Origin: Prochlorococcus sp. AG-402-A21 | Lineage (GTDB): Bacteria; Cyanobacteriota; Cyanobacteriia; PCC-6307; Cyanobiaceae | NCBI GenBank assembly: GCA_003279655.1 | Contig: QCHI01000001.1 | Coordinates: forward strand, 62,001-126,000 | Length of the DNA: 64,000 bases | Direction of reading: 5' to 3' | Shown: positions 1 through 64,000 of the stretch, piece by piece | Position numbering within the stretch: position 1 is the stretch's first letter | Layout: the number at the start of each line of letters is the position of its first letter | Notes under the pieces: model-generated | Seen by the model: the letters and a program-made list of their open reading frames with translations, nothing else | Told to the model about the DNA's origin: nothing | Database searches by the model: none | Program-made: the position numbers and the translations under genes

Positions 1-47
1 GATCGCGTTGGATAAATGGCAATAATAAAGTTATTAATACTTCAACC

Positions 48-200
48 ATGACAGAGAACGAGCCAAAGTGGGATTACACCACAAAAGAAGGAAATTTTGC
101 TGCAGGAGCTGCTGTTGTTGGAGGGAATTTACTAGTTCTTATTATTTACATTCTCTATAGAACTGTACCCTCTGTTCACCATTTCATTATCGGGAGATAA
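48..200 (+). CDS. small single-span membrane protein, 50 aa
   Basis: A reading frame from ATG at 48 encodes 50 residues. It has a polar N-terminus rich in Glu/Lys/Trp, a Gly/Ala-rich stretch, and one hydrophobic segment (about residues 22-38: VVGGNLLVLIIYILYR), and it ends in HHFIIGR. The composition is that of a small single-pass membrane protein, of which picocyanobacteria have many. I do not recognise the family. The true start could lie upstream of the window, because the first 47 bases contain no obvious promoter that I can place. Confidence 0.5.
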   Translation: MTENEPKWDYTTKEGNFAAGAAVVGGNLLVLIIYILYRTVPSVHHFIIGR

Positions 201-256
201 CTCAAATTCACCTGGAGAAAGACTTTAATTATTGGCGAACAGAATTCTCAGTGTCT

Positions 257-454
257 TCAGTTAGTTGTTGATTGCGACCAGATGAAAGCCAATAAAAAAG
301 CCATTCCAATCAAAGGGAGAAGGGTTTTAATCAACCCAACCAGAACCAAAACCCCAACCCCAGCAGAACTATAAATTGCCCATTTCGGGATATTTCTGCC
401 TGCTCTGCTCCCTTTATTACTTGAAGGGGGAATTACTTCTGGATCAATAGCCAT
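257..454 (-). CDS. small membrane protein, 65 aa
   Basis: The protein begins MAIDPEVIPPSSNKG, has a basic linker (RAGRNIPKW) and then two closely spaced hydrophobic segments (about residues 27-40 and 42-58). A TTG seven codons upstream could extend the frame, but the ATG at 454 gives the more natural start. No catalytic motif is visible and the function is unknown. It lies in a run of small membrane-protein genes on the minus strand (257-963). Confidence 0.6.
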   Translation of the reverse strand: MAIDPEVIPPSSNKGSRAGRNIPKWAIYSSAGVGVLVLVGLIKTLLPLIGMAFLLAFIWSQSTTN

Positions 455-584
455 TTCTAACTGAAAGAAAATCAATCTTTTAACACAATAAATTCATTCA
501 AAAGGAAAACAAGCAACTAATGGATGCTGTAATCATGAGAATTTGTTAGTAGCCATATCCGTATATCTAAGTTTACTGAAGAAT

Positions 585-770
585 CTATGTATTTTTGGTT
601 TCTTCAAATAATCCAAAAAAAGTCCATGCTATTAATGAAATAAGTCCTATCACCAAAGAGATGAAGGCAAAAATAAATTTCCCTAAAAAAAGAAATGCAA
701 TACCTGTTGTTATGAAAACCAAAGAAAGAATTAAATAAATATTGGGAGGCATTTGTTTTAAAAACTCCAT
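585..770 (-). CDS. small two-span membrane protein, 61 aa
   Basis: Starts MEFLKQMPPNIYL. Almost the whole protein is hydrophobic, with two putative membrane spans (about residues 11-28 and 30-53), and the tail is charged (EETKNT). No motif is recognised. It sits between two other small membrane-protein genes on the same strand, and only about 25 bases separate it from the upstream 55-residue gene. Confidence 0.55.
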   Translation of the reverse strand: MEFLKQMPPNIYLILSLVFITTGIAFLFLGKFIFAFISLVIGLISLIAWTFFGLFEETKNT

Positions 771-795
771 TTTTCACCTATTAAAAACGTCTTTA

Positions 796-963
796 TTAAA
801 AGGGAAACTCAGATTTTATCCATAACGCAGAAATAACTTTCATAAGTAACCACATAACTAAAGCCCCCTCAAGGAAGCCAAACCAATAAAGAGCATAGTT
901 CGATACCCCCATTTCTTTTTGGGCACGTTCAACAAATGATTTATGCCATTTAATCAAATTCAC
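796..963 (-). CDS. small membrane protein, 55 aa (GTG start)
   Basis: Reading the minus strand from a GTG at 963 gives a 55-residue protein: an amphipathic basic N-terminus (NLIKWHKSFVERAQKEMG), one aromatic hydrophobic segment (NYALYWFGFLEGALVMWLLMK region) and the end SEFPF. The next in-frame ATG (codon 18) would leave 38 residues. The GTG is favoured because the sequence before codon 18 is protein-like. Function unknown. It may be co-transcribed with the two small genes downstream. Confidence 0.5.
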   Translation of the reverse strand: MNLIKWHKSFVERAQKEMGVSNYALYWFGFLEGALVMWLLMKVISALWIKSEFPF

Positions 964-1541
964 AATTTATCTTTGTATACAAAATTATTATAGTTAAGAT
1001 CTCATAATAAAAACCTTTTAGAATAATATAATTTCTTATTTTTTTAGAGGTTTTTCTGAACCACATCTCCAAGGCTAGCCAACTAAAAACAAACATAATC
1101 TTTTTCGTCCTGTATTAATACCTACTAATATGAGTCATTTAAAATTTATAAAAATATCACTCTAATAATTCAGCAAACTTTAATAGACATAAATATTATA
1201 TTACTTTAATAATATAGATATTTTAAGATGCATTAAATTATTAGAGACATGAATTTGTCTTGAATAATTTAATGACCTATAAGCAAGCTTTATCTGAGCC
1301 TTTAAAGCAGAATTACAATATACGTAGATCTTCCATTGAATACATATTGACCATGATAAAGACTCCTCAAACATGCTCAAGCCCTCGTCCTGTGACTTCA
1401 GTCAAACAGCGATCTAAATTGGCAGATCGGACGATCGAGCAGCAAAAAATACATCTCTCCAAAAATATTTAGACCAAAGAATGTCAACGATGATGACTTG
1501 GCCTCAATCTGTGTTCCTAGGTCACAAGAAAAATTACATTC
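964..1541. other. AT-rich intergenic stretch with one doubtful small ORF
   Basis: This interval separates the small-protein run from the ABC-F gene. It is very AT-rich with short self-complementary runs. The only sizeable frame (TTG at 1260 or ATG at 1272, ending at 1472, 66-70 residues) contains no recognisable domain, has a Ser/Thr/Gln-rich composition and lacks a clear ribosome-binding site. I do not call it as a gene with any confidence. Confidence 0.3.
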
Positions 1542-3467
1542 TTATTTGGCTGCTTCAGACAACTCACTAAGCTCAATCCATCTATCCTCATGCTCTTGAA
1601 TAGCTTCAATAAGCTCTGCTAGTTGATGACTGATTTCACTAACGTCTACATCAGTATCAGTTATTTTTTTTTCTAAATATATTTTCTGTTTTTCTAACAT
1701 AGGTATTTTGAGATCTAGTTCTTTTAATTCTCTAGCTTCTTTAAAACTCAATTTTCTCCTATTATTTTGAGGATTTGATTTTGCTGCTGATCCAGGTTTG
1801 TTATGTGAATTATTAACTATCTGATCTCGTTCTTTGGTTTCATTATTTCGCTCCTCTAATATTTTTTGTTCCAGAAATCGAGAGTAATTACCTTCATATC
1901 TTCGTAAGTGACCATTTTCAAAATTAAAAATTCGATCAATAGTTCGATCAAGAAAATATCTATCATGCGATACGACTACTACACAACCTTTGAAGTCCTC
2001 AAGAAAATCCTCTAGCACGCTTAATGTTTGTATATCTAAATCATTTGTCGGTTCATCAAGTAACAATACATTGGGAGCTTGTATGAGCATTTTACAGAGA
2101 GCAAGTCTTCTTTTTTCTCCTCCTGAAAGTTTAAGTAGAGGACTATGTTGCTGACTTGGTGGAAACAGGAATTTTTCTAAGAGTTGTGATGCGGTTATTT
2201 GTTTTCCTCCATGATCGATTCGTAACGCGGCTTCCTCCACGAATTCGATAACTTTGCGCTTTAGGCCACTCCCTTGATTTAAATCATTTGTATGTTGATC
2301 GAGATAGCCAATATGAACGGTTTCTCCAAGTTTTATTTTTCCACTAGTAGGCAATCTTTTACCTGCAATTATATCTAAAAGAGTCGATTTACCACTTCCA
2401 TTTGGACCGATAATACCTACTCGATCCTCTGGACTAAAGCTATAAGTGAAACCATGCAAAAGATCCAAATTATTCTCTTTATCATTTAAAGAGAGTCCTA
2501 AGCCTTCGGCTTCGATTACTATTTTTCCAATTCTTCTACTCAATGAATTCATTTCTAATTTAGCTTTGACATGATTTTTAGGTTGCACTTGCATTTCAGC
2601 AATCCTTTGAATTCGTGCTTTTTGTTTTGTACTTCTTGCTTTAGGTCCTTGTCTTAACCAAGCCAACTCCTTTCTTAAAACACCCTGAAATTTTTTCTTT
2701 GCATATGCCTCTGATTGTTCTTGTTCAATTTTTTGTTGAAGAAATTGGCGATAATTTCCCGAATACTTGCGTGCTTCTCCATTATTGATTTCCACCATCC
2801 GAGTAGTAATGCGATCAAGAACATATCTATCATGAGTTATCAAGACAAGAGCGCCATCATAATGTTCTAACCAATTTTGAAGCCATTCCACTGCGGATGC
2901 ATCGAGGTGATTAGTAGGTTCATCAAGCAGTAAGACATCTGGTTTAGAGACAAGTGCAGCGGCAAGTCCCACTCTTTTGCGGTAACCACCAGAAAGATCT
3001 TTTACTGGCTTATCTAAATCTTTTATACCTAGTCTTCTTAAAACATCTTGGCATTGTTGTTCTAAATTCCATGCCCCAGCTACATCCATAAGTTCACTAG
3101 CCTGACCAAGTTGTTTCAAAAGGTCTTCATCTTCTGGACTTTGAGCGATTTTTCTACTTAGTTGACTGAAATTAAGTAATAATTTTCTTTTTTCTCCACA
3201 CCCTTCAAGAACTTCTTCCAAAATACTTTTTTCACTGTTGTAACTTGTTTCTTGCCCAACTAAAGATATCCGCAAAGATGATAAACATCTCCTTTCCCCT
3301 TCCATCAAAGGTTCTATCCCTGCAATGGCTCTCAAAAGTGTTGATTTGCCAGATCCATTTGGACCAATCAAACCAAGTCTCTCTTTTTTATTTATATGAA
3401 GATCTAAATTTTTAAATAGATTTTTTATTCCAAAGTCTGTTGAAGCATTAACAAGACTAATCAACAC
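1542..3467 (-). CDS. uup: ABC-F family ATPase, Uup-like
   Basis: A soluble protein with two ABC ATPase domains and no membrane segments, the pattern of ABC-F proteins that act at the ribosome. The first Walker A, GPNGSGKST, is at residues 35-43, followed by the signature LSGGYRKR and Walker B LLLDEPTNHLD. After a basic linker come the second Walker A (GPNGSGKST), LSGGEKRR and LLLDEPTNDLD. The last ~80 residues are a charged coiled-coil tail, as in the DNA- and ribosome-associated Uup subgroup. Length (641) is normal. The start is GTG (3467) or the adjacent TTG. The exact function in cyanobacteria is not established. Confidence 0.93.
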   Translation of the reverse strand: MLISLVNASTDFGIKNLFKNLDLHINKKERLGLIGPNGSGKSTLLRAIAGIEPLMEGERRCLSSLRISLVGQETSYNSEKSILEEVLEGCGEKRKLLLNFSQLSRKIAQSPEDEDLLKQLGQASELMDVAGAWNLEQQCQDVLRRLGIKDLDKPVKDLSGGYRKRVGLAAALVSKPDVLLLDEPTNHLDASAVEWLQNWLEHYDGALVLITHDRYVLDRITTRMVEINNGEARKYSGNYRQFLQQKIEQEQSEAYAKKKFQGVLRKELAWLRQGPKARSTKQKARIQRIAEMQVQPKNHVKAKLEMNSLSRRIGKIVIEAEGLGLSLNDKENNLDLLHGFTYSFSPEDRVGIIGPNGSGKSTLLDIIAGKRLPTSGKIKLGETVHIGYLDQHTNDLNQGSGLKRKVIEFVEEAALRIDHGGKQITASQLLEKFLFPPSQQHSPLLKLSGGEKRRLALCKMLIQAPNVLLLDEPTNDLDIQTLSVLEDFLEDFKGCVVVVSHDRYFLDRTIDRIFNFENGHLRRYEGNYSRFLEQKILEERNNETKERDQIVNNSHNKPGSAAKSNPQNNRRKLSFKEARELKELDLKIPMLEKQKIYLEKKITDTDVDVSEISHQLAELIEAIQEHEDRWIELSELSEAAK

Positions 3468-3671
3468 AGCTTACGGCCTCACGTCCATAACTAAAACTAA
3501 CTCATAAATATTACCCTCCCTTAGTCCTCAGGATCTTTTTCAAAGCTTGAACATGAAATTTATAAATAAATTCTGTCATTGCTCAATAGCTAATACATTC
3601 TATTTCAACAGTTACATCAACTACGAAATATGTAATAGAGCTGCAAGAATATAAGGGATGATCAAGAAACT

Positions 3672-3881
3672 TTAGCGAAAAAAATTGCAGTACTGCTCCA
3701 CCCTTGAGCTGACCCTACCAGAATCTTTTAAGCCTAATAACCTTGCAGCATCACCACTGTTAATTTCGACTGCATAATATCGTCCACAAATATTCTTGGT
3801 TTCATAAATTCGATCATCAGAGTTAACTGCCATCGGAGACAAAAGAGAAAAAGATAAAGCCATAAGAAAGATACGGTTCAT
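3672..3881 (-). CDS. small secreted protein, 69 aa
   Basis: Starts MNRIFLMALSFSLLSPMAVNS, a typical signal peptide with likely cleavage near residue 21. A mature domain of about 48 residues follows, with two Cys (CGRYY and EQYCNFF) that could form a disulfide in the periplasm or lumen. No family is recognised. It is preceded by about 80 bases of AT-rich DNA facing the divergent DUF805 gene. Confidence 0.55.
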   Translation of the reverse strand: MNRIFLMALSFSLLSPMAVNSDDRIYETKNICGRYYAVEINSGDAARLLGLKDSGRVSSRVEQYCNFFR

Positions 3882-3961
3882 TATTTTATTTATGAGAAAA
3901 AAACTTTAGAGCCTTTTGAGAGTAAGATCTTACATAATTATTTATACATATAAAAATACGG

Positions 3962-4324
3962 ATGAATTTTTTAGAGAGAGTTCTTTCAAATTACTTTCTG
4001 GCTTGGAGTCAGATTTTTAATTACAAAGGTAAAACAAGTAGAATACCTTTTTGGCACTTTTTTATTCTGGATGGATTTGTAGGAGCTGTGGTTTCAATAC
4101 TATCTAATAACAACCTTGCTAATGATCTAAATGATTTTTATACCATCACTGAGGGATATGACTGGAGTTATTTGTATAGCATTCCATCTTTTTTAGTTTT
4201 TATAGCTCTATTAATCAGAAGGCTGAGAGATATAGGTAAGGAAAACTTAGTTTTATGGGCATTCTGTTCATTTATTCCTTTCTACAATCTTTATATATTT
4301 GCCCAGCCTTCCTCTGAAAAATAA
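3962..4324 (+). CDS. DUF805 inner-membrane protein
   Basis: 120 residues, starting MNFLERVLSNYFLAWSQIFNYKGKTSRIPFW, which matches the DUF805 opening (aromatic/basic segment, then KGRxSRxxFW). It has hydrophobic segments near residues 33-50 and 72-86 and the family hallmark RRLRDIGKENLVLW (the vRRLHDxG motif) before a last span. Molecular function of DUF805 is unknown, though the family is widespread in bacterial membranes. It is divergent from the secreted-protein gene and convergent with the 96-residue membrane gene downstream. Confidence 0.75.
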   Translation: MNFLERVLSNYFLAWSQIFNYKGKTSRIPFWHFFILDGFVGAVVSILSNNNLANDLNDFYTITEGYDWSYLYSIPSFLVFIALLIRRLRDIGKENLVLWAFCSFIPFYNLYIFAQPSSEK

Positions 4325-4350
4325 ATTAAGTATTTTAAAGCTGTGAACAT

Positions 4351-4366
4351 TGTTTATTTTTAAACA
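4351..4366. terminator. short hairpin between convergent genes
   Basis: TGTTTA-TTTT-TAAACA is a perfect 6-bp stem with a 4-base loop, located between two convergent genes and flanked by A/T-rich sequence. It could terminate transcription from either side. The stem is short and AT-only except for one G-C pair per arm, so support is weak. Confidence 0.3.
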
Positions 4367-4375
4367 TAATCATTC

Positions 4376-4666
4376 TCATTTCCTACCCTTAAAAGTTCGA
4401 GGATAAGGGATATTAAGAGCATTAAAACTTTTCAATTTTTTTCTACGCAGATAACGATTATAAAACAAGTCGAAAAGTGTCGATACTCCTAACCAAGATA
4501 GAATACAACTTATAAATATCCTTACACCTTCCGTGGAAGCAAGCCAATAGATAATAGGGTCTACTATAAGGTTAATACTAATTATAAACCCAATAAATAA
4601 AGAGAAAGTAAGACAAGCTATTACAAATAAAGCTCTGATTATTTTTTTTGTTTTGAAATTTTTCAT
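4376..4666 (-). CDS. small membrane protein, 96 aa
   Basis: Starts MKNFKTKKIIRALFVIACLTF (ATG at 4666; a TTG two codons earlier is possible). There are two clear hydrophobic segments (about residues 11-32 and 48-66) and a basic C-terminus (YLRRKKLKSF...PRTFKGRK) suggesting a cytoplasmic tail. No family recognised. It lies at the edge of a long gap with no intact gene. Confidence 0.5.
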   Translation of the reverse strand: MKNFKTKKIIRALFVIACLTFSLFIGFIISINLIVDPIIYWLASTEGVRIFISCILSWLGVSTLFDLFYNRYLRRKKLKSFNALNIPYPRTFKGRK

Positions 4667-4855
4667 ACCCAAATGTTTGAAATCGTATTAGGAATACATA
4701 TTTTCCATTCTCAAGCAAGATAGATAGCAAAGGAATTTTAATGTAATAAAAGTTGATTCACCTTTAATAGCAAATATATACAATTCACAGATCAAATAAT
4801 AGAAAAGCCAAAGGCAGACATTAAGATTTGGTTTAAGTTAGGATTAAATTAAATC

Positions 4856-4891
4856 AACTACCTTTAATAGATATATCTATTAAAGGTAGTT
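4856..4891. repeat. perfect 36-bp palindrome
   Basis: Two 18-base arms meet with no spacer, and every base pairs across the centre at 4873/4874. The left arm begins AACTACCTTTAATAG. The 11-mer ACCTTTAATAG of the left arm also occurs 100 bases upstream at 4760-4770. No T-run follows it and no intact gene is adjacent, so it is not an ordinary terminator. It could be a protein-binding site, a cruciform-forming element or a mobile-element end. Confidence 0.8.
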
Positions 4892-4941
4892 AGGTACTTA
4901 CATAGCAATCATGCAAGGAAATTACTTTCATTCATCTAAAC

Positions 4942-5175
4942 ATGAAAATTACTTATAGACAAATTCTTGGAAACTTACAAACTACTCCCAGAAAATCATT
5001 ATATTAACTACTTTTAGCCAATGATATTGCATCAATCTTTCGAGGAAATGATATCAGAATTCTATATAATATGATTAAAAGAACCGACCATTTCAATACT
5101 GAAGTTCAGTTAGCTATTGATCAAGAATGCAGAGAATGGATTAAATGCATAAAGAACAAAGACCTTGTTCCATAA
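4942..5175 (+). pseudogene. possible small gene broken by one in-frame stop
   Basis: From ATG at 4942 one frame runs 78 codons to TAA at 5173-5175 and is interrupted only by TAA at 5005-5007. Before the stop it reads MKITYRQILGNLQTTPRK; after it, a stretch ending in WIKCIKNKDLVP. An internal ATG at 5071 would still give 34 residues. The composition (Arg, Lys, Asp, Glu, Trp, Cys in a soluble pattern) looks coding. I do not recognise the family, so this could be chance, a decayed gene or a sequence error. Confidence 0.3.
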
Positions 5176-5566
5176 AACATACTCTTTATAAATACATCTA
5201 CTTTTAGGAAAAGTTTTCAACAAGAAGAATCCCTTGTTTATATTTAGATCAGTTCCTAACCTTTTTCTAACCCATGTTTACATACAAATTATTTGATAGA
5301 GGTGACATTAAATTTTAGATAATGAGGAATGAACTAAATGGAGATTCATTAACATGAAATGATCTCGTTGATTTACGATTATATATATATAGATAAATAT
5401 CCTATCTTAAAAAATAGATTAAACTTACAAAAATAAACTGAGAAAATTCAAAGGGCTTTATTTTTGGGATCACAACTTTCAATGAAGAAAAAGTAAAAGA
5501 TTTTCTTTAATTGCCTAGGAAATAGAAAAATCTGGCGAAAATCAAATTTAATGATCAAAAAAAATT
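5176..5566. other. AT-rich leader region upstream of the amino-acid transporter
   Basis: About 390 bases without a convincing frame. It should carry the promoter of the transporter operon. I looked for a GTA-N8-TAC NtcA site here and saw none. A run of alternating AT lies near 5380-5390. No riboswitch or terminator structure was recognised. Confidence 0.4.
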
Positions 5567-6613
5567 ATGCGTCGATTGGTATCAGGAATAGTTGGTCTAG
5601 CAGCTCTATTGGCTGGCTGTGCGACAACAAATCAAGACAATAGTTCAAGACTTAACCTAATAAAAAATCGCAATGAGTTGATTTGTGGAGTAAGTGGAAA
5701 GATTCCTGGATTTAGTTTTCTGAAAAGTGATGGTAGTTATCAAGGACTCGATGTAGATATATGTAAAGCATTTGCTGCTGCAATTATAGGAGATTCAGGG
5801 AAAATACAATATAGACCTCTAACTGCAGCAGAGAGATTTACTGCTATCAAAACTGGGGAAATTGACCTGTTATCAAGAAATACCACTTTCACTCTCAGTA
5901 GAGATTCCACAGGAGGCAATGGATTAACTTTTGCACCAGTTGTTTTCCATGATGGCCAGGGATTGATGGTCAAGAAGGAAAGTAAAATCAGTAGTCTTCA
6001 AGATCTTGCAAATAAATCTATATGTGTAGGCTCAGGTACAACTACTGAGCAAAATATAAATGATGCATTTGAAAGTGCCTCACTGCCCTATACACCAATC
6101 AAATATCAAGATCTTAATCAAGTAGTTGCAGGTTATTTACAGGGTCGTTGTTCGGCTATGACTTCTGACCGTTCACAATTAGCAGCAGCCAGATCTGGTT
6201 TTAAAAATCCAAAAGAACATATTATTCTTGATGATGTATTGAGCAAGGAGCCACTTGCTCCAGCCTCCGATGGCCAAGATCAGAAACTAGCTGATGCCAT
6301 GAGATGGGTTGTCTTTTCCCTTATATCGGCTGAAGAACAAGGAATAACAAAGTCAAATATTGATGAAAAAGTTAAAATTGCAAAGAATAATCCTCAATTA
6401 AAACCTTTAAGAAGATTTTTAGGTGTTGATGGAGGACTAGGAGAAAAGATTGGTCTTAGCAATGACTTCGTAGTTAAAGTAATTAGCTCAACTGGCAATT
6501 ATGGAGAAATTTACGAAAGACATTTAGGAGAAAATAGCGAGGTGCCTATTCCGAGAGGACTAAATGAGTTGTATAACAAAGGAGGTGTACATATTTCACC
6601 ACCATTTAACTAA
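5567..6613 (+). CDS. natF: amino-acid ABC transporter, substrate-binding lipoprotein
   Basis: Periplasmic binding protein of the polar/general L-amino acid ABC family (AapJ/BztA type, NatF in filamentous cyanobacteria). The first 18 residues are a lipoprotein signal ending in the lipobox LLAG-C18. A family-3 solute-binding domain follows: ELICGVSGKIPGFSF, then GLDVDICKAFAAAI, ERFTAIKTGEIDLLSRNTT and the hinge region VGSGTTTEQN. Total length 348 is typical. The genes for two permeases and an ATPase follow at spacings of 18, 3 and 6 bases, one operon. Likely substrates are acidic, neutral or polar amino acids; the specificity is inferred from the family only. Confidence 0.88.
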   Translation: MRRLVSGIVGLAALLAGCATTNQDNSSRLNLIKNRNELICGVSGKIPGFSFLKSDGSYQGLDVDICKAFAAAIIGDSGKIQYRPLTAAERFTAIKTGEIDLLSRNTTFTLSRDSTGGNGLTFAPVVFHDGQGLMVKKESKISSLQDLANKSICVGSGTTTEQNINDAFESASLPYTPIKYQDLNQVVAGYLQGRCSAMTSDRSQLAAARSGFKNPKEHIILDDVLSKEPLAPASDGQDQKLADAMRWVVFSLISAEEQGITKSNIDEKVKIAKNNPQLKPLRRFLGVDGGLGEKIGLSNDFVVKVISSTGNYGEIYERHLGENSEVPIPRGLNELYNKGGVHISPPFN

Positions 6614-6631
6614 AAATAATTTATTGCGGGA

Positions 6632-7531
6632 ATGAAAATAAATCAAAAAATATTTTTGCAATTTGGAATATGTATTATCTTTTTTGGTTTAATTGGGATC
6701 CTAATTAATAATTTAACAATAAATCTCATAAGAACAGGTCTTGGTTTTAACTTTAGCTGGCTTTTCAAACCAGCAAGTTTTGCTTTAGCCGAACACCCCT
6801 TACCTTATACCTCCTCAGATAGCTATGCTTGGGCATTATTTATAGGTTGGCTCAACAGTCTTAAAGTTATTGTCTCATCATTAATATTAGCTACTTTGTT
6901 GGGAACACTAATAGGCTTTGCAAGGACAGGTAAAAACTCATTACTAGGTCTCATTTCGGCTGGTTACATAACAACAATCAGACAAACCCCTCTTTTACTT
7001 CAACTTATGTTTTGGTATTTTGTTGGGTTCTTAGGTTTAAAAGACAATATGTTTATCCAAATAAAAAATATATTTAACATTTCAAATCAAGGCATAGAGT
7101 TTTCAGGATTAATTTTTTCCTCGGAATTTCTCGCATTATTACTTGGTTTAAGTATTTTTACGAGTGCTTACATAGCAGAGGTAATTCGCGGAGGTATTCT
7201 TTCTGTCGGCCGAGGGCAATGGGAAGCATTTAGGAGTTTAGGACTGTCAGAAAGAAAAGGACTTATCCGTATAATACTTCCACAGGCATTACCAGCGATC
7301 ATTCCAGGATTAACAAGTCAATATCTTAACCTTGCTAAAAATAGCACCTTAGCAATCGCAGTTGGGTATTCAGATATTTACGCAATTAATGATACTATTA
7401 TCAATCAAACAGGAAGAGCTATCGAGTGTTTTATTATATTACTTGTTAGTTTCTTGCTATTAAATCTATTGATAACTAATACAATGGAAATCATAAATAG
7501 ATTGATTTTAAAATCACGAAAAAATATTTAA
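6632..7531 (+). CDS. natG: amino-acid ABC transporter permease 1
   Basis: First of two HisM/AapQ-type permeases. It has an N-terminal membrane span (residues 7-29), a lumenal/periplasmic insert, then the permease core. The conserved cytoplasmic loop that contacts the ATPase is at about residues 180-220 (AYIAEVIRGGILSVGRGQWEAFRSLGLS...PQALPAIIPGL). 299 residues. It begins 18 bases after the binding-protein stop and ends 3 bases before permease 2, so the two permeases probably form the heterodimeric channel. Confidence 0.88.
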   Translation: MKINQKIFLQFGICIIFFGLIGILINNLTINLIRTGLGFNFSWLFKPASFALAEHPLPYTSSDSYAWALFIGWLNSLKVIVSSLILATLLGTLIGFARTGKNSLLGLISAGYITTIRQTPLLLQLMFWYFVGFLGLKDNMFIQIKNIFNISNQGIEFSGLIFSSEFLALLLGLSIFTSAYIAEVIRGGILSVGRGQWEAFRSLGLSERKGLIRIILPQALPAIIPGLTSQYLNLAKNSTLAIAVGYSDIYAINDTIINQTGRAIECFIILLVSFLLLNLLITNTMEIINRLILKSRKNI

Positions 7532-7534
7532 TTC

Positions 7535-8569
7535 ATGTTCAAAATCAATATGAATTCAATAATAGTTTTCATTAAGAACCTAAAGAAAACTTTATTTCCA
7601 AATTTATTCAATACTATTATTACTTTGCTCATTACATTATTTATTAGTGTAGTTTGTTTTAATACTTTTGCATGGCTAATATTTAAGGCAAATTGGAAAG
7701 TTGTAATATCAAATCTTCCTTTATACGCATTTGGTAGTTTTCCACTTAATGAACAATGGAGACCTGCTTCTTGGATTATTAGTCTTCTTCTACTCAGTAT
7801 CTTTACTATTTGCGGGCCTGAGTGGAAATGGCTACGTAAAAATCTACTAATATTATGGGTAGGGACAATACCCCTGGGTCTATATTTACTTTATGGTGGG
7901 CTTGGCCTATCACCTATAATGAGTAGACATTGGGGTGGATTAACTCTAACTATATTGTTAACTGTTTTCAGCTCATTATTATCATTACCTTTTGGAATAG
8001 TATTGGCACTATGTCGACAGAGTTCATTACCATTAATTCAGAAGCTAAGTTCAATCTATATAGATGTTATGAGAGCAATTCCTCTTATTGCAGTGCTTTT
8101 TTTTGGACAACTATTAATACCTTTATTCCTTCCAGTTGGAATAGAAATTGATCGTGTTTGGAGAGCTATCTTTGCGTTTACTCTATTTGTCTCTGCCTAC
8201 ATAGCGGAAGATATTCGTGGCGGACTACAGTCAATACCCAACACTCAAATAGAAGCAGCAAATAGTATTGGCCTTAATCAATACCAAATCATTCAATTCA
8301 TTTTAATTCCTCAAGCTTTACGTATTGCATTACCCGCTCTCACTAATCAATCTATTGGTCTTTTTCAAAATACATCTTTAATGGCTATTTTAGGACTAGT
8401 TGAGTTACTAGGTGTAGGCAGAAGTATCCTTGCTAATCCAGAATTTATTGGTCAATATATTGAAGTTTATGTTTGGCTAGCATGTGTCTATTGGATCGTT
8501 TGTACAATCATGGCTGTTCTGGCAAGACATCTTGAACAAAGAATGACCATTAATCAAGCCAATTTCTGA
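7535..8569 (+). CDS. natH: amino-acid ABC transporter permease 2
   Basis: Second permease (AapM type), 344 residues, with more N-terminal membrane segments than permease 1, as is normal for this family. The EAA-like loop reads AYIAEDIRGGLQSIPNTQIEAANSIGLN and then PQALRIALPALTNQ. It starts 3 bases after the permease 1 stop, indicating translational coupling. Confidence 0.88.
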   Translation: MFKINMNSIIVFIKNLKKTLFPNLFNTIITLLITLFISVVCFNTFAWLIFKANWKVVISNLPLYAFGSFPLNEQWRPASWIISLLLLSIFTICGPEWKWLRKNLLILWVGTIPLGLYLLYGGLGLSPIMSRHWGGLTLTILLTVFSSLLSLPFGIVLALCRQSSLPLIQKLSSIYIDVMRAIPLIAVLFFGQLLIPLFLPVGIEIDRVWRAIFAFTLFVSAYIAEDIRGGLQSIPNTQIEAANSIGLNQYQIIQFILIPQALRIALPALTNQSIGLFQNTSLMAILGLVELLGVGRSILANPEFIGQYIEVYVWLACVYWIVCTIMAVLARHLEQRMTINQANF

Positions 8570-8575
8570 TAATTC

Positions 8576-9322
8576 ATGGAACCTATTGTTGTTGCGAAGA
8601 ATCTCACTAAATCGTACACAAAAGGATTACGAGCTCTTGATAATGTTTCTCTTAAAGTGAATCAAGGGAAAGTTCTAGTAGTCATGGGTCCCTCAGGCTC
8701 TGGGAAAAGTACTCTAATTCGGACTTTTAATGGTCTTGAGACTTTTGACAAAGGAGAACTAAATATTTTAGGAATAAAAGTTGATTCCACTCATGATGAA
8801 AGAAAAATACAAAAAATAAGAAGAAGAGTAGGTATGGTATTTCAACAATTTAATTTATTCCCTCATCTATCAATTCTTGAAAATATCACTCTCGCGCCCG
8901 TACATGTGCAGAAACGTCGTCAAATTGAGGCAGAAGAATATGGCATGTATCTCTTGAGTCAAATGGGAATAGATTCTCATGCCAAGAAATATCCAAGTCA
9001 ACTTAGCGGAGGAGAACAGCAACGAGTAGCCATAGCTAGGGCTTTAGCATTAAAGCCGGAATTACTTTTATTCGATGAACCCACTAGTGCTCTAGATCCA
9101 GAGCGAATCAACGAAGTACTCGATGCAATGAGAAGACTTGCTGAGCAAGGAATGACAATGGTTGTAGTAACACATGAAATTGGCTTCGCTAAAGACGTAA
9201 GTGATCAAGTTTTATTTATGGATTCAGGTAAAGTGATAGAAACATCTCCTCCAAATATTTTCTTCTCTAATGCTAAGCATGAGAGAAGTAGGAAATTTCT
9301 CAATCAGCTTGATAAACATTAG
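8576..9322 (+). CDS. bgtA: amino-acid ABC transporter ATP-binding protein
   Basis: GlnQ/AapP-type ATPase, 248 residues. Walker A GPSGSGKST is near residue 38, Q-loop VFQQFNLFPH, signature LSGGEQQRVAIARAL, Walker B LLFDEPTSALDPE and switch His in VVTHEIGFA. It energises the permease pair upstream, and its start is 6 bases after the natH stop. In Anabaena the equivalent ATPase (BgtA) is shared between transporters and encoded apart from them; here it is in the operon, so the symbol is by homology of role. Confidence 0.9.
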   Translation: MEPIVVAKNLTKSYTKGLRALDNVSLKVNQGKVLVVMGPSGSGKSTLIRTFNGLETFDKGELNILGIKVDSTHDERKIQKIRRRVGMVFQQFNLFPHLSILENITLAPVHVQKRRQIEAEEYGMYLLSQMGIDSHAKKYPSQLSGGEQQRVAIARALALKPELLLFDEPTSALDPERINEVLDAMRRLAEQGMTMVVVTHEIGFAKDVSDQVLFMDSGKVIETSPPNIFFSNAKHERSRKFLNQLDKH

Positions 9323-9387
9323 CAATAAACAATTGATAATTTCTATCCCAACTTAATTAAAACTTTGAATTATTTTCAGGAAATTCA

Positions 9388-11145
9388 ATGACAAATCATA
9401 ATCACACAACTCAAATTTCAAATGTTTTGGTAATTGGTTGTGGAGGTGCAGGGTTAAGAGCTGCTATTGAAGTCAAGCTCGCTGGACTTCAAGTATCAGT
9501 ACTAGGGAAACGAGTGAAGACAGATTCGCATACTGTTTTGGCTGCAGGCGGAATTAATGCCGCATTTGGAAATATCGATCAAGAAGATTCTTGGGAACGA
9601 CATTTTGCAGATACTTATATCGAGGGGTATGAACTTGGAGACGCATCCCAAATCGAGATAATGGCTAAAGAGTCTCCAGCACTTGTGCAAGAAATAGATC
9701 AATGGGGAGCAAATTTTGCAAAATTAAAAAATGGGCTTCTTGATCAAAGGTTTTTTGGAGCTCATTCGTACAGAAGGACTTGTTACTCAGGAGATTTCAC
9801 AGGTTTATCAATTTTAAAAACACTTCTTAAGAAAGCAGAGTCTTTAAATATCCCAATTCATGACAACCAATACGTCACTGAGATTCTTATTAGAGATGAG
9901 ATTTGCTTTGGAGCTATGTCATTCAATACAAGTACAGCCGAAAGGACAGTACATTTAGCCGATGCTGTTATTCTTTGCACTGGAGGTCATACAAAAATAT
10001 GGAAAAGAAGTTCTTCTAGAAAGAAAGAGAATACAGGAGATGGCTTGTACTTAAGTCTGAGAGCAGGTTGCGAATTAAGAGATATGGAAATGGTTCAATT
10101 TCACCCTTCAGGAATGCTTTACCCAGAAGAGATTGCTGGAACATTAGTCACAGAAGCAGTTCGAGGGGAAGGAGGAAAACTTATAAATAACCAAGGAGAA
10201 AGATTCATGGTTAATTATGATAAAGAGAGAATGGAGCTTTCAACCAGAGATAGAGTTGCGATAGCGAATTACACAGAAATAGTTGAAGGACGAGGTACCC
10301 CTAACGGAGGTGTTTATCTAGATATAAGCCATATGAGTAAAGATTTCATAATGCAAAAAATACCCACTATTTACAGACAGTTTTTAGATGCACAAATGCT
10401 AGACATCTCACAAGATCCAATGGAAGTAGCTCCAACAGCACACTATTCAATGGGAGGTATTGTAATAAGTCCTGAAGAGCATTGCACATCAGTCAAAGGT
10501 TTATATGCCGCAGGAGAAGTAGCTGGTGGATTACATGGTGCAAATCGTCTAGGAGGCAATTCTCTCGCGGAAATTTTAATTTTCGGGAAGAGGGCTGGAA
10601 TGGCTAGTGTTAATTATTCAAACCAGTTAAAGTCACAAGTAAGATCTGAAATTTCCATAAAAAATGCCCATGACCATATAAATAAATTCATAAATAAAGG
10701 TACAGAATTAGCAAAGCCTATACAACATGAATTAAGTAGTATCATGTGGAAGCATTGTGGTGTGATTAAAGATAAAAAATTATTAGAGTCAGGACTAAAA
10801 AAAATTGTAGATATTAAAAATATTATTAAAGACGTTGATGTTAGAATTGACTATCAAACTTGTGATGATCTTATACAGGTCTTTGATTTAGAAGCATCAG
10901 TAATTTCTGCTGAAGCCACAATTCTATCTGCGTTAACCAGACAAGAAAGTAGAGGTTCGCACCAAAGGAGTGACTATAGTGAATTAAATACTGCTGAAAA
11001 ATGCAATTATCACATCAAGTTTAATAAACAGACTTTTGATTTAGAAATTTCAAAACGAAATATTTCTCCATTAAGAAATGATCTGCAAAATATTATTAAC
11101 CAAACAAGCAAAGTCATTAATCTCAAAAACAAATTACTTGAATAA
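9388..11145 (+). CDS. sdhA: succinate dehydrogenase/fumarate reductase flavoprotein subunit
   Basis: FAD-dependent dicarboxylate dehydrogenase, 585 residues. The N-terminal dinucleotide fold is VIGCGGAGLRAA (16-26). SHTVLAAGG places His48 at the position that covalently binds FAD in SdhA/FrdA. Substrate-site motifs follow: SYRRTCYSGD, FHPSG, EAVRGEGG with the catalytic Arg, RDRVA, TAHYSMGG and the C-terminal FAD contact GANRLGGNSLAE. The Cys-rich iron-sulfur partner (sdhB) is not adjacent. L-aspartate oxidase is the main alternative, but SHTV and the RTCYSGD segment favour SdhA. It is followed directly by the first EVE-gene 5' repeat. Confidence 0.85.
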   Translation: MTNHNHTTQISNVLVIGCGGAGLRAAIEVKLAGLQVSVLGKRVKTDSHTVLAAGGINAAFGNIDQEDSWERHFADTYIEGYELGDASQIEIMAKESPALVQEIDQWGANFAKLKNGLLDQRFFGAHSYRRTCYSGDFTGLSILKTLLKKAESLNIPIHDNQYVTEILIRDEICFGAMSFNTSTAERTVHLADAVILCTGGHTKIWKRSSSRKKENTGDGLYLSLRAGCELRDMEMVQFHPSGMLYPEEIAGTLVTEAVRGEGGKLINNQGERFMVNYDKERMELSTRDRVAIANYTEIVEGRGTPNGGVYLDISHMSKDFIMQKIPTIYRQFLDAQMLDISQDPMEVAPTAHYSMGGIVISPEEHCTSVKGLYAAGEVAGGLHGANRLGGNSLAEILIFGKRAGMASVNYSNQLKSQVRSEISIKNAHDHINKFINKGTELAKPIQHELSSIMWKHCGVIKDKKLLESGLKKIVDIKNIIKDVDVRIDYQTCDDLIQVFDLEASVISAEATILSALTRQESRGSHQRSDYSELNTAEKCNYHIKFNKQTFDLEISKRNISPLRNDLQNIINQTSKVINLKNKLLE

Positions 11146-11161
11146 TCGTATTTAATTTTAA

Positions 11162-11296
11162 GTAACTAGTAAAAACCTTAGTGAAATAGAATAAAAAAAT
11201 GAGTGTGAGAATGTTGAGCCATCCACAACCATCTACACATTGCAATATCGCTTAGATCCCATGGCATCACAAGAGATTAACTATTGGCTAATGAAA
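11162..11296 (+). repeat. truncated copy A of the EVE-gene promoter and first codons
   Basis: This matches the region upstream of and into the intact EVE-domain gene (14748-14888). Over the 67 bases at 11229-11295 it differs at 5 positions from copy C (14822-14888). It includes the start codon and 12 codons, then diverges. It lies immediately after sdhA and keeps the same two-unit CCATCCACA-type tandem as copy C, so it probably marks the original sdhA/EVE junction (inference). Confidence 0.9.
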
Positions 11297-11311
11297 CACG
11301 CACTACCTTGA
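11261..11311 (+). pseudogene. EVE-gene 5' remnant, 16 codons
   Basis: ATG at 11261 opens MASQEINYWLMK, matching residues 1-12 of the EVE protein (one K-to-Q change), then switches to unrelated HALP and a TGA. Only the gene start is present, so this is a remnant left by insertion or duplication rather than a functional gene. Confidence 0.8.
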
Positions 11312-11330
11312 AGTCACTCTATTTATGGGT

Positions 11331-11395
11331 GAGGTGTGGATAGGGTTTGAATATTGTGTGGATAGAAAAGATGCTAATAATTCAAATCTGTTTGC
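11331..11395 (+). repeat. cassette-end repeat R2, first copy
   Basis: Similar to 12796-12862 with small gaps. The match is best at its end, where GATAGAAAA is followed by CTAA and an exact 14-mer TCAAATCTGTTTGC. It lies just inside copy A, while its partner lies just before copy B, so the two R2 copies bracket the cynS segment. Confidence 0.65.
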
Positions 11396-11429
11396 CTTAA
11401 CAGATCTATGAATACAAAAAATCGTAGTT

Positions 11430-11618
11430 TTATGCTGCGATATTTTCCCTCAAACCTCTATCCCTACTCCCCTTAAACCATACAGGTCTTGGAAGAAGTT
11501 CATTCACTGGATATAAGTGACCTGTCTCTGAATAAGGCTTCTCAAGGCTTGAAGCTTCTGCAAGAACTGCTTTATATTCTTCCATTGAAAGAACACTTCG
11601 AGAAGATTTAGAAGTCAT
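11430..11618 (-). CDS. hypothetical protein, 62 aa
   Basis: Starts MTSKSSRSVLSMEEYKAVLAEASSLEKPYSE and ends RPVWFKGSRDRGLRENIAA. It is soluble and charged, with a predicted helix (residues 11-25), no signal and no recognised domain. It is the only minus-strand gene in the cynS segment between repeat copies A and B, so it may be cassette cargo. Confidence 0.5.
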   Translation of the reverse strand: MTSKSSRSVLSMEEYKAVLAEASSLEKPYSETGHLYPVNELLPRPVWFKGSRDRGLRENIAA

Positions 11619-11732
11619 AGTTCTTGGCTGTTTTATAGATGATGAGCCAACAATCAGATAATGACGTTCAGAGCGAGCTTTTCCAAAAGAATATGTGGAA
11701 GATCAGTTTTTCTAAGCTTTAATTTTGAGATA

Positions 11733-11767
11733 TTCTGTAAGTTGCGATCTGTTAGTTATTAGTAGAA
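11733..11767 (+). repeat. fragment of the left end of the EVE 5' repeat
   Basis: The sequence running into TCTGTTAGTTATTAGTA resembles the left flank of copy B at 12909-12943, with a few substitutions and then an early break at the GAAC. Copy C shares only the TTAGTTATTAGTA part. This is probably a fourth, very short leftover of the same repeat inside the cynS segment. Confidence 0.5.
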
Positions 11768-11839
11768 CTTATATTGTAGCGACTATCACTTCTCAAATAC
11801 TTTAAGAAAATTCAAAATTAATCTATATGCTCCAAACAC

Positions 11840-11995
11840 ATGATTGATTCAGCTAATGAAATGACTCCACAAGAAAAAATCATTCAAGAAAGAGTTGCTC
11901 AAGCAAGAAAGTTTCTTACTTCAAATGGATTTAACCAATCAATAAAAGACCTTTGGAACGAGATCAAAGAGGATTCAAAATATGATTTATTGTAA
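11840..11995 (+). CDS. small soluble protein, 51 aa
   Basis: ATG at 11840 opens 51 codons: MIDSANEMTPQEKIIQERVAQARKFL..., rich in Glu, Gln, Lys and Asp, mostly helical, and ending KEDSKYDLL. The protein-like amino-acid use and clean stop suggest a real gene, but no family is recognised. It is upstream of cynS on the same strand with about 226 bases between them, which include a candidate NtcA site, so cynS likely has its own promoter. Confidence 0.5.
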   Translation: MIDSANEMTPQEKIIQERVAQARKFLTSNGFNQSIKDLWNEIKEDSKYDLL

Positions 11996-12077
11996 AATTT
12001 CAAGTAATTAATTCGAATCAAATACTTATAATTTCTATTTACTTTTAATTTTATTGCATGAAAATAAAAAACTCATT

Positions 12078-12091
12078 GTAAGATTATATAC
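12078..12091 (+). promoter_or_regulatory. candidate NtcA-binding site upstream of cynS
   Basis: GTAAGATTATATAC is an exact match to the NtcA consensus GTA-N8-TAC, extended by one more symmetrical pair (T before, A after). It is 130 bases before the cynS start in intergenic DNA. NtcA activates nitrogen-scavenging genes in cyanobacteria, including cyanate use in related strains. A weak point: the best -10 candidate TAATGT at 12108-12113 is only 16 bases away, closer than the usual ~22. About 20 matches to the short consensus are expected by chance in this window, so location carries the weight. Confidence 0.5.
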
Positions 12092-12221
12092 ACAATCAAT
12101 CATTAGATAATGTAGTTGATATGACTGAAAGAATTAAGACTAAGACTTATTAATTAATTGTTATCTCAAAGAATCTTTTCTTTTAGAGAGATAGCTATCT
12201 TTCATTCTTAGATTTATCTCT

Positions 12222-12665
12222 ATGTCAATTTTTGAAGCTACTCCATTACTATTAAAAGCAAAAAAAGAAAAAGGTTTAACCTTTTCGGAAATTGGAAATC
12301 TATTGGGACTTGATGAAGTCTGGGTTGCAAGTCTTTTTTATGGTCAAGCAACTGCAAGTGAGGAAGAAGCTGAGAAATTATTGACTAAGTTAGGACTTGA
12401 TTTAGGACTAAAAGAATTATTAACAACGCCTCCAGTGAAAGGATCACTAGATCCAGTCATCCCAACTGATCCTTTGATATATCGATTTTATGAAATCATG
12501 CAAGTATATGGAATGCCCATGAAAGACGTTATTCAAGAAAAGTTTGGTGATGGAATCATGAGTGCCATTGATTTTACAATTAACGTCGATAAGGTTGAAG
12601 ACCCAAAAGGTGACAGAGTAAAAGTATCAATGTGTGGAAAATTTTTGCCATACAAGAAATGGTAA
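12222..12665 (+). CDS. cynS: cyanate hydratase (cyanase)
   Basis: Converts cyanate and bicarbonate to ammonia and CO2, giving the cell a nitrogen source. 147 residues against 156 in E. coli. The N-terminal helix-turn-helix-like domain reads [24 protein letters not shown] and the C-terminal catalytic domain [17 protein letters not shown]...[12 protein letters not shown]. The catalytic triad equivalents are Arg88, Glu91 and Ser114. No cyanate transporter genes (cynABD) are adjacent, so substrate probably comes from internal carbamoyl-phosphate decay or another uptake system. The gene lies in a segment flanked by direct repeats of another gene's 5' end, suggesting it was inserted here. Confidence 0.95.
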
Positions 12666-12795
12666 AAGAATTATTTTTTCACTAGATCAGCTAGAAGAAT
12701 TAGAAAGTACTATTTATACAGCTCTAAGGAATAGATATAAAAAAGCTTCATACACATTAAATAAACACATACCGTCCAGACATCACTCCATCAAT

Positions 12796-12862
12796 GAGTG
12801 TTGTCTAGATTGGTTTTGAAAATCATATAGATAGAAAATACTAAAAACTCAAATCTGTTTGC
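12796..12862 (+). repeat. cassette-end repeat R2, second copy
   Basis: Partner of 11331-11395, ending in the same exact 14-mer TCAAATCTGTTTGC. It is 130 bases after cynS and about 50 bases before repeat copy B. Together with its partner it marks the edges of the cynS segment. Confidence 0.65.
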
Positions 12863-12908
12863 GCACTAGTTTTCTCAACAGGGGATTCTTATTAGCAATC
12901 ATCATTTT

Positions 12909-13070
12909 TTCTGAAACTTGCTTTCTGTTAGTTATTAGTAATAGAAACCTGATTGAAATAGAATAAAGAAATAGGGGTGAGAATGTTAAGCCATCCACAC
13001 ATTGCAATATCGCTGAGATCCTATGGCATCAAAAGAGATCAACTATTGGCTAATGAAAAGTGAGCCTAGG
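12909..13070 (+). repeat. truncated copy B of the EVE-gene promoter and first codons
   Basis: Nearly identical to copy C. Two exact blocks are 12928-12960 against 14748-14780 (33 bases) and 12991-13057 against 14822-14888 (67 bases, including the ATG and 11 full codons). It lacks one unit of the CCATCCACA-type tandem found in A and C. Similarity stops about 15 codons into the gene. It separates the cynS segment from the protease segment. Confidence 0.93.
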
Positions 13071-13085
13071 CTAAGACCCGCTTAA
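13023..13085 (+). pseudogene. EVE-gene 5' remnant, 20 codons
   Basis: ATG at 13023 encodes MASKEINYWLMKSEP, identical to the first 15 residues of the EVE-domain protein, then five unrelated codons and TAA. It would be transcribed from an intact copy of the EVE promoter region if that promoter lies in the repeat, giving a 20-residue peptide. Most likely non-functional. Confidence 0.85.
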
Positions 13086-13102
13086 GAAAATTAATTTTAA
13101 AG

Positions 13103-14668
13103 TTATTTCTTTGCTCCTTTGTCTTCCTTCTTAGTTTCTTCAATATAAGGAATCAACTTCTTCAACAACCATTTCTTGAATGAAATCTGTACATCAGAAA
13201 ATCGCCGGAATAAATTATTTTTCTGCTTTTTGAGAACTGCAAAAGCAGTGAAGAAGATCCCCAACATAGCTACTATTACTACTAAAAAGAAGGAACCAGC
13301 TTTTGGTTTCAAGTTACCGCATTCGTTAATTCCTCGAACCCAATTACTTTTCAAAATTGGCTTCTTAACATTTAACTGTTGAAACACATCAACTATAGAT
13401 ACAGCAAAGTTTAATCCTTCACTAGCAGTCTTTTTAAATGTATTTATTCCTATCACCTCTCCATTTTTATTAAGCAATGGTCCTCCACTATTGCCAGGGT
13501 TTATAGCTGCATCTGTCTGAATAAGAGAAGTACTTGAACTGGCGATCATATCGAAATCAGATCCTGACCTTCTTACAGCACTGACTATCCCCCTAGTAAC
13601 GGTATTCGTAAGTCCCATCGGCGAACCTAATGCAACAACTTCCTCACCAGACGTAGGATATTTTGCATAACAAATAGGTAGCGGAGTTAATGACTTCGAC
13701 TTCTTTACTTTTAATAAAGCAAAATCATCTTTCCTACTGACATATATAACTTCGCCAATGAGATCACTTCCATCAATCGTCTCTATATTAAATTGCTGGT
13801 TATATGAAGAACCAATCACATGTCGATTAGTTAAGACGGTTCCATCATCACTAATTACAAAACCTGTGCCTTGACCACCATCGGATTTAATGGTTACAAC
13901 ACTTGGTAATGACATTCCTGCAATATTTTTAATAGAAAGTCCATTAGAAACCTCTTTAACTAATAAATCTATTACTGGTTTTTCCCATTGTTCATCAGGT
14001 AAATTTTTATACATCTCTGAAAGGTTTAAAACAGTTTTCTTCCCAATAGGAACGACTAATTTTCTCAACCTAATATTTAATTCACTTTCAGGATTATTCT
14101 TAACTTTATTAACTAATGAATTGGGTAATTGGAATTTACCATTATCTCCATAAAGAGTATATTTTTTACCAGAGAATTTTATCTCCAAAGGAGATGGTAA
14201 ATCACCTTCATCAACTGGCCATCCAAATGCACATGAAAGCAAACCACAACCGGCTTTAACCGAGTAAGAGCCTTCCAAATAATCTCTAGTCCACTTGGTA
14301 TATATCGTTTGTTCAGTAGGGTATTTAAAACGAAAATTCTTATCAAATACCGCGTATTCTGTAATACCGTCAAAATTTGACTTTAATTTAGTTATTAAGC
14401 CCCAAGGTATTTTTCTAAACTTTCTTGCATTCCAATTATTATCACTTTCTAATTCAATAACTGTCATTCCAGTATCAGGATCAATTACACCTTTTCTTTT
14501 AATCCCTCCATCTTCATCTAAACATACATCCTTATTTCTATAAACAATAGAGTCACAATTGATTTCTGCAGCAATTGTCTCCTTAGGCGTAGGCAATGCA
14601 ATTGATCCTAATAAAAGAAGAGATATTGTAGTTTTAGATTTCAACGATTTGTTCAGCAAAGTTTTCAA
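13103..14668 (-). CDS. membrane-anchored trypsin-like (HtrA-type) serine protease
   Basis: 521 residues. An N-terminal signal peptide (hydrophobic 13-26, probable cleavage near AA-34) leads to an exported, unrecognised domain (35-245) with Cys pairs. An S1C trypsin-like protease domain follows with His283 (VLTNRHVIG), Asp315 (KDDFALLKV) and Ser394 (NPGNSGGPLL). A single membrane span lies near 460-478, and the basic cytoplasmic tail ends KKEDKGAKK. No PDZ domain is present, unlike DegP/HtrA. It lies alone, opposite in strand, between EVE-gene repeat copies B and C, consistent with inserted cargo. Substrate unknown. Confidence 0.85.
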   Translation of the reverse strand: MKTLLNKSLKSKTTISLLLLGSIALPTPKETIAAEINCDSIVYRNKDVCLDEDGGIKRKGVIDPDTGMTVIELESDNNWNARKFRKIPWGLITKLKSNFDGITEYAVFDKNFRFKYPTEQTIYTKWTRDYLEGSYSVKAGCGLLSCAFGWPVDEGDLPSPLEIKFSGKKYTLYGDNGKFQLPNSLVNKVKNNPESELNIRLRKLVVPIGKKTVLNLSEMYKNLPDEQWEKPVIDLLVKEVSNGLSIKNIAGMSLPSVVTIKSDGGQGTGFVISDDGTVLTNRHVIGSSYNQQFNIETIDGSDLIGEVIYVSRKDDFALLKVKKSKSLTPLPICYAKYPTSGEEVVALGSPMGLTNTVTRGIVSAVRRSGSDFDMIASSSTSLIQTDAAINPGNSGGPLLNKNGEVIGINTFKKTASEGLNFAVSIVDVFQQLNVKKPILKSNWVRGINECGNLKPKAGSFFLVVIVAMLGIFFTAFAVLKKQKNNLFRRFSDVQISFKKWLLKKLIPYIEETKKEDKGAKK

Positions 14669-14747
14669 TCTTTAACAGCTATTGATAGTTCACACTAAAT
14701 CAGTTAAGTCTAATCAAGGGAAACAATTGACATATCAGTTACGATTT

Positions 14748-14898
14748 TTAGTTATTAGTAATAGAAACCTGATTGAAATATAATAAAGAAATGAGGGTGA
14801 GAATGTTAAGCCATCCACACACCATCCACACATTGCAATATCGCTGAGATCCTATGGCATCAAAAGAGATCAACTATTGGCTAATGAAGAGTGAACCA
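14748..14898 (+). repeat. copy C of the repeat: intact EVE-gene promoter and 5' end
   Basis: The only copy joined to a full-length gene. It spans about 106 bases upstream of the ATG and the first ~15 codons. It contains a tandem of CCATCCACACA (two units, about 14811-14832), and copy A also has two units. Copies A and B are partial duplicates of this stretch in the same orientation, 3.6 and 1.8 kb upstream. Confidence 0.93.
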
Positions 14899-15327
14899 GA
14901 TGCTTACAGTATTAAAGATTTAAAAAATGAAGATGAAACTCTCTGGGATGGTATTCGAAATTATCAGGCAAGAAATTTTATGAGGTCAATGAAAATTGGT
15001 GATCAAGCTTTTTTTTATCATTCAAATACTAAGCCCCCTGGAATAGTCGGTCTTATGGAAATTATTGAAACAAACTTGATCGACCCATTTCAGTTTGATG
15101 AAAGTTCAAAGTACTTTGACAAAAACTCAAAGATAGAAAGCCCACGTTGGGATTGTGTCAGAACTAAATATATTTGTGAATTTAAAAATATGATTACTTT
15201 AAAGGAGCTATCTGAAACTTATAAGTCTGAGGAACTAACTCTAGTTCGCAAAGGAAACAGGCTCTCAATAATGCCAATTAAGAAAGATATCGCTTTAGAG
15301 CTTCTCAAAAAGCTCCAGAAAAATTAA
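14854..15327 (+). CDS. EVE domain-containing protein
   Basis: 157 residues forming a single EVE domain (PUA-like fold): NYWLMKSEPDAYS at the start, LWDGIRNYQARNFMRSMKIGDQAFFYHSN in the middle, then GIVGLMEII and the C-terminal LTLVRKGNRLSIMPI. The family binds modified bases in DNA or RNA; single-domain cyanobacterial members are common and their exact target is not established. Its stop is 1 base from the convergent DUF2811 stop. Its promoter/5' end is the sequence duplicated twice upstream. Confidence 0.88.
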   Translation: MASKEINYWLMKSEPDAYSIKDLKNEDETLWDGIRNYQARNFMRSMKIGDQAFFYHSNTKPPGIVGLMEIIETNLIDPFQFDESSKYFDKNSKIESPRWDCVRTKYICEFKNMITLKELSETYKSEELTLVRKGNRLSIMPIKKDIALELLKKLQKN

Positions 15328-15328
15328 T

Positions 15329-15592
15329 TTAAAAAGAATGAGATCCAAACATATTTCCAATATAAAGACGAGTTATTAATCTGGAACTGATACCATTTTG
15401 GATCAAGAAACCTGCAAGAGCTGCCTGTAGAAGCCTATATTGATCCCAATTAGGATGTTCCTCAATGTAAACCTTCATCGCTTGTTGAATATTTTTTGGT
15501 ATTTCTGTTTGAAAACTAATTGTATCCTCAGATTCCAAAACCTCCGAACTTGCAATAGATCTTTTTTCTTCAGTAAGATCAATATTTTTCAT
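15329..15592 (-). CDS. DUF2811 protein
   Basis: 87 residues. The region TISFQTEIPKNIQQAMKVYIEEHPNWDQYRLLQAALAGFLIQNG fits the cyanobacterial DUF2811 pattern (IPxxLQxxMxxFIExHPNWDQYRLxxAALAGFL), followed by a second conserved patch RLITRLYIGNMF. Function is unknown. A variable acidic N-terminus precedes the domain. Confidence 0.75.
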   Translation of the reverse strand: MKNIDLTEEKRSIASSEVLESEDTISFQTEIPKNIQQAMKVYIEEHPNWDQYRLLQAALAGFLIQNGISSRLITRLYIGNMFGSHSF

Positions 15593-15898
15593 TTAATGAG
15601 GCTATAAAGAACTTTTAATCCGTATTCAAACTACTATCAAATTTAAATTCAAAAAATCACTTTCTCGAGCTGTCTCATTCTCAGATCAAGCACTCAACTG
15701 CTTTTCGAGAGAATCTATAAGTATTACTTATCTTTAATATCAGCGTTGTTTAACAGACACCTTTGAATTTTCAAGCTCAAACCTTTTTCCACAGTCAATA
15801 GTAGAAACCTAATTAATCGAATCAATCCTGTGGAAAAAATGTGAGTTAAATCAAGTTGAATTTGGGGAAAAATTTGAAAAGGTTTTAGTTAAGTTCTC
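15593..15898. other. intergenic region with an inverted pair of DnaA-box-like sites
   Basis: No gene seen. At 15785-15793 is TTTTCCACA and at 15829-15837 its inverse TGTGGAAAA. Each matches the cyanobacterial DnaA-box form at every base. They lie within the longer inverted repeat TTTTTCCACAG (15784-15794) / CTGTGGAAAAA (15828-15838) with a 33-base spacer. A fragment TAGAAACCT between them resembles part of the EVE repeat. It may also carry the promoter for no gene at all, since both neighbours point away from or end at it. Confidence 0.5.
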
Positions 15899-16279
15899 TC
15901 ACAAATAGCCTGAATCCCACATTGTTCTCATGGCATTAGTAACGTGAGTTGTCACATTTCTAGGCCAATAGACTTCCGCTCCACGAGTTAATAAGCCACT
16001 AGCATTCAAGACCAATTTAAGGTTCCATCCATATTGATCGCCTTTCAAAATTGCCAGCCAAGGGCTACGTTCTAATTCCAGAGTTATATCTTCATCGCCC
16101 ATTAATTGTTCTTTGACTGCTTTGTATTGATCAGACAAATCTATTACTACCTTAACAAGATTTTCCCACTCAGAATTATTAAGCTCTATTGCCCATGTTT
16201 CCCCTCCTATAAGCGTAGAAAAATTATCTCTCGATGCATCTCTAATTATTCTCCAACCAGGGCCTTCTTTTTTGATCAC
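15899..16279 (-). CDS. DUF1818 protein
   Basis: 126 residues. The N-terminal KEGPGWRIIRD and GGETWAIELNNSEW, then LMGDEDITLELERSPWLAILKG and the C-terminal patch with Trp/Arg, match the cyanobacteria-specific DUF1818. Function unknown. Its GTG start follows the rpoZ stop with no gap (TAG then GTG), so it is translationally coupled to the RNA polymerase omega gene. Confidence 0.75.
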   Translation of the reverse strand: MIKKEGPGWRIIRDASRDNFSTLIGGETWAIELNNSEWENLVKVVIDLSDQYKAVKEQLMGDEDITLELERSPWLAILKGDQYGWNLKLVLNASGLLTRGAEVYWPRNVTTHVTNAMRTMWDSGYL

Positions 16280-16513
16280 CTAACCAGGTAAAAGGTCAGG
16301 CTGATCTTGTTCATCGCTTAATTCGATTATTGCTCTTTGCACCGGCTTAACTGTTGATTCCTCTAAAAGTCCATCAAAATCATCAAATCTTCTTTGTTTT
16401 GCTCTAAAGGCTATGCGCACAGTTGTGAGGTAGCGATTAGTGGATTGTCTGACAAGACTCTCGCCTCTTTTTGCTAAATCCTTGGAATTAACTCCCGAAC
16501 CTGACTTAATCAC
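16280..16513 (-). CDS. rpoZ: RNA polymerase omega subunit
   Basis: 77 residues, GTG start. [20 protein letters not shown] followed by [20 protein letters not shown] is the cyanobacterial RpoZ pattern (SNRYxxTVxxAxRAKxRR, then KPVxRAIIEMSDE). Omega promotes assembly of the beta' subunit, which in cyanobacteria is split into RpoC1 and RpoC2. It is first of a two-gene unit with DUF1818. Confidence 0.88.
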
Positions 16514-16660
16514 ACTTAATACTTTATTGTTCCTTTATTCTAAGAGAGAATAGCTCATTTACATATTTTTCACCAAATAATAACAGTGGTGTTAGGTTTT
16601 TCTAGACACACTTGATTTTGATTGATTCTTGCTGCAACTAGCAAACATTTACCAAGAAAG

Positions 16661-18286
16661 ATGGAAAAAAATAAAATCGATCAATTCGAAAAAATCAATT
16701 GGTCTGAAACAAATACAAATATTTTTGGAACATTAGCTATTGATTTAGGGAGTTCAACAACAGTAGTTGTTTTTCAAAAAGAGAATGGACAGCCTCCTGA
16801 ACTTTTAGATTTACCTCCAATTAGTAGAACTTCTGGAGAGATTCCAAGCTTAATTTGGAAATCATCAGAAAAAGAAGAATGCTATTTAATTGGGCAGCAA
16901 GTTATAGATTTAAACCTCATTAATGAACAAGAAAATAACTTAAGTCAAGACTTTAAAAGATGGATAGGATCTTCTAAAATTGAACCTATATATCAATCAA
17001 AAATCTCCCCAGAAAAAGCAGGCGAGATTTTAATTCACACTATTTGGGAAAAAGTCTCGGCGAAGGTACAAGTCAAAAGACTTGTATTAACTGCTCCTGT
17101 GGATACATATCGAGAATATAGAACTTGGTTAGTAAATGTATGCAATACCTTACAAGTAAAAGAAATTGCATTGGTTGATGAACCTACGGCTGCTGCAATG
17201 GGCGCAGGAGTGGCACCTGGGTCAACATTACTTGTTTTAGATTTTGGAGGAAGTACAATTGACATGTCAATTGTTGCTTTAGAGGGAGGAGAAGGACAAG
17301 CTTCGCCAATTGCTCAACTTGTCAGATTTGATGGCAATAATTTAGAGGGGAAAAGTACACAAGTTCTTCGTTCTGCAAAAGTTCTTGGGAAATCAGGGCT
17401 TAGGTTAGGGGGGAAAGATATAGACAGATGGATATCTCATCATTTATTACCTGAAGAAACACCAACGAATTCAATCTTGAGCAAGGCCGAGGAACTCAAA
17501 TGTGAATTAAGCAATATAAATCTCAAAGAAACATTGGTTATATCTAAACAAGTAAAAAACAATGAGAATAAAGAAAAGTTTTTAAAGCTTTCTAAAAAAG
17601 GACTTGAAGAATTACTTATAGAAAAAGGACTACTAAAAAGTATTGAAAATCTTTTCATTCAAACAATTAATAGAGCCAAACGAAATTCATTTGAATTAAA
17701 AGATCTTGATAGTGTTGTCTTGGTTGGAGGAGGGTCTCGAATACCTTTAATTAAAAATTTTTTAAGCAATCTCTGCAATGCAACACCTTTTTTGACTCCT
17801 CCACCAATTGAAGCAATTGCATTGGGAGCATTAAATCTTACTCCAGGTGTTCAAGTTAAAGATGTTCTTAATAAGGGGGTAAGCTTAAGATGCTGGAATA
17901 AAAAGAATGAAAAGCACATATGGCATCCTCTTTTTCTAGCAGGTCAAACATGGCCAACATCTAAACCTCTAGAAATAATTTTAGCTGCAAGTATAAATAA
18001 TCAATTAAGTCTAGATTTAAGAATTGGAGAACCTGAAGAAGAAGGATCAAATGAAATTATTTATATTGATGGATTACCCACTTTAACAACAACGGAATCT
18101 AAGGATAAAATCAAGGAGTTAAATAATACTATTATCTCAATTCCTCTAGACCCTCCTGGTGAGATTGGTAAAGATTGTATTAAATTATTTTTTATTATTA
18201 ATGACCATTGTCAACTCGAGGTTGAAGGTATTGATTTACGAACTAATACTAAAATAACAAGTCAAAATCTTGGGGAAATAAGATAG
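16661..18286 (+). CDS. Hsp70-like ATPase, short form
   Basis: 541 residues from ATG at 16661; an earlier TTG at 16622 is less likely. The actin-like ATPase domain has phosphate-1 AIDLGSSTTVVVF, connect-1 VDEPTAAAMGAG, phosphate-2 LDFGGSTIDMSIV and the adenosine motif VVLVGGGSRIPLI. The rest is a diverged beta-rich region with no canonical DnaK substrate-binding domain or EEVD-like tail. Cyanobacteria carry several such Hsp70 relatives besides DnaK. Partner J-protein unknown. It is divergent from rpoZ and convergent with pyrR. Confidence 0.85.
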   Translation: MEKNKIDQFEKINWSETNTNIFGTLAIDLGSSTTVVVFQKENGQPPELLDLPPISRTSGEIPSLIWKSSEKEECYLIGQQVIDLNLINEQENNLSQDFKRWIGSSKIEPIYQSKISPEKAGEILIHTIWEKVSAKVQVKRLVLTAPVDTYREYRTWLVNVCNTLQVKEIALVDEPTAAAMGAGVAPGSTLLVLDFGGSTIDMSIVALEGGEGQASPIAQLVRFDGNNLEGKSTQVLRSAKVLGKSGLRLGGKDIDRWISHHLLPEETPTNSILSKAEELKCELSNINLKETLVISKQVKNNENKEKFLKLSKKGLEELLIEKGLLKSIENLFIQTINRAKRNSFELKDLDSVVLVGGGSRIPLIKNFLSNLCNATPFLTPPPIEAIALGALNLTPGVQVKDVLNKGVSLRCWNKKNEKHIWHPLFLAGQTWPTSKPLEIILAASINNQLSLDLRIGEPEEEGSNEIIYIDGLPTLTTTESKDKIKELNNTIISIPLDPPGEIGKDCIKLFFIINDHCQLEVEGIDLRTNTKITSQNLGEIR

Positions 18287-18308
18287 CTTTTTATATTTTT
18301 CAACATAG

Positions 18309-18863
18309 TCACTTATATTTTTTACATAAAAATATACCTTCTTCTCCATCAACTTCTCTCAATCTTAAATCAATAGTCTCATCTTTACTTGTTGGAACTA
18401 CGCGGCCACAAAAGTCTGGTTGAATTGGAACTTCTCTGTGCCCTCTATCAACCATAGTAAGAAGAGTAACTCTTTTTGCTCGACCCCATGAATGTAAGGC
18501 TTCTAATGCTGCTTTGATAGTTCTCCCGGTATATATAACATCATCAATTAAAACAACCTCTCTATTATCAACAGAGGAGGGTAAATCAGTTACTTGGGTT
18601 ATTCGAGTACCAACTCTCGCAAGATCATCTCTATGAAAAGTAGGGTCTAAACAACCATTCTCAACTGGCTGACCAGATAATTCCTGTAAATATTTTGCCA
18701 ATAATTTAGATAAATAAACTCCTCTAGTTGGTATTCCAACAAGCAATAAAGAACTAATGCTTGGAATCTTTTCCAAAACTTGAGAAGCCAATCTTTTTAT
18801 GGTTCTATCAAGTTCTTTTTGTGAGAGGATTTCTATCTCTTTTTTTATGGATTCATCTAGCAT
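18309..18863 (-). CDS. pyrR: PyrR: uracil phosphoribosyltransferase / pyrimidine regulator homolog
   Basis: 184 residues with the type I phosphoribosyltransferase fold. The PRPP loop is VVLIDDVIYTGRTIKAALEAL, and an N-terminal helix plus LLLVGIPTRGVYLSKLLAKYL matches PyrR. The region RDDLARVGTRITQ corresponds to the RNA-binding face in Bacillus PyrR. No pyrimidine biosynthesis genes are adjacent, so here it may act only as a uracil salvage enzyme (inference). Confidence 0.9.
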   Translation of the reverse strand: MLDESIKKEIEILSQKELDRTIKRLASQVLEKIPSISSLLLVGIPTRGVYLSKLLAKYLQELSGQPVENGCLDPTFHRDDLARVGTRITQVTDLPSSVDNREVVLIDDVIYTGRTIKAALEALHSWGRAKRVTLLTMVDRGHREVPIQPDFCGRVVPTSKDETIDLRLREVDGEEGIFLCKKYK

Positions 18864-18921
18864 ATTTTTAAATCCTAAAAATTTAATTTTTTCTTAGGAA
18901 TAACTGAAATACTTTTTTAAT

Positions 18922-19011
18922 CTAATAGGGAAAAGCTGACCAAACATCAAAGTATTAGCCTGTTTCCCTATTAGGAAGTAATTTAATACGAAAGAAACCC
19001 ACTATTAGGAA
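18922..19011. promoter_or_regulatory. inverted and direct repeats in the pyrR/gpmI divergent promoter region
   Basis: CTAATAGGGAAA (18922-18933) and TTTCCCTATTAG (18963-18974) form a perfect 12-base inverted repeat with a 29-base spacer. CTATTAGGAA recurs in direct orientation at 18968-18977 and 19002-19011. The spacing suggests operator sites for one or both divergent genes. No matching regulator is identified. Confidence 0.45.
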
Positions 19012-19024
19012 ACAATTTCTTTGA

Positions 19025-20650
19025 ATGTCAAGCAGTAACACCGCTGTTTCAACAACTAAACGGAAAGTAGCGCCAGTGGTATTGGCAATACTTGATGGTT
19101 GGGGGCACTCTGAAGAAATTAATCATAATTCTATTAAACAAGCATCTACACCTGTAATGGATGCTTTATGGCATGCATATCCTCATACTCTTATTGAAGC
19201 AAGTGGCGCAGATGTTGGACTACCAGATAATCAAATGGGAAATTCTGAAGTTGGACATCTCACTATCGGAGCAGGAAGAATAATTCAACAAGAATTGGTC
19301 AGGATATCTAATACAGTCAAAGAAAACAAATTAATTAAAAATAAGGCTCTTAATGAATTTTCTAAAACTTTAAAAAAGAAAGGAGGAACTCTTCATATCA
19401 TGGGACTTTGCTCCGACGGAGGTGTCCATAGCCATATCAATCATTTATGCGGGTTAATGCAATGGGCTGCCCAAAAAGAACTGACAAAGGTCTCATTGCA
19501 TCTTTTCACTGATGGAAGAGATACCTCCGCCAAGAGTGCTTCAAAATATATAGAAAAAATAGAAACTACTATCCAATCAACTGGGGTAGGAGAGATTTCT
19601 TCAATTTGCGGAAGATATTGGGCCATGGATCGAGATAATCGATGGGAAAGGACTTTAAAAGCTTATGAACTTCTTACTGATCCAAACTTTGTACTTAGCG
19701 AGCTATCAGCAGCAGAATATTTAAACAAAAGTTATGAAGAGGGAATAACTGATGAGTTCATCGAACCGATTAGACTTTCTTCTTCCTTCTTACAGGATGG
19801 AGATGGGGTAGTTTTTTTTAATTTCAGACCCGACAGAGCTAGACAATTAGTAAAGGCACTTAAGTTAAAAGATTTTGATGGCTTTGATAGAAAACATAAA
19901 ATAGATATTGACTTACTGACTTTTACACAATACGAATCAGGTCTTCCCGTTTCAGTTGCTTTTCCTCCTGAGCCGCTAAATGATTTGTTAGGGCAAGTAG
20001 TGTCCAGTCATGGATTAAATCAATATCGGACAGCTGAAACTGAAAAATATCCACATGTAACGTATTTTTTAAATGGTGGTATTGAAAAACCACTTAAAGG
20101 AGAAGTAAGACACCTTGTACCATCTCCAAGAGTTGCAACATATGATCTACAGCCTGAGATGTCAGCAGATGAGCTAACTGAAAGTTGCATCGAAGCAATT
20201 GAAACTGGAATTTACTCTTTAGTGGTTATTAATTTTGCTAATCCAGATATGGTTGGTCATTCTGGAATAATGAAAGCAGCTATCAAAGCGAATGAAAAAG
20301 TTGATAGCTGTGTTGGGAAATTATTAAATTCAATTGGTAAATTAGGCGGATCACTTCTCATAACAGCCGATCATGGTAATTCTGAAATGATGTTAGGGCC
20401 AGATGGCCAACCATGGACTGCTCATACAACAAATCCTGTTCCAGTTATACTCGTTGAAGGTGAAAAGCGTAAATTAAGGGGATATGGCAATGACATAAAG
20501 CTTAGAGAGTGCGGAGGTGGATTATCTGATTTAGCTCCAACTCTTCTTCACCTATTAAATTTACCAAAACCAAAAGCAATGACTGGTTCGACACTTATAG
20601 AACCAATTAACTTGCCTAGAAAACCAAATCTCATTCCTCAACCCGCATAA
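19025..20650 (+). CDS. gpmI: 2,3-bisphosphoglycerate-independent phosphoglycerate mutase
   Basis: 541 residues. Interconverts 3- and 2-phosphoglycerate with two Mn ions. Metal-site motifs are present: LAILDGWG (Asp), [14 protein letters not shown] with the catalytic Ser, [34 protein letters not shown] and [13 protein letters not shown]. Length is typical. secG follows 12 bases downstream on the same strand, the gpmI-secG order that is common in cyanobacteria. Confidence 0.95.
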
Positions 20651-20662
20651 ATAATAAAAAAA

Positions 20663-20893
20663 ATGATCATTCCACTTTTATCTTGGGCATGGGCACTTTC
20701 AGGAGTTTTTCTAATACTACTAGTTCTTCTTCATAGTCCAAAAGGAGATGGAATGGGCGGTCTAGCATCAAGCGGAAGTTCTATGTTCACAAGTGCTAGT
20801 AGCGCAGAATCAACTTTGAATAGAGCGACTTGGGCATGTCTTATCTTATTTCTTACCCTTGCTGTTATTCTTAGCGCAGGATGGTTAAAATAA
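20663..20893 (+). CDS. secG: preprotein translocase subunit SecG
   Basis: 76 residues with two membrane spans (about residues 2-23 and 52-72) joined by the conserved cytoplasmic loop LLHSPKGDGMGGLASSGSSMF. SecG binds SecYE and stimulates protein export. It starts 12 bases after gpmI, so it is probably co-transcribed, and it ends before a strong hairpin shared with the convergent groEL gene. Confidence 0.9.
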   Translation: MIIPLLSWAWALSGVFLILLVLLHSPKGDGMGGLASSGSSMFTSASSAESTLNRATWACLILFLTLAVILSAGWLK

Positions 20894-21010
20894 ATTTTTT
20901 TAGTACCACTTTCATTTTTTTATATCTAAATAAAATATTTTCCACACTAAAATTAAAAGTTTCACATATATTATTTATAAAATTTTTTTGAGATTTAGAT
21001 ATAGTTTCAA

Positions 21011-21053
21011 ACAAAAAGAGAGAGAATGCTTATAGCATTCTCTCTCTTTTTGT
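21011..21053. terminator. bidirectional rho-independent terminator, 20-bp perfect stem
   Basis: The arm 21011-21030 pairs without mismatch with 21034-21053 across a TAT loop. The stem core is AGAGAGAGAATGCT and the ends are A5/T5 runs, so either direction gives a stem followed by a T-run. It lies between convergent secG and groEL and is well placed to serve both. Confidence 0.9.
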
Positions 21054-21075
21054 TAAGTAGATGAAAGGTTAACGA

Positions 21076-22722
<1,647 letters not shown>

Positions 22723-22771
22723 TTAATTTCGAAAAGTTTTTTTGGTTTTAGACTTCAGCAAAAGCTGAGTT

Positions 22772-23083
22772 TTAATTGACGACAGCCAGAATATCTTTCT
22801 CAGAGAGAAGTACATATTCATCGCTGCCAAGCTTGATATCAGTACCTGCGTACTTACTGTAGAGAACCTTGTCTCCAACGCTTACTTCAGGAGATTGACG
22901 TGAACCATCCTCGTTACGTTTTCCAGGACCAACCTGAGCAACTTCACCGACTTGAGGTTTCTCCTTAGCAGTATCGGGAAGCAATATGCCTCCCGCAGTT
23001 TTCTCTTCTGATTCAGAAACTTTTACAAATACACGATCTCCAAGTGGCTTGACAGTGGAGACGCTGAGAGATACAGCTGCCAT
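22772..23083 (-). CDS. groS: co-chaperonin GroES
   Basis: 103 residues. [34 protein letters not shown] contains the mobile loop that docks on GroEL, followed by [16 protein letters not shown] and the closing [11 protein letters not shown]. It is the first gene of the groSL operon; its promoter region carries a K-box-type element. Confidence 0.97.
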
Positions 23084-23201
23084 AAATAGTGCAGTAGCAA
23101 AATAAACAAAAAGCGCTTAGCGCTGACTCGATAAAGAGTATGACTCGTTACCAACGGTATTAATTTATGCATCTAAGTACGCTCTAGACCACATATATTC
23201 T

Positions 23202-23217
23202 GTGCGGTTGACCGAAC
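23202..23217 (-). promoter_or_regulatory. K-box-like heat-shock element upstream of groSL
   Basis: On the minus strand this reads GTTCGGTCAACCGCAC, which fits the K-box consensus GTTCGG-NNAN-CCNNAC that I recall from cyanobacterial groE promoters. It lies about 120 bases upstream of groES. A degenerate CIRCE-like pair, TTAGCGCTG (23117-23125) and GAGTATGAC (23136-23144) with a 10-base spacer, lies closer to the gene but has only 7/9 and 5/9 matches, so HrcA control is doubtful. Confidence 0.6.
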
Positions 23218-23246
23218 ACTAAAAAAAAATGCCTGTGGAGTGGTAG

Positions 23247-24773
<1,527 letters not shown>

Positions 24774-24832
24774 AAATTAGTTTTTTCCTACTCAATCACC
24801 TTCAGTAAACGTTTTTCTAAAATCCCCAAGAA

Positions 24833-25240
24833 ATGTCTTTAACTCTACGAGTTCTTGCTCCTGATCAGAGCGTATTTGACGATACCGCCGATGAAATAAT
24901 ACTTCCAAGCACTACTGGGCTATTGGGAGTATTACCTGGTCACATTTCAATGGTTACTGCTATTGATTTTGGCGTATTAAGGGTTTTTAAAAACGGTAAC
25001 TGGGATTCAATTGCACTAAGTGGGGGTTTCGCAGAAGTGGAATCCAATGAAGTTACAGTTTTAGTAAATAAAGCTGAGATGGGAAAAAATATTGACTCTG
25101 CCAAAGCCGAAGCTGAATTAGAACAAGCGAAAAATCAACTAAGTCAAACTCAGGATAAAGAAAATTCCCCTGAAAAAATCAAAGCTCAAGAAGCATTAAA
25201 CAAAGCTAAAGCTTGGTTTAATGCTTCAAAATCTGACTAA
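24833..25240 (+). CDS. atpC: ATP synthase F1 epsilon subunit
   Basis: 135 residues. N-terminal beta-sandwich: LTLRVLAPDQSVFDDTADEIILPSTTGLLGVLPGHISM, then ALSGGFAEVESNEVTVLVNKAE. The C-terminal helical hairpin is rich in Glu/Ala/Lys. It regulates ATP hydrolysis and couples F1 rotation to the c-ring. Second gene of the atpDC operon. Confidence 0.95.
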   Translation: MSLTLRVLAPDQSVFDDTADEIILPSTTGLLGVLPGHISMVTAIDFGVLRVFKNGNWDSIALSGGFAEVESNEVTVLVNKAEMGKNIDSAKAEAELEQAKNQLSQTQDKENSPEKIKAQEALNKAKAWFNASKSD

Positions 25241-25264
25241 AAGTTTAAAAAACATTTTTTCTAC

Positions 25265-25284
25265 TTGAACAAAATTTTGTTCAA
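25265..25284. terminator. palindromic hairpin between convergent atpC and PSRP-3 genes
   Basis: TTGAACAAAATTTTGTTCAA is a perfect 20-base palindrome, giving about an 8-bp stem with a 4-base loop as RNA, flanked on both sides by T- or A-rich runs. It sits in the 50-base gap between two convergent genes. A bidirectional terminator is the simplest reading, though the stem is AT-rich. Confidence 0.5.
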
Positions 25285-25290
25285 TCATTT

Positions 25291-25809
<519 letters not shown>

Positions 25810-25992
25810 CTAACAAAATACTAACTTAACAGGAACTAGGACCTATTTGAATTAGTAGAGTAGGAATTCAAAAGGTTTTCTACTATTCGATAATGATGGG
25901 TTTATTAAACTAGAAAAATATTTGGGAAAATTCATTCATCATGAGCAATTTAATTAATTAGATTTTTTTAGAAATTTTCTAAAAAAATTAAA

Positions 25993-27312
25993 TCAATTTT
26001 CCAAACCAACCACATTTTTAGTCGCGTTGAGACTCAATACTTCTACAGAATCTTTTGTTACTAAAACATCATCTTCAATACGAATCCCTATACCCTTCCA
26101 TCTTTCATCTATCTCAGGCTGACCGTCTGGTACTGGTAAACGGTCACTGATGTATATACCAGGTTCCACTGTTAAAACCATTCCAGGTTCAAGCTTCAGA
26201 TAATAATCACCAAGTCGATATGCCCCTACATCATGAACGTCTAGACCTAACCAATGTCCAGTTCGATGCATATACAAATGAGAGTAAGCTTGTTGTTCAA
26301 TTATCGAATCCACTTGACCAACTAACAGTCCAATATCAACTAAGCCCTCAACAAGATGCTTCAAGGCAGTCATATGAACATTCTCAGCGTTATCACCTGG
26401 GCGCACGCATTGAATTGCGGCTTCTTGAGCTTTGAGAGTAATTTCATATAAAGCTTTTTGTTCTCCAGAAAATTTTCCATTAGCAGGAAAGGTTCTTGTA
26501 ATGTCGCCATTGTAATAATCATCCAAAGAGCAACCAGCATCTATCAAAACAAGATCTCCATCTCTTATAAGTGAATTATTTGCCGTGTAATGAAGTACAC
26601 ATGCATTGTCTCCAGAAGCGATGATTGAACCATAAGCAGGTCCCCTTGTACCTTTTTCAAGAAAGTATTTTTCTATTTGAGCTTGTAAATCTCTTTCATT
26701 CATCCCTGGGCGAGCAAACTCTCTAACTAATTCATGGCCCTCCGCAGAAATTTTTGATGCAATACGCATCCGTTCTATCTCAAAATCATCCTTGCGAAGT
26801 CTTAGATCATGAAGTATTGGGCAAGGCGCAATCATTGACAATGGAGCAGAGCCACTTCTAGGAAGTTTTTGTAAATGCTCAGACCAAGTTTTCAAAACCA
26901 AAGGCTCCAAATGTGGATATTTCCCTACTCGAAAAGCAATCCCTTCGGCTCCTTTTAAATAATGAGGCAAAAGATTTGGCAATTCATTTAAAGGATGAGA
27001 GATATCAACATCGAAATTATCTAAAACTCCTTTTGTTCCCCACCTAAAGCCTGTCCAAACTTCTGCACCAGACTCTTTGGGTAAGACGAATAGTACATAC
27101 TGTTCTCCCTTAGGTTTATGAGGTAAAAACAAAGCCACTGCATTTGGCTCGTCAAAACCAGTTAAGTACCAAAAATCACTATTTTGACGGAATGGATACT
27201 CACAATCTGCATGATGAGTGACTAATTCTGCCGCTGGGATTACCGCTGCATGAGAACCTAAATGTGACAAAAATATGTCTCTACGGCGACGAAAAATACT
27301 TGAATCAGCCAC
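25993..27312 (-). CDS. pepP: Xaa-Pro aminopeptidase
   Basis: Metallopeptidase of the aminopeptidase P family, removing N-terminal residues that precede proline. The N-terminal domain has FLSHLGSHAAVIPAAE and FWYLTGFDEPNAV; the pita-bread catalytic domain has LVLIDAGCSLDDYYNGDITRTFP with the metal-binding Asp pair, HRTGHWLGLDVHDVG, LTVEPGIY and IGIRIEDDVLVT. I choose GTG at 27312 because AGGAG lies 7 bases before it; a TTG at 27345 would add 11 residues. The result, 439 residues, matches the family length. Confidence 0.93.
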   Translation of the reverse strand: MADSSIFRRRRDIFLSHLGSHAAVIPAAELVTHHADCEYPFRQNSDFWYLTGFDEPNAVALFLPHKPKGEQYVLFVLPKESGAEVWTGFRWGTKGVLDNFDVDISHPLNELPNLLPHYLKGAEGIAFRVGKYPHLEPLVLKTWSEHLQKLPRSGSAPLSMIAPCPILHDLRLRKDDFEIERMRIASKISAEGHELVREFARPGMNERDLQAQIEKYFLEKGTRGPAYGSIIASGDNACVLHYTANNSLIRDGDLVLIDAGCSLDDYYNGDITRTFPANGKFSGEQKALYEITLKAQEAAIQCVRPGDNAENVHMTALKHLVEGLVDIGLLVGQVDSIIEQQAYSHLYMHRTGHWLGLDVHDVGAYRLGDYYLKLEPGMVLTVEPGIYISDRLPVPDGQPEIDERWKGIGIRIEDDVLVTKDSVEVLSLNATKNVVGLEN

Positions 27313-27408
27313 AAAAATACTCCTATTTACTATTAAGGATGGCAAGAGAACTAACTTAGTGGAAAAATAAAAGCAAAAGATCCTTACTCTTTAAAAAATC
27401 TCTAGGGG

Positions 27409-28401
27409 ATGACCCAAGACATTCTGCTCTTAACTGCTCTTGTTGCGGTTGTTTTAATTGGTTCCGCAATGTGCTCAGGAATAGAGGCAGCGCTATTGGC
27501 TGTTAATCCATTACACGTACATGAGCTAGCAAGAAGAAGTCCAAAAGTATTAGGTGCTAGGAGATTAGAAAAATTACGTCACAGACTTGGAAGGACTTTA
27601 ACTGTCGTAACAATTGCTAATAACAGTTTCAATATATTTGGAAGTCTGATGGTTGGTAGCTACGCAAGTTTCATATTCCAAAATCGAATCGGATATCTAA
27701 TGCCAATATTTTCTATTGGTCTAACCATTCTTGTTTTACTTCTTGGAGAAATTGTACCTAAAGCTCTTGGTACAAGACTTGCTTTGCAAATCAGTTTAAC
27801 TAGTGCTCCTATTCTTGATTTCTTAAGTATAATAATGAGACCATTGCTAATATTTTTAGAACGTCTATTGCCAATTATCACCGCAAAGAGTGAGCTAACA
27901 ACAGACGAAGAGGAAATAAGACAGATGGCTAAACTTGGTTCTCAAATTGGTCGAATTGAAGCAGATGAAGCTGCAATGATATCCAAAGTTTTTCAGCTAA
28001 ATGATCTTACGGCTAAAGATCTTATGACTCCGAGAGTTGCTGCCCCTACACTCCCAGGAAGAGTTTCTCTTCAATCTGTCAAATCAAACATATTAGAGAA
28101 TAATTCAACATGGTGGGTAGTATTAGGTGAAGAAGTTGACAAGGTCGTTGGTGTTGCCAACCGTGAAAAGCTATTAACCTCTTTACTTCGAGGAGACTCC
28201 CATCTTACTCCTCACGATCTAAGCGAAAATGTAGAGTTTGTACCCGAAATGATTCGAGTAGACAGATTACTTCTTGGATTTAATGACGACAAAAAAGGAG
28301 TCAGAGTCGTGGTAGATGAATTTGGAGGATTTGTTGGATTAGTTGGAGCGGAAGCAGTCTTAGCAGTATTAGCTGGTTGGTGGGGGAAATCTAAAGCATG
28401 A
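27409..28401 (+). CDS. CNNM/CBS-domain membrane protein (CorC-HlyC-like)
   Basis: 330 residues. The DUF21/CNNM transmembrane domain spans about 1-150, with SAMCSGIEAALLAVNP, VVTIANNSFNIFGSLMVG and LLLGEIVPKALGTRLAL. A cytosolic CBS-pair-like region follows with KDLMTPRVAAPTLPG and VVDEFGGFVGLVGAE. The family includes Mg or cobalt efflux proteins; the old name hemolysin is misleading. Its last bases overlap the start of the GTPase gene by 4 (ATGA). Confidence 0.85.
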   Translation: MTQDILLLTALVAVVLIGSAMCSGIEAALLAVNPLHVHELARRSPKVLGARRLEKLRHRLGRTLTVVTIANNSFNIFGSLMVGSYASFIFQNRIGYLMPIFSIGLTILVLLLGEIVPKALGTRLALQISLTSAPILDFLSIIMRPLLIFLERLLPIITAKSELTTDEEEIRQMAKLGSQIGRIEADEAAMISKVFQLNDLTAKDLMTPRVAAPTLPGRVSLQSVKSNILENNSTWWVVLGEEVDKVVGVANREKLLTSLLRGDSHLTPHDLSENVEFVPEMIRVDRLLLGFNDDKKGVRVVVDEFGGFVGLVGAEAVLAVLAGWWGKSKA

Positions 28402-29720
28402 TTAACAAAAGAGATATACCAACTAAATGTACCTTTTTACTTAATCAATGGAAGAAAAATTTAAATCTTACTAATTATGAGAAAACTAAATTTGAGAAAA
28501 TTTTAAATCAGCTAGATTTTCAAACAAAAAAATCAGAAAAAAAAGAACTACAGATATCAGTATATGGTCGTGTTGGAGTTGGTAAATCAAGCTTATTAAA
28601 TGCATTAATTGAAAAGCAAATATTTCCAACCGACATATTAAATGGAAATACAAAGGCGACTAAATCCTATCCATGGGACAAAAGATTTAAAAGCTTAAAC
28701 AAGGTTGAACTAATAGACTCACCAGGTATAGACGAAATAAATAATACTAATAAAGAAGAAATAAATTTTAATTATGTATTAGGTACAGACTTAATTCTCT
28801 TTGTAATTGATAGTGATATAACTCGGGTCGAGTTGAATGCCATTGAAGAGCTATTAAGGCATAAAAAACCTATACTACTAGTCTTAAATCGTTGTGATCA
28901 ATGGAGCACACAAGAGACAAAACTAATACTCTCAAGTATTCACAGAAAATTATCGTTTTGCAAACAAAAAATTAAAATTAATCTAGTATCATCATCTCCA
29001 AGGGAAGCAAGAATAAAACCAGACGGAACTGTTAGAAGTGAGAAAAAAATGCCTAAAGTTGATATTCTAAAGAACGAACTTAAAGATATTATTGATCAAA
29101 GTGGTGAGTTAATTCTATGTATAAATACTCTAAGAATTGCAAACCAATTCTACAAATCACTTAAGGAGAATCGACTACTGAGGAAAAAAGAAGAAGCACA
29201 AAGTTTAATAGGCAAATATGCAACTTTAAAAGCCTCAGGAGTAGCAATTAATCCCTTTTTAATGATTGATCTTTTTACTGGTTTTGCTTGTGATAGTGCC
29301 CTTATTATCCAATTAAGTAAATTATATGGATTAGAAGTAGGTGGTTCCTCTGCCAGGGAATTAGTTAAAAATCTTAGTTTTCATAATTCATTACTAGGGG
29401 GGGCACAAATAGGGATACAAATCACTTTAAATCTTTTCAAGCAAATACTTATTCTTGCTGCACCTTTTACTGGAGGATTAAGCCTTGCACCTGCTGCTCC
29501 AATAGCAATTGCACAAGCAGCTCTTGCTATTCATGCAACAAAGCTCATAGGTCGTCTGGCAGCTTATAAATTTCTGAATGGTACCAATAAAAAAGACGGA
29601 CAACCTCAATTAATGTTAAATTATCTTCTCAAAAAAAATTCAGACTTAAGAATAATGCTTGGTGATTTTAAATTTCTTACATCAAGTAGGGCAAAAAATA
29701 AAAATTATTTATTGCCATGA
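28398..29720 (+). CDS. GTPase with DUF697 C-terminal domain
   Basis: 440 residues. The Era/dynamin-like G domain at about 50-220 has G1 GRVGVGKSSLLN, G3 LIDSPGID and G4 LNRCDQ. A helical linker follows, then a hydrophobic C-terminal domain (about 285-420) with Gly/Ala-rich membrane-associating segments, as in DUF697/YcjF proteins. It probably acts at a membrane. It starts inside the upstream CNNM gene (4-base overlap) and overlaps nadD by 4 bases at its end. Biological role unknown. Confidence 0.8.
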   Translation: MINKRDIPTKCTFLLNQWKKNLNLTNYEKTKFEKILNQLDFQTKKSEKKELQISVYGRVGVGKSSLLNALIEKQIFPTDILNGNTKATKSYPWDKRFKSLNKVELIDSPGIDEINNTNKEEINFNYVLGTDLILFVIDSDITRVELNAIEELLRHKKPILLVLNRCDQWSTQETKLILSSIHRKLSFCKQKIKINLVSSSPREARIKPDGTVRSEKKMPKVDILKNELKDIIDQSGELILCINTLRIANQFYKSLKENRLLRKKEEAQSLIGKYATLKASGVAINPFLMIDLFTGFACDSALIIQLSKLYGLEVGGSSARELVKNLSFHNSLLGGAQIGIQITLNLFKQILILAAPFTGGLSLAPAAPIAIAQAALAIHATKLIGRLAAYKFLNGTNKKDGQPQLMLNYLLKKNSDLRIMLGDFKFLTSSRAKNKNYLLP

Positions 29721-30301
29721 AAGTCAAAATAAACTCAATAGCCTTATTTGGCACCAGCGCCGATCCACCCACTTTAGGTCACGAGGCCTTGTTGAGTGAA
29801 TTAATAAAAATCTTCCCAAAAGTTATAACTTGGGCAAGTGATAACCCAGATAAAAAGCATCAAATTCCACTTCTAAAAAGAACTCAGCTTTTAAGAATTC
29901 TGGTAAAAAAAATCTCACATCCTAAATTAGAACTAGTTCAAGAGTTGAGTAGTCCTAGAACGATTCATACTCTAAAAAAAGCTTTCCAACTATGGCCTGA
30001 AGCTAATTTTAGTTTTGTAATTGGTAGTGATTTAACTGTTCAAGTTCCAAAGTGGCTTAATGCTAAGTCTATTCTCAATAAAGCAACAATAGCTATTGCG
30101 ATGAGACATGGATGGCCAATTAGTGATCAACAATTAGAAGAGATTAAAAAACTTGGTGGCGAAATTGATCTATTGCCTTTTCATATACCTGAATCATCAA
30201 GTTCAAAATTTAGAGAGAAGCCTCAAGAAGGTCTTGTTCCTCAAGAGCTTGTCCCATTTCTACTTGAAGAGAATCTATACGGTCTTTCAGATAATAGATA
30301 A
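29717..30301 (+). CDS. nadD: nicotinate-nucleotide adenylyltransferase
   Basis: 194 residues. The nucleotidyltransferase fold opens with ALFGTSADPPTLGHEALLSELI (the G-x-FNPxHxGH-type ATP site), has FVIGSDLTVQVPKW in the middle and closes with SSSKFREKP, matching the ISxTxIR-type motif. It makes NaAD from NaMN and ATP. It overlaps nadE by one base (TAATG), so the last two steps of NAD synthesis are made together. Confidence 0.9.
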   Translation: MKVKINSIALFGTSADPPTLGHEALLSELIKIFPKVITWASDNPDKKHQIPLLKRTQLLRILVKKISHPKLELVQELSSPRTIHTLKKAFQLWPEANFSFVIGSDLTVQVPKWLNAKSILNKATIAIAMRHGWPISDQQLEEIKKLGGEIDLLPFHIPESSSSKFREKPQEGLVPQELVPFLLEENLYGLSDNR

Positions 30302-32001
30302 TGAAATTAGCATTAGCCCAACTCAATCCAGTCATTGGAGATCTCGATGGTAATGCCGAGAAAATATTTGCAGTGTGTAAAGAGATCAAAAACAAGGACA
30401 TAGATCTAGTCATAACACCTGAGTTATCTTTAATCGGCTACCCTCCAAAAGACTTATTACTTAATCCAAGACTTTTTGAGGAGCAAAAAAATATCCTAAA
30501 CAAATTAAGCAAAAGATTAAGTAATCTTAGTCAAAAGTTATCTGTATTAATTGGTATCGCAGAACCAACTCCAGACATAGAAATTCCTAAACTTTATAAT
30601 TCAGTTGTCATTGTAGAAAAAGGTATCTGGAGAATCGTAGCCAGGAAGCAACTCCTACCCACTTATGATGTTTTTGATGAAAAACGTTATTTTCGTGCTG
30701 CAGAGAATAGTAGTATTTTAAATTTCAATTACCATGAAAAACTTTGGAAGATCGGAATAACTATTTGTGAAGATATATGGGTTGAGCAGAACCTACAAAA
30801 TGAAAAGATCCTAGGGAAAGACCCTATAAGATCCCTAGAAAAAGAAAAATTAGACTTGCTTATCAATCTTTCAGCTTCTCCATTTATTGAATCGAAAAGT
30901 TTATTGCGCCAACAAATAGCAGCCAAAGCAGCTATTCGTCTTTCATGCCCAGTGATCTATGTCAATCAAGTAGGAGGGAATGATGAATTAATCTTTGATG
31001 GTTCTAGTTTTGCTCTTAATAAAAAAGGTAAGTTACAACAAGAACTTCCTGCCTTTAAAGAGTCAGTTGGTCTTTGTGATCTATCTTCCCTCACGCAACA
31101 ACTTTCAATATCAAGTAAATACCCAACATCGCAAGAAGTCCTTTTCAGAGCTTTAGTTCTTGGAGTTAAAGATTATGCAAGAAAATGTAATTTCAATAGT
31201 GCAGTTATTGGATTAAGTGGGGGTATCGATTCAGCTCTAGTAGCAACTATTGCAGTAGCAGCTTTAGGCAACTCTAAAGTTCATGCAATTTTAATGCCAT
31301 CTCCATGGAGTTCAGCAGGGTCTGTAAAAGATGCAACAACATTAGCTACTCGACTTGGGATAAATCATCAGAAGATACCGATCTCAGATTTAATGAATAG
31401 TTTTAATGATGTTTTATCCAATTCAACATGGGGCATACCAACCGGTATCACAGCTGAAAATCTACAATCTCGTATTCGAGGAACAATATTGATGGCTCTA
31501 GCAAATCAAAAAAAACATTTGCTTCTATCTACAGGGAACAAATCAGAGCTTGCCGTAGGATATTGCACACTTTACGGAGATATGAACGGAGGCTTGTCTG
31601 TTATTGGAGATCTTTTTAAGACAAGTGTATTTGATCTATGTAGTTGGATAGATAGTGAGTCGTCATCGAGATGTAGAAATGATTTCTTTCTCCTTGAAAC
31701 TGGAGAAATTATAGGCTCTGAAATAAGAAACAAGCCTCCAAGTGCTGAATTACGACCTGAACAATTAGACAGCGACTCTTTGCCGGATTATTTTATTCTT
31801 GATCCAATACTAAAAGAATTGATTGAAGAGCACTTGCCAACTGAAGTTCTAATAGAAAAAGGATTTGATGAAAAAATTGTTCATAAAGTAGCCAACTTAT
31901 TAAAGAATGCCGAATTCAAACGTTATCAAGCACCTCCTTTATTGAAAATTAGTAATCAAGCTTTTGGTAGTGGTTGGAAAAAGCCAATAGCCTCAAAATA
32001 A
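30301..32001 (+). CDS. nadE: glutamine-dependent NAD+ synthetase
   Basis: 566 residues, two domains. An N-terminal nitrilase-type glutaminase (about 1-265) has the catalytic Glu in VITPELSLIGYPPKDLL, Lys in RKQLLPTYDVFDEKRYF and the nucleophile Cys in ITICEDIW. The C-terminal ATP-pyrophosphatase has the PP-loop GLSGGIDSALVATIA, followed by TGNKSELAVGYCTLYGD. Amidates NaAD to NAD. Start overlaps the nadD stop. Confidence 0.95.
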   Translation: MKLALAQLNPVIGDLDGNAEKIFAVCKEIKNKDIDLVITPELSLIGYPPKDLLLNPRLFEEQKNILNKLSKRLSNLSQKLSVLIGIAEPTPDIEIPKLYNSVVIVEKGIWRIVARKQLLPTYDVFDEKRYFRAAENSSILNFNYHEKLWKIGITICEDIWVEQNLQNEKILGKDPIRSLEKEKLDLLINLSASPFIESKSLLRQQIAAKAAIRLSCPVIYVNQVGGNDELIFDGSSFALNKKGKLQQELPAFKESVGLCDLSSLTQQLSISSKYPTSQEVLFRALVLGVKDYARKCNFNSAVIGLSGGIDSALVATIAVAALGNSKVHAILMPSPWSSAGSVKDATTLATRLGINHQKIPISDLMNSFNDVLSNSTWGIPTGITAENLQSRIRGTILMALANQKKHLLLSTGNKSELAVGYCTLYGDMNGGLSVIGDLFKTSVFDLCSWIDSESSSRCRNDFFLLETGEIIGSEIRNKPPSAELRPEQLDSDSLPDYFILDPILKELIEEHLPTEVLIEKGFDEKIVHKVANLLKNAEFKRYQAPPLLKISNQAFGSGWKKPIASK

Positions 32002-32017
32002 ATCCTTAAGTTAACTC

Positions 32018-33130
32018 CTATTCATCATGCAATTCCTTTAGGCAATCAATTGGTCTTCGAAGAGACTTAGGATTAATGCCGTGACGTAAAGCTGTTATTA
32101 GCCCTGCAGCCTCTATGTAATTTTCAGCATACAAAATATTATTATTTTCTTCACCACCCAACAAATCTAGTCTCATCTTTGTTGAGCTAACATTTAATAC
32201 TCCTTTATTAGAAACTACTATCAAAGGAATAAATCTTTCGATGCAAGATAAAACTGCTTCGCCACCTAATGCACCCTGTGGCACAACAACGGCTCCTAAA
32301 TCCCTATTACTTAATATATTTTTCACCTGTAAAAACTCATTTTCTTTTGTTTTCATGGCTGACTTACAGATCAGATCAGGCGCACGACTAAGACCAACTA
32401 AAACACTTTGCAAAAATGTATATCCTATTTCCTCTCCCGAAGTTCGAGGATCTAGATCATAATCAATTGGCAAGGGGGCTAACCCCGGTGCATGTGCACA
32501 TGGAATCAATAAATGTTTTACAAGAAAATGACTTATTACAGCTTCGACCCCTGCGATAAGATCTACACCATTACCTTGTCGATAAAGTTTAGTCTCTAAT
32601 CCATCACTGTCATCAGGGAAGCGAGTGACAACAGCAATTGCGGTTGCACCAGCTTTCTTAAGTTTTTCAGCAGCTCTTAAAAGAACATCTGGTTCTCCGA
32701 TATTTCCCCAACTCGTGCCACTTAAACCTTTTTTTAGATTAATTTGTATAGCTCTTTCAGTGGTAATTACAGGGCCAATATTTAACCCCAAACTTGCGAC
32801 ACATCCATCAGCAACTTGCAAATGTCTTTTCTTTAAATCAGATTCTAAGCCAGCATCTAATAGCAAACCTACTTTTTGTTGTCTTACTGGTTCAAGAAAT
32901 ACTTCTCCAGCGGCAAAAAGATTTAAACTATAACCCTCTACATATTGGATACAAGTATCTGGCCAATATAAAGATCCACCATTCATGACATTGGGATGAG
33001 TTATTAGACATTCACTAGCAGAAGCCAATAATCTTGCAGCAGGGATTGCATCCCCTGCAAATCCACCGACACTGCACCCTATGCCAGTAGGAATAATCAA
33101 TAATGTTGGAAAAGGATCAGTACTAGTCAT
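32018..33130 (-). CDS. DUF3326 protein
   Basis: 370 residues. Begins LLIIPTGIGCSVGGFAGDAIPAARLLASASECLITHPNVMNGGSLYW, a Gly-rich pattern of the DUF3326 family found in cyanobacteria and plants. Later segments include AIAVVTRFPDD and VVVPQGALGGEAVLS. No catalytic site is established. It is convergent with nadE (16-base gap) and 17 bases downstream of a 75-residue gene on the same strand. Confidence 0.72.
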   Translation of the reverse strand: MTSTDPFPTLLIIPTGIGCSVGGFAGDAIPAARLLASASECLITHPNVMNGGSLYWPDTCIQYVEGYSLNLFAAGEVFLEPVRQQKVGLLLDAGLESDLKKRHLQVADGCVASLGLNIGPVITTERAIQINLKKGLSGTSWGNIGEPDVLLRAAEKLKKAGATAIAVVTRFPDDSDGLETKLYRQGNGVDLIAGVEAVISHFLVKHLLIPCAHAPGLAPLPIDYDLDPRTSGEEIGYTFLQSVLVGLSRAPDLICKSAMKTKENEFLQVKNILSNRDLGAVVVPQGALGGEAVLSCIERFIPLIVVSNKGVLNVSSTKMRLDLLGGEENNNILYAENYIEAAGLITALRHGINPKSLRRPIDCLKELHDE

Positions 33131-33147
33131 AAAGAAATCAATTCAAT

Positions 33148-33375
33148 TTAATTCAATTCAGAATTGATACCTTTCCCAGTATCTTGATTAATAATCAAAA
33201 CAACTTCGACCGAAATTGTCTGAGTTTCTTTTTCAGGATGATTATTCACTGCAACAATAGCCCACCTAAGTGGTTCACCATATTCCATTAGCGTAGATAA
33301 AATATAATTTTTCAAGTCAAATAGACTTAATTCAAAAGGCCAATCAAGGTCTAATTCTATAAATTTCAGATTCAC
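33148..33375 (-). CDS. conserved-looking small protein, 75 aa
   Basis: Starts MNLKFIELDLDWPFELSLFDLKNYILSTLMEYGEPLRWAIVAVN. It is soluble, mixed alpha/beta, and resembles small cyanobacterial proteins of unknown role. It lies between atpG and the DUF3326 gene on the same strand, 53 bases after atpG ends in transcription order, so it could be read through from the atp operon. Confidence 0.6.
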   Translation of the reverse strand: MNLKFIELDLDWPFELSLFDLKNYILSTLMEYGEPLRWAIVAVNNHPEKETQTISVEVVLIINQDTGKGINSELN

Positions 33376-33428
33376 TTTATCAATTACTTATACTTTGAGA
33401 ATTCGCAAAATTAAATACAGAAAACAAT

Positions 33429-34379
33429 CTAAGCAGCAGCACCACCCACAACTTCTAAAATTTCTTGCGTAATTGCTGCTTGTCTAGCCTTGTTATAATC
33501 AATGGTAAGGTTTTTAGCCAATTCCTTCGCATTATCACTTGCATTATTCATTGCAGTCATTCTACTTGCCAATTCTGAAGCAGCAGACTCTTGTAATGCA
33601 CGTAGTAATTGATTCTGTAAATAAAGAGGTAAAAGAGCATTCAACAACTGATCAGGACTTTGTTCAAAAACAATGTCCGATGGTAATTCAGGCTCTTCAT
33701 TCGAAGGAGCAGCATCTTTCTCAATAACTAATTGGCTATCTTTTGTCGTTAATCTGAAAATTTCATCTTCTGAATCTGCTATTCCTTGAGGATCTAAAGG
33801 TAAAAGAGTTTGTATTGTTGGATTACAACTAACCAAGCTTACAAACTTAGTAAAAATAACCTCTACTCGATCAGTACTTTCAGAAAGAAATTCTGCTAAT
33901 ACTTCACTAGTAATAGACCCAGCATCCTCAGAAGTAGGAACTTGTTCTAATTCTTTAAAAGTAGCTCTTATGTTATAAAGACTAGATCTATTCTCGAAAT
34001 ATCCTATTGCTTTCTTACCAATTAACACTAGATCAGGACTATATCCTTGACCTTTTAATTCGGCATAGCGTTTCTCTGTTCGTTTAATAATATTTGCGTT
34101 GTAGCCCCCACATAATCCTCTATCCCCAGTAACAGCCAAGAGAGTGATTGTCTTAACTTCGCGCCTATTAAGTAGAGGAGAGTCAGCAGCTTCAAACTGC
34201 ATTCTTGATTGTATGTTCTCTAAAACCCTTGCCAATCTATCAGCGAAAGGTCTACTCCGTAGGACCTGATCTTGTGCTCTCCGAACCTTCGCAGCAGCAA
34301 CGAGTCTCATCGCTTCTGTGATTTTCCTAGTGTTTTTGACAGATACAATTCTGTCTCTTATGTCCTTGAGGTTAGCCAT
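33429..34379 (-). CDS. atpG: ATP synthase F1 gamma subunit
   Basis: 316 residues. The N-terminal helix [30 protein letters not shown] and C-terminal [19 protein letters not shown] form the rotating coiled-coil shaft. The middle contains [15 protein letters not shown]. An extra insert near residues 197-238 is typical of photosynthetic gamma subunits, where it helps suppress dark ATP hydrolysis; the redox Cys pair of chloroplasts is not seen. Last gene of the main atp operon. Confidence 0.96.
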
Positions 34380-34409
34380 AGGTGTTGTCTCTCTTAGATA
34401 GCCTTAGAT

Positions 34410-35933
<1,524 letters not shown>

Positions 35934-35986
35934 TTAAGTTGGGGAAGATGAAAGGGAGGAAGAAGGGAGAGAAAGTCAGGAGAAAA

Positions 35987-36535
35987 CTAGCTGACCTTGG
36001 CTAAAGCAAGGCCAAGTCGCCTCACTTGCCCTGCAATGCTGGCATCAATGACCTTTGATCCAACATTGACCACAAAGCCGCCTAGCAATTCGGAATCGAC
36101 TTTGAGATCGATTTCCAAATTATCTGTACCAGCTATAGATTGTACTTTCTTGAGTAACTCAGATTGTTGATCTTCATTTAGAACTGAAGCAGAAGTAATT
36201 GTTGCTAAAGCAATATTTCTTTGTTCTCGATAGATTTCCAATAATCTTTCAAGAACAGAATTCAACAATCCAATTCTCTGTCTATCAGCCAAAAGTTTTA
36301 GAAAGTTTAAGAAAGAGGGAGTTACCTGACTAGAAAACAGCTTTTCTATGGCTGATTTCTTTTGACTAACCTCTAAAACTGGGGATGACATAGCATCACT
36401 AAATTCAGGGCAAGTATTCCAAAGTTCTAAAATAGATTTAGATTGAGTAATTACTTCATCTACCTCGTTGCGGCTCTCAGCTACTTGAAGGAAAGCTTCA
36501 GCGTATGGAGTAGTAATAGTATTAAGTAATGGCAT
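35987..36535 (-). CDS. atpH: ATP synthase F1 delta subunit
   Basis: 182 residues. N-terminal TITTPYAEAFLQVAESRNEVDEV, the middle LLADRQRIGLLNSVLERLLEIYREQRN and the C-terminal LLGGFVVNVGSKVIDASIAGQVRRLGLAL match the OSCP/delta family. It links the stator stalk to F1. Its start overlaps the atpF stop by one base. Confidence 0.95.
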   Translation of the reverse strand: MPLLNTITTPYAEAFLQVAESRNEVDEVITQSKSILELWNTCPEFSDAMSSPVLEVSQKKSAIEKLFSSQVTPSFLNFLKLLADRQRIGLLNSVLERLLEIYREQRNIALATITSASVLNEDQQSELLKKVQSIAGTDNLEIDLKVDSELLGGFVVNVGSKVIDASIAGQVRRLGLALAKVS

Positions 36536-37047
36536 TAGTTATCTCCAATATTTTTAATTGACTGTTTAAGAAACTTATCTTGAGTATTTGGATCTAACTT
36601 TTTAGGAAGCATTGCTAATGCTTTTTCAATAGCAAGTTCTGCAGCCTCTTTTCTTAATTGAGAAGTAACTCTTGCAGCTTCAGCATTTAAGTCAGACGCA
36701 GCGCCTTGTTTAATTCTTGCCATTTCCTCAACAGTCCTTTTTTCACTCTCTAGACGAATTGCTTCTGCTCTCGCTTTGCAATCATTTCTGATTTTGTCCG
36801 CTTTTTGCTTTGCTGAGGCAAGTTCGTCTTTTGCTTGTGAAAGAGAATCTTGTGCTTGGCTTAATCGCTCTTCTGCCTCTTTTAAGTCAGAAAGGATTGT
36901 AGTTCTTCGTCTTTCAAGGATTTTTCCTAAGAAACCGGGCAAGAACTTATAGAGACCAAAAACAACAACAGCTAGGTTGATAATATTAGTCTCAAAAATA
37001 TTTAAATTGAGGCCAAAGCCTTCGGAAGCGAAAATTAAAGAAGTCAT
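36535..37047 (-). CDS. atpF: ATP synthase Fo b subunit
   Basis: 170 residues. One N-terminal membrane span (about 19-38: [21 protein letters not shown]) followed by a long charged coiled coil ([23 protein letters not shown] and on). It forms the stator with b'. It overlaps the b' gene by 4 bases and atpH by one, showing translational coupling. Confidence 0.93.
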
Positions 37048-37505
37048 TGTTTTGCCAAAAGTCTTTCAACAATCAAACCACCAAGATTGTCAGCCTCGCT
37101 TTTGAGTTGATTAAGAGCTTCATCTCTTTGTGAATCAATCTCACGCCTAGCTTTCTCTCTAGATGCATTTGCCTCTGAAGTAGCAAGAGCAAGAGCTTCT
37201 TTATAAAGATTCTCAGAGTCCTGCTCAGCCTCAAGAATTACCTTCTGAGCTTCAAGACGAGCTTCTTTAAGCTGATCTTTAAGTTCAGTCTCTAGTAATT
37301 CAACTTCAGCGATTTTTTTCTTTGCTTCTGCCCTACTTGTATTTACATAATCCTCTCTTTCTTCAACTACCCTTCCAACAGGCTTGAAGAAAAGAGCATT
37401 AAGTATGAAAGTAAGCAACACAACCTGAACCGCCATTAGCGGAAGAGTTGCATCGAAATCAAACAGACCTCCCTCAGAGGCACCAAACAAAAACAAAGTT
37501 GGCAT
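37044..37505 (-). CDS. atpF2: ATP synthase Fo b' subunit
   Basis: 153 residues. The second, diverged b-type subunit typical of photosynthetic organisms (also written atpG or b'). A membrane span lies near residues 20-42 ([20 protein letters not shown]), then [30 protein letters not shown] and a long coiled coil. It pairs with atpF as a heterodimeric stator. Confidence 0.93.
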
Positions 37506-37633
37506 TAGCTAGGGGTGCAAGAATTTAAACGAGCCGTATAACGGCAATTGAAATTTGCTAAAGAATTTTCAAAGATTGGGGCTGAAAGTTAATCAAATTG
37601 ATTGATTTAATCAGTCAGCCCTTTTTGAAATAT

Positions 37634-37915
<282 letters not shown>

Positions 37916-38050
37916 TTATAGAGTTGTGACCGGGAGTTTATACCTGCGAGGGGTGCATCTCATAGTTCTTGAGATGATACTGAAAGATTTTCAGTACTCA
38001 AAGCAGGAAATTCGCCACTGAAAAGTAAATTAAGTAGCAAAAAATAATGA

Positions 38051-38776
38051 TTAATGATGCTCTTCAACTGCTTCCCCGATGTAATAAGCAGCAAGAGTTG
38101 CAAAAATCAAAGCTTGAATAGCACTAGTAAACAAGCCTAGAAACATAACAGGAACTGGAAGGACCAGAGGTACAAGAAAAACAAGTACCGCTACAACAAG
38201 TTCATCCGCCAGAATGTTTCCAAATAAACGGAATGAGAGAGAGAGAGGCTTTGTAAAGTCTTCAACAATTTTGAATGGGAGCATTATTGGCGTTGGGTGA
38301 ACGTAATACTCGAAGTAACGCAAACCTTTATTGCTCAACCCCGCATAAAAATATGAGAGAGATACCAGTAGTGCCAAAGCAACAGTCGTATTTATGTCAG
38401 CTGTAGGTGCCCCAAGTTCACCACTTGGTAGTTCAATCAGCTTCCAGGGAACTAAAGCTCCGCCCCAGTTGCTCACAAATATGAACAGAAAGAGGGTTCC
38501 GATGAAAGGCATCCAATCTCTATAAACCTTTTCACCAATTTGTGTTCTTGCGAGATCACGAATGTAATCCCATAGAAATTCCAAAAGATTTTGTACACCT
38601 TTTGGATCACGTTCCATTTTTTTTGTTCCAATGACCACTAAGGCAAGCAAAGCACCTATGAGCAGCCATGAAGTCATAAAAACTTGGCCATGAATTCTAA
38701 AATTTCCAATTTGCCAATAGAGATGTTGCCCCACCTCTAGTTCAGCCAAAGGAAAAACAAATGGTAAAAACCCCAT
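38051..38776 (-). CDS. atpB: ATP synthase Fo a subunit
   Basis: 241 residues with several membrane spans. The essential Arg is in [17 protein letters not shown], and the C-terminal [19 protein letters not shown] completes the proton half-channel. It sits second in the operon, 74 bases after atpI. Confidence 0.96.
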
Positions 38777-38850
38777 TTATCTGGAAGTTAGGTTGCGTAG
38801 AAAAAAAAAGCCAAACAAACAAAACTTAAAAATTTCATTTCTAAAAGCAC

Positions 38851-39270
38851 CTATGGCATTGATAGAAACTGAATAATTAACGCTGGTTTATAAAGCAAAA
38901 ATCCTAATAAAGCCGGAATCAAATCAAGTTGAGGAAATCTAGAAGATACCAAAACCAAAAGGACCGGAACTAACAACTGGACTTTACCGACGATTTTTGA
39001 TGAAGTACCTAATCTTCCAACTCCGCGAGCAAGCAAGCGAAAATAAAAAATTCCTGATAAAGCACCAATAAATAGGCTTGCACTAGCTTGGATTCCCCAA
39101 AAGAAACCTGCTATGCCAACAGAAAAAATAGTCAATAAGAATGCCAGACGGAATACTCGAAATTGAAGTTCAAGATATTCGTCTGATTTGACTTCGGTCG
39201 ATAAGACCGATGAATCAATATCCAGAAGAGGATCATGACTTGAGCAATTTTCAACAGTCTCAGATGCCAC
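38851..39270 (-). CDS. atpI: ATP synthase assembly protein AtpI (Atp1)
   Basis: 139 residues. Hydrophilic N-terminus (about 40), then four hydrophobic segments, with ELQFRVFRLAFLLTIFSVGIAGFFWGIQASASLFIGALSGIFYFRLLARGV matching the cyanobacterial AtpI/Atp1 family, an assembly factor for the c-ring. As in other cyanobacteria it opens the main atp operon. The promoter should lie in 39271-39400. Confidence 0.85.
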   Translation of the reverse strand: MASETVENCSSHDPLLDIDSSVLSTEVKSDEYLELQFRVFRLAFLLTIFSVGIAGFFWGIQASASLFIGALSGIFYFRLLARGVGRLGTSSKIVGKVQLLVPVLLVLVSSRFPQLDLIPALLGFLLYKPALIIQFLSMP

Positions 39271-39698
39271 AAAGATTCCTCCTATTGGAGTTCCTTAGTG
39301 ATAGTGAGAAGTTCTTTTGCAAACAAGACACCTAAGCTCTCTGCAAAGGCCCGGGGAATCTATCACGAGACTTGCATCAAAACAAAAAAAATTCTTTATC
39401 AATAAAAGAAAAGTTGGTTAATTTAATAACTTAAGCGAGAATTTTAAGCACAATTTTTGTTAGCGTATCTAAAATCAAAAAGTAATTTGTTTAAAACTTT
39501 AATCCAGATGATATGAAATTCAATAATTAGAAACTCATCTATTTTTTGATTTTGTCTCTAAAAACTAACAAAAAAAATATGAACTTATAAAAACCTTCTT
39601 GAATTTCCTGTAATTCCATAAAAATATAAATTGACTACATTTAGAGACTTGGCAAGATGGCAATTAAGCGGCTCAATGGTATATAAGCAATAGATCCT
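39271..39698. promoter_or_regulatory. divergent intergenic region of the atp operon and ftsW
   Basis: 428 bases with no gene detected. The atp-proximal half is mixed in composition (to about 39370, including GCCCGGGG), the rest AT-rich. It must hold the atp operon promoter (minus strand) and the ftsW promoter (plus strand); TTGACT at 39632-39637 is a possible -35 for ftsW but I cannot place a convincing -10 at normal spacing. Confidence 0.4.
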
Positions 39699-40931
39699 TT
39701 GAGTAATATTTCTAATAAAAAAAATCAGTTAAAACCCAGTATGAATAATAATCGTGGATCCAAAGATTATCTGAGTAATTTATTAAGGAACAAGATACTT
39801 CCATTGCCTTGGTCTTTGTGGCCAAAGGAGGGGCGTTTAATTATGGGGTTAATTGCCTTTTGGAGCATATCAGGAATCTTTATTCTTGGATCAGCTAGTT
39901 GGTGGGTAGCCACTAGAGAAATGGGTGAAGGTGCTTATTACTTAAAAAGACAACTAATTTGGCTGGTCGCTAGTTGGAGCATTTTCTACCTAGCAATAAA
40001 TATCAATCTTAAAAATTGGCTTAGGCTATCAGGACCGTGCCTTTTTATAGGTATGGTCCTAATTGCATCAACAAGCTTTTTCGGTAGCACCGTTAATGGT
40101 TCTACTAGATGGTTGATTATCGGCCCAGTTCAAATTCAACCATCTGAGTTAATCAAACCTTTCATCATTCTCCATAGTGCAAAACTTTTTGGTCAATGGG
40201 AAAGAATAAATTCAGAGAAAAAAATTTTTTGGTTAACTATTTTTGCATCTATTATTGTATTAATTATAAAACAGCCAAATCTAAGCACAGCTGCATTAAT
40301 AGGCATATTAATTTGGATGATTGCTTTAGCATCTGGTATTAACTTCCGATATCTTTTGAATACGGCTATGTCCGGTTTTTTTATTGGTTCAATAAGCATT
40401 TTTTTTAATACCTATCAACAAAGTCGCGTTATGTCATTTATCGACCCTTGGAAAGATCCACAAGGAAGTGGATATCAATTAATTCAGAGTCTTTATGCTA
40501 TTGGTTCGGGTGGTCTATTCGGAGAAGGTTATGGTCTTTCAGTGCAAAAATTACAATACCTGCCCTACAGGAGTACTGATTTTATATTTGCTGTTTTTGC
40601 TGAAGAATTTGGATTCTTTGGATCTATTTTACTTTTATCATTTCTGCTTGTAGTTGCATATTTAACCCTTAAAATATCTCTTAATTGTAGAAATAATTAT
40701 TCTAAGCTCATCTCTATTGGATCAGGTACTATTCTTGTTGGCCAATCAATTATGCATATAGCCGTTTCATCCGGAGCAATGCCTACAACTGGTCTTCCCT
40801 TCCCTTTAATTAGCTATGGGGGAAACTCATTAATTTCAAGTTTACTAATAGCTGCTCTATTAGTCAGATCATCTATTGAATCCTCAGATTTATTAATTAA
40901 AAAACCCTCCAATAAACTTTTAACTAGATAA
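39699..40931 (+). CDS. ftsW: cell-division/peptidoglycan polymerase FtsW (SEDS family)
   Basis: 410 residues and about ten membrane spans. The SEDS hallmarks are GPVQIQPSELIKPFIILHSAKLF, the DPWKDPQGSGYQLIQSLYAIGSGGLFGEG segment, FAVFAEEFGFFG and TTGLPFPLISYGGNS. It is a septal glycosyltransferase working with FtsI; RodA is the alternative but the charged N-terminus fits FtsW. Start is TTG at 39699 or ATG at 39741. Confidence 0.87.
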   Translation: MSNISNKKNQLKPSMNNNRGSKDYLSNLLRNKILPLPWSLWPKEGRLIMGLIAFWSISGIFILGSASWWVATREMGEGAYYLKRQLIWLVASWSIFYLAININLKNWLRLSGPCLFIGMVLIASTSFFGSTVNGSTRWLIIGPVQIQPSELIKPFIILHSAKLFGQWERINSEKKIFWLTIFASIIVLIIKQPNLSTAALIGILIWMIALASGINFRYLLNTAMSGFFIGSISIFFNTYQQSRVMSFIDPWKDPQGSGYQLIQSLYAIGSGGLFGEGYGLSVQKLQYLPYRSTDFIFAVFAEEFGFFGSILLLSFLLVVAYLTLKISLNCRNNYSKLISIGSGTILVGQSIMHIAVSSGAMPTTGLPFPLISYGGNSLISSLLIAALLVRSSIESSDLLIKKPSNKLLTR

Positions 40932-40950
40932 TCTGGATTAAGAACTAAGA

Positions 40951-41691
40951 GTGGCAAATCTTTTTTTGAACATTTCATCTGTAAATTTAATTTTCTCTGA
41001 TTTGACTCGTCATGGCGAGCAGTTAATTAATAATGGGCTCAATAATCCAACCCCCCTAACAATTCTGATAATTTTCACAGGAGGACTTTTGACTAGTTTG
41101 GGACCATGTTCATTGTCACTTTTACCAATAACTGTTGCATATTTAGCTGGATTTAAAAATAACCAAAACCCTTTACAAAAAACTATTAGTTTCTGCAGCG
41201 GTATAGTTCTTTCACTAGTGGTATTAGGAAGTCTAAGCGGGTTTTTAGGAAAAATTTATGGTCAATTGCCTGATTTCTTTTCAATATTCATAAGTTTTCT
41301 AGCAATAATTATGGGTCTTAATCTGCTTGGGATTTTTAAATTCTCACTTCCATCTGGTCCTGACCCTGAATTTTGGACAAATCAAGTTCCTCCTGCATTC
41401 GCTCCAGTTTCAGCAGGATTTGCTTTTGGATTAGCCTCATCGCCTTGCACTACTCCTGTTCTTGCAGTTCTTCTCGCCTGGGTTGCTACACAAGGTAATC
41501 CTCTTAGTGGCACAATTTTCCTTGGAAGTTTTGCGATTGGTCAAATTGTTCCTTTATTTTTAGCAGGTACTTTTGCCGCAAGTATTCCAAAATTATTATC
41601 GTTACGACCTATTGGGAAATGGGTTCCACCAATTAGTGGAATGATTTTGTTAACCATAGGTCTTATAAGCCTTATTTCTATTTGGATATAA
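40951..41691 (+). CDS. ccdA: cytochrome c biogenesis protein CcdA
   Basis: 246 residues, GTG start, six putative membrane spans. Two conserved Cys-Pro-type redox motifs, SLGPCSLSLLPITVAYLAGF and ASSPCTTPVLAVLLAW, carry reducing power across the thylakoid/plasma membrane to keep apocytochrome Cys reduced. It is 19 bases after ftsW and 5 bases before ccs1, forming the System II (Ccs) pair. Confidence 0.93.
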   Translation: MANLFLNISSVNLIFSDLTRHGEQLINNGLNNPTPLTILIIFTGGLLTSLGPCSLSLLPITVAYLAGFKNNQNPLQKTISFCSGIVLSLVVLGSLSGFLGKIYGQLPDFFSIFISFLAIIMGLNLLGIFKFSLPSGPDPEFWTNQVPPAFAPVSAGFAFGLASSPCTTPVLAVLLAWVATQGNPLSGTIFLGSFAIGQIVPLFLAGTFAASIPKLLSLRPIGKWVPPISGMILLTIGLISLISIWI

Positions 41692-41696
41692 AATAT

Positions 41697-42977
41697 ATGA
41701 CAAGAATTAGCCAAGTTTTAAACTGGCTTTCTAGCCTAAAGATTGCAATATTATTATTATTATTAATAGCTATTTCATGCGCAGCTGGGACTTTAATACC
41801 ACAACAAGAATCAGATCTATTTTATTACGATAATTTTAATGAGAATCCTTTTCTTGGAATGATTAATGGAAATATATTACTATTTTTTGGATTCAATCAT
41901 GTCTATACAAGTTTTTGGTTTTTATTCTTACTCATTTGGCTAGGTTTAGCTCTTGCAGTTTGTAGTTTTAAAAGACAATTACCTATCCTTAAATCAGCAT
42001 TAAAATGGATCGATTATAAATCACCTCGTCAAATAGCAAAACTTTCTATTGCTCAAACAATAGTGACTAATAATTACTCGGAAAGTCTAGAAAAAATTAA
42101 AATTAATTTAAAAAAGCAAGGTTGGAATGTAAAAGAAACAAATGGAAGGATTGCTGCTCGCCAAGGAGTAATAGGGAGATTAGGCCCAATATTAATTCAT
42201 CTAGGCATGATCCTATTAATGATAGGGGCAACATACGGATCATTAAATGGGAAAACAATAGAAAAGTTTTTAGCCCCTGGTAGATCCATAGATTTATTAA
42301 ATAATAATGAAGAGAAAGGATTAACTATTGAATTACAAAAATTTCAAATTGAAAGAGATCCTCAAGGAAGAGCTGAGCAGTATAGGTCAATAGTCAATAT
42401 TGTTGAGCCAAATGGGAGCAACCAATCAAAAGAAATCAGTGTTAATTATCCATTAAGATACAAAGGGCTAACTTTATATCAAGCCGACTGGTCTTTAGCA
42501 GCAATAACTATTCAAATTGAAAATAGTCCAAAATTACAAATTCCAATAGAACATATTCCTGAGCTAGGCGAACAAGTTTGGGGGGCAATTATACCTACAA
42601 AAAAAGATGGTAAAGATCCAATTTTAGTAACCGTAGACAATGAATTAGGACCAGCAAGTATTTACGATAGTGATGGTACATTTCTCACTATCGTAAGTAA
42701 CAATAAGGAAGCAAAAGTCCGAGATACTTTAATAAAGATAATAAATATAATCCCAAGTAGTGGGTTACTTTTAAAATATGACCCTGGAGTACCTTTTGTA
42801 TATACTAGTTTTGCAATCATACTAGTTGGAGGTTCACTTAGTATTATTTCCACCAAGAAAATTTGGGTCTTACATGAAGAGGGAAAATCTATAATTTATA
42901 TAGGTGGATTAAGCAACAGAAATCTCTCTGGTTTTTCAAAAGAATTACCAAAGATTACTAGTTCCTTAGAGAATTAG
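41697..42977 (+). CDS. ccs1: cytochrome c biogenesis protein Ccs1 (ResB)
   Basis: 426 residues from ATG at 41697; a TTG at 41682 inside ccdA is possible. The N-terminal [29 protein letters not shown] and [19 protein letters not shown] are ResB membrane segments. [20 protein letters not shown] holds a conserved heme-delivery His. A large lumenal domain and a last span (about 365-385) follow. With CcsA (elsewhere) it attaches heme to c-type cytochromes. Its end overlaps convergent queF by 12 bases. Confidence 0.9.
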
Positions 42978-43388
42978 TTCTAAGCTATTTCTTTTACCAT
43001 GACAGACTCTAATGATTGTATGAACATTACCTCTAGGGTTAAAATCAGCTTCCAGTTGAATCCACTTAGGATCAGAAACTTCAACAAAATCATCGATTAT
43101 TTTATTCGTAACTTCTTCATGAGATATTTTCTTTTCTCGAAAGCTATTTAAGTAAAGTTTAATTGCTTTTAGCTCTAAAACCTTAGTATTTGGTTGATAT
43201 TTAACTCTCAAAGTTGCAAAGTCAGGATATCCCGAGAAAGGACACTTACATGTGAATTCAGGGAAATCTATTGAAATTTCATAATCTCTTTTAATGTTTG
43301 GATTTGGGAAACAAATTAATCTCCCAGCCTCTATTTCTCTCTCTCCATACATAATTTGTTCTTTGATGTCTTTTTCTTGTCTAATCAC
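42966..43388 (-). CDS. queF: NADPH-dependent 7-cyano-7-deazaguanine reductase
   Basis: 140 residues, GTG start, the single-domain bacterial QueF type. The nucleophile Cys49 lies in [15 protein letters not shown], with the partner Asp56. [25 protein letters not shown] and [10 protein letters not shown] complete the NADPH/substrate site. Reduces preQ0 to preQ1 in queuosine synthesis for tRNA. Confidence 0.95.
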
Positions 43389-43561
43389 ATTTTAATGGCA
43401 TTTATAACTCACACTACATAAAAGCTTGATTAAAAATTCAATCTTTAAATAAATTCTTCTAATCAAAAACTTGCGAACTGATGCCAAAAAGCAGATTTGT
43501 ATCATTCACGACAAAACTAATCATCGCTATCCCCCCTAATAGTTATAGATAAAGGTTTTAC

Positions 43562-43789
43562 ATGGACATCTGTCTATCTGATAATCGAAAAGGAGTTCAA
43601 ATAGAACCAAAAAGTATTCATGGAATACTTTGGCTACAAACTCATTTTGAATCAGACCATTGGGAATCAATCAGTAATGGGCTAGCAATCATTCCTAAAA
43701 AAGATGCTGAGATGCTTGGTGAAGATGCACGAAAGTCTGGTTTAAATGTAAATTTCATCAATTCTCTAAGTCAAATAGACAAAATCTGA
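43562..43789 (+). CDS. small conserved protein upstream of glnB, 75 aa
   Basis: Starts MDICLSDNRKGVQIEPKSIHGILWLQTHFESDHWESISNG and includes GLAIIPKKDAEMLGEDARKSGL. Soluble, no recognised domain; likely a picocyanobacterial protein of unknown function. It lies 39 bases before glnB on the same strand and may share its promoter. Confidence 0.6.
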   Translation: MDICLSDNRKGVQIEPKSIHGILWLQTHFESDHWESISNGLAIIPKKDAEMLGEDARKSGLNVNFINSLSQIDKI

Positions 43790-43828
43790 TAAAAATTATT
43801 TAAGATTCTTAGAGTTACCTAAAGTTAA

Positions 43829-44167
<339 letters not shown>

Positions 44168-44177
44168 ACGCGAAAAC

Positions 44178-44978
44178 TTAAGAGCACAAAATATTTAACA
44201 ATTTTTCAATTTCAATACTTCCTTTAACTTCATCACCCATCCAAAGAAGATATTCTTGATTACCAGCAGGCCCCTTTAAAGGCGATGGGATCAATCCTTT
44301 AGTGTACCAACCATATTTTTTAGATTCGCTGGCTACACCCTCAATAGCTTCAGCATGCAGTGATTGATCACGAACTACCCCCCCCTTACCCACTTTATCT
44401 TTACCAACCTCAAATTGAGGTTTCACTAATACAAGTAACTCAGAGCGGTTAGACTGAAGAAGAGATTTAATACTAGGCAATACAATTTTAAGAGAGATAA
44501 AAGATAAGTCTGCAACTGCAAAGTCTGGTATTGAATCTCCATCATTAAATAATTTCTCAGGAGTTAAATGCCTAATATTGGTACGCTCCAAAAGAACCAC
44601 TCTTGGATCATTCCTTATGCTCCATGCAGTCTGCCCATAACCAACATCAACTCCATAAACCTTTGCCGCTCCTAACTGCAAAAGGCAATCTGTAAAACCA
44701 CCAGTTGAAATCCCAGCGTCTAAACAAACCCTATTCTTTATATCTAGAGGAAATTGTTTAAAAGCTTCAGCCAACTTTTCTCCCCCTCTAGATACATATC
44801 TCAAGGGCTGTGTAACATCTATCTCAAGATCTTTTAGAACTTCTTGTCCTGGCTTATCTAAAATTTGACCGTTTATTGTTTTAACTTTGCCAGCCCGGAT
44901 AAGAGTCTGAGCCTCTTGACGTGTTTTCACTAACCCTTTAGTCAGCAAGTGAAGATCTAATCGCGATTTTTTAGTCAT
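44178..44978 (-). CDS. TlyA-family RNA methyltransferase (S4 + FtsJ-like)
   Basis: 266 residues from ATG at 44978; a TTG or ATG further out would add 11 residues. An N-terminal S4 RNA-binding domain (SRLDLHLLTKGLVKTRQEAQTLIRAGKVKTINGQ) is followed by a SAM-dependent domain (RGGEKLAEAFKQF, CLDAGISTGGFTDCLLQLGA, DLSFISLKIVLPSI, KPQFEVGK). TlyA methylates 2'-O of rRNA in Mycobacterium; older annotations call it hemolysin. Confidence 0.87.
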   Translation of the reverse strand: MTKKSRLDLHLLTKGLVKTRQEAQTLIRAGKVKTINGQILDKPGQEVLKDLEIDVTQPLRYVSRGGEKLAEAFKQFPLDIKNRVCLDAGISTGGFTDCLLQLGAAKVYGVDVGYGQTAWSIRNDPRVVLLERTNIRHLTPEKLFNDGDSIPDFAVADLSFISLKIVLPSIKSLLQSNRSELLVLVKPQFEVGKDKVGKGGVVRDQSLHAEAIEGVASESKKYGWYTKGLIPSPLKGPAGNQEYLLWMGDEVKGSIEIEKLLNILCS

Positions 44979-45074
44979 TATGTTTACAAAAACAAACAGG
45001 AAACGGAACAAAAACCGCAGATCTAGTGCATATCCTCTTTTTCAATAGAGAATCTATTCAACTGACCAAAGGTT

Positions 45075-45335
45075 TTGTCTAAAAAGCTCAGGCATCCAAC
45101 TAATGAGAATGAGCTATCTAGCCATGGTCATTTTCATCTAACCTCAAAACAACAAACTGGAGAAGTGCTTGAACTTCTCCCGCCAGGAAGTTTTGCAATA
45201 CTTGCAAATCAACCAAATGATCTACCTCCCTTTCAAGTAATTGATTGCAAAGGAGGTAGATGCAGGGTCAGACAGCAGGCATGGGGAAGATATGTCCATT
45301 GGGAAGTTGAACACAATAGACTCAAGTCAGCTTGA
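45075..45335 (+). CDS. conserved small protein, 86 aa (TTG start)
   Basis: Starts TTG at 45075 (MSKKLRHPTNENELSS). The C-terminal half, LLPPGSFAILANQPNDLPPFQVIDCKGGRCRVRQQAWGRYVHWEVEHNRLKSA, is a compact beta-rich domain that looks conserved among cyanobacteria; function unknown. There is no in-frame ATG within the domain. It is 43 bases before purB on the same strand. Confidence 0.65.
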   Translation: MSKKLRHPTNENELSSHGHFHLTSKQQTGEVLELLPPGSFAILANQPNDLPPFQVIDCKGGRCRVRQQAWGRYVHWEVEHNRLKSA

Positions 45336-45378
45336 CCTTGACGATCTAAATTAAAGTAACCTTTAACTTTGTAGCACT

Positions 45379-46674
45379 TTGATTGAGCGTTACACAAACC
45401 CAGAGATGGGAAATATTTGGTCTGATCAAGCCAAATACCAAACATGGCTTGATGTTGAAATTGCCGCATGTGAGGCTAATTGCAAATTAGGGAAAATCCC
45501 TAAAAGTGCAATGGAAACAATTCGATCACAGGCAAGTTTCAAACCAGAACGCATCCTCGAAATAGAAGCAGAAGTTCGCCATGACGTAATTGCCTTTCTA
45601 ACAAATGTAAATGAAAATGTTGGAGATGCTGGCCGTTATATTCACGTTGGAATGACAAGTAGCGATGTCCTTGATACTGGTCTTGCACTTCAATTAAAGT
45701 CATCAGTCCAGCTTTTAAGAAAAGAGCTTTTATTACTTGAAGAAGCTATTAGAGATTTAGCAAGACAGCATAAGAAAACCGTAATGATTGGACGTTCTCA
45801 TGCGATTCATGGAGAACCTATTACCTTTGGATTCAAGTTGGCAGGATGGCTAGCTGAAACTCTCAGAAATAAAGAAAGGCTTAACAGCCTTGAGAAAGAC
45901 ATCTCGGTTGGGCAAATTAGTGGAGCTATGGGTACTTATGCAAACACTGATCCAGAAATAGAAAGAATAACTTGCGAACTTTTAGGACTTAAGTTTGATA
46001 CTGCTAGCACTCAAGTTATCTCAAGAGATAGACATGCTAATTATGTACAGATTCTTGCTTTGATTGGATCTTCACTAGATCGTTTTTCTACAGAAATCAG
46101 AAATCTTCAAAGAACGGATGTTCTGGAAGTAGAGGAAAACTTTGCTAAAGGCCAAAAAGGAAGTTCTGCAATGCCTCACAAAAGAAATCCTATACGAAGT
46201 GAAAGAGTAAGTGGCCTTTCCAGAGTCTTAAGAAGTTATGTCGTTGCAGCTCTTGAAAATGTAGCTCTATGGCATGAAAGAGACATAAGCCACAGCTCTA
46301 ATGAAAGATTAATGCTGCCAGATACATCGATTACACTTCATTTTATGATCACAGAAATGACCGCAATAATTAAAGGTCTTGGGGTTTATCCAAATAATAT
46401 GCTGAAAAATTTGAACATTTATGGAGGAGTAGTTTTTAGTCAAAGAGTTCTTTTAGCTTTAGTTGAGAATGGAATGAGTCGAGAAGATTCTTATCGACTT
46501 GTACAAAAGAATGCTCATTCAGCCTGGAATCAAAACGAAGGAGATTTTAAAAAGAACCTTGAAAATGATCCAGAAGTAATGAATAGTCTCTCAATAGAAA
46601 AACTTTCGGATTGTTTCTCAACCGAATTACATCAGTCCAATTTGAGAGTTATTTGGGAAAGACTGGGGATATAA
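45379..46674 (+). CDS. purB: adenylosuccinate lyase
   Basis: 431 residues. Starts MIERYTNPEMGNIW, the standard PurB opening, which fixes the TTG at 45379 as start codon. Fumarase-superfamily motifs: VGMTSSDVLDTGLALQL, MIGRSHAIHGEPITFG with the catalytic His, and the signature KGQKGSSAMPHKRNPI with the catalytic Ser loop. Works twice in purine synthesis, releasing fumarate each time; the neighbouring gene is fumarase. Confidence 0.96.
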   Translation: MIERYTNPEMGNIWSDQAKYQTWLDVEIAACEANCKLGKIPKSAMETIRSQASFKPERILEIEAEVRHDVIAFLTNVNENVGDAGRYIHVGMTSSDVLDTGLALQLKSSVQLLRKELLLLEEAIRDLARQHKKTVMIGRSHAIHGEPITFGFKLAGWLAETLRNKERLNSLEKDISVGQISGAMGTYANTDPEIERITCELLGLKFDTASTQVISRDRHANYVQILALIGSSLDRFSTEIRNLQRTDVLEVEENFAKGQKGSSAMPHKRNPIRSERVSGLSRVLRSYVVAALENVALWHERDISHSSNERLMLPDTSITLHFMITEMTAIIKGLGVYPNNMLKNLNIYGGVVFSQRVLLALVENGMSREDSYRLVQKNAHSAWNQNEGDFKKNLENDPEVMNSLSIEKLSDCFSTELHQSNLRVIWERLGI

Positions 46675-46719
46675 CTTGAAAAGCTAAATCAATTAATTCT
46701 ATTGAATACATTCTCAAAA

Positions 46720-46770
46720 GGGAATAGAACTAGATTCAACTAAAATGTATAGTTATAAGTTTCTATTCCC
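46720..46770 (+). promoter_or_regulatory. hairpin-forming inverted repeat in the fumC leader
   Basis: GGGAATAGAA (46720-46729) pairs with TTCTATTCCC (46761-46770) over a 31-base loop that contains a weaker nested ACTA/TAGT stem. It lies 33 bases before the fumC ATG. It could be an operator or leader structure; no T-run follows. Confidence 0.4.
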
Positions 46771-46802
46771 TAGGAAACTTAAAAATTCTCAACCCAAGAT
46801 CA

Positions 46803-48197
46803 ATGTCCAATATGAAACGACTTGAGAAAGATAGCCTAGGTTCGATTGATGTTCCAAAGGATGCGCTATGGGGAGCTCAGACTCAACGATCAATATTGAA
46901 TTTCGCTATCGGAGATGAGGTCATACCACTCGAGATTATTCATGCAATTGCCCAAATAAAAGCCTCTGCTGCTCAAGTAAACAATCATCTCGGCTTAATA
47001 ACTACAGAAACAACTCAATTCATTACGGAAGCAAGTTTAGAAATTCTTGAAGGGAAACATAATGATCAATTCCCTGTGAAAGTTTGGCAAACAGGCAGTG
47101 GTACTCAAACCAATATGAACGTCAACGAGGTAATTTGCAATATAGCTTCAAAACGTTTAAATAATCCTTTAGGTAGTCATGATCCAATACATCCCAATGA
47201 TCATGTCAATTGTTCTCAATCAACAAACGATGTTTTTCCAGCTGCAATCCAAATAGCCACAATAGTCACCCTAAAAGACACATTAATACCAGAATTAAAA
47301 AAACTCATTGATGTATTCCATGAAAAAAGTAAAGAATGGAAAGATATTGTAAAAATAGGACGAACTCATCTTCAAGATGCAGTACCTCTAACTCTTGGAC
47401 AAGAAGTCTCTGCTTGGTCAGCTCAATTAGAAATTGCATTAGCACGTATTGAAATCAACCTCGAGGAACTTTATCCACTGCCTCTTGGAGGAACCGCAAT
47501 TGGGACTGGCCTTAATACTCCTAAGAATTTCGATAATTTAATTGCTCTTGATATTGCTAGAAAAACAAATTTACCTTTTAAAACTGCAGCTAATAAATTT
47601 GCTATTATGGCTAGTCATGATGGTCTTGTAAATATAATGTCTCAACTAAAATTATTAGCCGTAACTTTTCTCAAAATTGTTAATGATCTTCGACTGTTAT
47701 CTTGTGGACCTAGAGCTGGATTATCAGAGCTACAGCTACCAGCCAATGAACCTGGCAGCTCAATAATGCCAGGGAAGATTAATCCTACCCAATGCGAAGC
47801 GATGGCAATGGTTTGTACGCAAATAATTGGTATGGAGACCTCAGTATCAATTGCAGGTAGCGGAGGACATCTACAAATGAATGTTTACAAACCACTTATT
47901 GGCTACAACATTTTAAAAAGTATCAACCTAATTCAAAATGCATGTAAGAGTTGCAGAGAAAATATGATTGAAGGTATTCAACCAAACAAAGAGAAAATCA
48001 AAGAATATCTAGACAATTCTTTGATGTTGGTAACTGCATTAGCGCCATCAATAGGATACGAAAAAGCTAGTAAAATTGCCCAATTAGCCCACAAAAAAAA
48101 TCTAAGTCTAAAACAAGCTTCCAGTCAATTAAATTATATTGATCAAGAAGAATTTGATAGTCTCACTAATCCGAAATATATGATTGGAGGTGATTAA
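46803..48197 (+). CDS. fumC: fumarate hydratase class II
   Basis: 464 residues; hydrates fumarate to malate. DSLGSIDVPKDALWGAQTQRS, QTGSGTQTNMNVNEV, HPNDHVNCSQSTNDVFPAA, KIGRTHLQDAVPLTLGQE and the superfamily signature GSSIMPGKINPTQCEA are present. Works with SdhA and malate enzymes in the incomplete TCA network of picocyanobacteria, and recycles fumarate from PurB. Confidence 0.97.
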   Translation: MSNMKRLEKDSLGSIDVPKDALWGAQTQRSILNFAIGDEVIPLEIIHAIAQIKASAAQVNNHLGLITTETTQFITEASLEILEGKHNDQFPVKVWQTGSGTQTNMNVNEVICNIASKRLNNPLGSHDPIHPNDHVNCSQSTNDVFPAAIQIATIVTLKDTLIPELKKLIDVFHEKSKEWKDIVKIGRTHLQDAVPLTLGQEVSAWSAQLEIALARIEINLEELYPLPLGGTAIGTGLNTPKNFDNLIALDIARKTNLPFKTAANKFAIMASHDGLVNIMSQLKLLAVTFLKIVNDLRLLSCGPRAGLSELQLPANEPGSSIMPGKINPTQCEAMAMVCTQIIGMETSVSIAGSGGHLQMNVYKPLIGYNILKSINLIQNACKSCRENMIEGIQPNKEKIKEYLDNSLMLVTALAPSIGYEKASKIAQLAHKKNLSLKQASSQLNYIDQEEFDSLTNPKYMIGGD

Positions 48198-48210
48198 AAA
48201 ATAAGCTTTT

Positions 48211-50994
48211 TCAATTTAAATTATGTCTTTCAGTAGCTGGATTCATAAGTTCATGATTTTTTTCTGTTGCGTGATTAATATCTTCAGCTTCACAAACTGG
48301 AAATCTATCCATTAGTTTCATCGCTGCCTTGGCATTATTTCTGAGTTGCCTACTCACAGACTCACAATAAGGAATCTGTGAAAGTAAATCATTTGTTCTT
48401 CTTAAAATTCTTACTACATCCCCCTCATCCAAAGAAGTATTTGAAATTAAATCCGTCCAGGTACTTCCTCGAGCCCAGGCTTCAACTAAACCCATTAATT
48501 CTGAACTCCATAGGATTGGGACTTCGATACCAAATCGTTCTTGAACCCTAAACAATTCTCTTCGAATATTTGATAAATCATTAAAAGCTTCATCTGTAAC
48601 GGCACTTGGAATAAATCCAGACCATAAATCAGGACGATTGACTTCCGTCACAATTGACTGAATAACACCAGCTAATTCTACTGGTGTTAATTCATCAAGA
48701 TGTCCACTCATCAAAACCAATCCTAACCATAACTCATTTTCACCTCTTAAAGATCCAATACCTCTGCCGATTTCAGTTGGATTTAAATCATCCAAACACC
48801 CGAAGTGGTTTAGGACTTTAATTAGCGATAAAAAGGTTTCCCAGTGACGATTAGACCTGTCATAGAGAATTTCCTCACGTTCATGTATTTCAATACCTAA
48901 TTCGTCCATTCTTCGTCTATGTTTCTTTAATTTTTTCTTATCACCCCATCTATGAGCTGGCTGAATCAATAATTCATCGCCAAGAGATTTAACTAATTTA
49001 GCTTGAGATAAAACTTCGCTAGCAAGATCATATTGAGCAGTTCTCATATCATTTTTCTGAGCCAAATTTAAAATTATTGAAGCTATTTCATTACTTAGTA
49101 AATCACCATGATGTATTTCACCTAATCTACTAATTTGAGGAGTTGTAAGATTTGATACGTCTAAGCAAGTTAATTCAGCATAAAGGCTAACAACTTCCTT
49201 ACAAGCAATAAGTATCCAAATATTTTCATCGGTTAAGCATAACAATTGAGACTGTCTATTTCCTTTTTGTATTTTTTGAACAATGACTGCAGGTGTAACT
49301 TTTTCTCGTAACTGTGATGTCTTTAAACTTATGAGGGTTCCATTCTTTGCAAATTCTAAGGCTAAGATCAATTCATTAGACAAGGTTTCTGCTGATTGTT
49401 TTTGGAGAATTTTTAATAGTCTCCTCTCTTCCTTTAGATGACTTTTTATTTTCTCATATCTTTCAAATTCAGACCATGGTATATCTTCTGAAAAAGTTTT
49501 ATACTCTTTAAACTCCTCTTTTAATCTAAATAACTCTTCTTCTTCTTCAACTAAATCCAAGCTTGCCAAATATCTACTAAAGCTTCTCTCTATCAATTCT
49601 TTTGATTTGTCCAAGTCATAACGCTGTAATAGATTCAGTACCATGCCATAGCTGGGTGTGAATTGACTAATCAATGGATCGGCTGGGCTGGTAGCTAATT
49701 GCCCTGCTTCTCGAACCCCTTCGAAGCGAGTTTGTAAAGTAACCACATACCCTCTAGAGTCAAGACCTCTTCTTCCAGCTCTACCAGCCATTTGTAAGAA
49801 TTCACTCCCCATTAATTGACGATGTCCATTATCTGATCTCTTCGATAAAGTAGATATAATTGTGCTTCTAGCCGGCATATTGATTCCTGCGGCTAAGGTT
49901 TCCGTTGCAAAAACAACCTTTATCAATCCTTCTTGAAATAATTCCTCAATTAACTCCTTCCAAGCAGGAAGAACTCCTGCATGATGAGATGCGATTCCAT
50001 TAAATAAGGCTTTTATATGTGAATCATCTCTCAAACCTTCTGAATTTAAAATTGTATATTTTTCAAATCGATCTTGAATTGATTTTTTTTCTTCTTGGTT
50101 TACTAAACAAGTGCTAGATATTGTTTTCACAGCCTTATCACAACCACGACGACTAAAAATGAAATAAATAGCGGGTAACATATTTCTTTCTGCCAACTTC
50201 GATATCACAAAGCCTAGTGAAGGGGAGTCAGGTTGAGTAGGCTTGGATAAGCGTCCTCTCTTCTTATGTGATTTTGTTGGGCGCCAAATCTTACAGTTTG
50301 GATGCAATCCAGTTCCTTTTTCATTGAGTAATGGATGAAGTCCTTTAGCACTACAAAAATTGAATTCCAGGGGAACTGGTCTTAAATCACTAGATATCAA
50401 ATCTGTGGGTCCGTGAACTTGCTCAATCCAATCAGTTAATTGACCTGCATTTGCAACGGTTGCTGATAGAGCAACGAACTGAACGGATTTAGGACAATGA
50501 ATAATTGATTCCTCCCACACTGTCCCTCTATGAGCATCATTCATGTAATGACATTCATCAAGAACAACAGTTTCTATATCAAGTAGAGGATCATCATTTC
50601 TATCTGCTGCTGCATAAAGCATATTTCTAAAAATTTCAGTAGTCATAACAAGAATCGAAGCCTCTCTATTCAGACTTAAATCACCTGTTAAAAGACCTAC
50701 ATTGCTTGAACCAAATTGATTCCTAAAGTCTCTTAGCTTTTGATTAGATAAAGCTTTTAAAGGGGTTGTATAAAAAACCTTATTTCCATGAGAAATCGCT
50801 CTATAAATTGCATACTCACCTATTAAGGTTTTTCCTGATCCTGTAGGAGCACTAACAACTACAGAATGCCCTTGATTGAGTGAGTCAATTGCTTTAAGTT
50901 GAAACTCATCCAATGCAAAAGGAAAGATTTCCTTTGGATTTAAATTGTTTTGGAGGATTTCGTTCTCAGACGTATCTCTTTCTGATGAAGTCAT
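48211..50994 (-). CDS. Ski2-like DExH-box RNA helicase
   Basis: 927 residues. Motif I is APTGSGKT, Ia TTPLKALSNQK, II DECH (VVLDECHYM), III LSATVAN, V FATETLAAGINMPA and VI QMAGRAGRRG. The C-terminal ~170 residues resemble the DSHCT domain of Ski2/Mtr4. This cyanobacterial family is related to the plastid helicase ISE2 and probably acts in RNA processing or decay. It is convergent with fumC (13-base gap) and divergent from bioF. Confidence 0.92.
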   Translation of the reverse strand: MTSSERDTSENEILQNNLNPKEIFPFALDEFQLKAIDSLNQGHSVVVSAPTGSGKTLIGEYAIYRAISHGNKVFYTTPLKALSNQKLRDFRNQFGSSNVGLLTGDLSLNREASILVMTTEIFRNMLYAAADRNDDPLLDIETVVLDECHYMNDAHRGTVWEESIIHCPKSVQFVALSATVANAGQLTDWIEQVHGPTDLISSDLRPVPLEFNFCSAKGLHPLLNEKGTGLHPNCKIWRPTKSHKKRGRLSKPTQPDSPSLGFVISKLAERNMLPAIYFIFSRRGCDKAVKTISSTCLVNQEEKKSIQDRFEKYTILNSEGLRDDSHIKALFNGIASHHAGVLPAWKELIEELFQEGLIKVVFATETLAAGINMPARSTIISTLSKRSDNGHRQLMGSEFLQMAGRAGRRGLDSRGYVVTLQTRFEGVREAGQLATSPADPLISQFTPSYGMVLNLLQRYDLDKSKELIERSFSRYLASLDLVEEEEELFRLKEEFKEYKTFSEDIPWSEFERYEKIKSHLKEERRLLKILQKQSAETLSNELILALEFAKNGTLISLKTSQLREKVTPAVIVQKIQKGNRQSQLLCLTDENIWILIACKEVVSLYAELTCLDVSNLTTPQISRLGEIHHGDLLSNEIASIILNLAQKNDMRTAQYDLASEVLSQAKLVKSLGDELLIQPAHRWGDKKKLKKHRRRMDELGIEIHEREEILYDRSNRHWETFLSLIKVLNHFGCLDDLNPTEIGRGIGSLRGENELWLGLVLMSGHLDELTPVELAGVIQSIVTEVNRPDLWSGFIPSAVTDEAFNDLSNIRRELFRVQERFGIEVPILWSSELMGLVEAWARGSTWTDLISNTSLDEGDVVRILRRTNDLLSQIPYCESVSRQLRNNAKAAMKLMDRFPVCEAEDINHATEKNHELMNPATERHNLN

Positions 50995-51124
50995 TTCTAA
51001 ATCCTAGGGGGAATATTCTATGACCACATGATTTTTGATGTGGATACATAATAAAATCAAGCAACCAAAGAAAAAATGTTAAGCCAACACCCAAATCTTT
51101 AAATACAGAGAACAAAATAACAAT

Positions 51125-52267
51125 ATGCCTGCAATCCCTAACTCTAGAATTCGTAGACTGAGAACTTGGGTTCCAGGAAAAAGATCATTTGAATTGATTG
51201 GTGTAGACGAAAATCAAAATCAAATCACGTTAATTGATCTAGCGAGTAATGACTATCTAGACCTAGCAAGGCATCCATTATTAATTGAGGCAGCCAGGCA
51301 AACCTTAGAAACTGATGGAGTTGGTTCTGGAGGGTCAAGATTTATTACTGGTAGTAGAAATATTCATCAAAGACTTGAAGCGAAGCTTGCTCAATGGCTT
51401 GATCGTAAGATTGTCCTGATTTACCCCAGTGGTTTCCAGGCTAATCTGGCTGCAGTGTTAGCACTTACTGATCGTCATACTCCTGTTATTTGTGATCGTC
51501 TGATACATCATTCTCTGCTCGTTGGAGTCAAAGCGAGTGGAGCAAAGCTCATTAGATACAAGCACAACAATCTACCTGAACTAGAAAGACTTTTAAAAAA
51601 ATCCAGACAAAGCAATCCTCAAAAACAACCTTTAGTAATTACTGAAACCCTTTTTAGTATGGAGGGTACAACAGCACCCATAAAAGAAATTTCAAAGCTA
51701 TGTATTAAGTATGATTCAAAGTTATTGATAGACGAAGCTCATGCTTTTGGAGTTATGGGTCCAGAAGGAAGAGGAGAATCTTTTGGACTCAAAGAGCCAA
51801 TATCAATTATCAGTGGGACCTTCGGTAAAGCATTTGGAAGTGGAGGAGCATTTCTAGCAACAGACAAGAAAATAGGAGAAAATTTAATTCAAAGCTGTGG
51901 GGCATTTCGCTATACAACTGCTTTAGCTCCTCCACTTTGTGCAAGTGCTTTAGCCGCGTTAAATCTAATTGAAAGCAACCCTTGCTGGGGTAGAGAACTA
52001 CAAGAGAAATCAATAGCTTTGAGAGACAGATTGTCTCAGGTTGGGTGGCAAAGGCCTGCGGGGGAAGGTCCCATAATCTCAATAATTCTAGGTTCAGACG
52101 AATTAACCATGGATTATCAGAAGAGACTTGAAGCACAAGGCCTTCTCACTGTTGCGATCCGTCCACCAACTGTCCCTGAAGGTCAATCGAGACTCAGGGT
52201 GGTGATCAGGCGAAATACTCCCGTTCAAGCCTTCGAAAGACTTATCGAAGTTCTTAAAAACAAATGA
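51125..52267 (+). CDS. bioF: 8-amino-7-oxononanoate synthase
   Basis: 380 residues; PLP enzyme joining pimeloyl-ACP and alanine. LASNDYLDLARHP, GSGGSRFITG, HSLLVGVKASGAKLIRYKHN, LLIDEAHAFGVMGPEGRGESF and the PLP-Lys region ISGTFGKAFGSGGAFL are all visible. First gene of the biotin operon; its stop overlaps the esterase start by 4 bases. Confidence 0.95.
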   Translation: MPAIPNSRIRRLRTWVPGKRSFELIGVDENQNQITLIDLASNDYLDLARHPLLIEAARQTLETDGVGSGGSRFITGSRNIHQRLEAKLAQWLDRKIVLIYPSGFQANLAAVLALTDRHTPVICDRLIHHSLLVGVKASGAKLIRYKHNNLPELERLLKKSRQSNPQKQPLVITETLFSMEGTTAPIKEISKLCIKYDSKLLIDEAHAFGVMGPEGRGESFGLKEPISIISGTFGKAFGSGGAFLATDKKIGENLIQSCGAFRYTTALAPPLCASALAALNLIESNPCWGRELQEKSIALRDRLSQVGWQRPAGEGPIISIILGSDELTMDYQKRLEAQGLLTVAIRPPTVPEGQSRLRVVIRRNTPVQAFERLIEVLKNK

Positions 52268-52992
52268 AAGAAATAATTGCTATGCATGGCTGGGCTGGTA
52301 ATAGTCATCAATGGACAAATTGGGAAAGGATATTTACAAGTTGTGATTGGGAATGGCAAACTTCTGAACGCGGCTATAAAGATATAAGTCCTCATACACC
52401 TAAATGGAATCACAACACAAATCAAGTCGAACTTAAAAGAGTTGCGATATGTCACTCTCTTGGTTCACATTTGATAGATAAAGAAGTTTTAGACTCAGCT
52501 ACTCATGTTGTATTACTCAATAGTTTTAGTCGTTTTATTCCAACTAGCAAAGAAAATCGCCCTATAAAACTCGCCCTCAATAGGATGATGAATGCCATTA
52601 ATACGCCTAATGAAGCAGATATGTTAAGAAAATTTCATATAAAAGCTTATAAACCGAATCACATATCTGTTCAGCCATCCGAATCAAATCTCCTTCACAT
52701 ATCAGATTCAGGAAGGCTAAGACTAAAAAATGATTTAAAACTTCTTATGAATTCTAATTCTCTACCAAATGGCATAAACAATTCTGCCAAAGTACTTATT
52801 GTTAACAGTGAACAAGACTATATTTTGGCTAATGAAACAAAAGAAAAGCTAGCTGAAGATTTAATAAACCACTTAGATGCCGTACCCAAAATAATCAACC
52901 TTCAAGACGAGGGGCATTCCATCACAAAAATTAAAAATATCAAAAAAGTCAAACACTGGCTAGAATTTGATCATGCAAAAAACATGGTCTAA
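52264..52992 (+). CDS. bioK: pimeloyl-ACP methyl ester esterase candidate (BioK/BioG-type)
   Basis: 242 residues, small alpha/beta-hydrolase. The opening IIAMHGWAGNSHQW is an oxyanion-hole motif, the nucleophile elbow is CHSLGS with Ser65, and likely triad partners are Asp185 (SEQDYIL) and His218 (DEGHSI). It lies between bioF and bioC with overlaps on both sides. That place fits the esterase that removes the methyl group added by BioC. Marine picocyanobacteria are known to use BioK for this instead of BioH; the symbol is assigned from context and overall type, not a direct match. Confidence 0.7.
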   Translation: MKEIIAMHGWAGNSHQWTNWERIFTSCDWEWQTSERGYKDISPHTPKWNHNTNQVELKRVAICHSLGSHLIDKEVLDSATHVVLLNSFSRFIPTSKENRPIKLALNRMMNAINTPNEADMLRKFHIKAYKPNHISVQPSESNLLHISDSGRLRLKNDLKLLMNSNSLPNGINNSAKVLIVNSEQDYILANETKEKLAEDLINHLDAVPKIINLQDEGHSITKIKNIKKVKHWLEFDHAKNMV

Positions 52993-53728
52993 CCAAGTTA
53001 ATAAAAACTTTAACGCAGCTGCATTAAGTTATAACGAATCAGCATCAATTCAAAAAAGTACTGCTTTAAAACTTGCAAAACTTTGTTCTCACCATTCAAT
53101 TAAATATGGACTATGGGTTGACCTTGGTTCTGGCACTGGACTACTCGCCAAATCATTAGAAGATCTACATCCAAACCAAAATGTAGTGAGATTGGATAAT
53201 TCTAAAAAGATGATTGATCAACATTCAGAAAAGAGTATTAAACAACTTTGGGATTTAAATAATGGGTTACCCAAGTGGTCTGAAAAACCAAATTTATTAG
53301 CTTCAAGTTTTGTTTTACATTGGCTTGATAATCCACAAAAGAAACTTCAAGAATGGTTGAATTCTCTAAGCTTGGATGGATGGATTGCTTTAGCAATCCC
53401 AATTAAGGGAAGTTTTCCAGAATGGTATGAAGCAGCAGAAAAGGCAAATTTAGCATGTACGGCTCTTGATTTACCATCATACGACTCACTAATTAGAGTC
53501 GTTCCGAAACAAAGTATTTTATATAATAAGATTGAAGTTATTAAACAAACAGCGAAGAAGGCAACTTCTTTATTAAAACCGATGATCAAGGTCGGAGCAC
53601 AAAGTAGTCAGAGGGAACAATTAAGTGTTTCAGAATGGCGACATCTATTGTCTTTTTGGCCAGTTTCCAACAAGGATAAACAAGTAAGCCTTAGTTGGTC
53701 AATTCAGTTTTTATTAATAAAGCGATGA
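52973..53728 (+). CDS. bioC: malonyl-ACP O-methyltransferase
   Basis: 251 residues from ATG at 52973, inside the upstream esterase gene (20-base overlap). NKNFNAAALSYNESASIQKSTALKLAKL is the typical BioC N-terminus and WVDLGSGTGLLAKSL the SAM-binding motif I, with SSFVLHWLDNPQKKLQEW downstream. It starts pimelate synthesis by masking the malonyl carboxylate. Divergent in the C-terminal third, as usual for BioC. Confidence 0.88.
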   Translation: MQKTWSNQVNKNFNAAALSYNESASIQKSTALKLAKLCSHHSIKYGLWVDLGSGTGLLAKSLEDLHPNQNVVRLDNSKKMIDQHSEKSIKQLWDLNNGLPKWSEKPNLLASSFVLHWLDNPQKKLQEWLNSLSLDGWIALAIPIKGSFPEWYEAAEKANLACTALDLPSYDSLIRVVPKQSILYNKIEVIKQTAKKATSLLKPMIKVGAQSSQREQLSVSEWRHLLSFWPVSNKDKQVSLSWSIQFLLIKR

Positions 53729-54375
53729 GTGTTATCTCAAAAAGAATTATTATTTGCGGTACAGATACAGATGTAGGTAAAACGATAGTTAGTAGTTTTT
53801 TCGTCCAAGGTCTTAGAGGTGTCTACTGGAAACCCATTCAAAGTGGAACAGAGGAAGGTACAGATACCAAAACTGTTTGCAATCTCTTAAATCTTGAACC
53901 TAACCGCTATCTTTCTGAAAGATATAAATTCAAGGCTCCTGTCTCTCCACATTGGGCTGCAGAACAAGAGTCTGGTTTTATTGAACCAAGCAAATTAAAA
54001 TTACCTGACTTAGATGAATTAATAATCATCGAGACTGCAGGTGGTTTAATGGTTCCTTTAAATCGTGATTGGCTACAAATAGATCAATTAAAGGTTTGGG
54101 GAGCTCCAATAATTCTTGTATCCAGGACCGGTCTGGGCACTCTCAATCACACCTTATTAAGTTTAGAAGCCTTGAAACATAGAAAATTAGATGTGTTAGG
54201 AATAGTATTAAACGGGCCTCCACACAAAGACAATCCGAAAACTCTAGAGCAATTTGGAGACACTCAAATTCTTGCAAGTCTTCCTATCTTTGACGAAGTC
54301 AACGCAAAAATACTTTCACAAGAATGGAAGAAACAACAGTTAGATCATAAGCTTAAAAAATACATTAGAAATTAA
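53725..54375 (+). CDS. bioD: dethiobiotin synthetase
   Basis: 216 residues from ATG at 53725, which overlaps the bioC stop as ATGA. P-loop IICGTDTDVGKTIVSSF, WKPIQSG, ETAGGLMVPLNRDWL and the guanine/adenine-site region VSRTGLGTLNHTLLSLEAL match BioD. Closes the ureido ring using ATP and CO2. Confidence 0.93.
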   Translation: MSVISKRIIICGTDTDVGKTIVSSFFVQGLRGVYWKPIQSGTEEGTDTKTVCNLLNLEPNRYLSERYKFKAPVSPHWAAEQESGFIEPSKLKLPDLDELIIIETAGGLMVPLNRDWLQIDQLKVWGAPIILVSRTGLGTLNHTLLSLEALKHRKLDVLGIVLNGPPHKDNPKTLEQFGDTQILASLPIFDEVNAKILSQEWKKQQLDHKLKKYIRN

Positions 54376-54452
54376 AATTTTATTTTTTTCTTAATCAAAA
54401 GATTATTTTGACTTCAATCAAGTTAAATGAAACAAGAGGAAAACAAAATTTG

Positions 54453-55751
54453 ATGAATGAAAAAGAAAATGCAAATCAAATTATTCAGAATCCTCATATA
54501 TGGCCACCATTCACACAACTTACATCCTCTAAACCTCAATTATTGGTTGAGAAAGCGAAAGGTGCCCTATTACTTCCTAAAGACAGAGCTCCAATAATCG
54601 ATGGCATAAGTAGCTGGTGGGTCACTCTTCATGGCCATGCAAATAAATATATTGCTAAGGCTATCGCCACTCAAGCGGAGCAATTAGAACAAATTATCTT
54701 TGCTGATTTCACCCATCCTCAAGCTGAGCTATTAGCTAATCGACTAAGTAAATTAACAGGTCTAGAAAAGTTATTCTTTTCAGATAATGGCTCTACAGCA
54801 GTAGAAGTAGCTTTAAAAATGGCTCGTCAATGGTGGAAAAATAAAGGTGACAATAGATCTCAAATTATTGCATTCGAAGGTGCCTACCATGGAGATACAT
54901 TTGGAGCGATGGCAGTAGGCGAACGAAATATATTTAACGAGCCTTTTGATCAAATGCTATTTCCTGTTAGCAGAGTCCCTTGGCCTGAGACATGGTGGGG
55001 CAATGAAGATTTTGAAAGACGAGAGAAAGAGGTTTTAGAAACTCTTGATCACCTCCTAGAGAAACCAACTATTGCAGTAATTCTTGAACCATTAGTGCAA
55101 GGGGCTGGAGGCATGCGAATGGTTCGTTCAGAATTCTTAGTAGAAGTCGAAAAAAGAATTCGCCAGGCTAATTCTTTACTGATTACAGATGAAGTTCTAA
55201 CTGGCTTTGGAAGATGTGGAGAACTTTTCGCTTTTCAAAAAGCAGGGTTAAAACCAGACCTCATATCACTCTCAAAAGGGTTAACCGGTGGATTCCTTCC
55301 GATGGGAGTTACTATGTCCAGCAAAAGGATTTCTGAAGGTTTCCTTGGGGAAGATCCCAAGCAAACTTTCTGGCACGGTCATAGTTTCACAGCTAACCCC
55401 TTAGGCTGCGCAGCTGCCAATGCCAGCCTAGATCTATTAGAAAAATCACCTCAAAAATATTTAGATTTTGAGTCACGTCATCTACCTCATCTACAAAAAA
55501 TAGTTAAAGATCCAAGAATTGAATGTCCAAGAATTACAGGAACCATTGCGGCTTTTAATATTAAAGTGAAAGGTAAAAAAGGGTACTTAAATTCCGTTGG
55601 GAAAATCATGAAAGCAAGTGCATTGAGGGTTGGTGTTTTCATCAGACCATTAGGAGATGTAGTTTATCTAATGCCACCACTATGTGTCACAGATGAAGAA
55701 CTAGAAAAATGCTATTTTGGAATTCAAGAGGGTTTAAATTCTCTATCCTAG
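54453..55751 (+). CDS. bioA: adenosylmethionine-8-amino-7-oxononanoate aminotransferase
   Basis: 432 residues from ATG at 54453; a TTG at 54408 would add 15. IWPPFTQL, GISSWWVTLHGHANKYIAKAIATQAEQLEQIIFADF, AFEGAYHGDTFGAMAVG, DEVLTGFGRCG and the PLP-Lys in SLSKGLTGGFLPMGVT are all diagnostic. Last gene of the biotin operon, 77 bases after bioD. bioB is not in the window. Confidence 0.95.
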   Translation: MNEKENANQIIQNPHIWPPFTQLTSSKPQLLVEKAKGALLLPKDRAPIIDGISSWWVTLHGHANKYIAKAIATQAEQLEQIIFADFTHPQAELLANRLSKLTGLEKLFFSDNGSTAVEVALKMARQWWKNKGDNRSQIIAFEGAYHGDTFGAMAVGERNIFNEPFDQMLFPVSRVPWPETWWGNEDFERREKEVLETLDHLLEKPTIAVILEPLVQGAGGMRMVRSEFLVEVEKRIRQANSLLITDEVLTGFGRCGELFAFQKAGLKPDLISLSKGLTGGFLPMGVTMSSKRISEGFLGEDPKQTFWHGHSFTANPLGCAAANASLDLLEKSPQKYLDFESRHLPHLQKIVKDPRIECPRITGTIAAFNIKVKGKKGYLNSVGKIMKASALRVGVFIRPLGDVVYLMPPLCVTDEELEKCYFGIQEGLNSLS

Positions 55752-55809
55752 AATTTTTTCTTATCAAGATTCTAACTATTTAGCTATATAATTATTTCTG
55801 AAATTCAAC

Positions 55810-56250
55810 TTACATCAACCAACTTGGAGTAAAATTCAAGTTTCCGCCTCTTAAAAAAGCAATAAAAACTCCTAAAGCCAGGCTCAAAAAAATAGAGGTG
55901 ATTAAAAGTAAAAGTGAAAACAATTCTCCTCCTGATAATGGTCGCCTTACTCCTATAGATTTAGAAAATTGTACAGGTTGAATATTCTTTAAATAAGGTT
56001 CTTTAATCTGACTTATAAAATCATTCTCTTTTTTTATAAATAAGTCATAGTTTGCTCTTAGGACGGGATCACTTAATAAATCATAAGCCTCGCAAACACT
56101 TTGAAATTGCCTTGTCGCTTCATCACTTGGCAAAGATGTCGTATCCGGATGAAGTTGCTTACTTAATTGACGGAAAGCTTTTCTAAGCTCTGAGTTATTG
56201 GCAGAGGTAGAAACACCAAGCAGTTCGTAACAATTAGAGGAAGGAGTCAA
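55810..56250 (-). CDS. J-domain protein with C-terminal membrane anchor
   Basis: 146 residues. The J-domain (about 6-70) reads NCYELLGVSTSANNSELRKAFRQLSKQLHPDTTS with the HPD motif, followed by a linker and one hydrophobic span (about 113-135). It probably brings an Hsp70 to a membrane. One possible partner is the short Hsp70-like protein elsewhere in this window, but nothing here shows that. Confidence 0.85.
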   Translation of the reverse strand: MTPSSNCYELLGVSTSANNSELRKAFRQLSKQLHPDTTSLPSDEATRQFQSVCEAYDLLSDPVLRANYDLFIKKENDFISQIKEPYLKNIQPVQFSKSIGVRRPLSGGELFSLLLLITSIFLSLALGVFIAFLRGGNLNFTPSWLM

Positions 56251-56328
56251 CTAAAGAAAATATGATCTAATAATGTATAGATTTTATCTAAATATCTAAG
56301 GACTGACTATTTCAAAAAACAATTCAAA

Positions 56329-57075
56329 ATGTCTAAGGATAAAAACAACAGAAAAGCGAATCATCTCATGATATGGAATACACTTAAATGGGTTCCAAGT
56401 GAAAAACAATTAGCTCAATTTATCCATTTGCAAGAGTTACTCAAAGAATGGAATAAGAAGACCAACCTTACTCGTTTAGTTGATGGAGATGATTTCTGGA
56501 CTGCACAAGTATGTGACAGCTTGTTTCCACTGCATGAAGAACTTCAATACCCTGAACTTTCTTATAAATATATTGATATTGGTTCTGGCTGTGGATTCCC
56601 TGGTATAGCAATAGCTATAGCGATGCCAAATTCAAATATTACTCTTTTAGATTCTTCAAGTAAAAAAACGACTTTTCTGAAAGAAGTGTCTAAAGAAATT
56701 GGATTGAATTCTCGTATAACAGTCGTAACTGAACGAGCTGAGACAGCAGGCAGGGATCCAATCCTTCGAAGTAATTTTGACTATGCCATGGCAAGAGCAG
56801 TTGCTTCTGCAAATGTAGTAGCAGAATATCTCGTGCCTTTTTTAAATTCGACAGGTCAAGCGCTCATATTTAAAGGAGACTGGACTGAAGCAGAGCAACA
56901 AATACTAAAAAAAGCTTTAACTGAACTAAATGCAGAGATCCAACGAACGCATAAATTCGTACTCCCCAATAATCGCGGTATTAGGAATATTATTAGGATT
57001 AGTTCTATTAATAAATGTCCCAAACAATATCCAAGATCTATTGGCAAACCCAAAAAACAGCCTTTAGGTTACTAA
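56329..57075 (+). CDS. rsmG: 16S rRNA m7G527 methyltransferase
   Basis: 248 residues. HLQELLKEWNKKTNLTRLVDGDDFWTAQVCDSL, the SAM motif YIDIGSGCGFPGIAIAIAMPNSNITLLDSSSKKTTFLKEV and DYAMARAVASANVVAEYLVPFLN are RsmG (GidB) features. The basic C-terminus (KQYPRSIGKPKKQPLGY) fits RNA contact. Its end overlaps the convergent aldo/keto reductase gene by 4 bases. Confidence 0.95.
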   Translation: MSKDKNNRKANHLMIWNTLKWVPSEKQLAQFIHLQELLKEWNKKTNLTRLVDGDDFWTAQVCDSLFPLHEELQYPELSYKYIDIGSGCGFPGIAIAIAMPNSNITLLDSSSKKTTFLKEVSKEIGLNSRITVVTERAETAGRDPILRSNFDYAMARAVASANVVAEYLVPFLNSTGQALIFKGDWTEAEQQILKKALTELNAEIQRTHKFVLPNNRGIRNIIRISSINKCPKQYPRSIGKPKKQPLGY

Positions 57076-58298
57076 ATTCCCCATAATCTATCTCTTCTTT
57101 CTCCCCCCAATCTATCTTTCAATTTTCTAAGTATAAGAGGTATTTCAGAGCTCCACGGGCTCTTAATCAAAACTTTTTTCAAGTCATGCTCGCTCACTTC
57201 ACAATCCAAACAATCTGCGTTTGAACCTGGGAACCAATGTCCTCCTCTGCCTAAAAGACCATAACGATCTTTCGCAAAGCTTTCCATATCCCAAGCCTCT
57301 AATAAATTGTATAGCCATAGCAAAATAGGTATATTAATCTCTCCAGGAGTTTGCTCCCAACCAGGTAAACCGATTTTCCAAGTAGTCAACCATGACTCTC
57401 CAAGCGACTTAAATGAGGCATCAATTAATCTTTTATCTATAGTATTAATTAAATCATACATTTTATCCATTTTTGAGATTGCACTTAAATGAATATCTAG
57501 ATCTTCAGGCTTTGACGCTCCAACACTTAATGTATGAATTCTTTGATCCCTCAAGCAAAACAGATCATTAAATTCTATTGGATGCAAAGGACTACATAAA
57601 TCTAAAAATTTCAATGACGGTGTATGTAAATGCCCCCCCTTATCAGTAGGACTTATAATGAAAACCCCCATATCATTAGCATTCGCTGCTTTTAAAGCTC
57701 TCTCGTTTTCCTGACGTATAAAATACCAATGCAAGTTCACATAATCAAAAAGTCCTGTTTCAATTGTTTTAACGATCAGGTCAACGTTTGCATGGGTTGA
57801 GAAGCCAATATGACCAACAAGACCATCTTTTTGCCATTGACGAACTATCTGTAGACATCCATTGGGGCGAATAGTCATATCTAAGTGCTCAGGAATATTA
57901 ATACCATGAATAGCTAGTAAATCAATTTTTTTGGAACCTAATCTACTCATACTTAACTCAAGTTCCTGCTCAAATATCGAAGGGTCATTATTTGGTGGTA
58001 TTTTCGTTTGCAGTATTCTTTTTGGGTCATCGATTTGACCAAAGGCCCAACCTATCTGGCGCTCTGATGTTCCATAATGACGAGCAGTTTCTATATGATG
58101 CATACCTTTTTGAGACGCATGCTTAATAGTTTTTCTCAAGATATCTTGTTGTTGATTATCTATCTCTTTAGGATCTAAATCCTTCCAGCTTTGTTGAAAG
58201 CGCATCCCTCCAAGAGATAAGACTGGCATCTGAATCTCTGTTCGACCAAATCTTCTTCTAGGTATTGAATTGTTTTTACTATCTTTAATTCTTGACAC
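57072..58298 (-). CDS. aldo/keto reductase with Cys-containing C-terminal domain
   Basis: 408 residues, larger than a plain aldo/keto reductase. The N-terminal (beta/alpha)8 domain has RRRFGRTEIQMPVLSLGGMRFQQ, HIETARHYGTSERQIGWAF with the catalytic Tyr, and KIDLLAIHGIN with the active His. The C-terminal ~120 residues include ADCLDCE, which could bind metal, in the family often described as predicted oxidoreductases with a ferredoxin-like tail; only two close Cys are seen here. It is 15 bases downstream of a ferredoxin gene. Confidence 0.83.
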   Translation of the reverse strand: MSRIKDSKNNSIPRRRFGRTEIQMPVLSLGGMRFQQSWKDLDPKEIDNQQQDILRKTIKHASQKGMHHIETARHYGTSERQIGWAFGQIDDPKRILQTKIPPNNDPSIFEQELELSMSRLGSKKIDLLAIHGINIPEHLDMTIRPNGCLQIVRQWQKDGLVGHIGFSTHANVDLIVKTIETGLFDYVNLHWYFIRQENERALKAANANDMGVFIISPTDKGGHLHTPSLKFLDLCSPLHPIEFNDLFCLRDQRIHTLSVGASKPEDLDIHLSAISKMDKMYDLINTIDKRLIDASFKSLGESWLTTWKIGLPGWEQTPGEINIPILLWLYNLLEAWDMESFAKDRYGLLGRGGHWFPGSNADCLDCEVSEHDLKKVLIKSPWSSEIPLILRKLKDRLGGERRDRLWGI

Positions 58299-58313
58299 TT
58301 CTATATTTAAAAA

Positions 58314-58733
58314 TCAAGTAACCGGTGGTAGACCTAAATTCCTAAATTGATGATTTTTTAAAACTTCTTCCAATTTAATTAAGTCTTCAAAAGAAACCCA
58401 ATCTATGCAATCAACTGGGCAAGTATCTATGGCTTCTTGTATTAATTCATCACTATCTCCATCTTGTCTAAACGCTCTTGCTCTGCCTTGTTCAGGCTCC
58501 ATTGCAAAAGTATTTGTAGCAACTGAGCTGCAGTATGTACAACCAATGCATTTCCTCTCATCAACCCAAACAGCTTTTTCCCTTAATTTCCCTCCAAGGA
58601 CTGGATCTCTACCACTAAGCCCATAATCTTCATTATTAGCTGCTTCGTATGCAACATTTGGATCATAAATATCATTTGAGGACTGATATTCAATAGACCT
58701 AGTTTCAAAAGCAGCTCTAGGATCAAAAGTCAA
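58314..58733 (-). CDS. 4Fe-4S ferredoxin
   Basis: 139 residues. One cluster motif, CIGCTYC ... CPVDC, fits a single [4Fe-4S] centre (CxxCxxC plus the CP). An acidic N-terminal extension of about 55 residues precedes VWVDERKCIGCTYCSSVATNTF. It is upstream of the aldo/keto reductase and downstream of ycf35, all same strand. Probably an electron carrier; partner not known. Confidence 0.85.
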   Translation of the reverse strand: MTFDPRAAFETRSIEYQSSNDIYDPNVAYEAANNEDYGLSGRDPVLGGKLREKAVWVDERKCIGCTYCSSVATNTFAMEPEQGRARAFRQDGDSDELIQEAIDTCPVDCIDWVSFEDLIKLEEVLKNHQFRNLGLPPVT

Positions 58734-58748
58734 TTTTCCAAAAAAGTC

Positions 58749-59141
58749 TTAGGAATCCCAACGAGTAACTACTAATTCTATTGATCCATCTATATTTTGC
58801 TTTTGCTCTGAGACTTGAAATCCTTCTTGAGCAGTTGAGTCAAGAACAGTGTTTAAGGCATAACGTTGTGTAACTTGAGCCAAAAATCTTTCAATTGGTA
58901 TTGATTGTTTCCAGAGATCAAGATCAGTCACAAGTTCATATGATTTTGAGCCTTCATTCCAGCGAAAACCAATGTCTGCTCCTTTACTCATTTCAACAGT
59001 CATTTGAGCTTTAACTGTTTGCCCCCTATAACCTCTGACTAAATTTTCACCTTCATTAGGGACATAGCCTAAATCTAGAAGAGCCTGTTTTAAGAACTCT
59101 TTCTTACGAAGTTGAGTTTTTACTGTGCTGAAATGTGACAT
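58749..59141 (-). CDS. ycf35: Ycf35 (DUF1257)
   Basis: 130 residues. MSHFSTVKTQLRKKEFLKQALLDLGY matches the opening of the DUF1257/Ycf35 family shared by cyanobacteria and red-algal plastids, and the C-terminal half contains RFLAQVTQRYALNTVL. Role unknown. It overlaps the DUF2997 gene by one base and precedes the ferredoxin gene, a frequent cyanobacterial set. Confidence 0.85.
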   Translation of the reverse strand: MSHFSTVKTQLRKKEFLKQALLDLGYVPNEGENLVRGYRGQTVKAQMTVEMSKGADIGFRWNEGSKSYELVTDLDLWKQSIPIERFLAQVTQRYALNTVLDSTAQEGFQVSEQKQNIDGSIELVVTRWDS

Positions 59142-59344
59142 CAGTGAATTTCCGCAGGAATAGTCTGTTTTTGAACGTTTTCACGAAGAAAGGTATCGGA
59201 GGTTGACTCTCTCCTCTCAACGGTGCCTAAGGCATCCTCAAGCTTCTCAGTTAAATCAATACATGCCTCTCCCACTAGACCTTCAACGGTTTCTTCAACT
59301 CGTCCGTCTTGTCGGATTTTAAAGCGCAATGTGCGTTGTGGCAT
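59141..59344 (-). CDS. DUF2997 protein
   Basis: 67 residues. RTLRFKIRQDGRVEETVEGLVGEACIDLTEKLEDALGTV is the DUF2997 pattern, a short family found beside Ycf35. No known function; the tight overlap with ycf35 suggests a shared complex or pathway. Confidence 0.8.
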   Translation of the reverse strand: MPQRTLRFKIRQDGRVEETVEGLVGEACIDLTEKLEDALGTVERRESTSDTFLRENVQKQTIPAEIH

Positions 59345-59434
59345 AAAAGATAAGCCCCTAAGTCACGCATGATATAGAAAAAAACTCTAGAAACGTGAAT
59401 TATTAATTACAACGAATTGTTTTTGTACCAAAAA

Positions 59435-60244
59435 TTAAACCAATTGACCATCATCAATTAAAGATTTTAGTCTTTTTTGTACTGCTGGATTATCCAATTG
59501 CTCCAAAGCAATTCTTGCTTCATACCTCACAGAAGGTTCACGATCATTCAATAAAACAGAAATAAAAGCCTCTTCTATGTGGATTTTGATTTCCTCACTC
59601 AAAAGGTTATAAAGACGACCAAGAGACCAAATACAGTTACTCCTAACTATGGGTTCACCATCAATTTGTAAGCTTTCAAGTAATTGATTAGCTGCTGGTA
59701 AAGAGCTTTCGACTGAATTAAGTCCAACCTCTGCTAAAGAACTTGATGCCCATAAACGAACAGCCGCAACATCTTGTTTTAATGCCTTAATTAGAGGTTG
59801 TAGAACAGGGGCATTTGAGTAATTTCCAAGACTCCAAGCTGTAGCTTTTCTAACATACGCATTACTATCAAATTTCAATAAATGCAACAGAAGGTCAATA
59901 GCTTGTGGACAAGGGTTTCTACCTAAAGCATAAACAGCACTCATCCTCACAACAGGAGAGGGTTCGTCAAGTAGAGGTACTAAAAAAGGGAGAGCTCTGG
60001 AATCTCTATGTTCACAAAAGACTCTTAGACCTTGAAGTTTTTCTTCATTTCCAGATTGCAGCCATTTCAATGCAAGATCACATTCTTGTGATGAATTCAC
60101 TAGATCTTCATCAGTTTTATCTAGTTCGATTTCATCTAAAGGATCTCCAGCCAACTGAGCAGCTAATTCTCTAGCCAATACATCAGGATCTATGGCCAAA
60201 TTAGCCAACCCTTCTTTACTTATTTTTTGATTTGCATCATTCAT
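59435..60244 (-). CDS. HEAT-repeat protein (PBS lyase-like)
   Basis: 269 residues. After an acidic N-terminus the protein is a series of HEAT-like repeats: LPFLVPLLDEPSPVVRMSAVYALG, LLHLLKFDSNAYVRKATAWSLG, VLQPLIKALKQDVAAVRLWASSSLAEVG, SNCIWSLGRLYN and SVRYEARIALEQL. These are shared with CpcE-type bilin lyases, but Prochlorococcus-like cells have few phycobiliproteins, so a scaffolding role is as likely. Confidence 0.82.
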   Translation of the reverse strand: MNDANQKISKEGLANLAIDPDVLARELAAQLAGDPLDEIELDKTDEDLVNSSQECDLALKWLQSGNEEKLQGLRVFCEHRDSRALPFLVPLLDEPSPVVRMSAVYALGRNPCPQAIDLLLHLLKFDSNAYVRKATAWSLGNYSNAPVLQPLIKALKQDVAAVRLWASSSLAEVGLNSVESSLPAANQLLESLQIDGEPIVRSNCIWSLGRLYNLLSEEIKIHIEEAFISVLLNDREPSVRYEARIALEQLDNPAVQKRLKSLIDDGQLV

Positions 60245-60268
60245 AGGCCTGACTGAAGAAGAGCAAGC

Positions 60269-60394
60269 TTAGTTAATTGGAGCTGGTGCAAGCATATCCC
60301 CAGGCAGCCATATGCGAGCGCTGACTGCAAACAAAGCAACACCAAAAAGCGCAACAATTAAAATAGGGAAAAGAGTTGTCCGTAAGAAACCCAA
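60269..60394 (-). CDS. small membrane protein, 41 aa (TTG start)
   Basis: TTG at 60394 opens GFLRTTLFPILIVALFGVAL and ends in a Pro-rich tail, LPGDMLAPAPIN. One hydrophobic span and a short tail are the shape of photosystem or NDH accessory subunits, but I cannot match it to a named one. There is no in-frame ATG before codon 34. It lies between the HEAT-repeat gene and the symporter gene, on the same strand. Confidence 0.5.
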   Translation of the reverse strand: MGFLRTTLFPILIVALFGVALFAVSARIWLPGDMLAPAPIN

Positions 60395-60459
60395 GGTTGC
60401 AAATGAATTAGAGTTTTATTCTGCTCTAAATTTTGACCATTTGGCTATGTAGGGTCAAC

Positions 60460-62211
60460 TTATTGAGTTATTAGTCTTGTTTTCTTAATTAAAAACACAC
60501 AACTGACTGCAATAAATAGTGCAATCCAACCGCTCCTCTCTTGATGTAATAAAAAAGCTCCAATACTGACCAAGCCACCATAGAGAATTCCTGAGCCTAA
60601 AACGAAGCGAGAGCCAAGCACAAAAAAAGAGTCAACTGGATAAATATTCAATTTTTTCCGTATTCTGGTCCAACCAGGACCAGGGGGGTTGACCTGCATA
60701 ACAAACTTATTAAGTGTCTCCTCTGACTCTGGCTCAGTAAAAAACAAAGTCAGTATCCAAATTACAGCTGTAAAAGAAGTAGTAAATAAGAGTCTTTTTC
60801 CAAAATCTTCAATTATTAAATAAGGAGAAACTGAGGTGATCAAGCCTATAAAAAAACCGCTCAGCATTGCCGCAAGTTCTGCTAGAGCATTAACTCGCCA
60901 CCAAAACCACCTAAGAACAAGAACAGCGCCTGGTCCTGTACCTATAGCAATAACAAGTCTAAACATTGACCCAATACTGTTACTGAATAAGGCTGTGACG
61001 ACTCCAATTATAAGCAACAAAATACTTGCCAACTGACCCATAAGAATCATTTCTCTATGGCCAGCTGAAGGTCTTAAAAATCTTTTGTATAGATCATGAG
61101 CAAGGTAACTTGCCCCCCAATTAATTGAAGTACTTACAGTACTCATAAATGCTGCGACCAATGAAACTACTACTAAGCCAAGTCCAACAGGTGGTAAATA
61201 TGTAACAGCGAGGTTTGGATAACTTAACTCCCAATCAGCTTGATAAGGCAAAAGGACTAAACCAGCCAATCCAACTAAAATCCACAGCCAGCTGCGAATA
61301 AGATAATTAACAATCAAAAAAACTATTCCTGCCAAAGTTGCATTTTTTTCATCTTTAGTGGCCAATAAACGTTGAATAAATTCCCCACCACCATCACTAC
61401 GTCGAAAACTCCACCACTGCAAAGAAATAAAAGCGAAAAAAGTTGTAATGCTTATTCCTGAACTATTCAACCAATTGAACCCATCTTTACTTAATGTCCA
61501 TGGAAATAAAGAAAGAAGTTCAGGTCGATCTAATTCCTCTAACTTTATTAGCAATTCCGTCATACCACCCGAAGCATCTAGTGCTACATAGCAAACAGCA
61601 AACGCGCCTAGAAGAGCTAATACTAGTTGTACAAAATCATTAATCACTACTGCCCAAAGCCCACCTAATACTGTGTAAACAAGCAAAAACAAAGCAACTA
61701 AAATCATTAAAAATATCGTGTCCGTAAAAGTCCCAAATACAATATGTCCATCTACCACTCCCAACGCTTCAGCTACTTTCCGCATTGCTAAAAAAGCATA
61801 ACCAATCCCAATACAATTAATTGGGACGGCAAGCAAAAAAGCTTTTATACCTCTTAAATAAGCTGCTGCTTTCCCCCCATAACGTAATTCAGTGAAGGCT
61901 GCATCAGTCAATACTCCACTACGTCTCCATAGTGGAGCGAATATAACTGTCATAGCAACATGTGCAAGCCCAAAGCTCCACCACTCCCAATTTCCAGCTA
62001 ATCCTCTTGTCCCAACAATGCCGGCTACATAGAGAGGTGTATCAATCGAAAATGTTGTAGCAGCCATCGACATTCCTGCAAGTAAACCATTGAGACGACG
62101 ACCAGCGACAAAATAGTCCGCTTCATTATGATTTTTTTGAGAGATATAAATTCCTAATACCAAGGAAAATATTAAATAAAGAAATAAAATAAACCAATCA
62201 ATAAATGTCAT
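60460..62211 (-). CDS. sodium:solute symporter (SSS family)
   Basis: 583 residues with about thirteen to fourteen membrane spans. NEADYFVAGRRLNGLLAGMSMAATTFSIDTPLYVAG is the SSS N-terminal region with the sodium-site area, and QWWSFRRSDGGGEFIQRLLATKD and AFMSTVSTSINWGASYLAHDLYKRFL follow in the core. Substrate cannot be told from the sequence; related proteins carry proline, sugars, acetate or other organics. Confidence 0.87.
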   Translation of the reverse strand: MTFIDWFILFLYLIFSLVLGIYISQKNHNEADYFVAGRRLNGLLAGMSMAATTFSIDTPLYVAGIVGTRGLAGNWEWWSFGLAHVAMTVIFAPLWRRSGVLTDAAFTELRYGGKAAAYLRGIKAFLLAVPINCIGIGYAFLAMRKVAEALGVVDGHIVFGTFTDTIFLMILVALFLLVYTVLGGLWAVVINDFVQLVLALLGAFAVCYVALDASGGMTELLIKLEELDRPELLSLFPWTLSKDGFNWLNSSGISITTFFAFISLQWWSFRRSDGGGEFIQRLLATKDEKNATLAGIVFLIVNYLIRSWLWILVGLAGLVLLPYQADWELSYPNLAVTYLPPVGLGLVVVSLVAAFMSTVSTSINWGASYLAHDLYKRFLRPSAGHREMILMGQLASILLLIIGVVTALFSNSIGSMFRLVIAIGTGPGAVLVLRWFWWRVNALAELAAMLSGFFIGLITSVSPYLIIEDFGKRLLFTTSFTAVIWILTLFFTEPESEETLNKFVMQVNPPGPGWTRIRKKLNIYPVDSFFVLGSRFVLGSGILYGGLVSIGAFLLHQERSGWIALFIAVSCVFLIKKTRLITQ

Positions 62212-62239
62212 AAGAGTTCAAAGTCATTATTTTTCTTAC

Positions 62240-63498
<1,259 letters not shown>

Positions 63499-63534
63499 TT
63501 AGAAAATTTAGCAGAGTATTGTAGAAAAATTCAT

Positions 63535-64000
<466 letters not shown>

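Follow-up and report, generated by a model that had tools for sequence, protein, structure and literature searches.

The perfect 36-bp palindrome at 4856-4891 is most likely ordinary for the most part: one half is a conserved element, and full symmetry was reached in the lineage of the window alone (the window being the whole analysed stretch of 64,000 nucleotides of a Prochlorococcus genome). We consider it probable that a conserved cis-element within an older quasipalindrome was perfected recently by a template-switch mutation, and that the symmetry need have no function. In a single genome, a perfect palindrome is easily mistaken for a selected signal; comparison across species parts the conserved half from the recent symmetry. 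The site is likely a natural bacterial case of inverted-repeat correction, and it lies alongside a truly conserved palindrome in the same genome. Coordinates are collected in Table 1.

Table 1. Features at and around the palindrome, and one palindrome for comparison (window positions unless a locus is named)
Feature	Position	Strand	Basis or remark
Divergent conserved gene, no Pfam match	4376-4672	-	ATG at 4666; open in 20/20 relatives examined
Highly conserved stretch, putative leader or promoter of the divergent gene	4691-4755	-	mean majority share 0.956
ACCTTTAATAG, chance match to the arm	4760-4770	+	alignment with relatives
Conserved element TCAACTAC(T/C)TTTAATAGATATAT, includes the left arm	4854-4876	+	4862 is T in 18/18 relatives, C in the window
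Perfect spacerless palindrome, two 18-bp arms	4856-4891	.	reverse-complement identity and simulation
16-bp inner core AATAGATATATCTATT, whole or partial in relatives	4866-4881	.	pair counts
Outer right arm AAAGGTAGTT, variable in relatives	4882-4891	.	window differs from the majority at 5/10 sites
Decayed small ORF, ~67 aa in relatives, frame broken in the window	5021-5225 (end approximate)	+	ORF comparison
38-bp perfect palindrome ATTCATATTAGTAAGAAGATCTTCTTACTAATATGAAT, spacerless, intergenic	L052:7274-7311 (G000:C3:87274-87311)		upstream of a SulP-like transporter gene

The sequence AACTACCTTTAATAGATATATCTATTAAAGGTAGTT is identical to its own reverse complement, with no spacer and no mismatch, as the initial annotation had claimed. 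Simulated sequence (2 Mb, first-order Markov, composition of the palindrome's own intergenic region) reached a longest perfect spacerless arm of 12, in one case, versus 18 here. The palindrome exceeds chance expectation. The search for further copies that had been proposed found a single copy in the own genome (G000; a 1.67 Mb draft of 41 contigs, 96 percent complete) at up to 3 mismatches, and a 13-base motif allowed 1 mismatch had 10 genome sites versus 7 for the reversed control. A 25-base half pattern was present in 15 of the 41 genus genomes, always at the palindrome locus (in the relative G002 at C1:1447563-1447587) except for a site in G036 and another in G037, both with 3 mismatches. 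The exact half pattern was found in the records Prochlorococcus sp. AG-402-B05 and AG-402-I20, and viral contigs held no exact match to the palindrome. A spacerless, intergenic palindrome would suit a copy of a dispersed repeat (REP-like or a mobile element), but the single copy, the locus-bound half pattern and the lack of a viral match rule against this origin, which we regard as extremely improbable.

Some Prochlorococcus genomes come from single cells by way of whole-genome amplification, and we take the AG-402 records, the two named above among them, to be of this kind. A sequencing, amplification or assembly artefact of the draft would agree with its 41 contigs, with the half pattern occurring in two AG-402 records and with perfection in one genome only. 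However, the flanks run on in normal synteny, and the same class of palindrome (spacerless, perfect, arms of at least 13) occurred 11 times in 1.6 Mb of four closed genomes, versus three times (arms of 16, 18 and 19) in 451,533 bp of the own genome. Such palindromes are thus no peculiarity of the draft, and an artefact is very improbable. Some of the 11 were mutually orthologous, and some were terminator-like with A and T runs.

In the genus set, 33 of 41 genomes (own included) matched part of the 1,243-base query. A single match ran across the palindrome site in 19 relatives (L011-L029), giving 20 loci together with the own one. Majority shares were counted over 18 relatives (L022 and L032 left out); for covariation, pairing and edit distance L029 was left out as well, so that the pairing counts cover 17 relatives. 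The left arm CAACTACTTTTAATAGATATA was near-invariant, with a mean majority share of 0.948 (4856-4873), versus 0.711 in the outer right arm (4882-4891). The perfect 36-mer was private to the own genome (1 of 20 loci); each of the 17 relatives aligned over the element had a less perfect inverted repeat. In the inner core, all eight pairs were Watson-Crick in five of the 17 relatives and seven of eight in six more, while the other six had 2-6. The outer part formed 4 to 10 of its 10 pairs, G-T included. The closest to perfection was not free of flaws: L013 had 8 Watson-Crick and 2 G-T outer pairs and all eight inner pairs, plus one extra base. L011 and L020 carried 2-nt deletions inside the dyad, L029 retained little of the element, and in L022 the element was deleted, though both neighbouring genes are open there. 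Conservation, which the initial annotation had wanted checked, thus holds for the left arm and, less strictly, for the inner core; the outer right arm varies, and the perfect symmetry is private.

The five outer right-arm letters in which the window deviates from the majority all pair with its own left arm. Four of them replace a majority letter that would mispair with the left arm or form G-T. The fifth, G4885, pairs with C4862; relatives pair A with T there, so both sides have been exchanged. Deviation from the majority at 5 of 10 outer sites compares with 27 of 204 in the flanks (Fisher p 0.008), where the five sites depend on gap placement.

Because of its position and conservation, the left half is most likely a cis-regulatory sequence of the divergent region (promoter or operator half). 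The promoter scan gave 6 sites versus 8.0 expected. The left arm may resemble the minus-strand block TCAACTTTTATTACATTAAAA (4736-4756). With up to 3 mismatches allowed, neither of the two had a further genome site except for the palindrome's own second arm, and no regulon emerged. A full DNA operator, on which a dimeric regulator would bind the dyad, mainly its inner 16-bp core, and control the divergent gene and/or the small ORF, is unlikely. It would explain the near-invariant left arm, the site between divergent genes and the inner cores that are fully or almost fully paired in 11 of 17 relatives. It is opposed by the 2-nt deletions within the dyad, by the six relatives with only 2-6 inner pairs, by the loss of the whole element in L022 next to two open genes and by the lack of a second genome site. 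Moreover, the left half is much more conserved than the right (majority share 0.948 versus 0.775), unlike the half-sites of a symmetric operator.

Selection on a folded structure received no support from covariation, for which the 17 relatives scored 0.069 versus 0.074 in shuffles. Paired cells amounted to 75.0 percent, against 75.0 percent in shuffles. One pair was changed on both sides, and 131 of 500 shuffles were as high. When the pairing partner was slid, paired cells dropped to 33-47 percent, a contrast that is expected when a structure derives from one of the compared sequences; covariation at the +1 slide was higher (0.105). Because of this drop, we take the relatives to carry a quasipalindrome in the register of the palindrome. 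Their outer pairs numbered 106 of 170, versus a mean of 73.9 when partner columns were permuted, and 1.45 percent of permutations reached that count; placing the gap after AAAG instead gave 99 of 170 versus 69.5 (2.2 percent). As these counts are high and covariation stays at the level of shuffles, the imperfect dyad is older but shows no covariation.

A plus-strand RNA hairpin, serving as a 5' leader element, a processing site or the end of a small RNA, is accordingly distinctly unlikely. The predicted folding energies of the window RNA (-22.9 kcal/mol on the plus and -27.5 on the minus strand) and of L013 (-16.6 on the plus strand with G-U pairs, -12.4 on the minus strand) would suit it, as would the exchange of both sides at C4862-G4885 in one gap placement. 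But several relatives fold weakly, the plus strand has no T-run, and compensatory pair changes do not exceed shuffles, on which ground a conserved RNA hairpin was rejected. No Rfam family reached its gathering score in the window, and the matches in 4600-5300 all stayed below threshold; a known RNA family was therefore discarded as the identity of the palindrome. A tRNA was rejected as well.

A role in termination had been judged a poor fit in the initial annotation, and we agree: the plus strand has no T-run after the palindrome and no terminator site. The minus-strand scan flagged a terminator-like site at the palindrome with the tail ATTTAATTTA, but this tail is weak and only 4 of 17 pairs are G-C. 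No intact minus-strand gene ends just before this site. An intrinsic terminator, with a GC-rich stem and then a T-run after a gene end, was dismissed accordingly. The arm motif ACCTTTAATAG does recur as had been noted, at exactly 100 bp spacing (4860-4870 in the arm), but the recurrence looks coincidental, since at both sites the match relies on letters that few relatives, or none, carry. G4770 is T in 16 of 19 relatives and G in one; C4862 is private to the window, with T in 18 of 19 relatives and a gap in the remaining one. The direct repeat was thus dropped as a feature.

Other palindromes offer a comparison. The one upstream of the SulP-like gene (named from sequence, without a family search) resembles 4856-4891 in being spacerless, perfect, intergenic and of similar length. 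It differs in its spread: 11 of 26 loci (the own one counted) have it perfect with an arm of at least 18, and a compensatory change occurs, whereas 4856-4891 is perfect in 1 of 20. Four more loci have it at full length with 1-2 mismatches, among them L113 and L114, where T-A is changed to G-C on both sides; it is shorter or gone in the remaining 11. This palindrome looks maintained and 4856-4891 does not, which would make the former by far the stronger candidate for a selected operator or hairpin. A 32-bp perfect palindrome lies in a uppP-like coding sequence (named from sequence; L054:11548-11579, i.e. G000:C4:31548-31579) and is perfect in 1 of 30 loci, that of its own genome. In the closed genomes, both kinds occur. 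The arm of 15 at 93,865 in G004 is perfect, versus scores of 7 and 5 in orthologues, and the terminator-like arm of 21 at 293,433 in G003 compares with 14 and 13 in orthologues. Arms of 17 bp are perfect in both G004 and G006, and palindromes perfect in two closed genomes point to maintenance there.

The proposed origin of 4856-4891 would start from a conserved cis-acting element of ~20-26 bp (TCAACTACTTTTAATAGATATA...) between the divergent small gene and the small ORF. This element and the sequence on its right make up an imperfect inverted repeat. In a replication template switch, the established route of quasipalindrome mutation, the nascent strand would fold back and one arm would be copied from the other, which would give the perfect 36 bp; an ordinary point mutation or another round of copying would have to be added. 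We infer both the template switch event itself and the absence of a role for symmetry.

The element in the window is 3 edits from that of L013. This count may understate the change, since in the tree the window groups not with L013 but, weakly (65/80), with L011, from whose element it is separated by 8 edits. Distances to the other 16 aligned relatives were 7 to 11 edits. Random triple edits of L013 gave a perfect palindrome in 9 of 300,000 trials, and seven random edits from L012, L014 or L015 in none of 300,000 each. Undirected mutation is therefore unlikely, which leaves selection or copying from arm to arm. Copying is favoured because the symmetry is absent in relatives, because the uppP-like palindrome is also private and because closed genomes hold similar cases. 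The private changes that match the other arm are C4862 and those in the outer right arm. As C4862 lies in the left arm, the would-be source, and is itself private, at least two steps appear to be needed: a point mutation followed by copying from left to right, or copies in both directions. Under gap placement A2, C4862-G4885 is a change on both sides, as selection for pairing would also give, and selection for symmetry in this one species is still conceivable.

PMC7202029 describes quasipalindrome-associated template-switch mutations as a mechanism in E. coli and also in yeast and phage T4. As in those mutations, an imperfect inverted repeat was perfected here by clustered changes matching the other arm; the present case differs in that it is derived from species comparison and not from a mutation assay, and in the two or more steps. 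A template-switch origin or repair of RNA stems is the subject of PMC8794818. There, too, several mismatches and G-U pairs give way to perfect pairing in one lineage, but the stem at 4856-4891 has no sign of an RNA gene. No paper among the matches listed joined Prochlorococcus with quasipalindromes or template switching, and the accessible part of a paper on small RNAs in NATL2A (PMC7368042) does not name the palindrome locus.

A broader version of this origin is possible but doubtful. The Prochlorococcus genomes compared here, among them the own one in which SbcD had no match, may accumulate perfect palindromes through ongoing quasipalindrome correction, so that many long palindromes between genes, and some within coding sequence, would be scars of mutation and not signals, with this locus a fresh one. 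If this is true, a promoter-like half-site would have been duplicated in inverted orientation and could serve both flanking genes.

Perfect repeats of this kind had been taken to suggest a selected function or a recent origin. For the symmetry, recent origin is supported by perfection in 1 of 20 loci; selection for symmetry is not, given the varying right arm, the lack of covariation and the deletion in L022. The accompanying premise, that such repeats are usually unstable, is weak here. At 36 bp, the palindrome is short for instability of the SbcCD type. A search for SbcD (TIGR00619) that was positive in 13 of 14 control genomes gave no match in the own genome; as the latter is 96 percent complete, absence is unproven. 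The large subunit of ExoVII (XseA) is present.

The palindrome had been placed in a gene-free gap. It is indeed intergenic, but the leftward gene is intact (Table 1). In 19 of the 20 relatives examined, this divergent gene encodes 96-98 aa; L029 has 107 aa when read from the longest start. Counted from the aligned start, the small ORF on the other side stays open for 66-67 codons in 14 of 20 relatives, among them the distant L032. It is broken in the other six and in the window, where the copy has one internal TAA. A tie between the element and this ORF was rejected: L022 has an open ORF without the element, and in L021, L023, L024, L025 and L027 the ORF is broken from the aligned start while the left arm has 0-2 differences from the majority. 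The ORF represents the remains of a ~67-aa protein family present in 9 of 151 family genomes sampled, some of which have more diverged copies elsewhere.

The small ORF is followed by an amino-acid ABC transporter substrate-binding gene at 5567. The 109 bases before this gene (5455-5563) have 96 percent matches in both G002 and G007; the former lies ~340 kb away from the palindrome locus and the latter ~2.6 kb beyond it. This suggests that the block has been relocated in some members of the genus.

Two hairpins with loops were also seen. At 21010-21054 of the window, 21-bp perfect arms with a 3-base loop lie between a convergent SecG-like ORF and a GroEL-like gene (names from sequence), and the hairpin looks like a two-way terminator. 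At L046:18215-18248 and 18480-18513, two identical terminator-like hairpins (13-bp arms, an 8-base loop, then T's) stand 265 bp apart, which suggests a recent local duplication.
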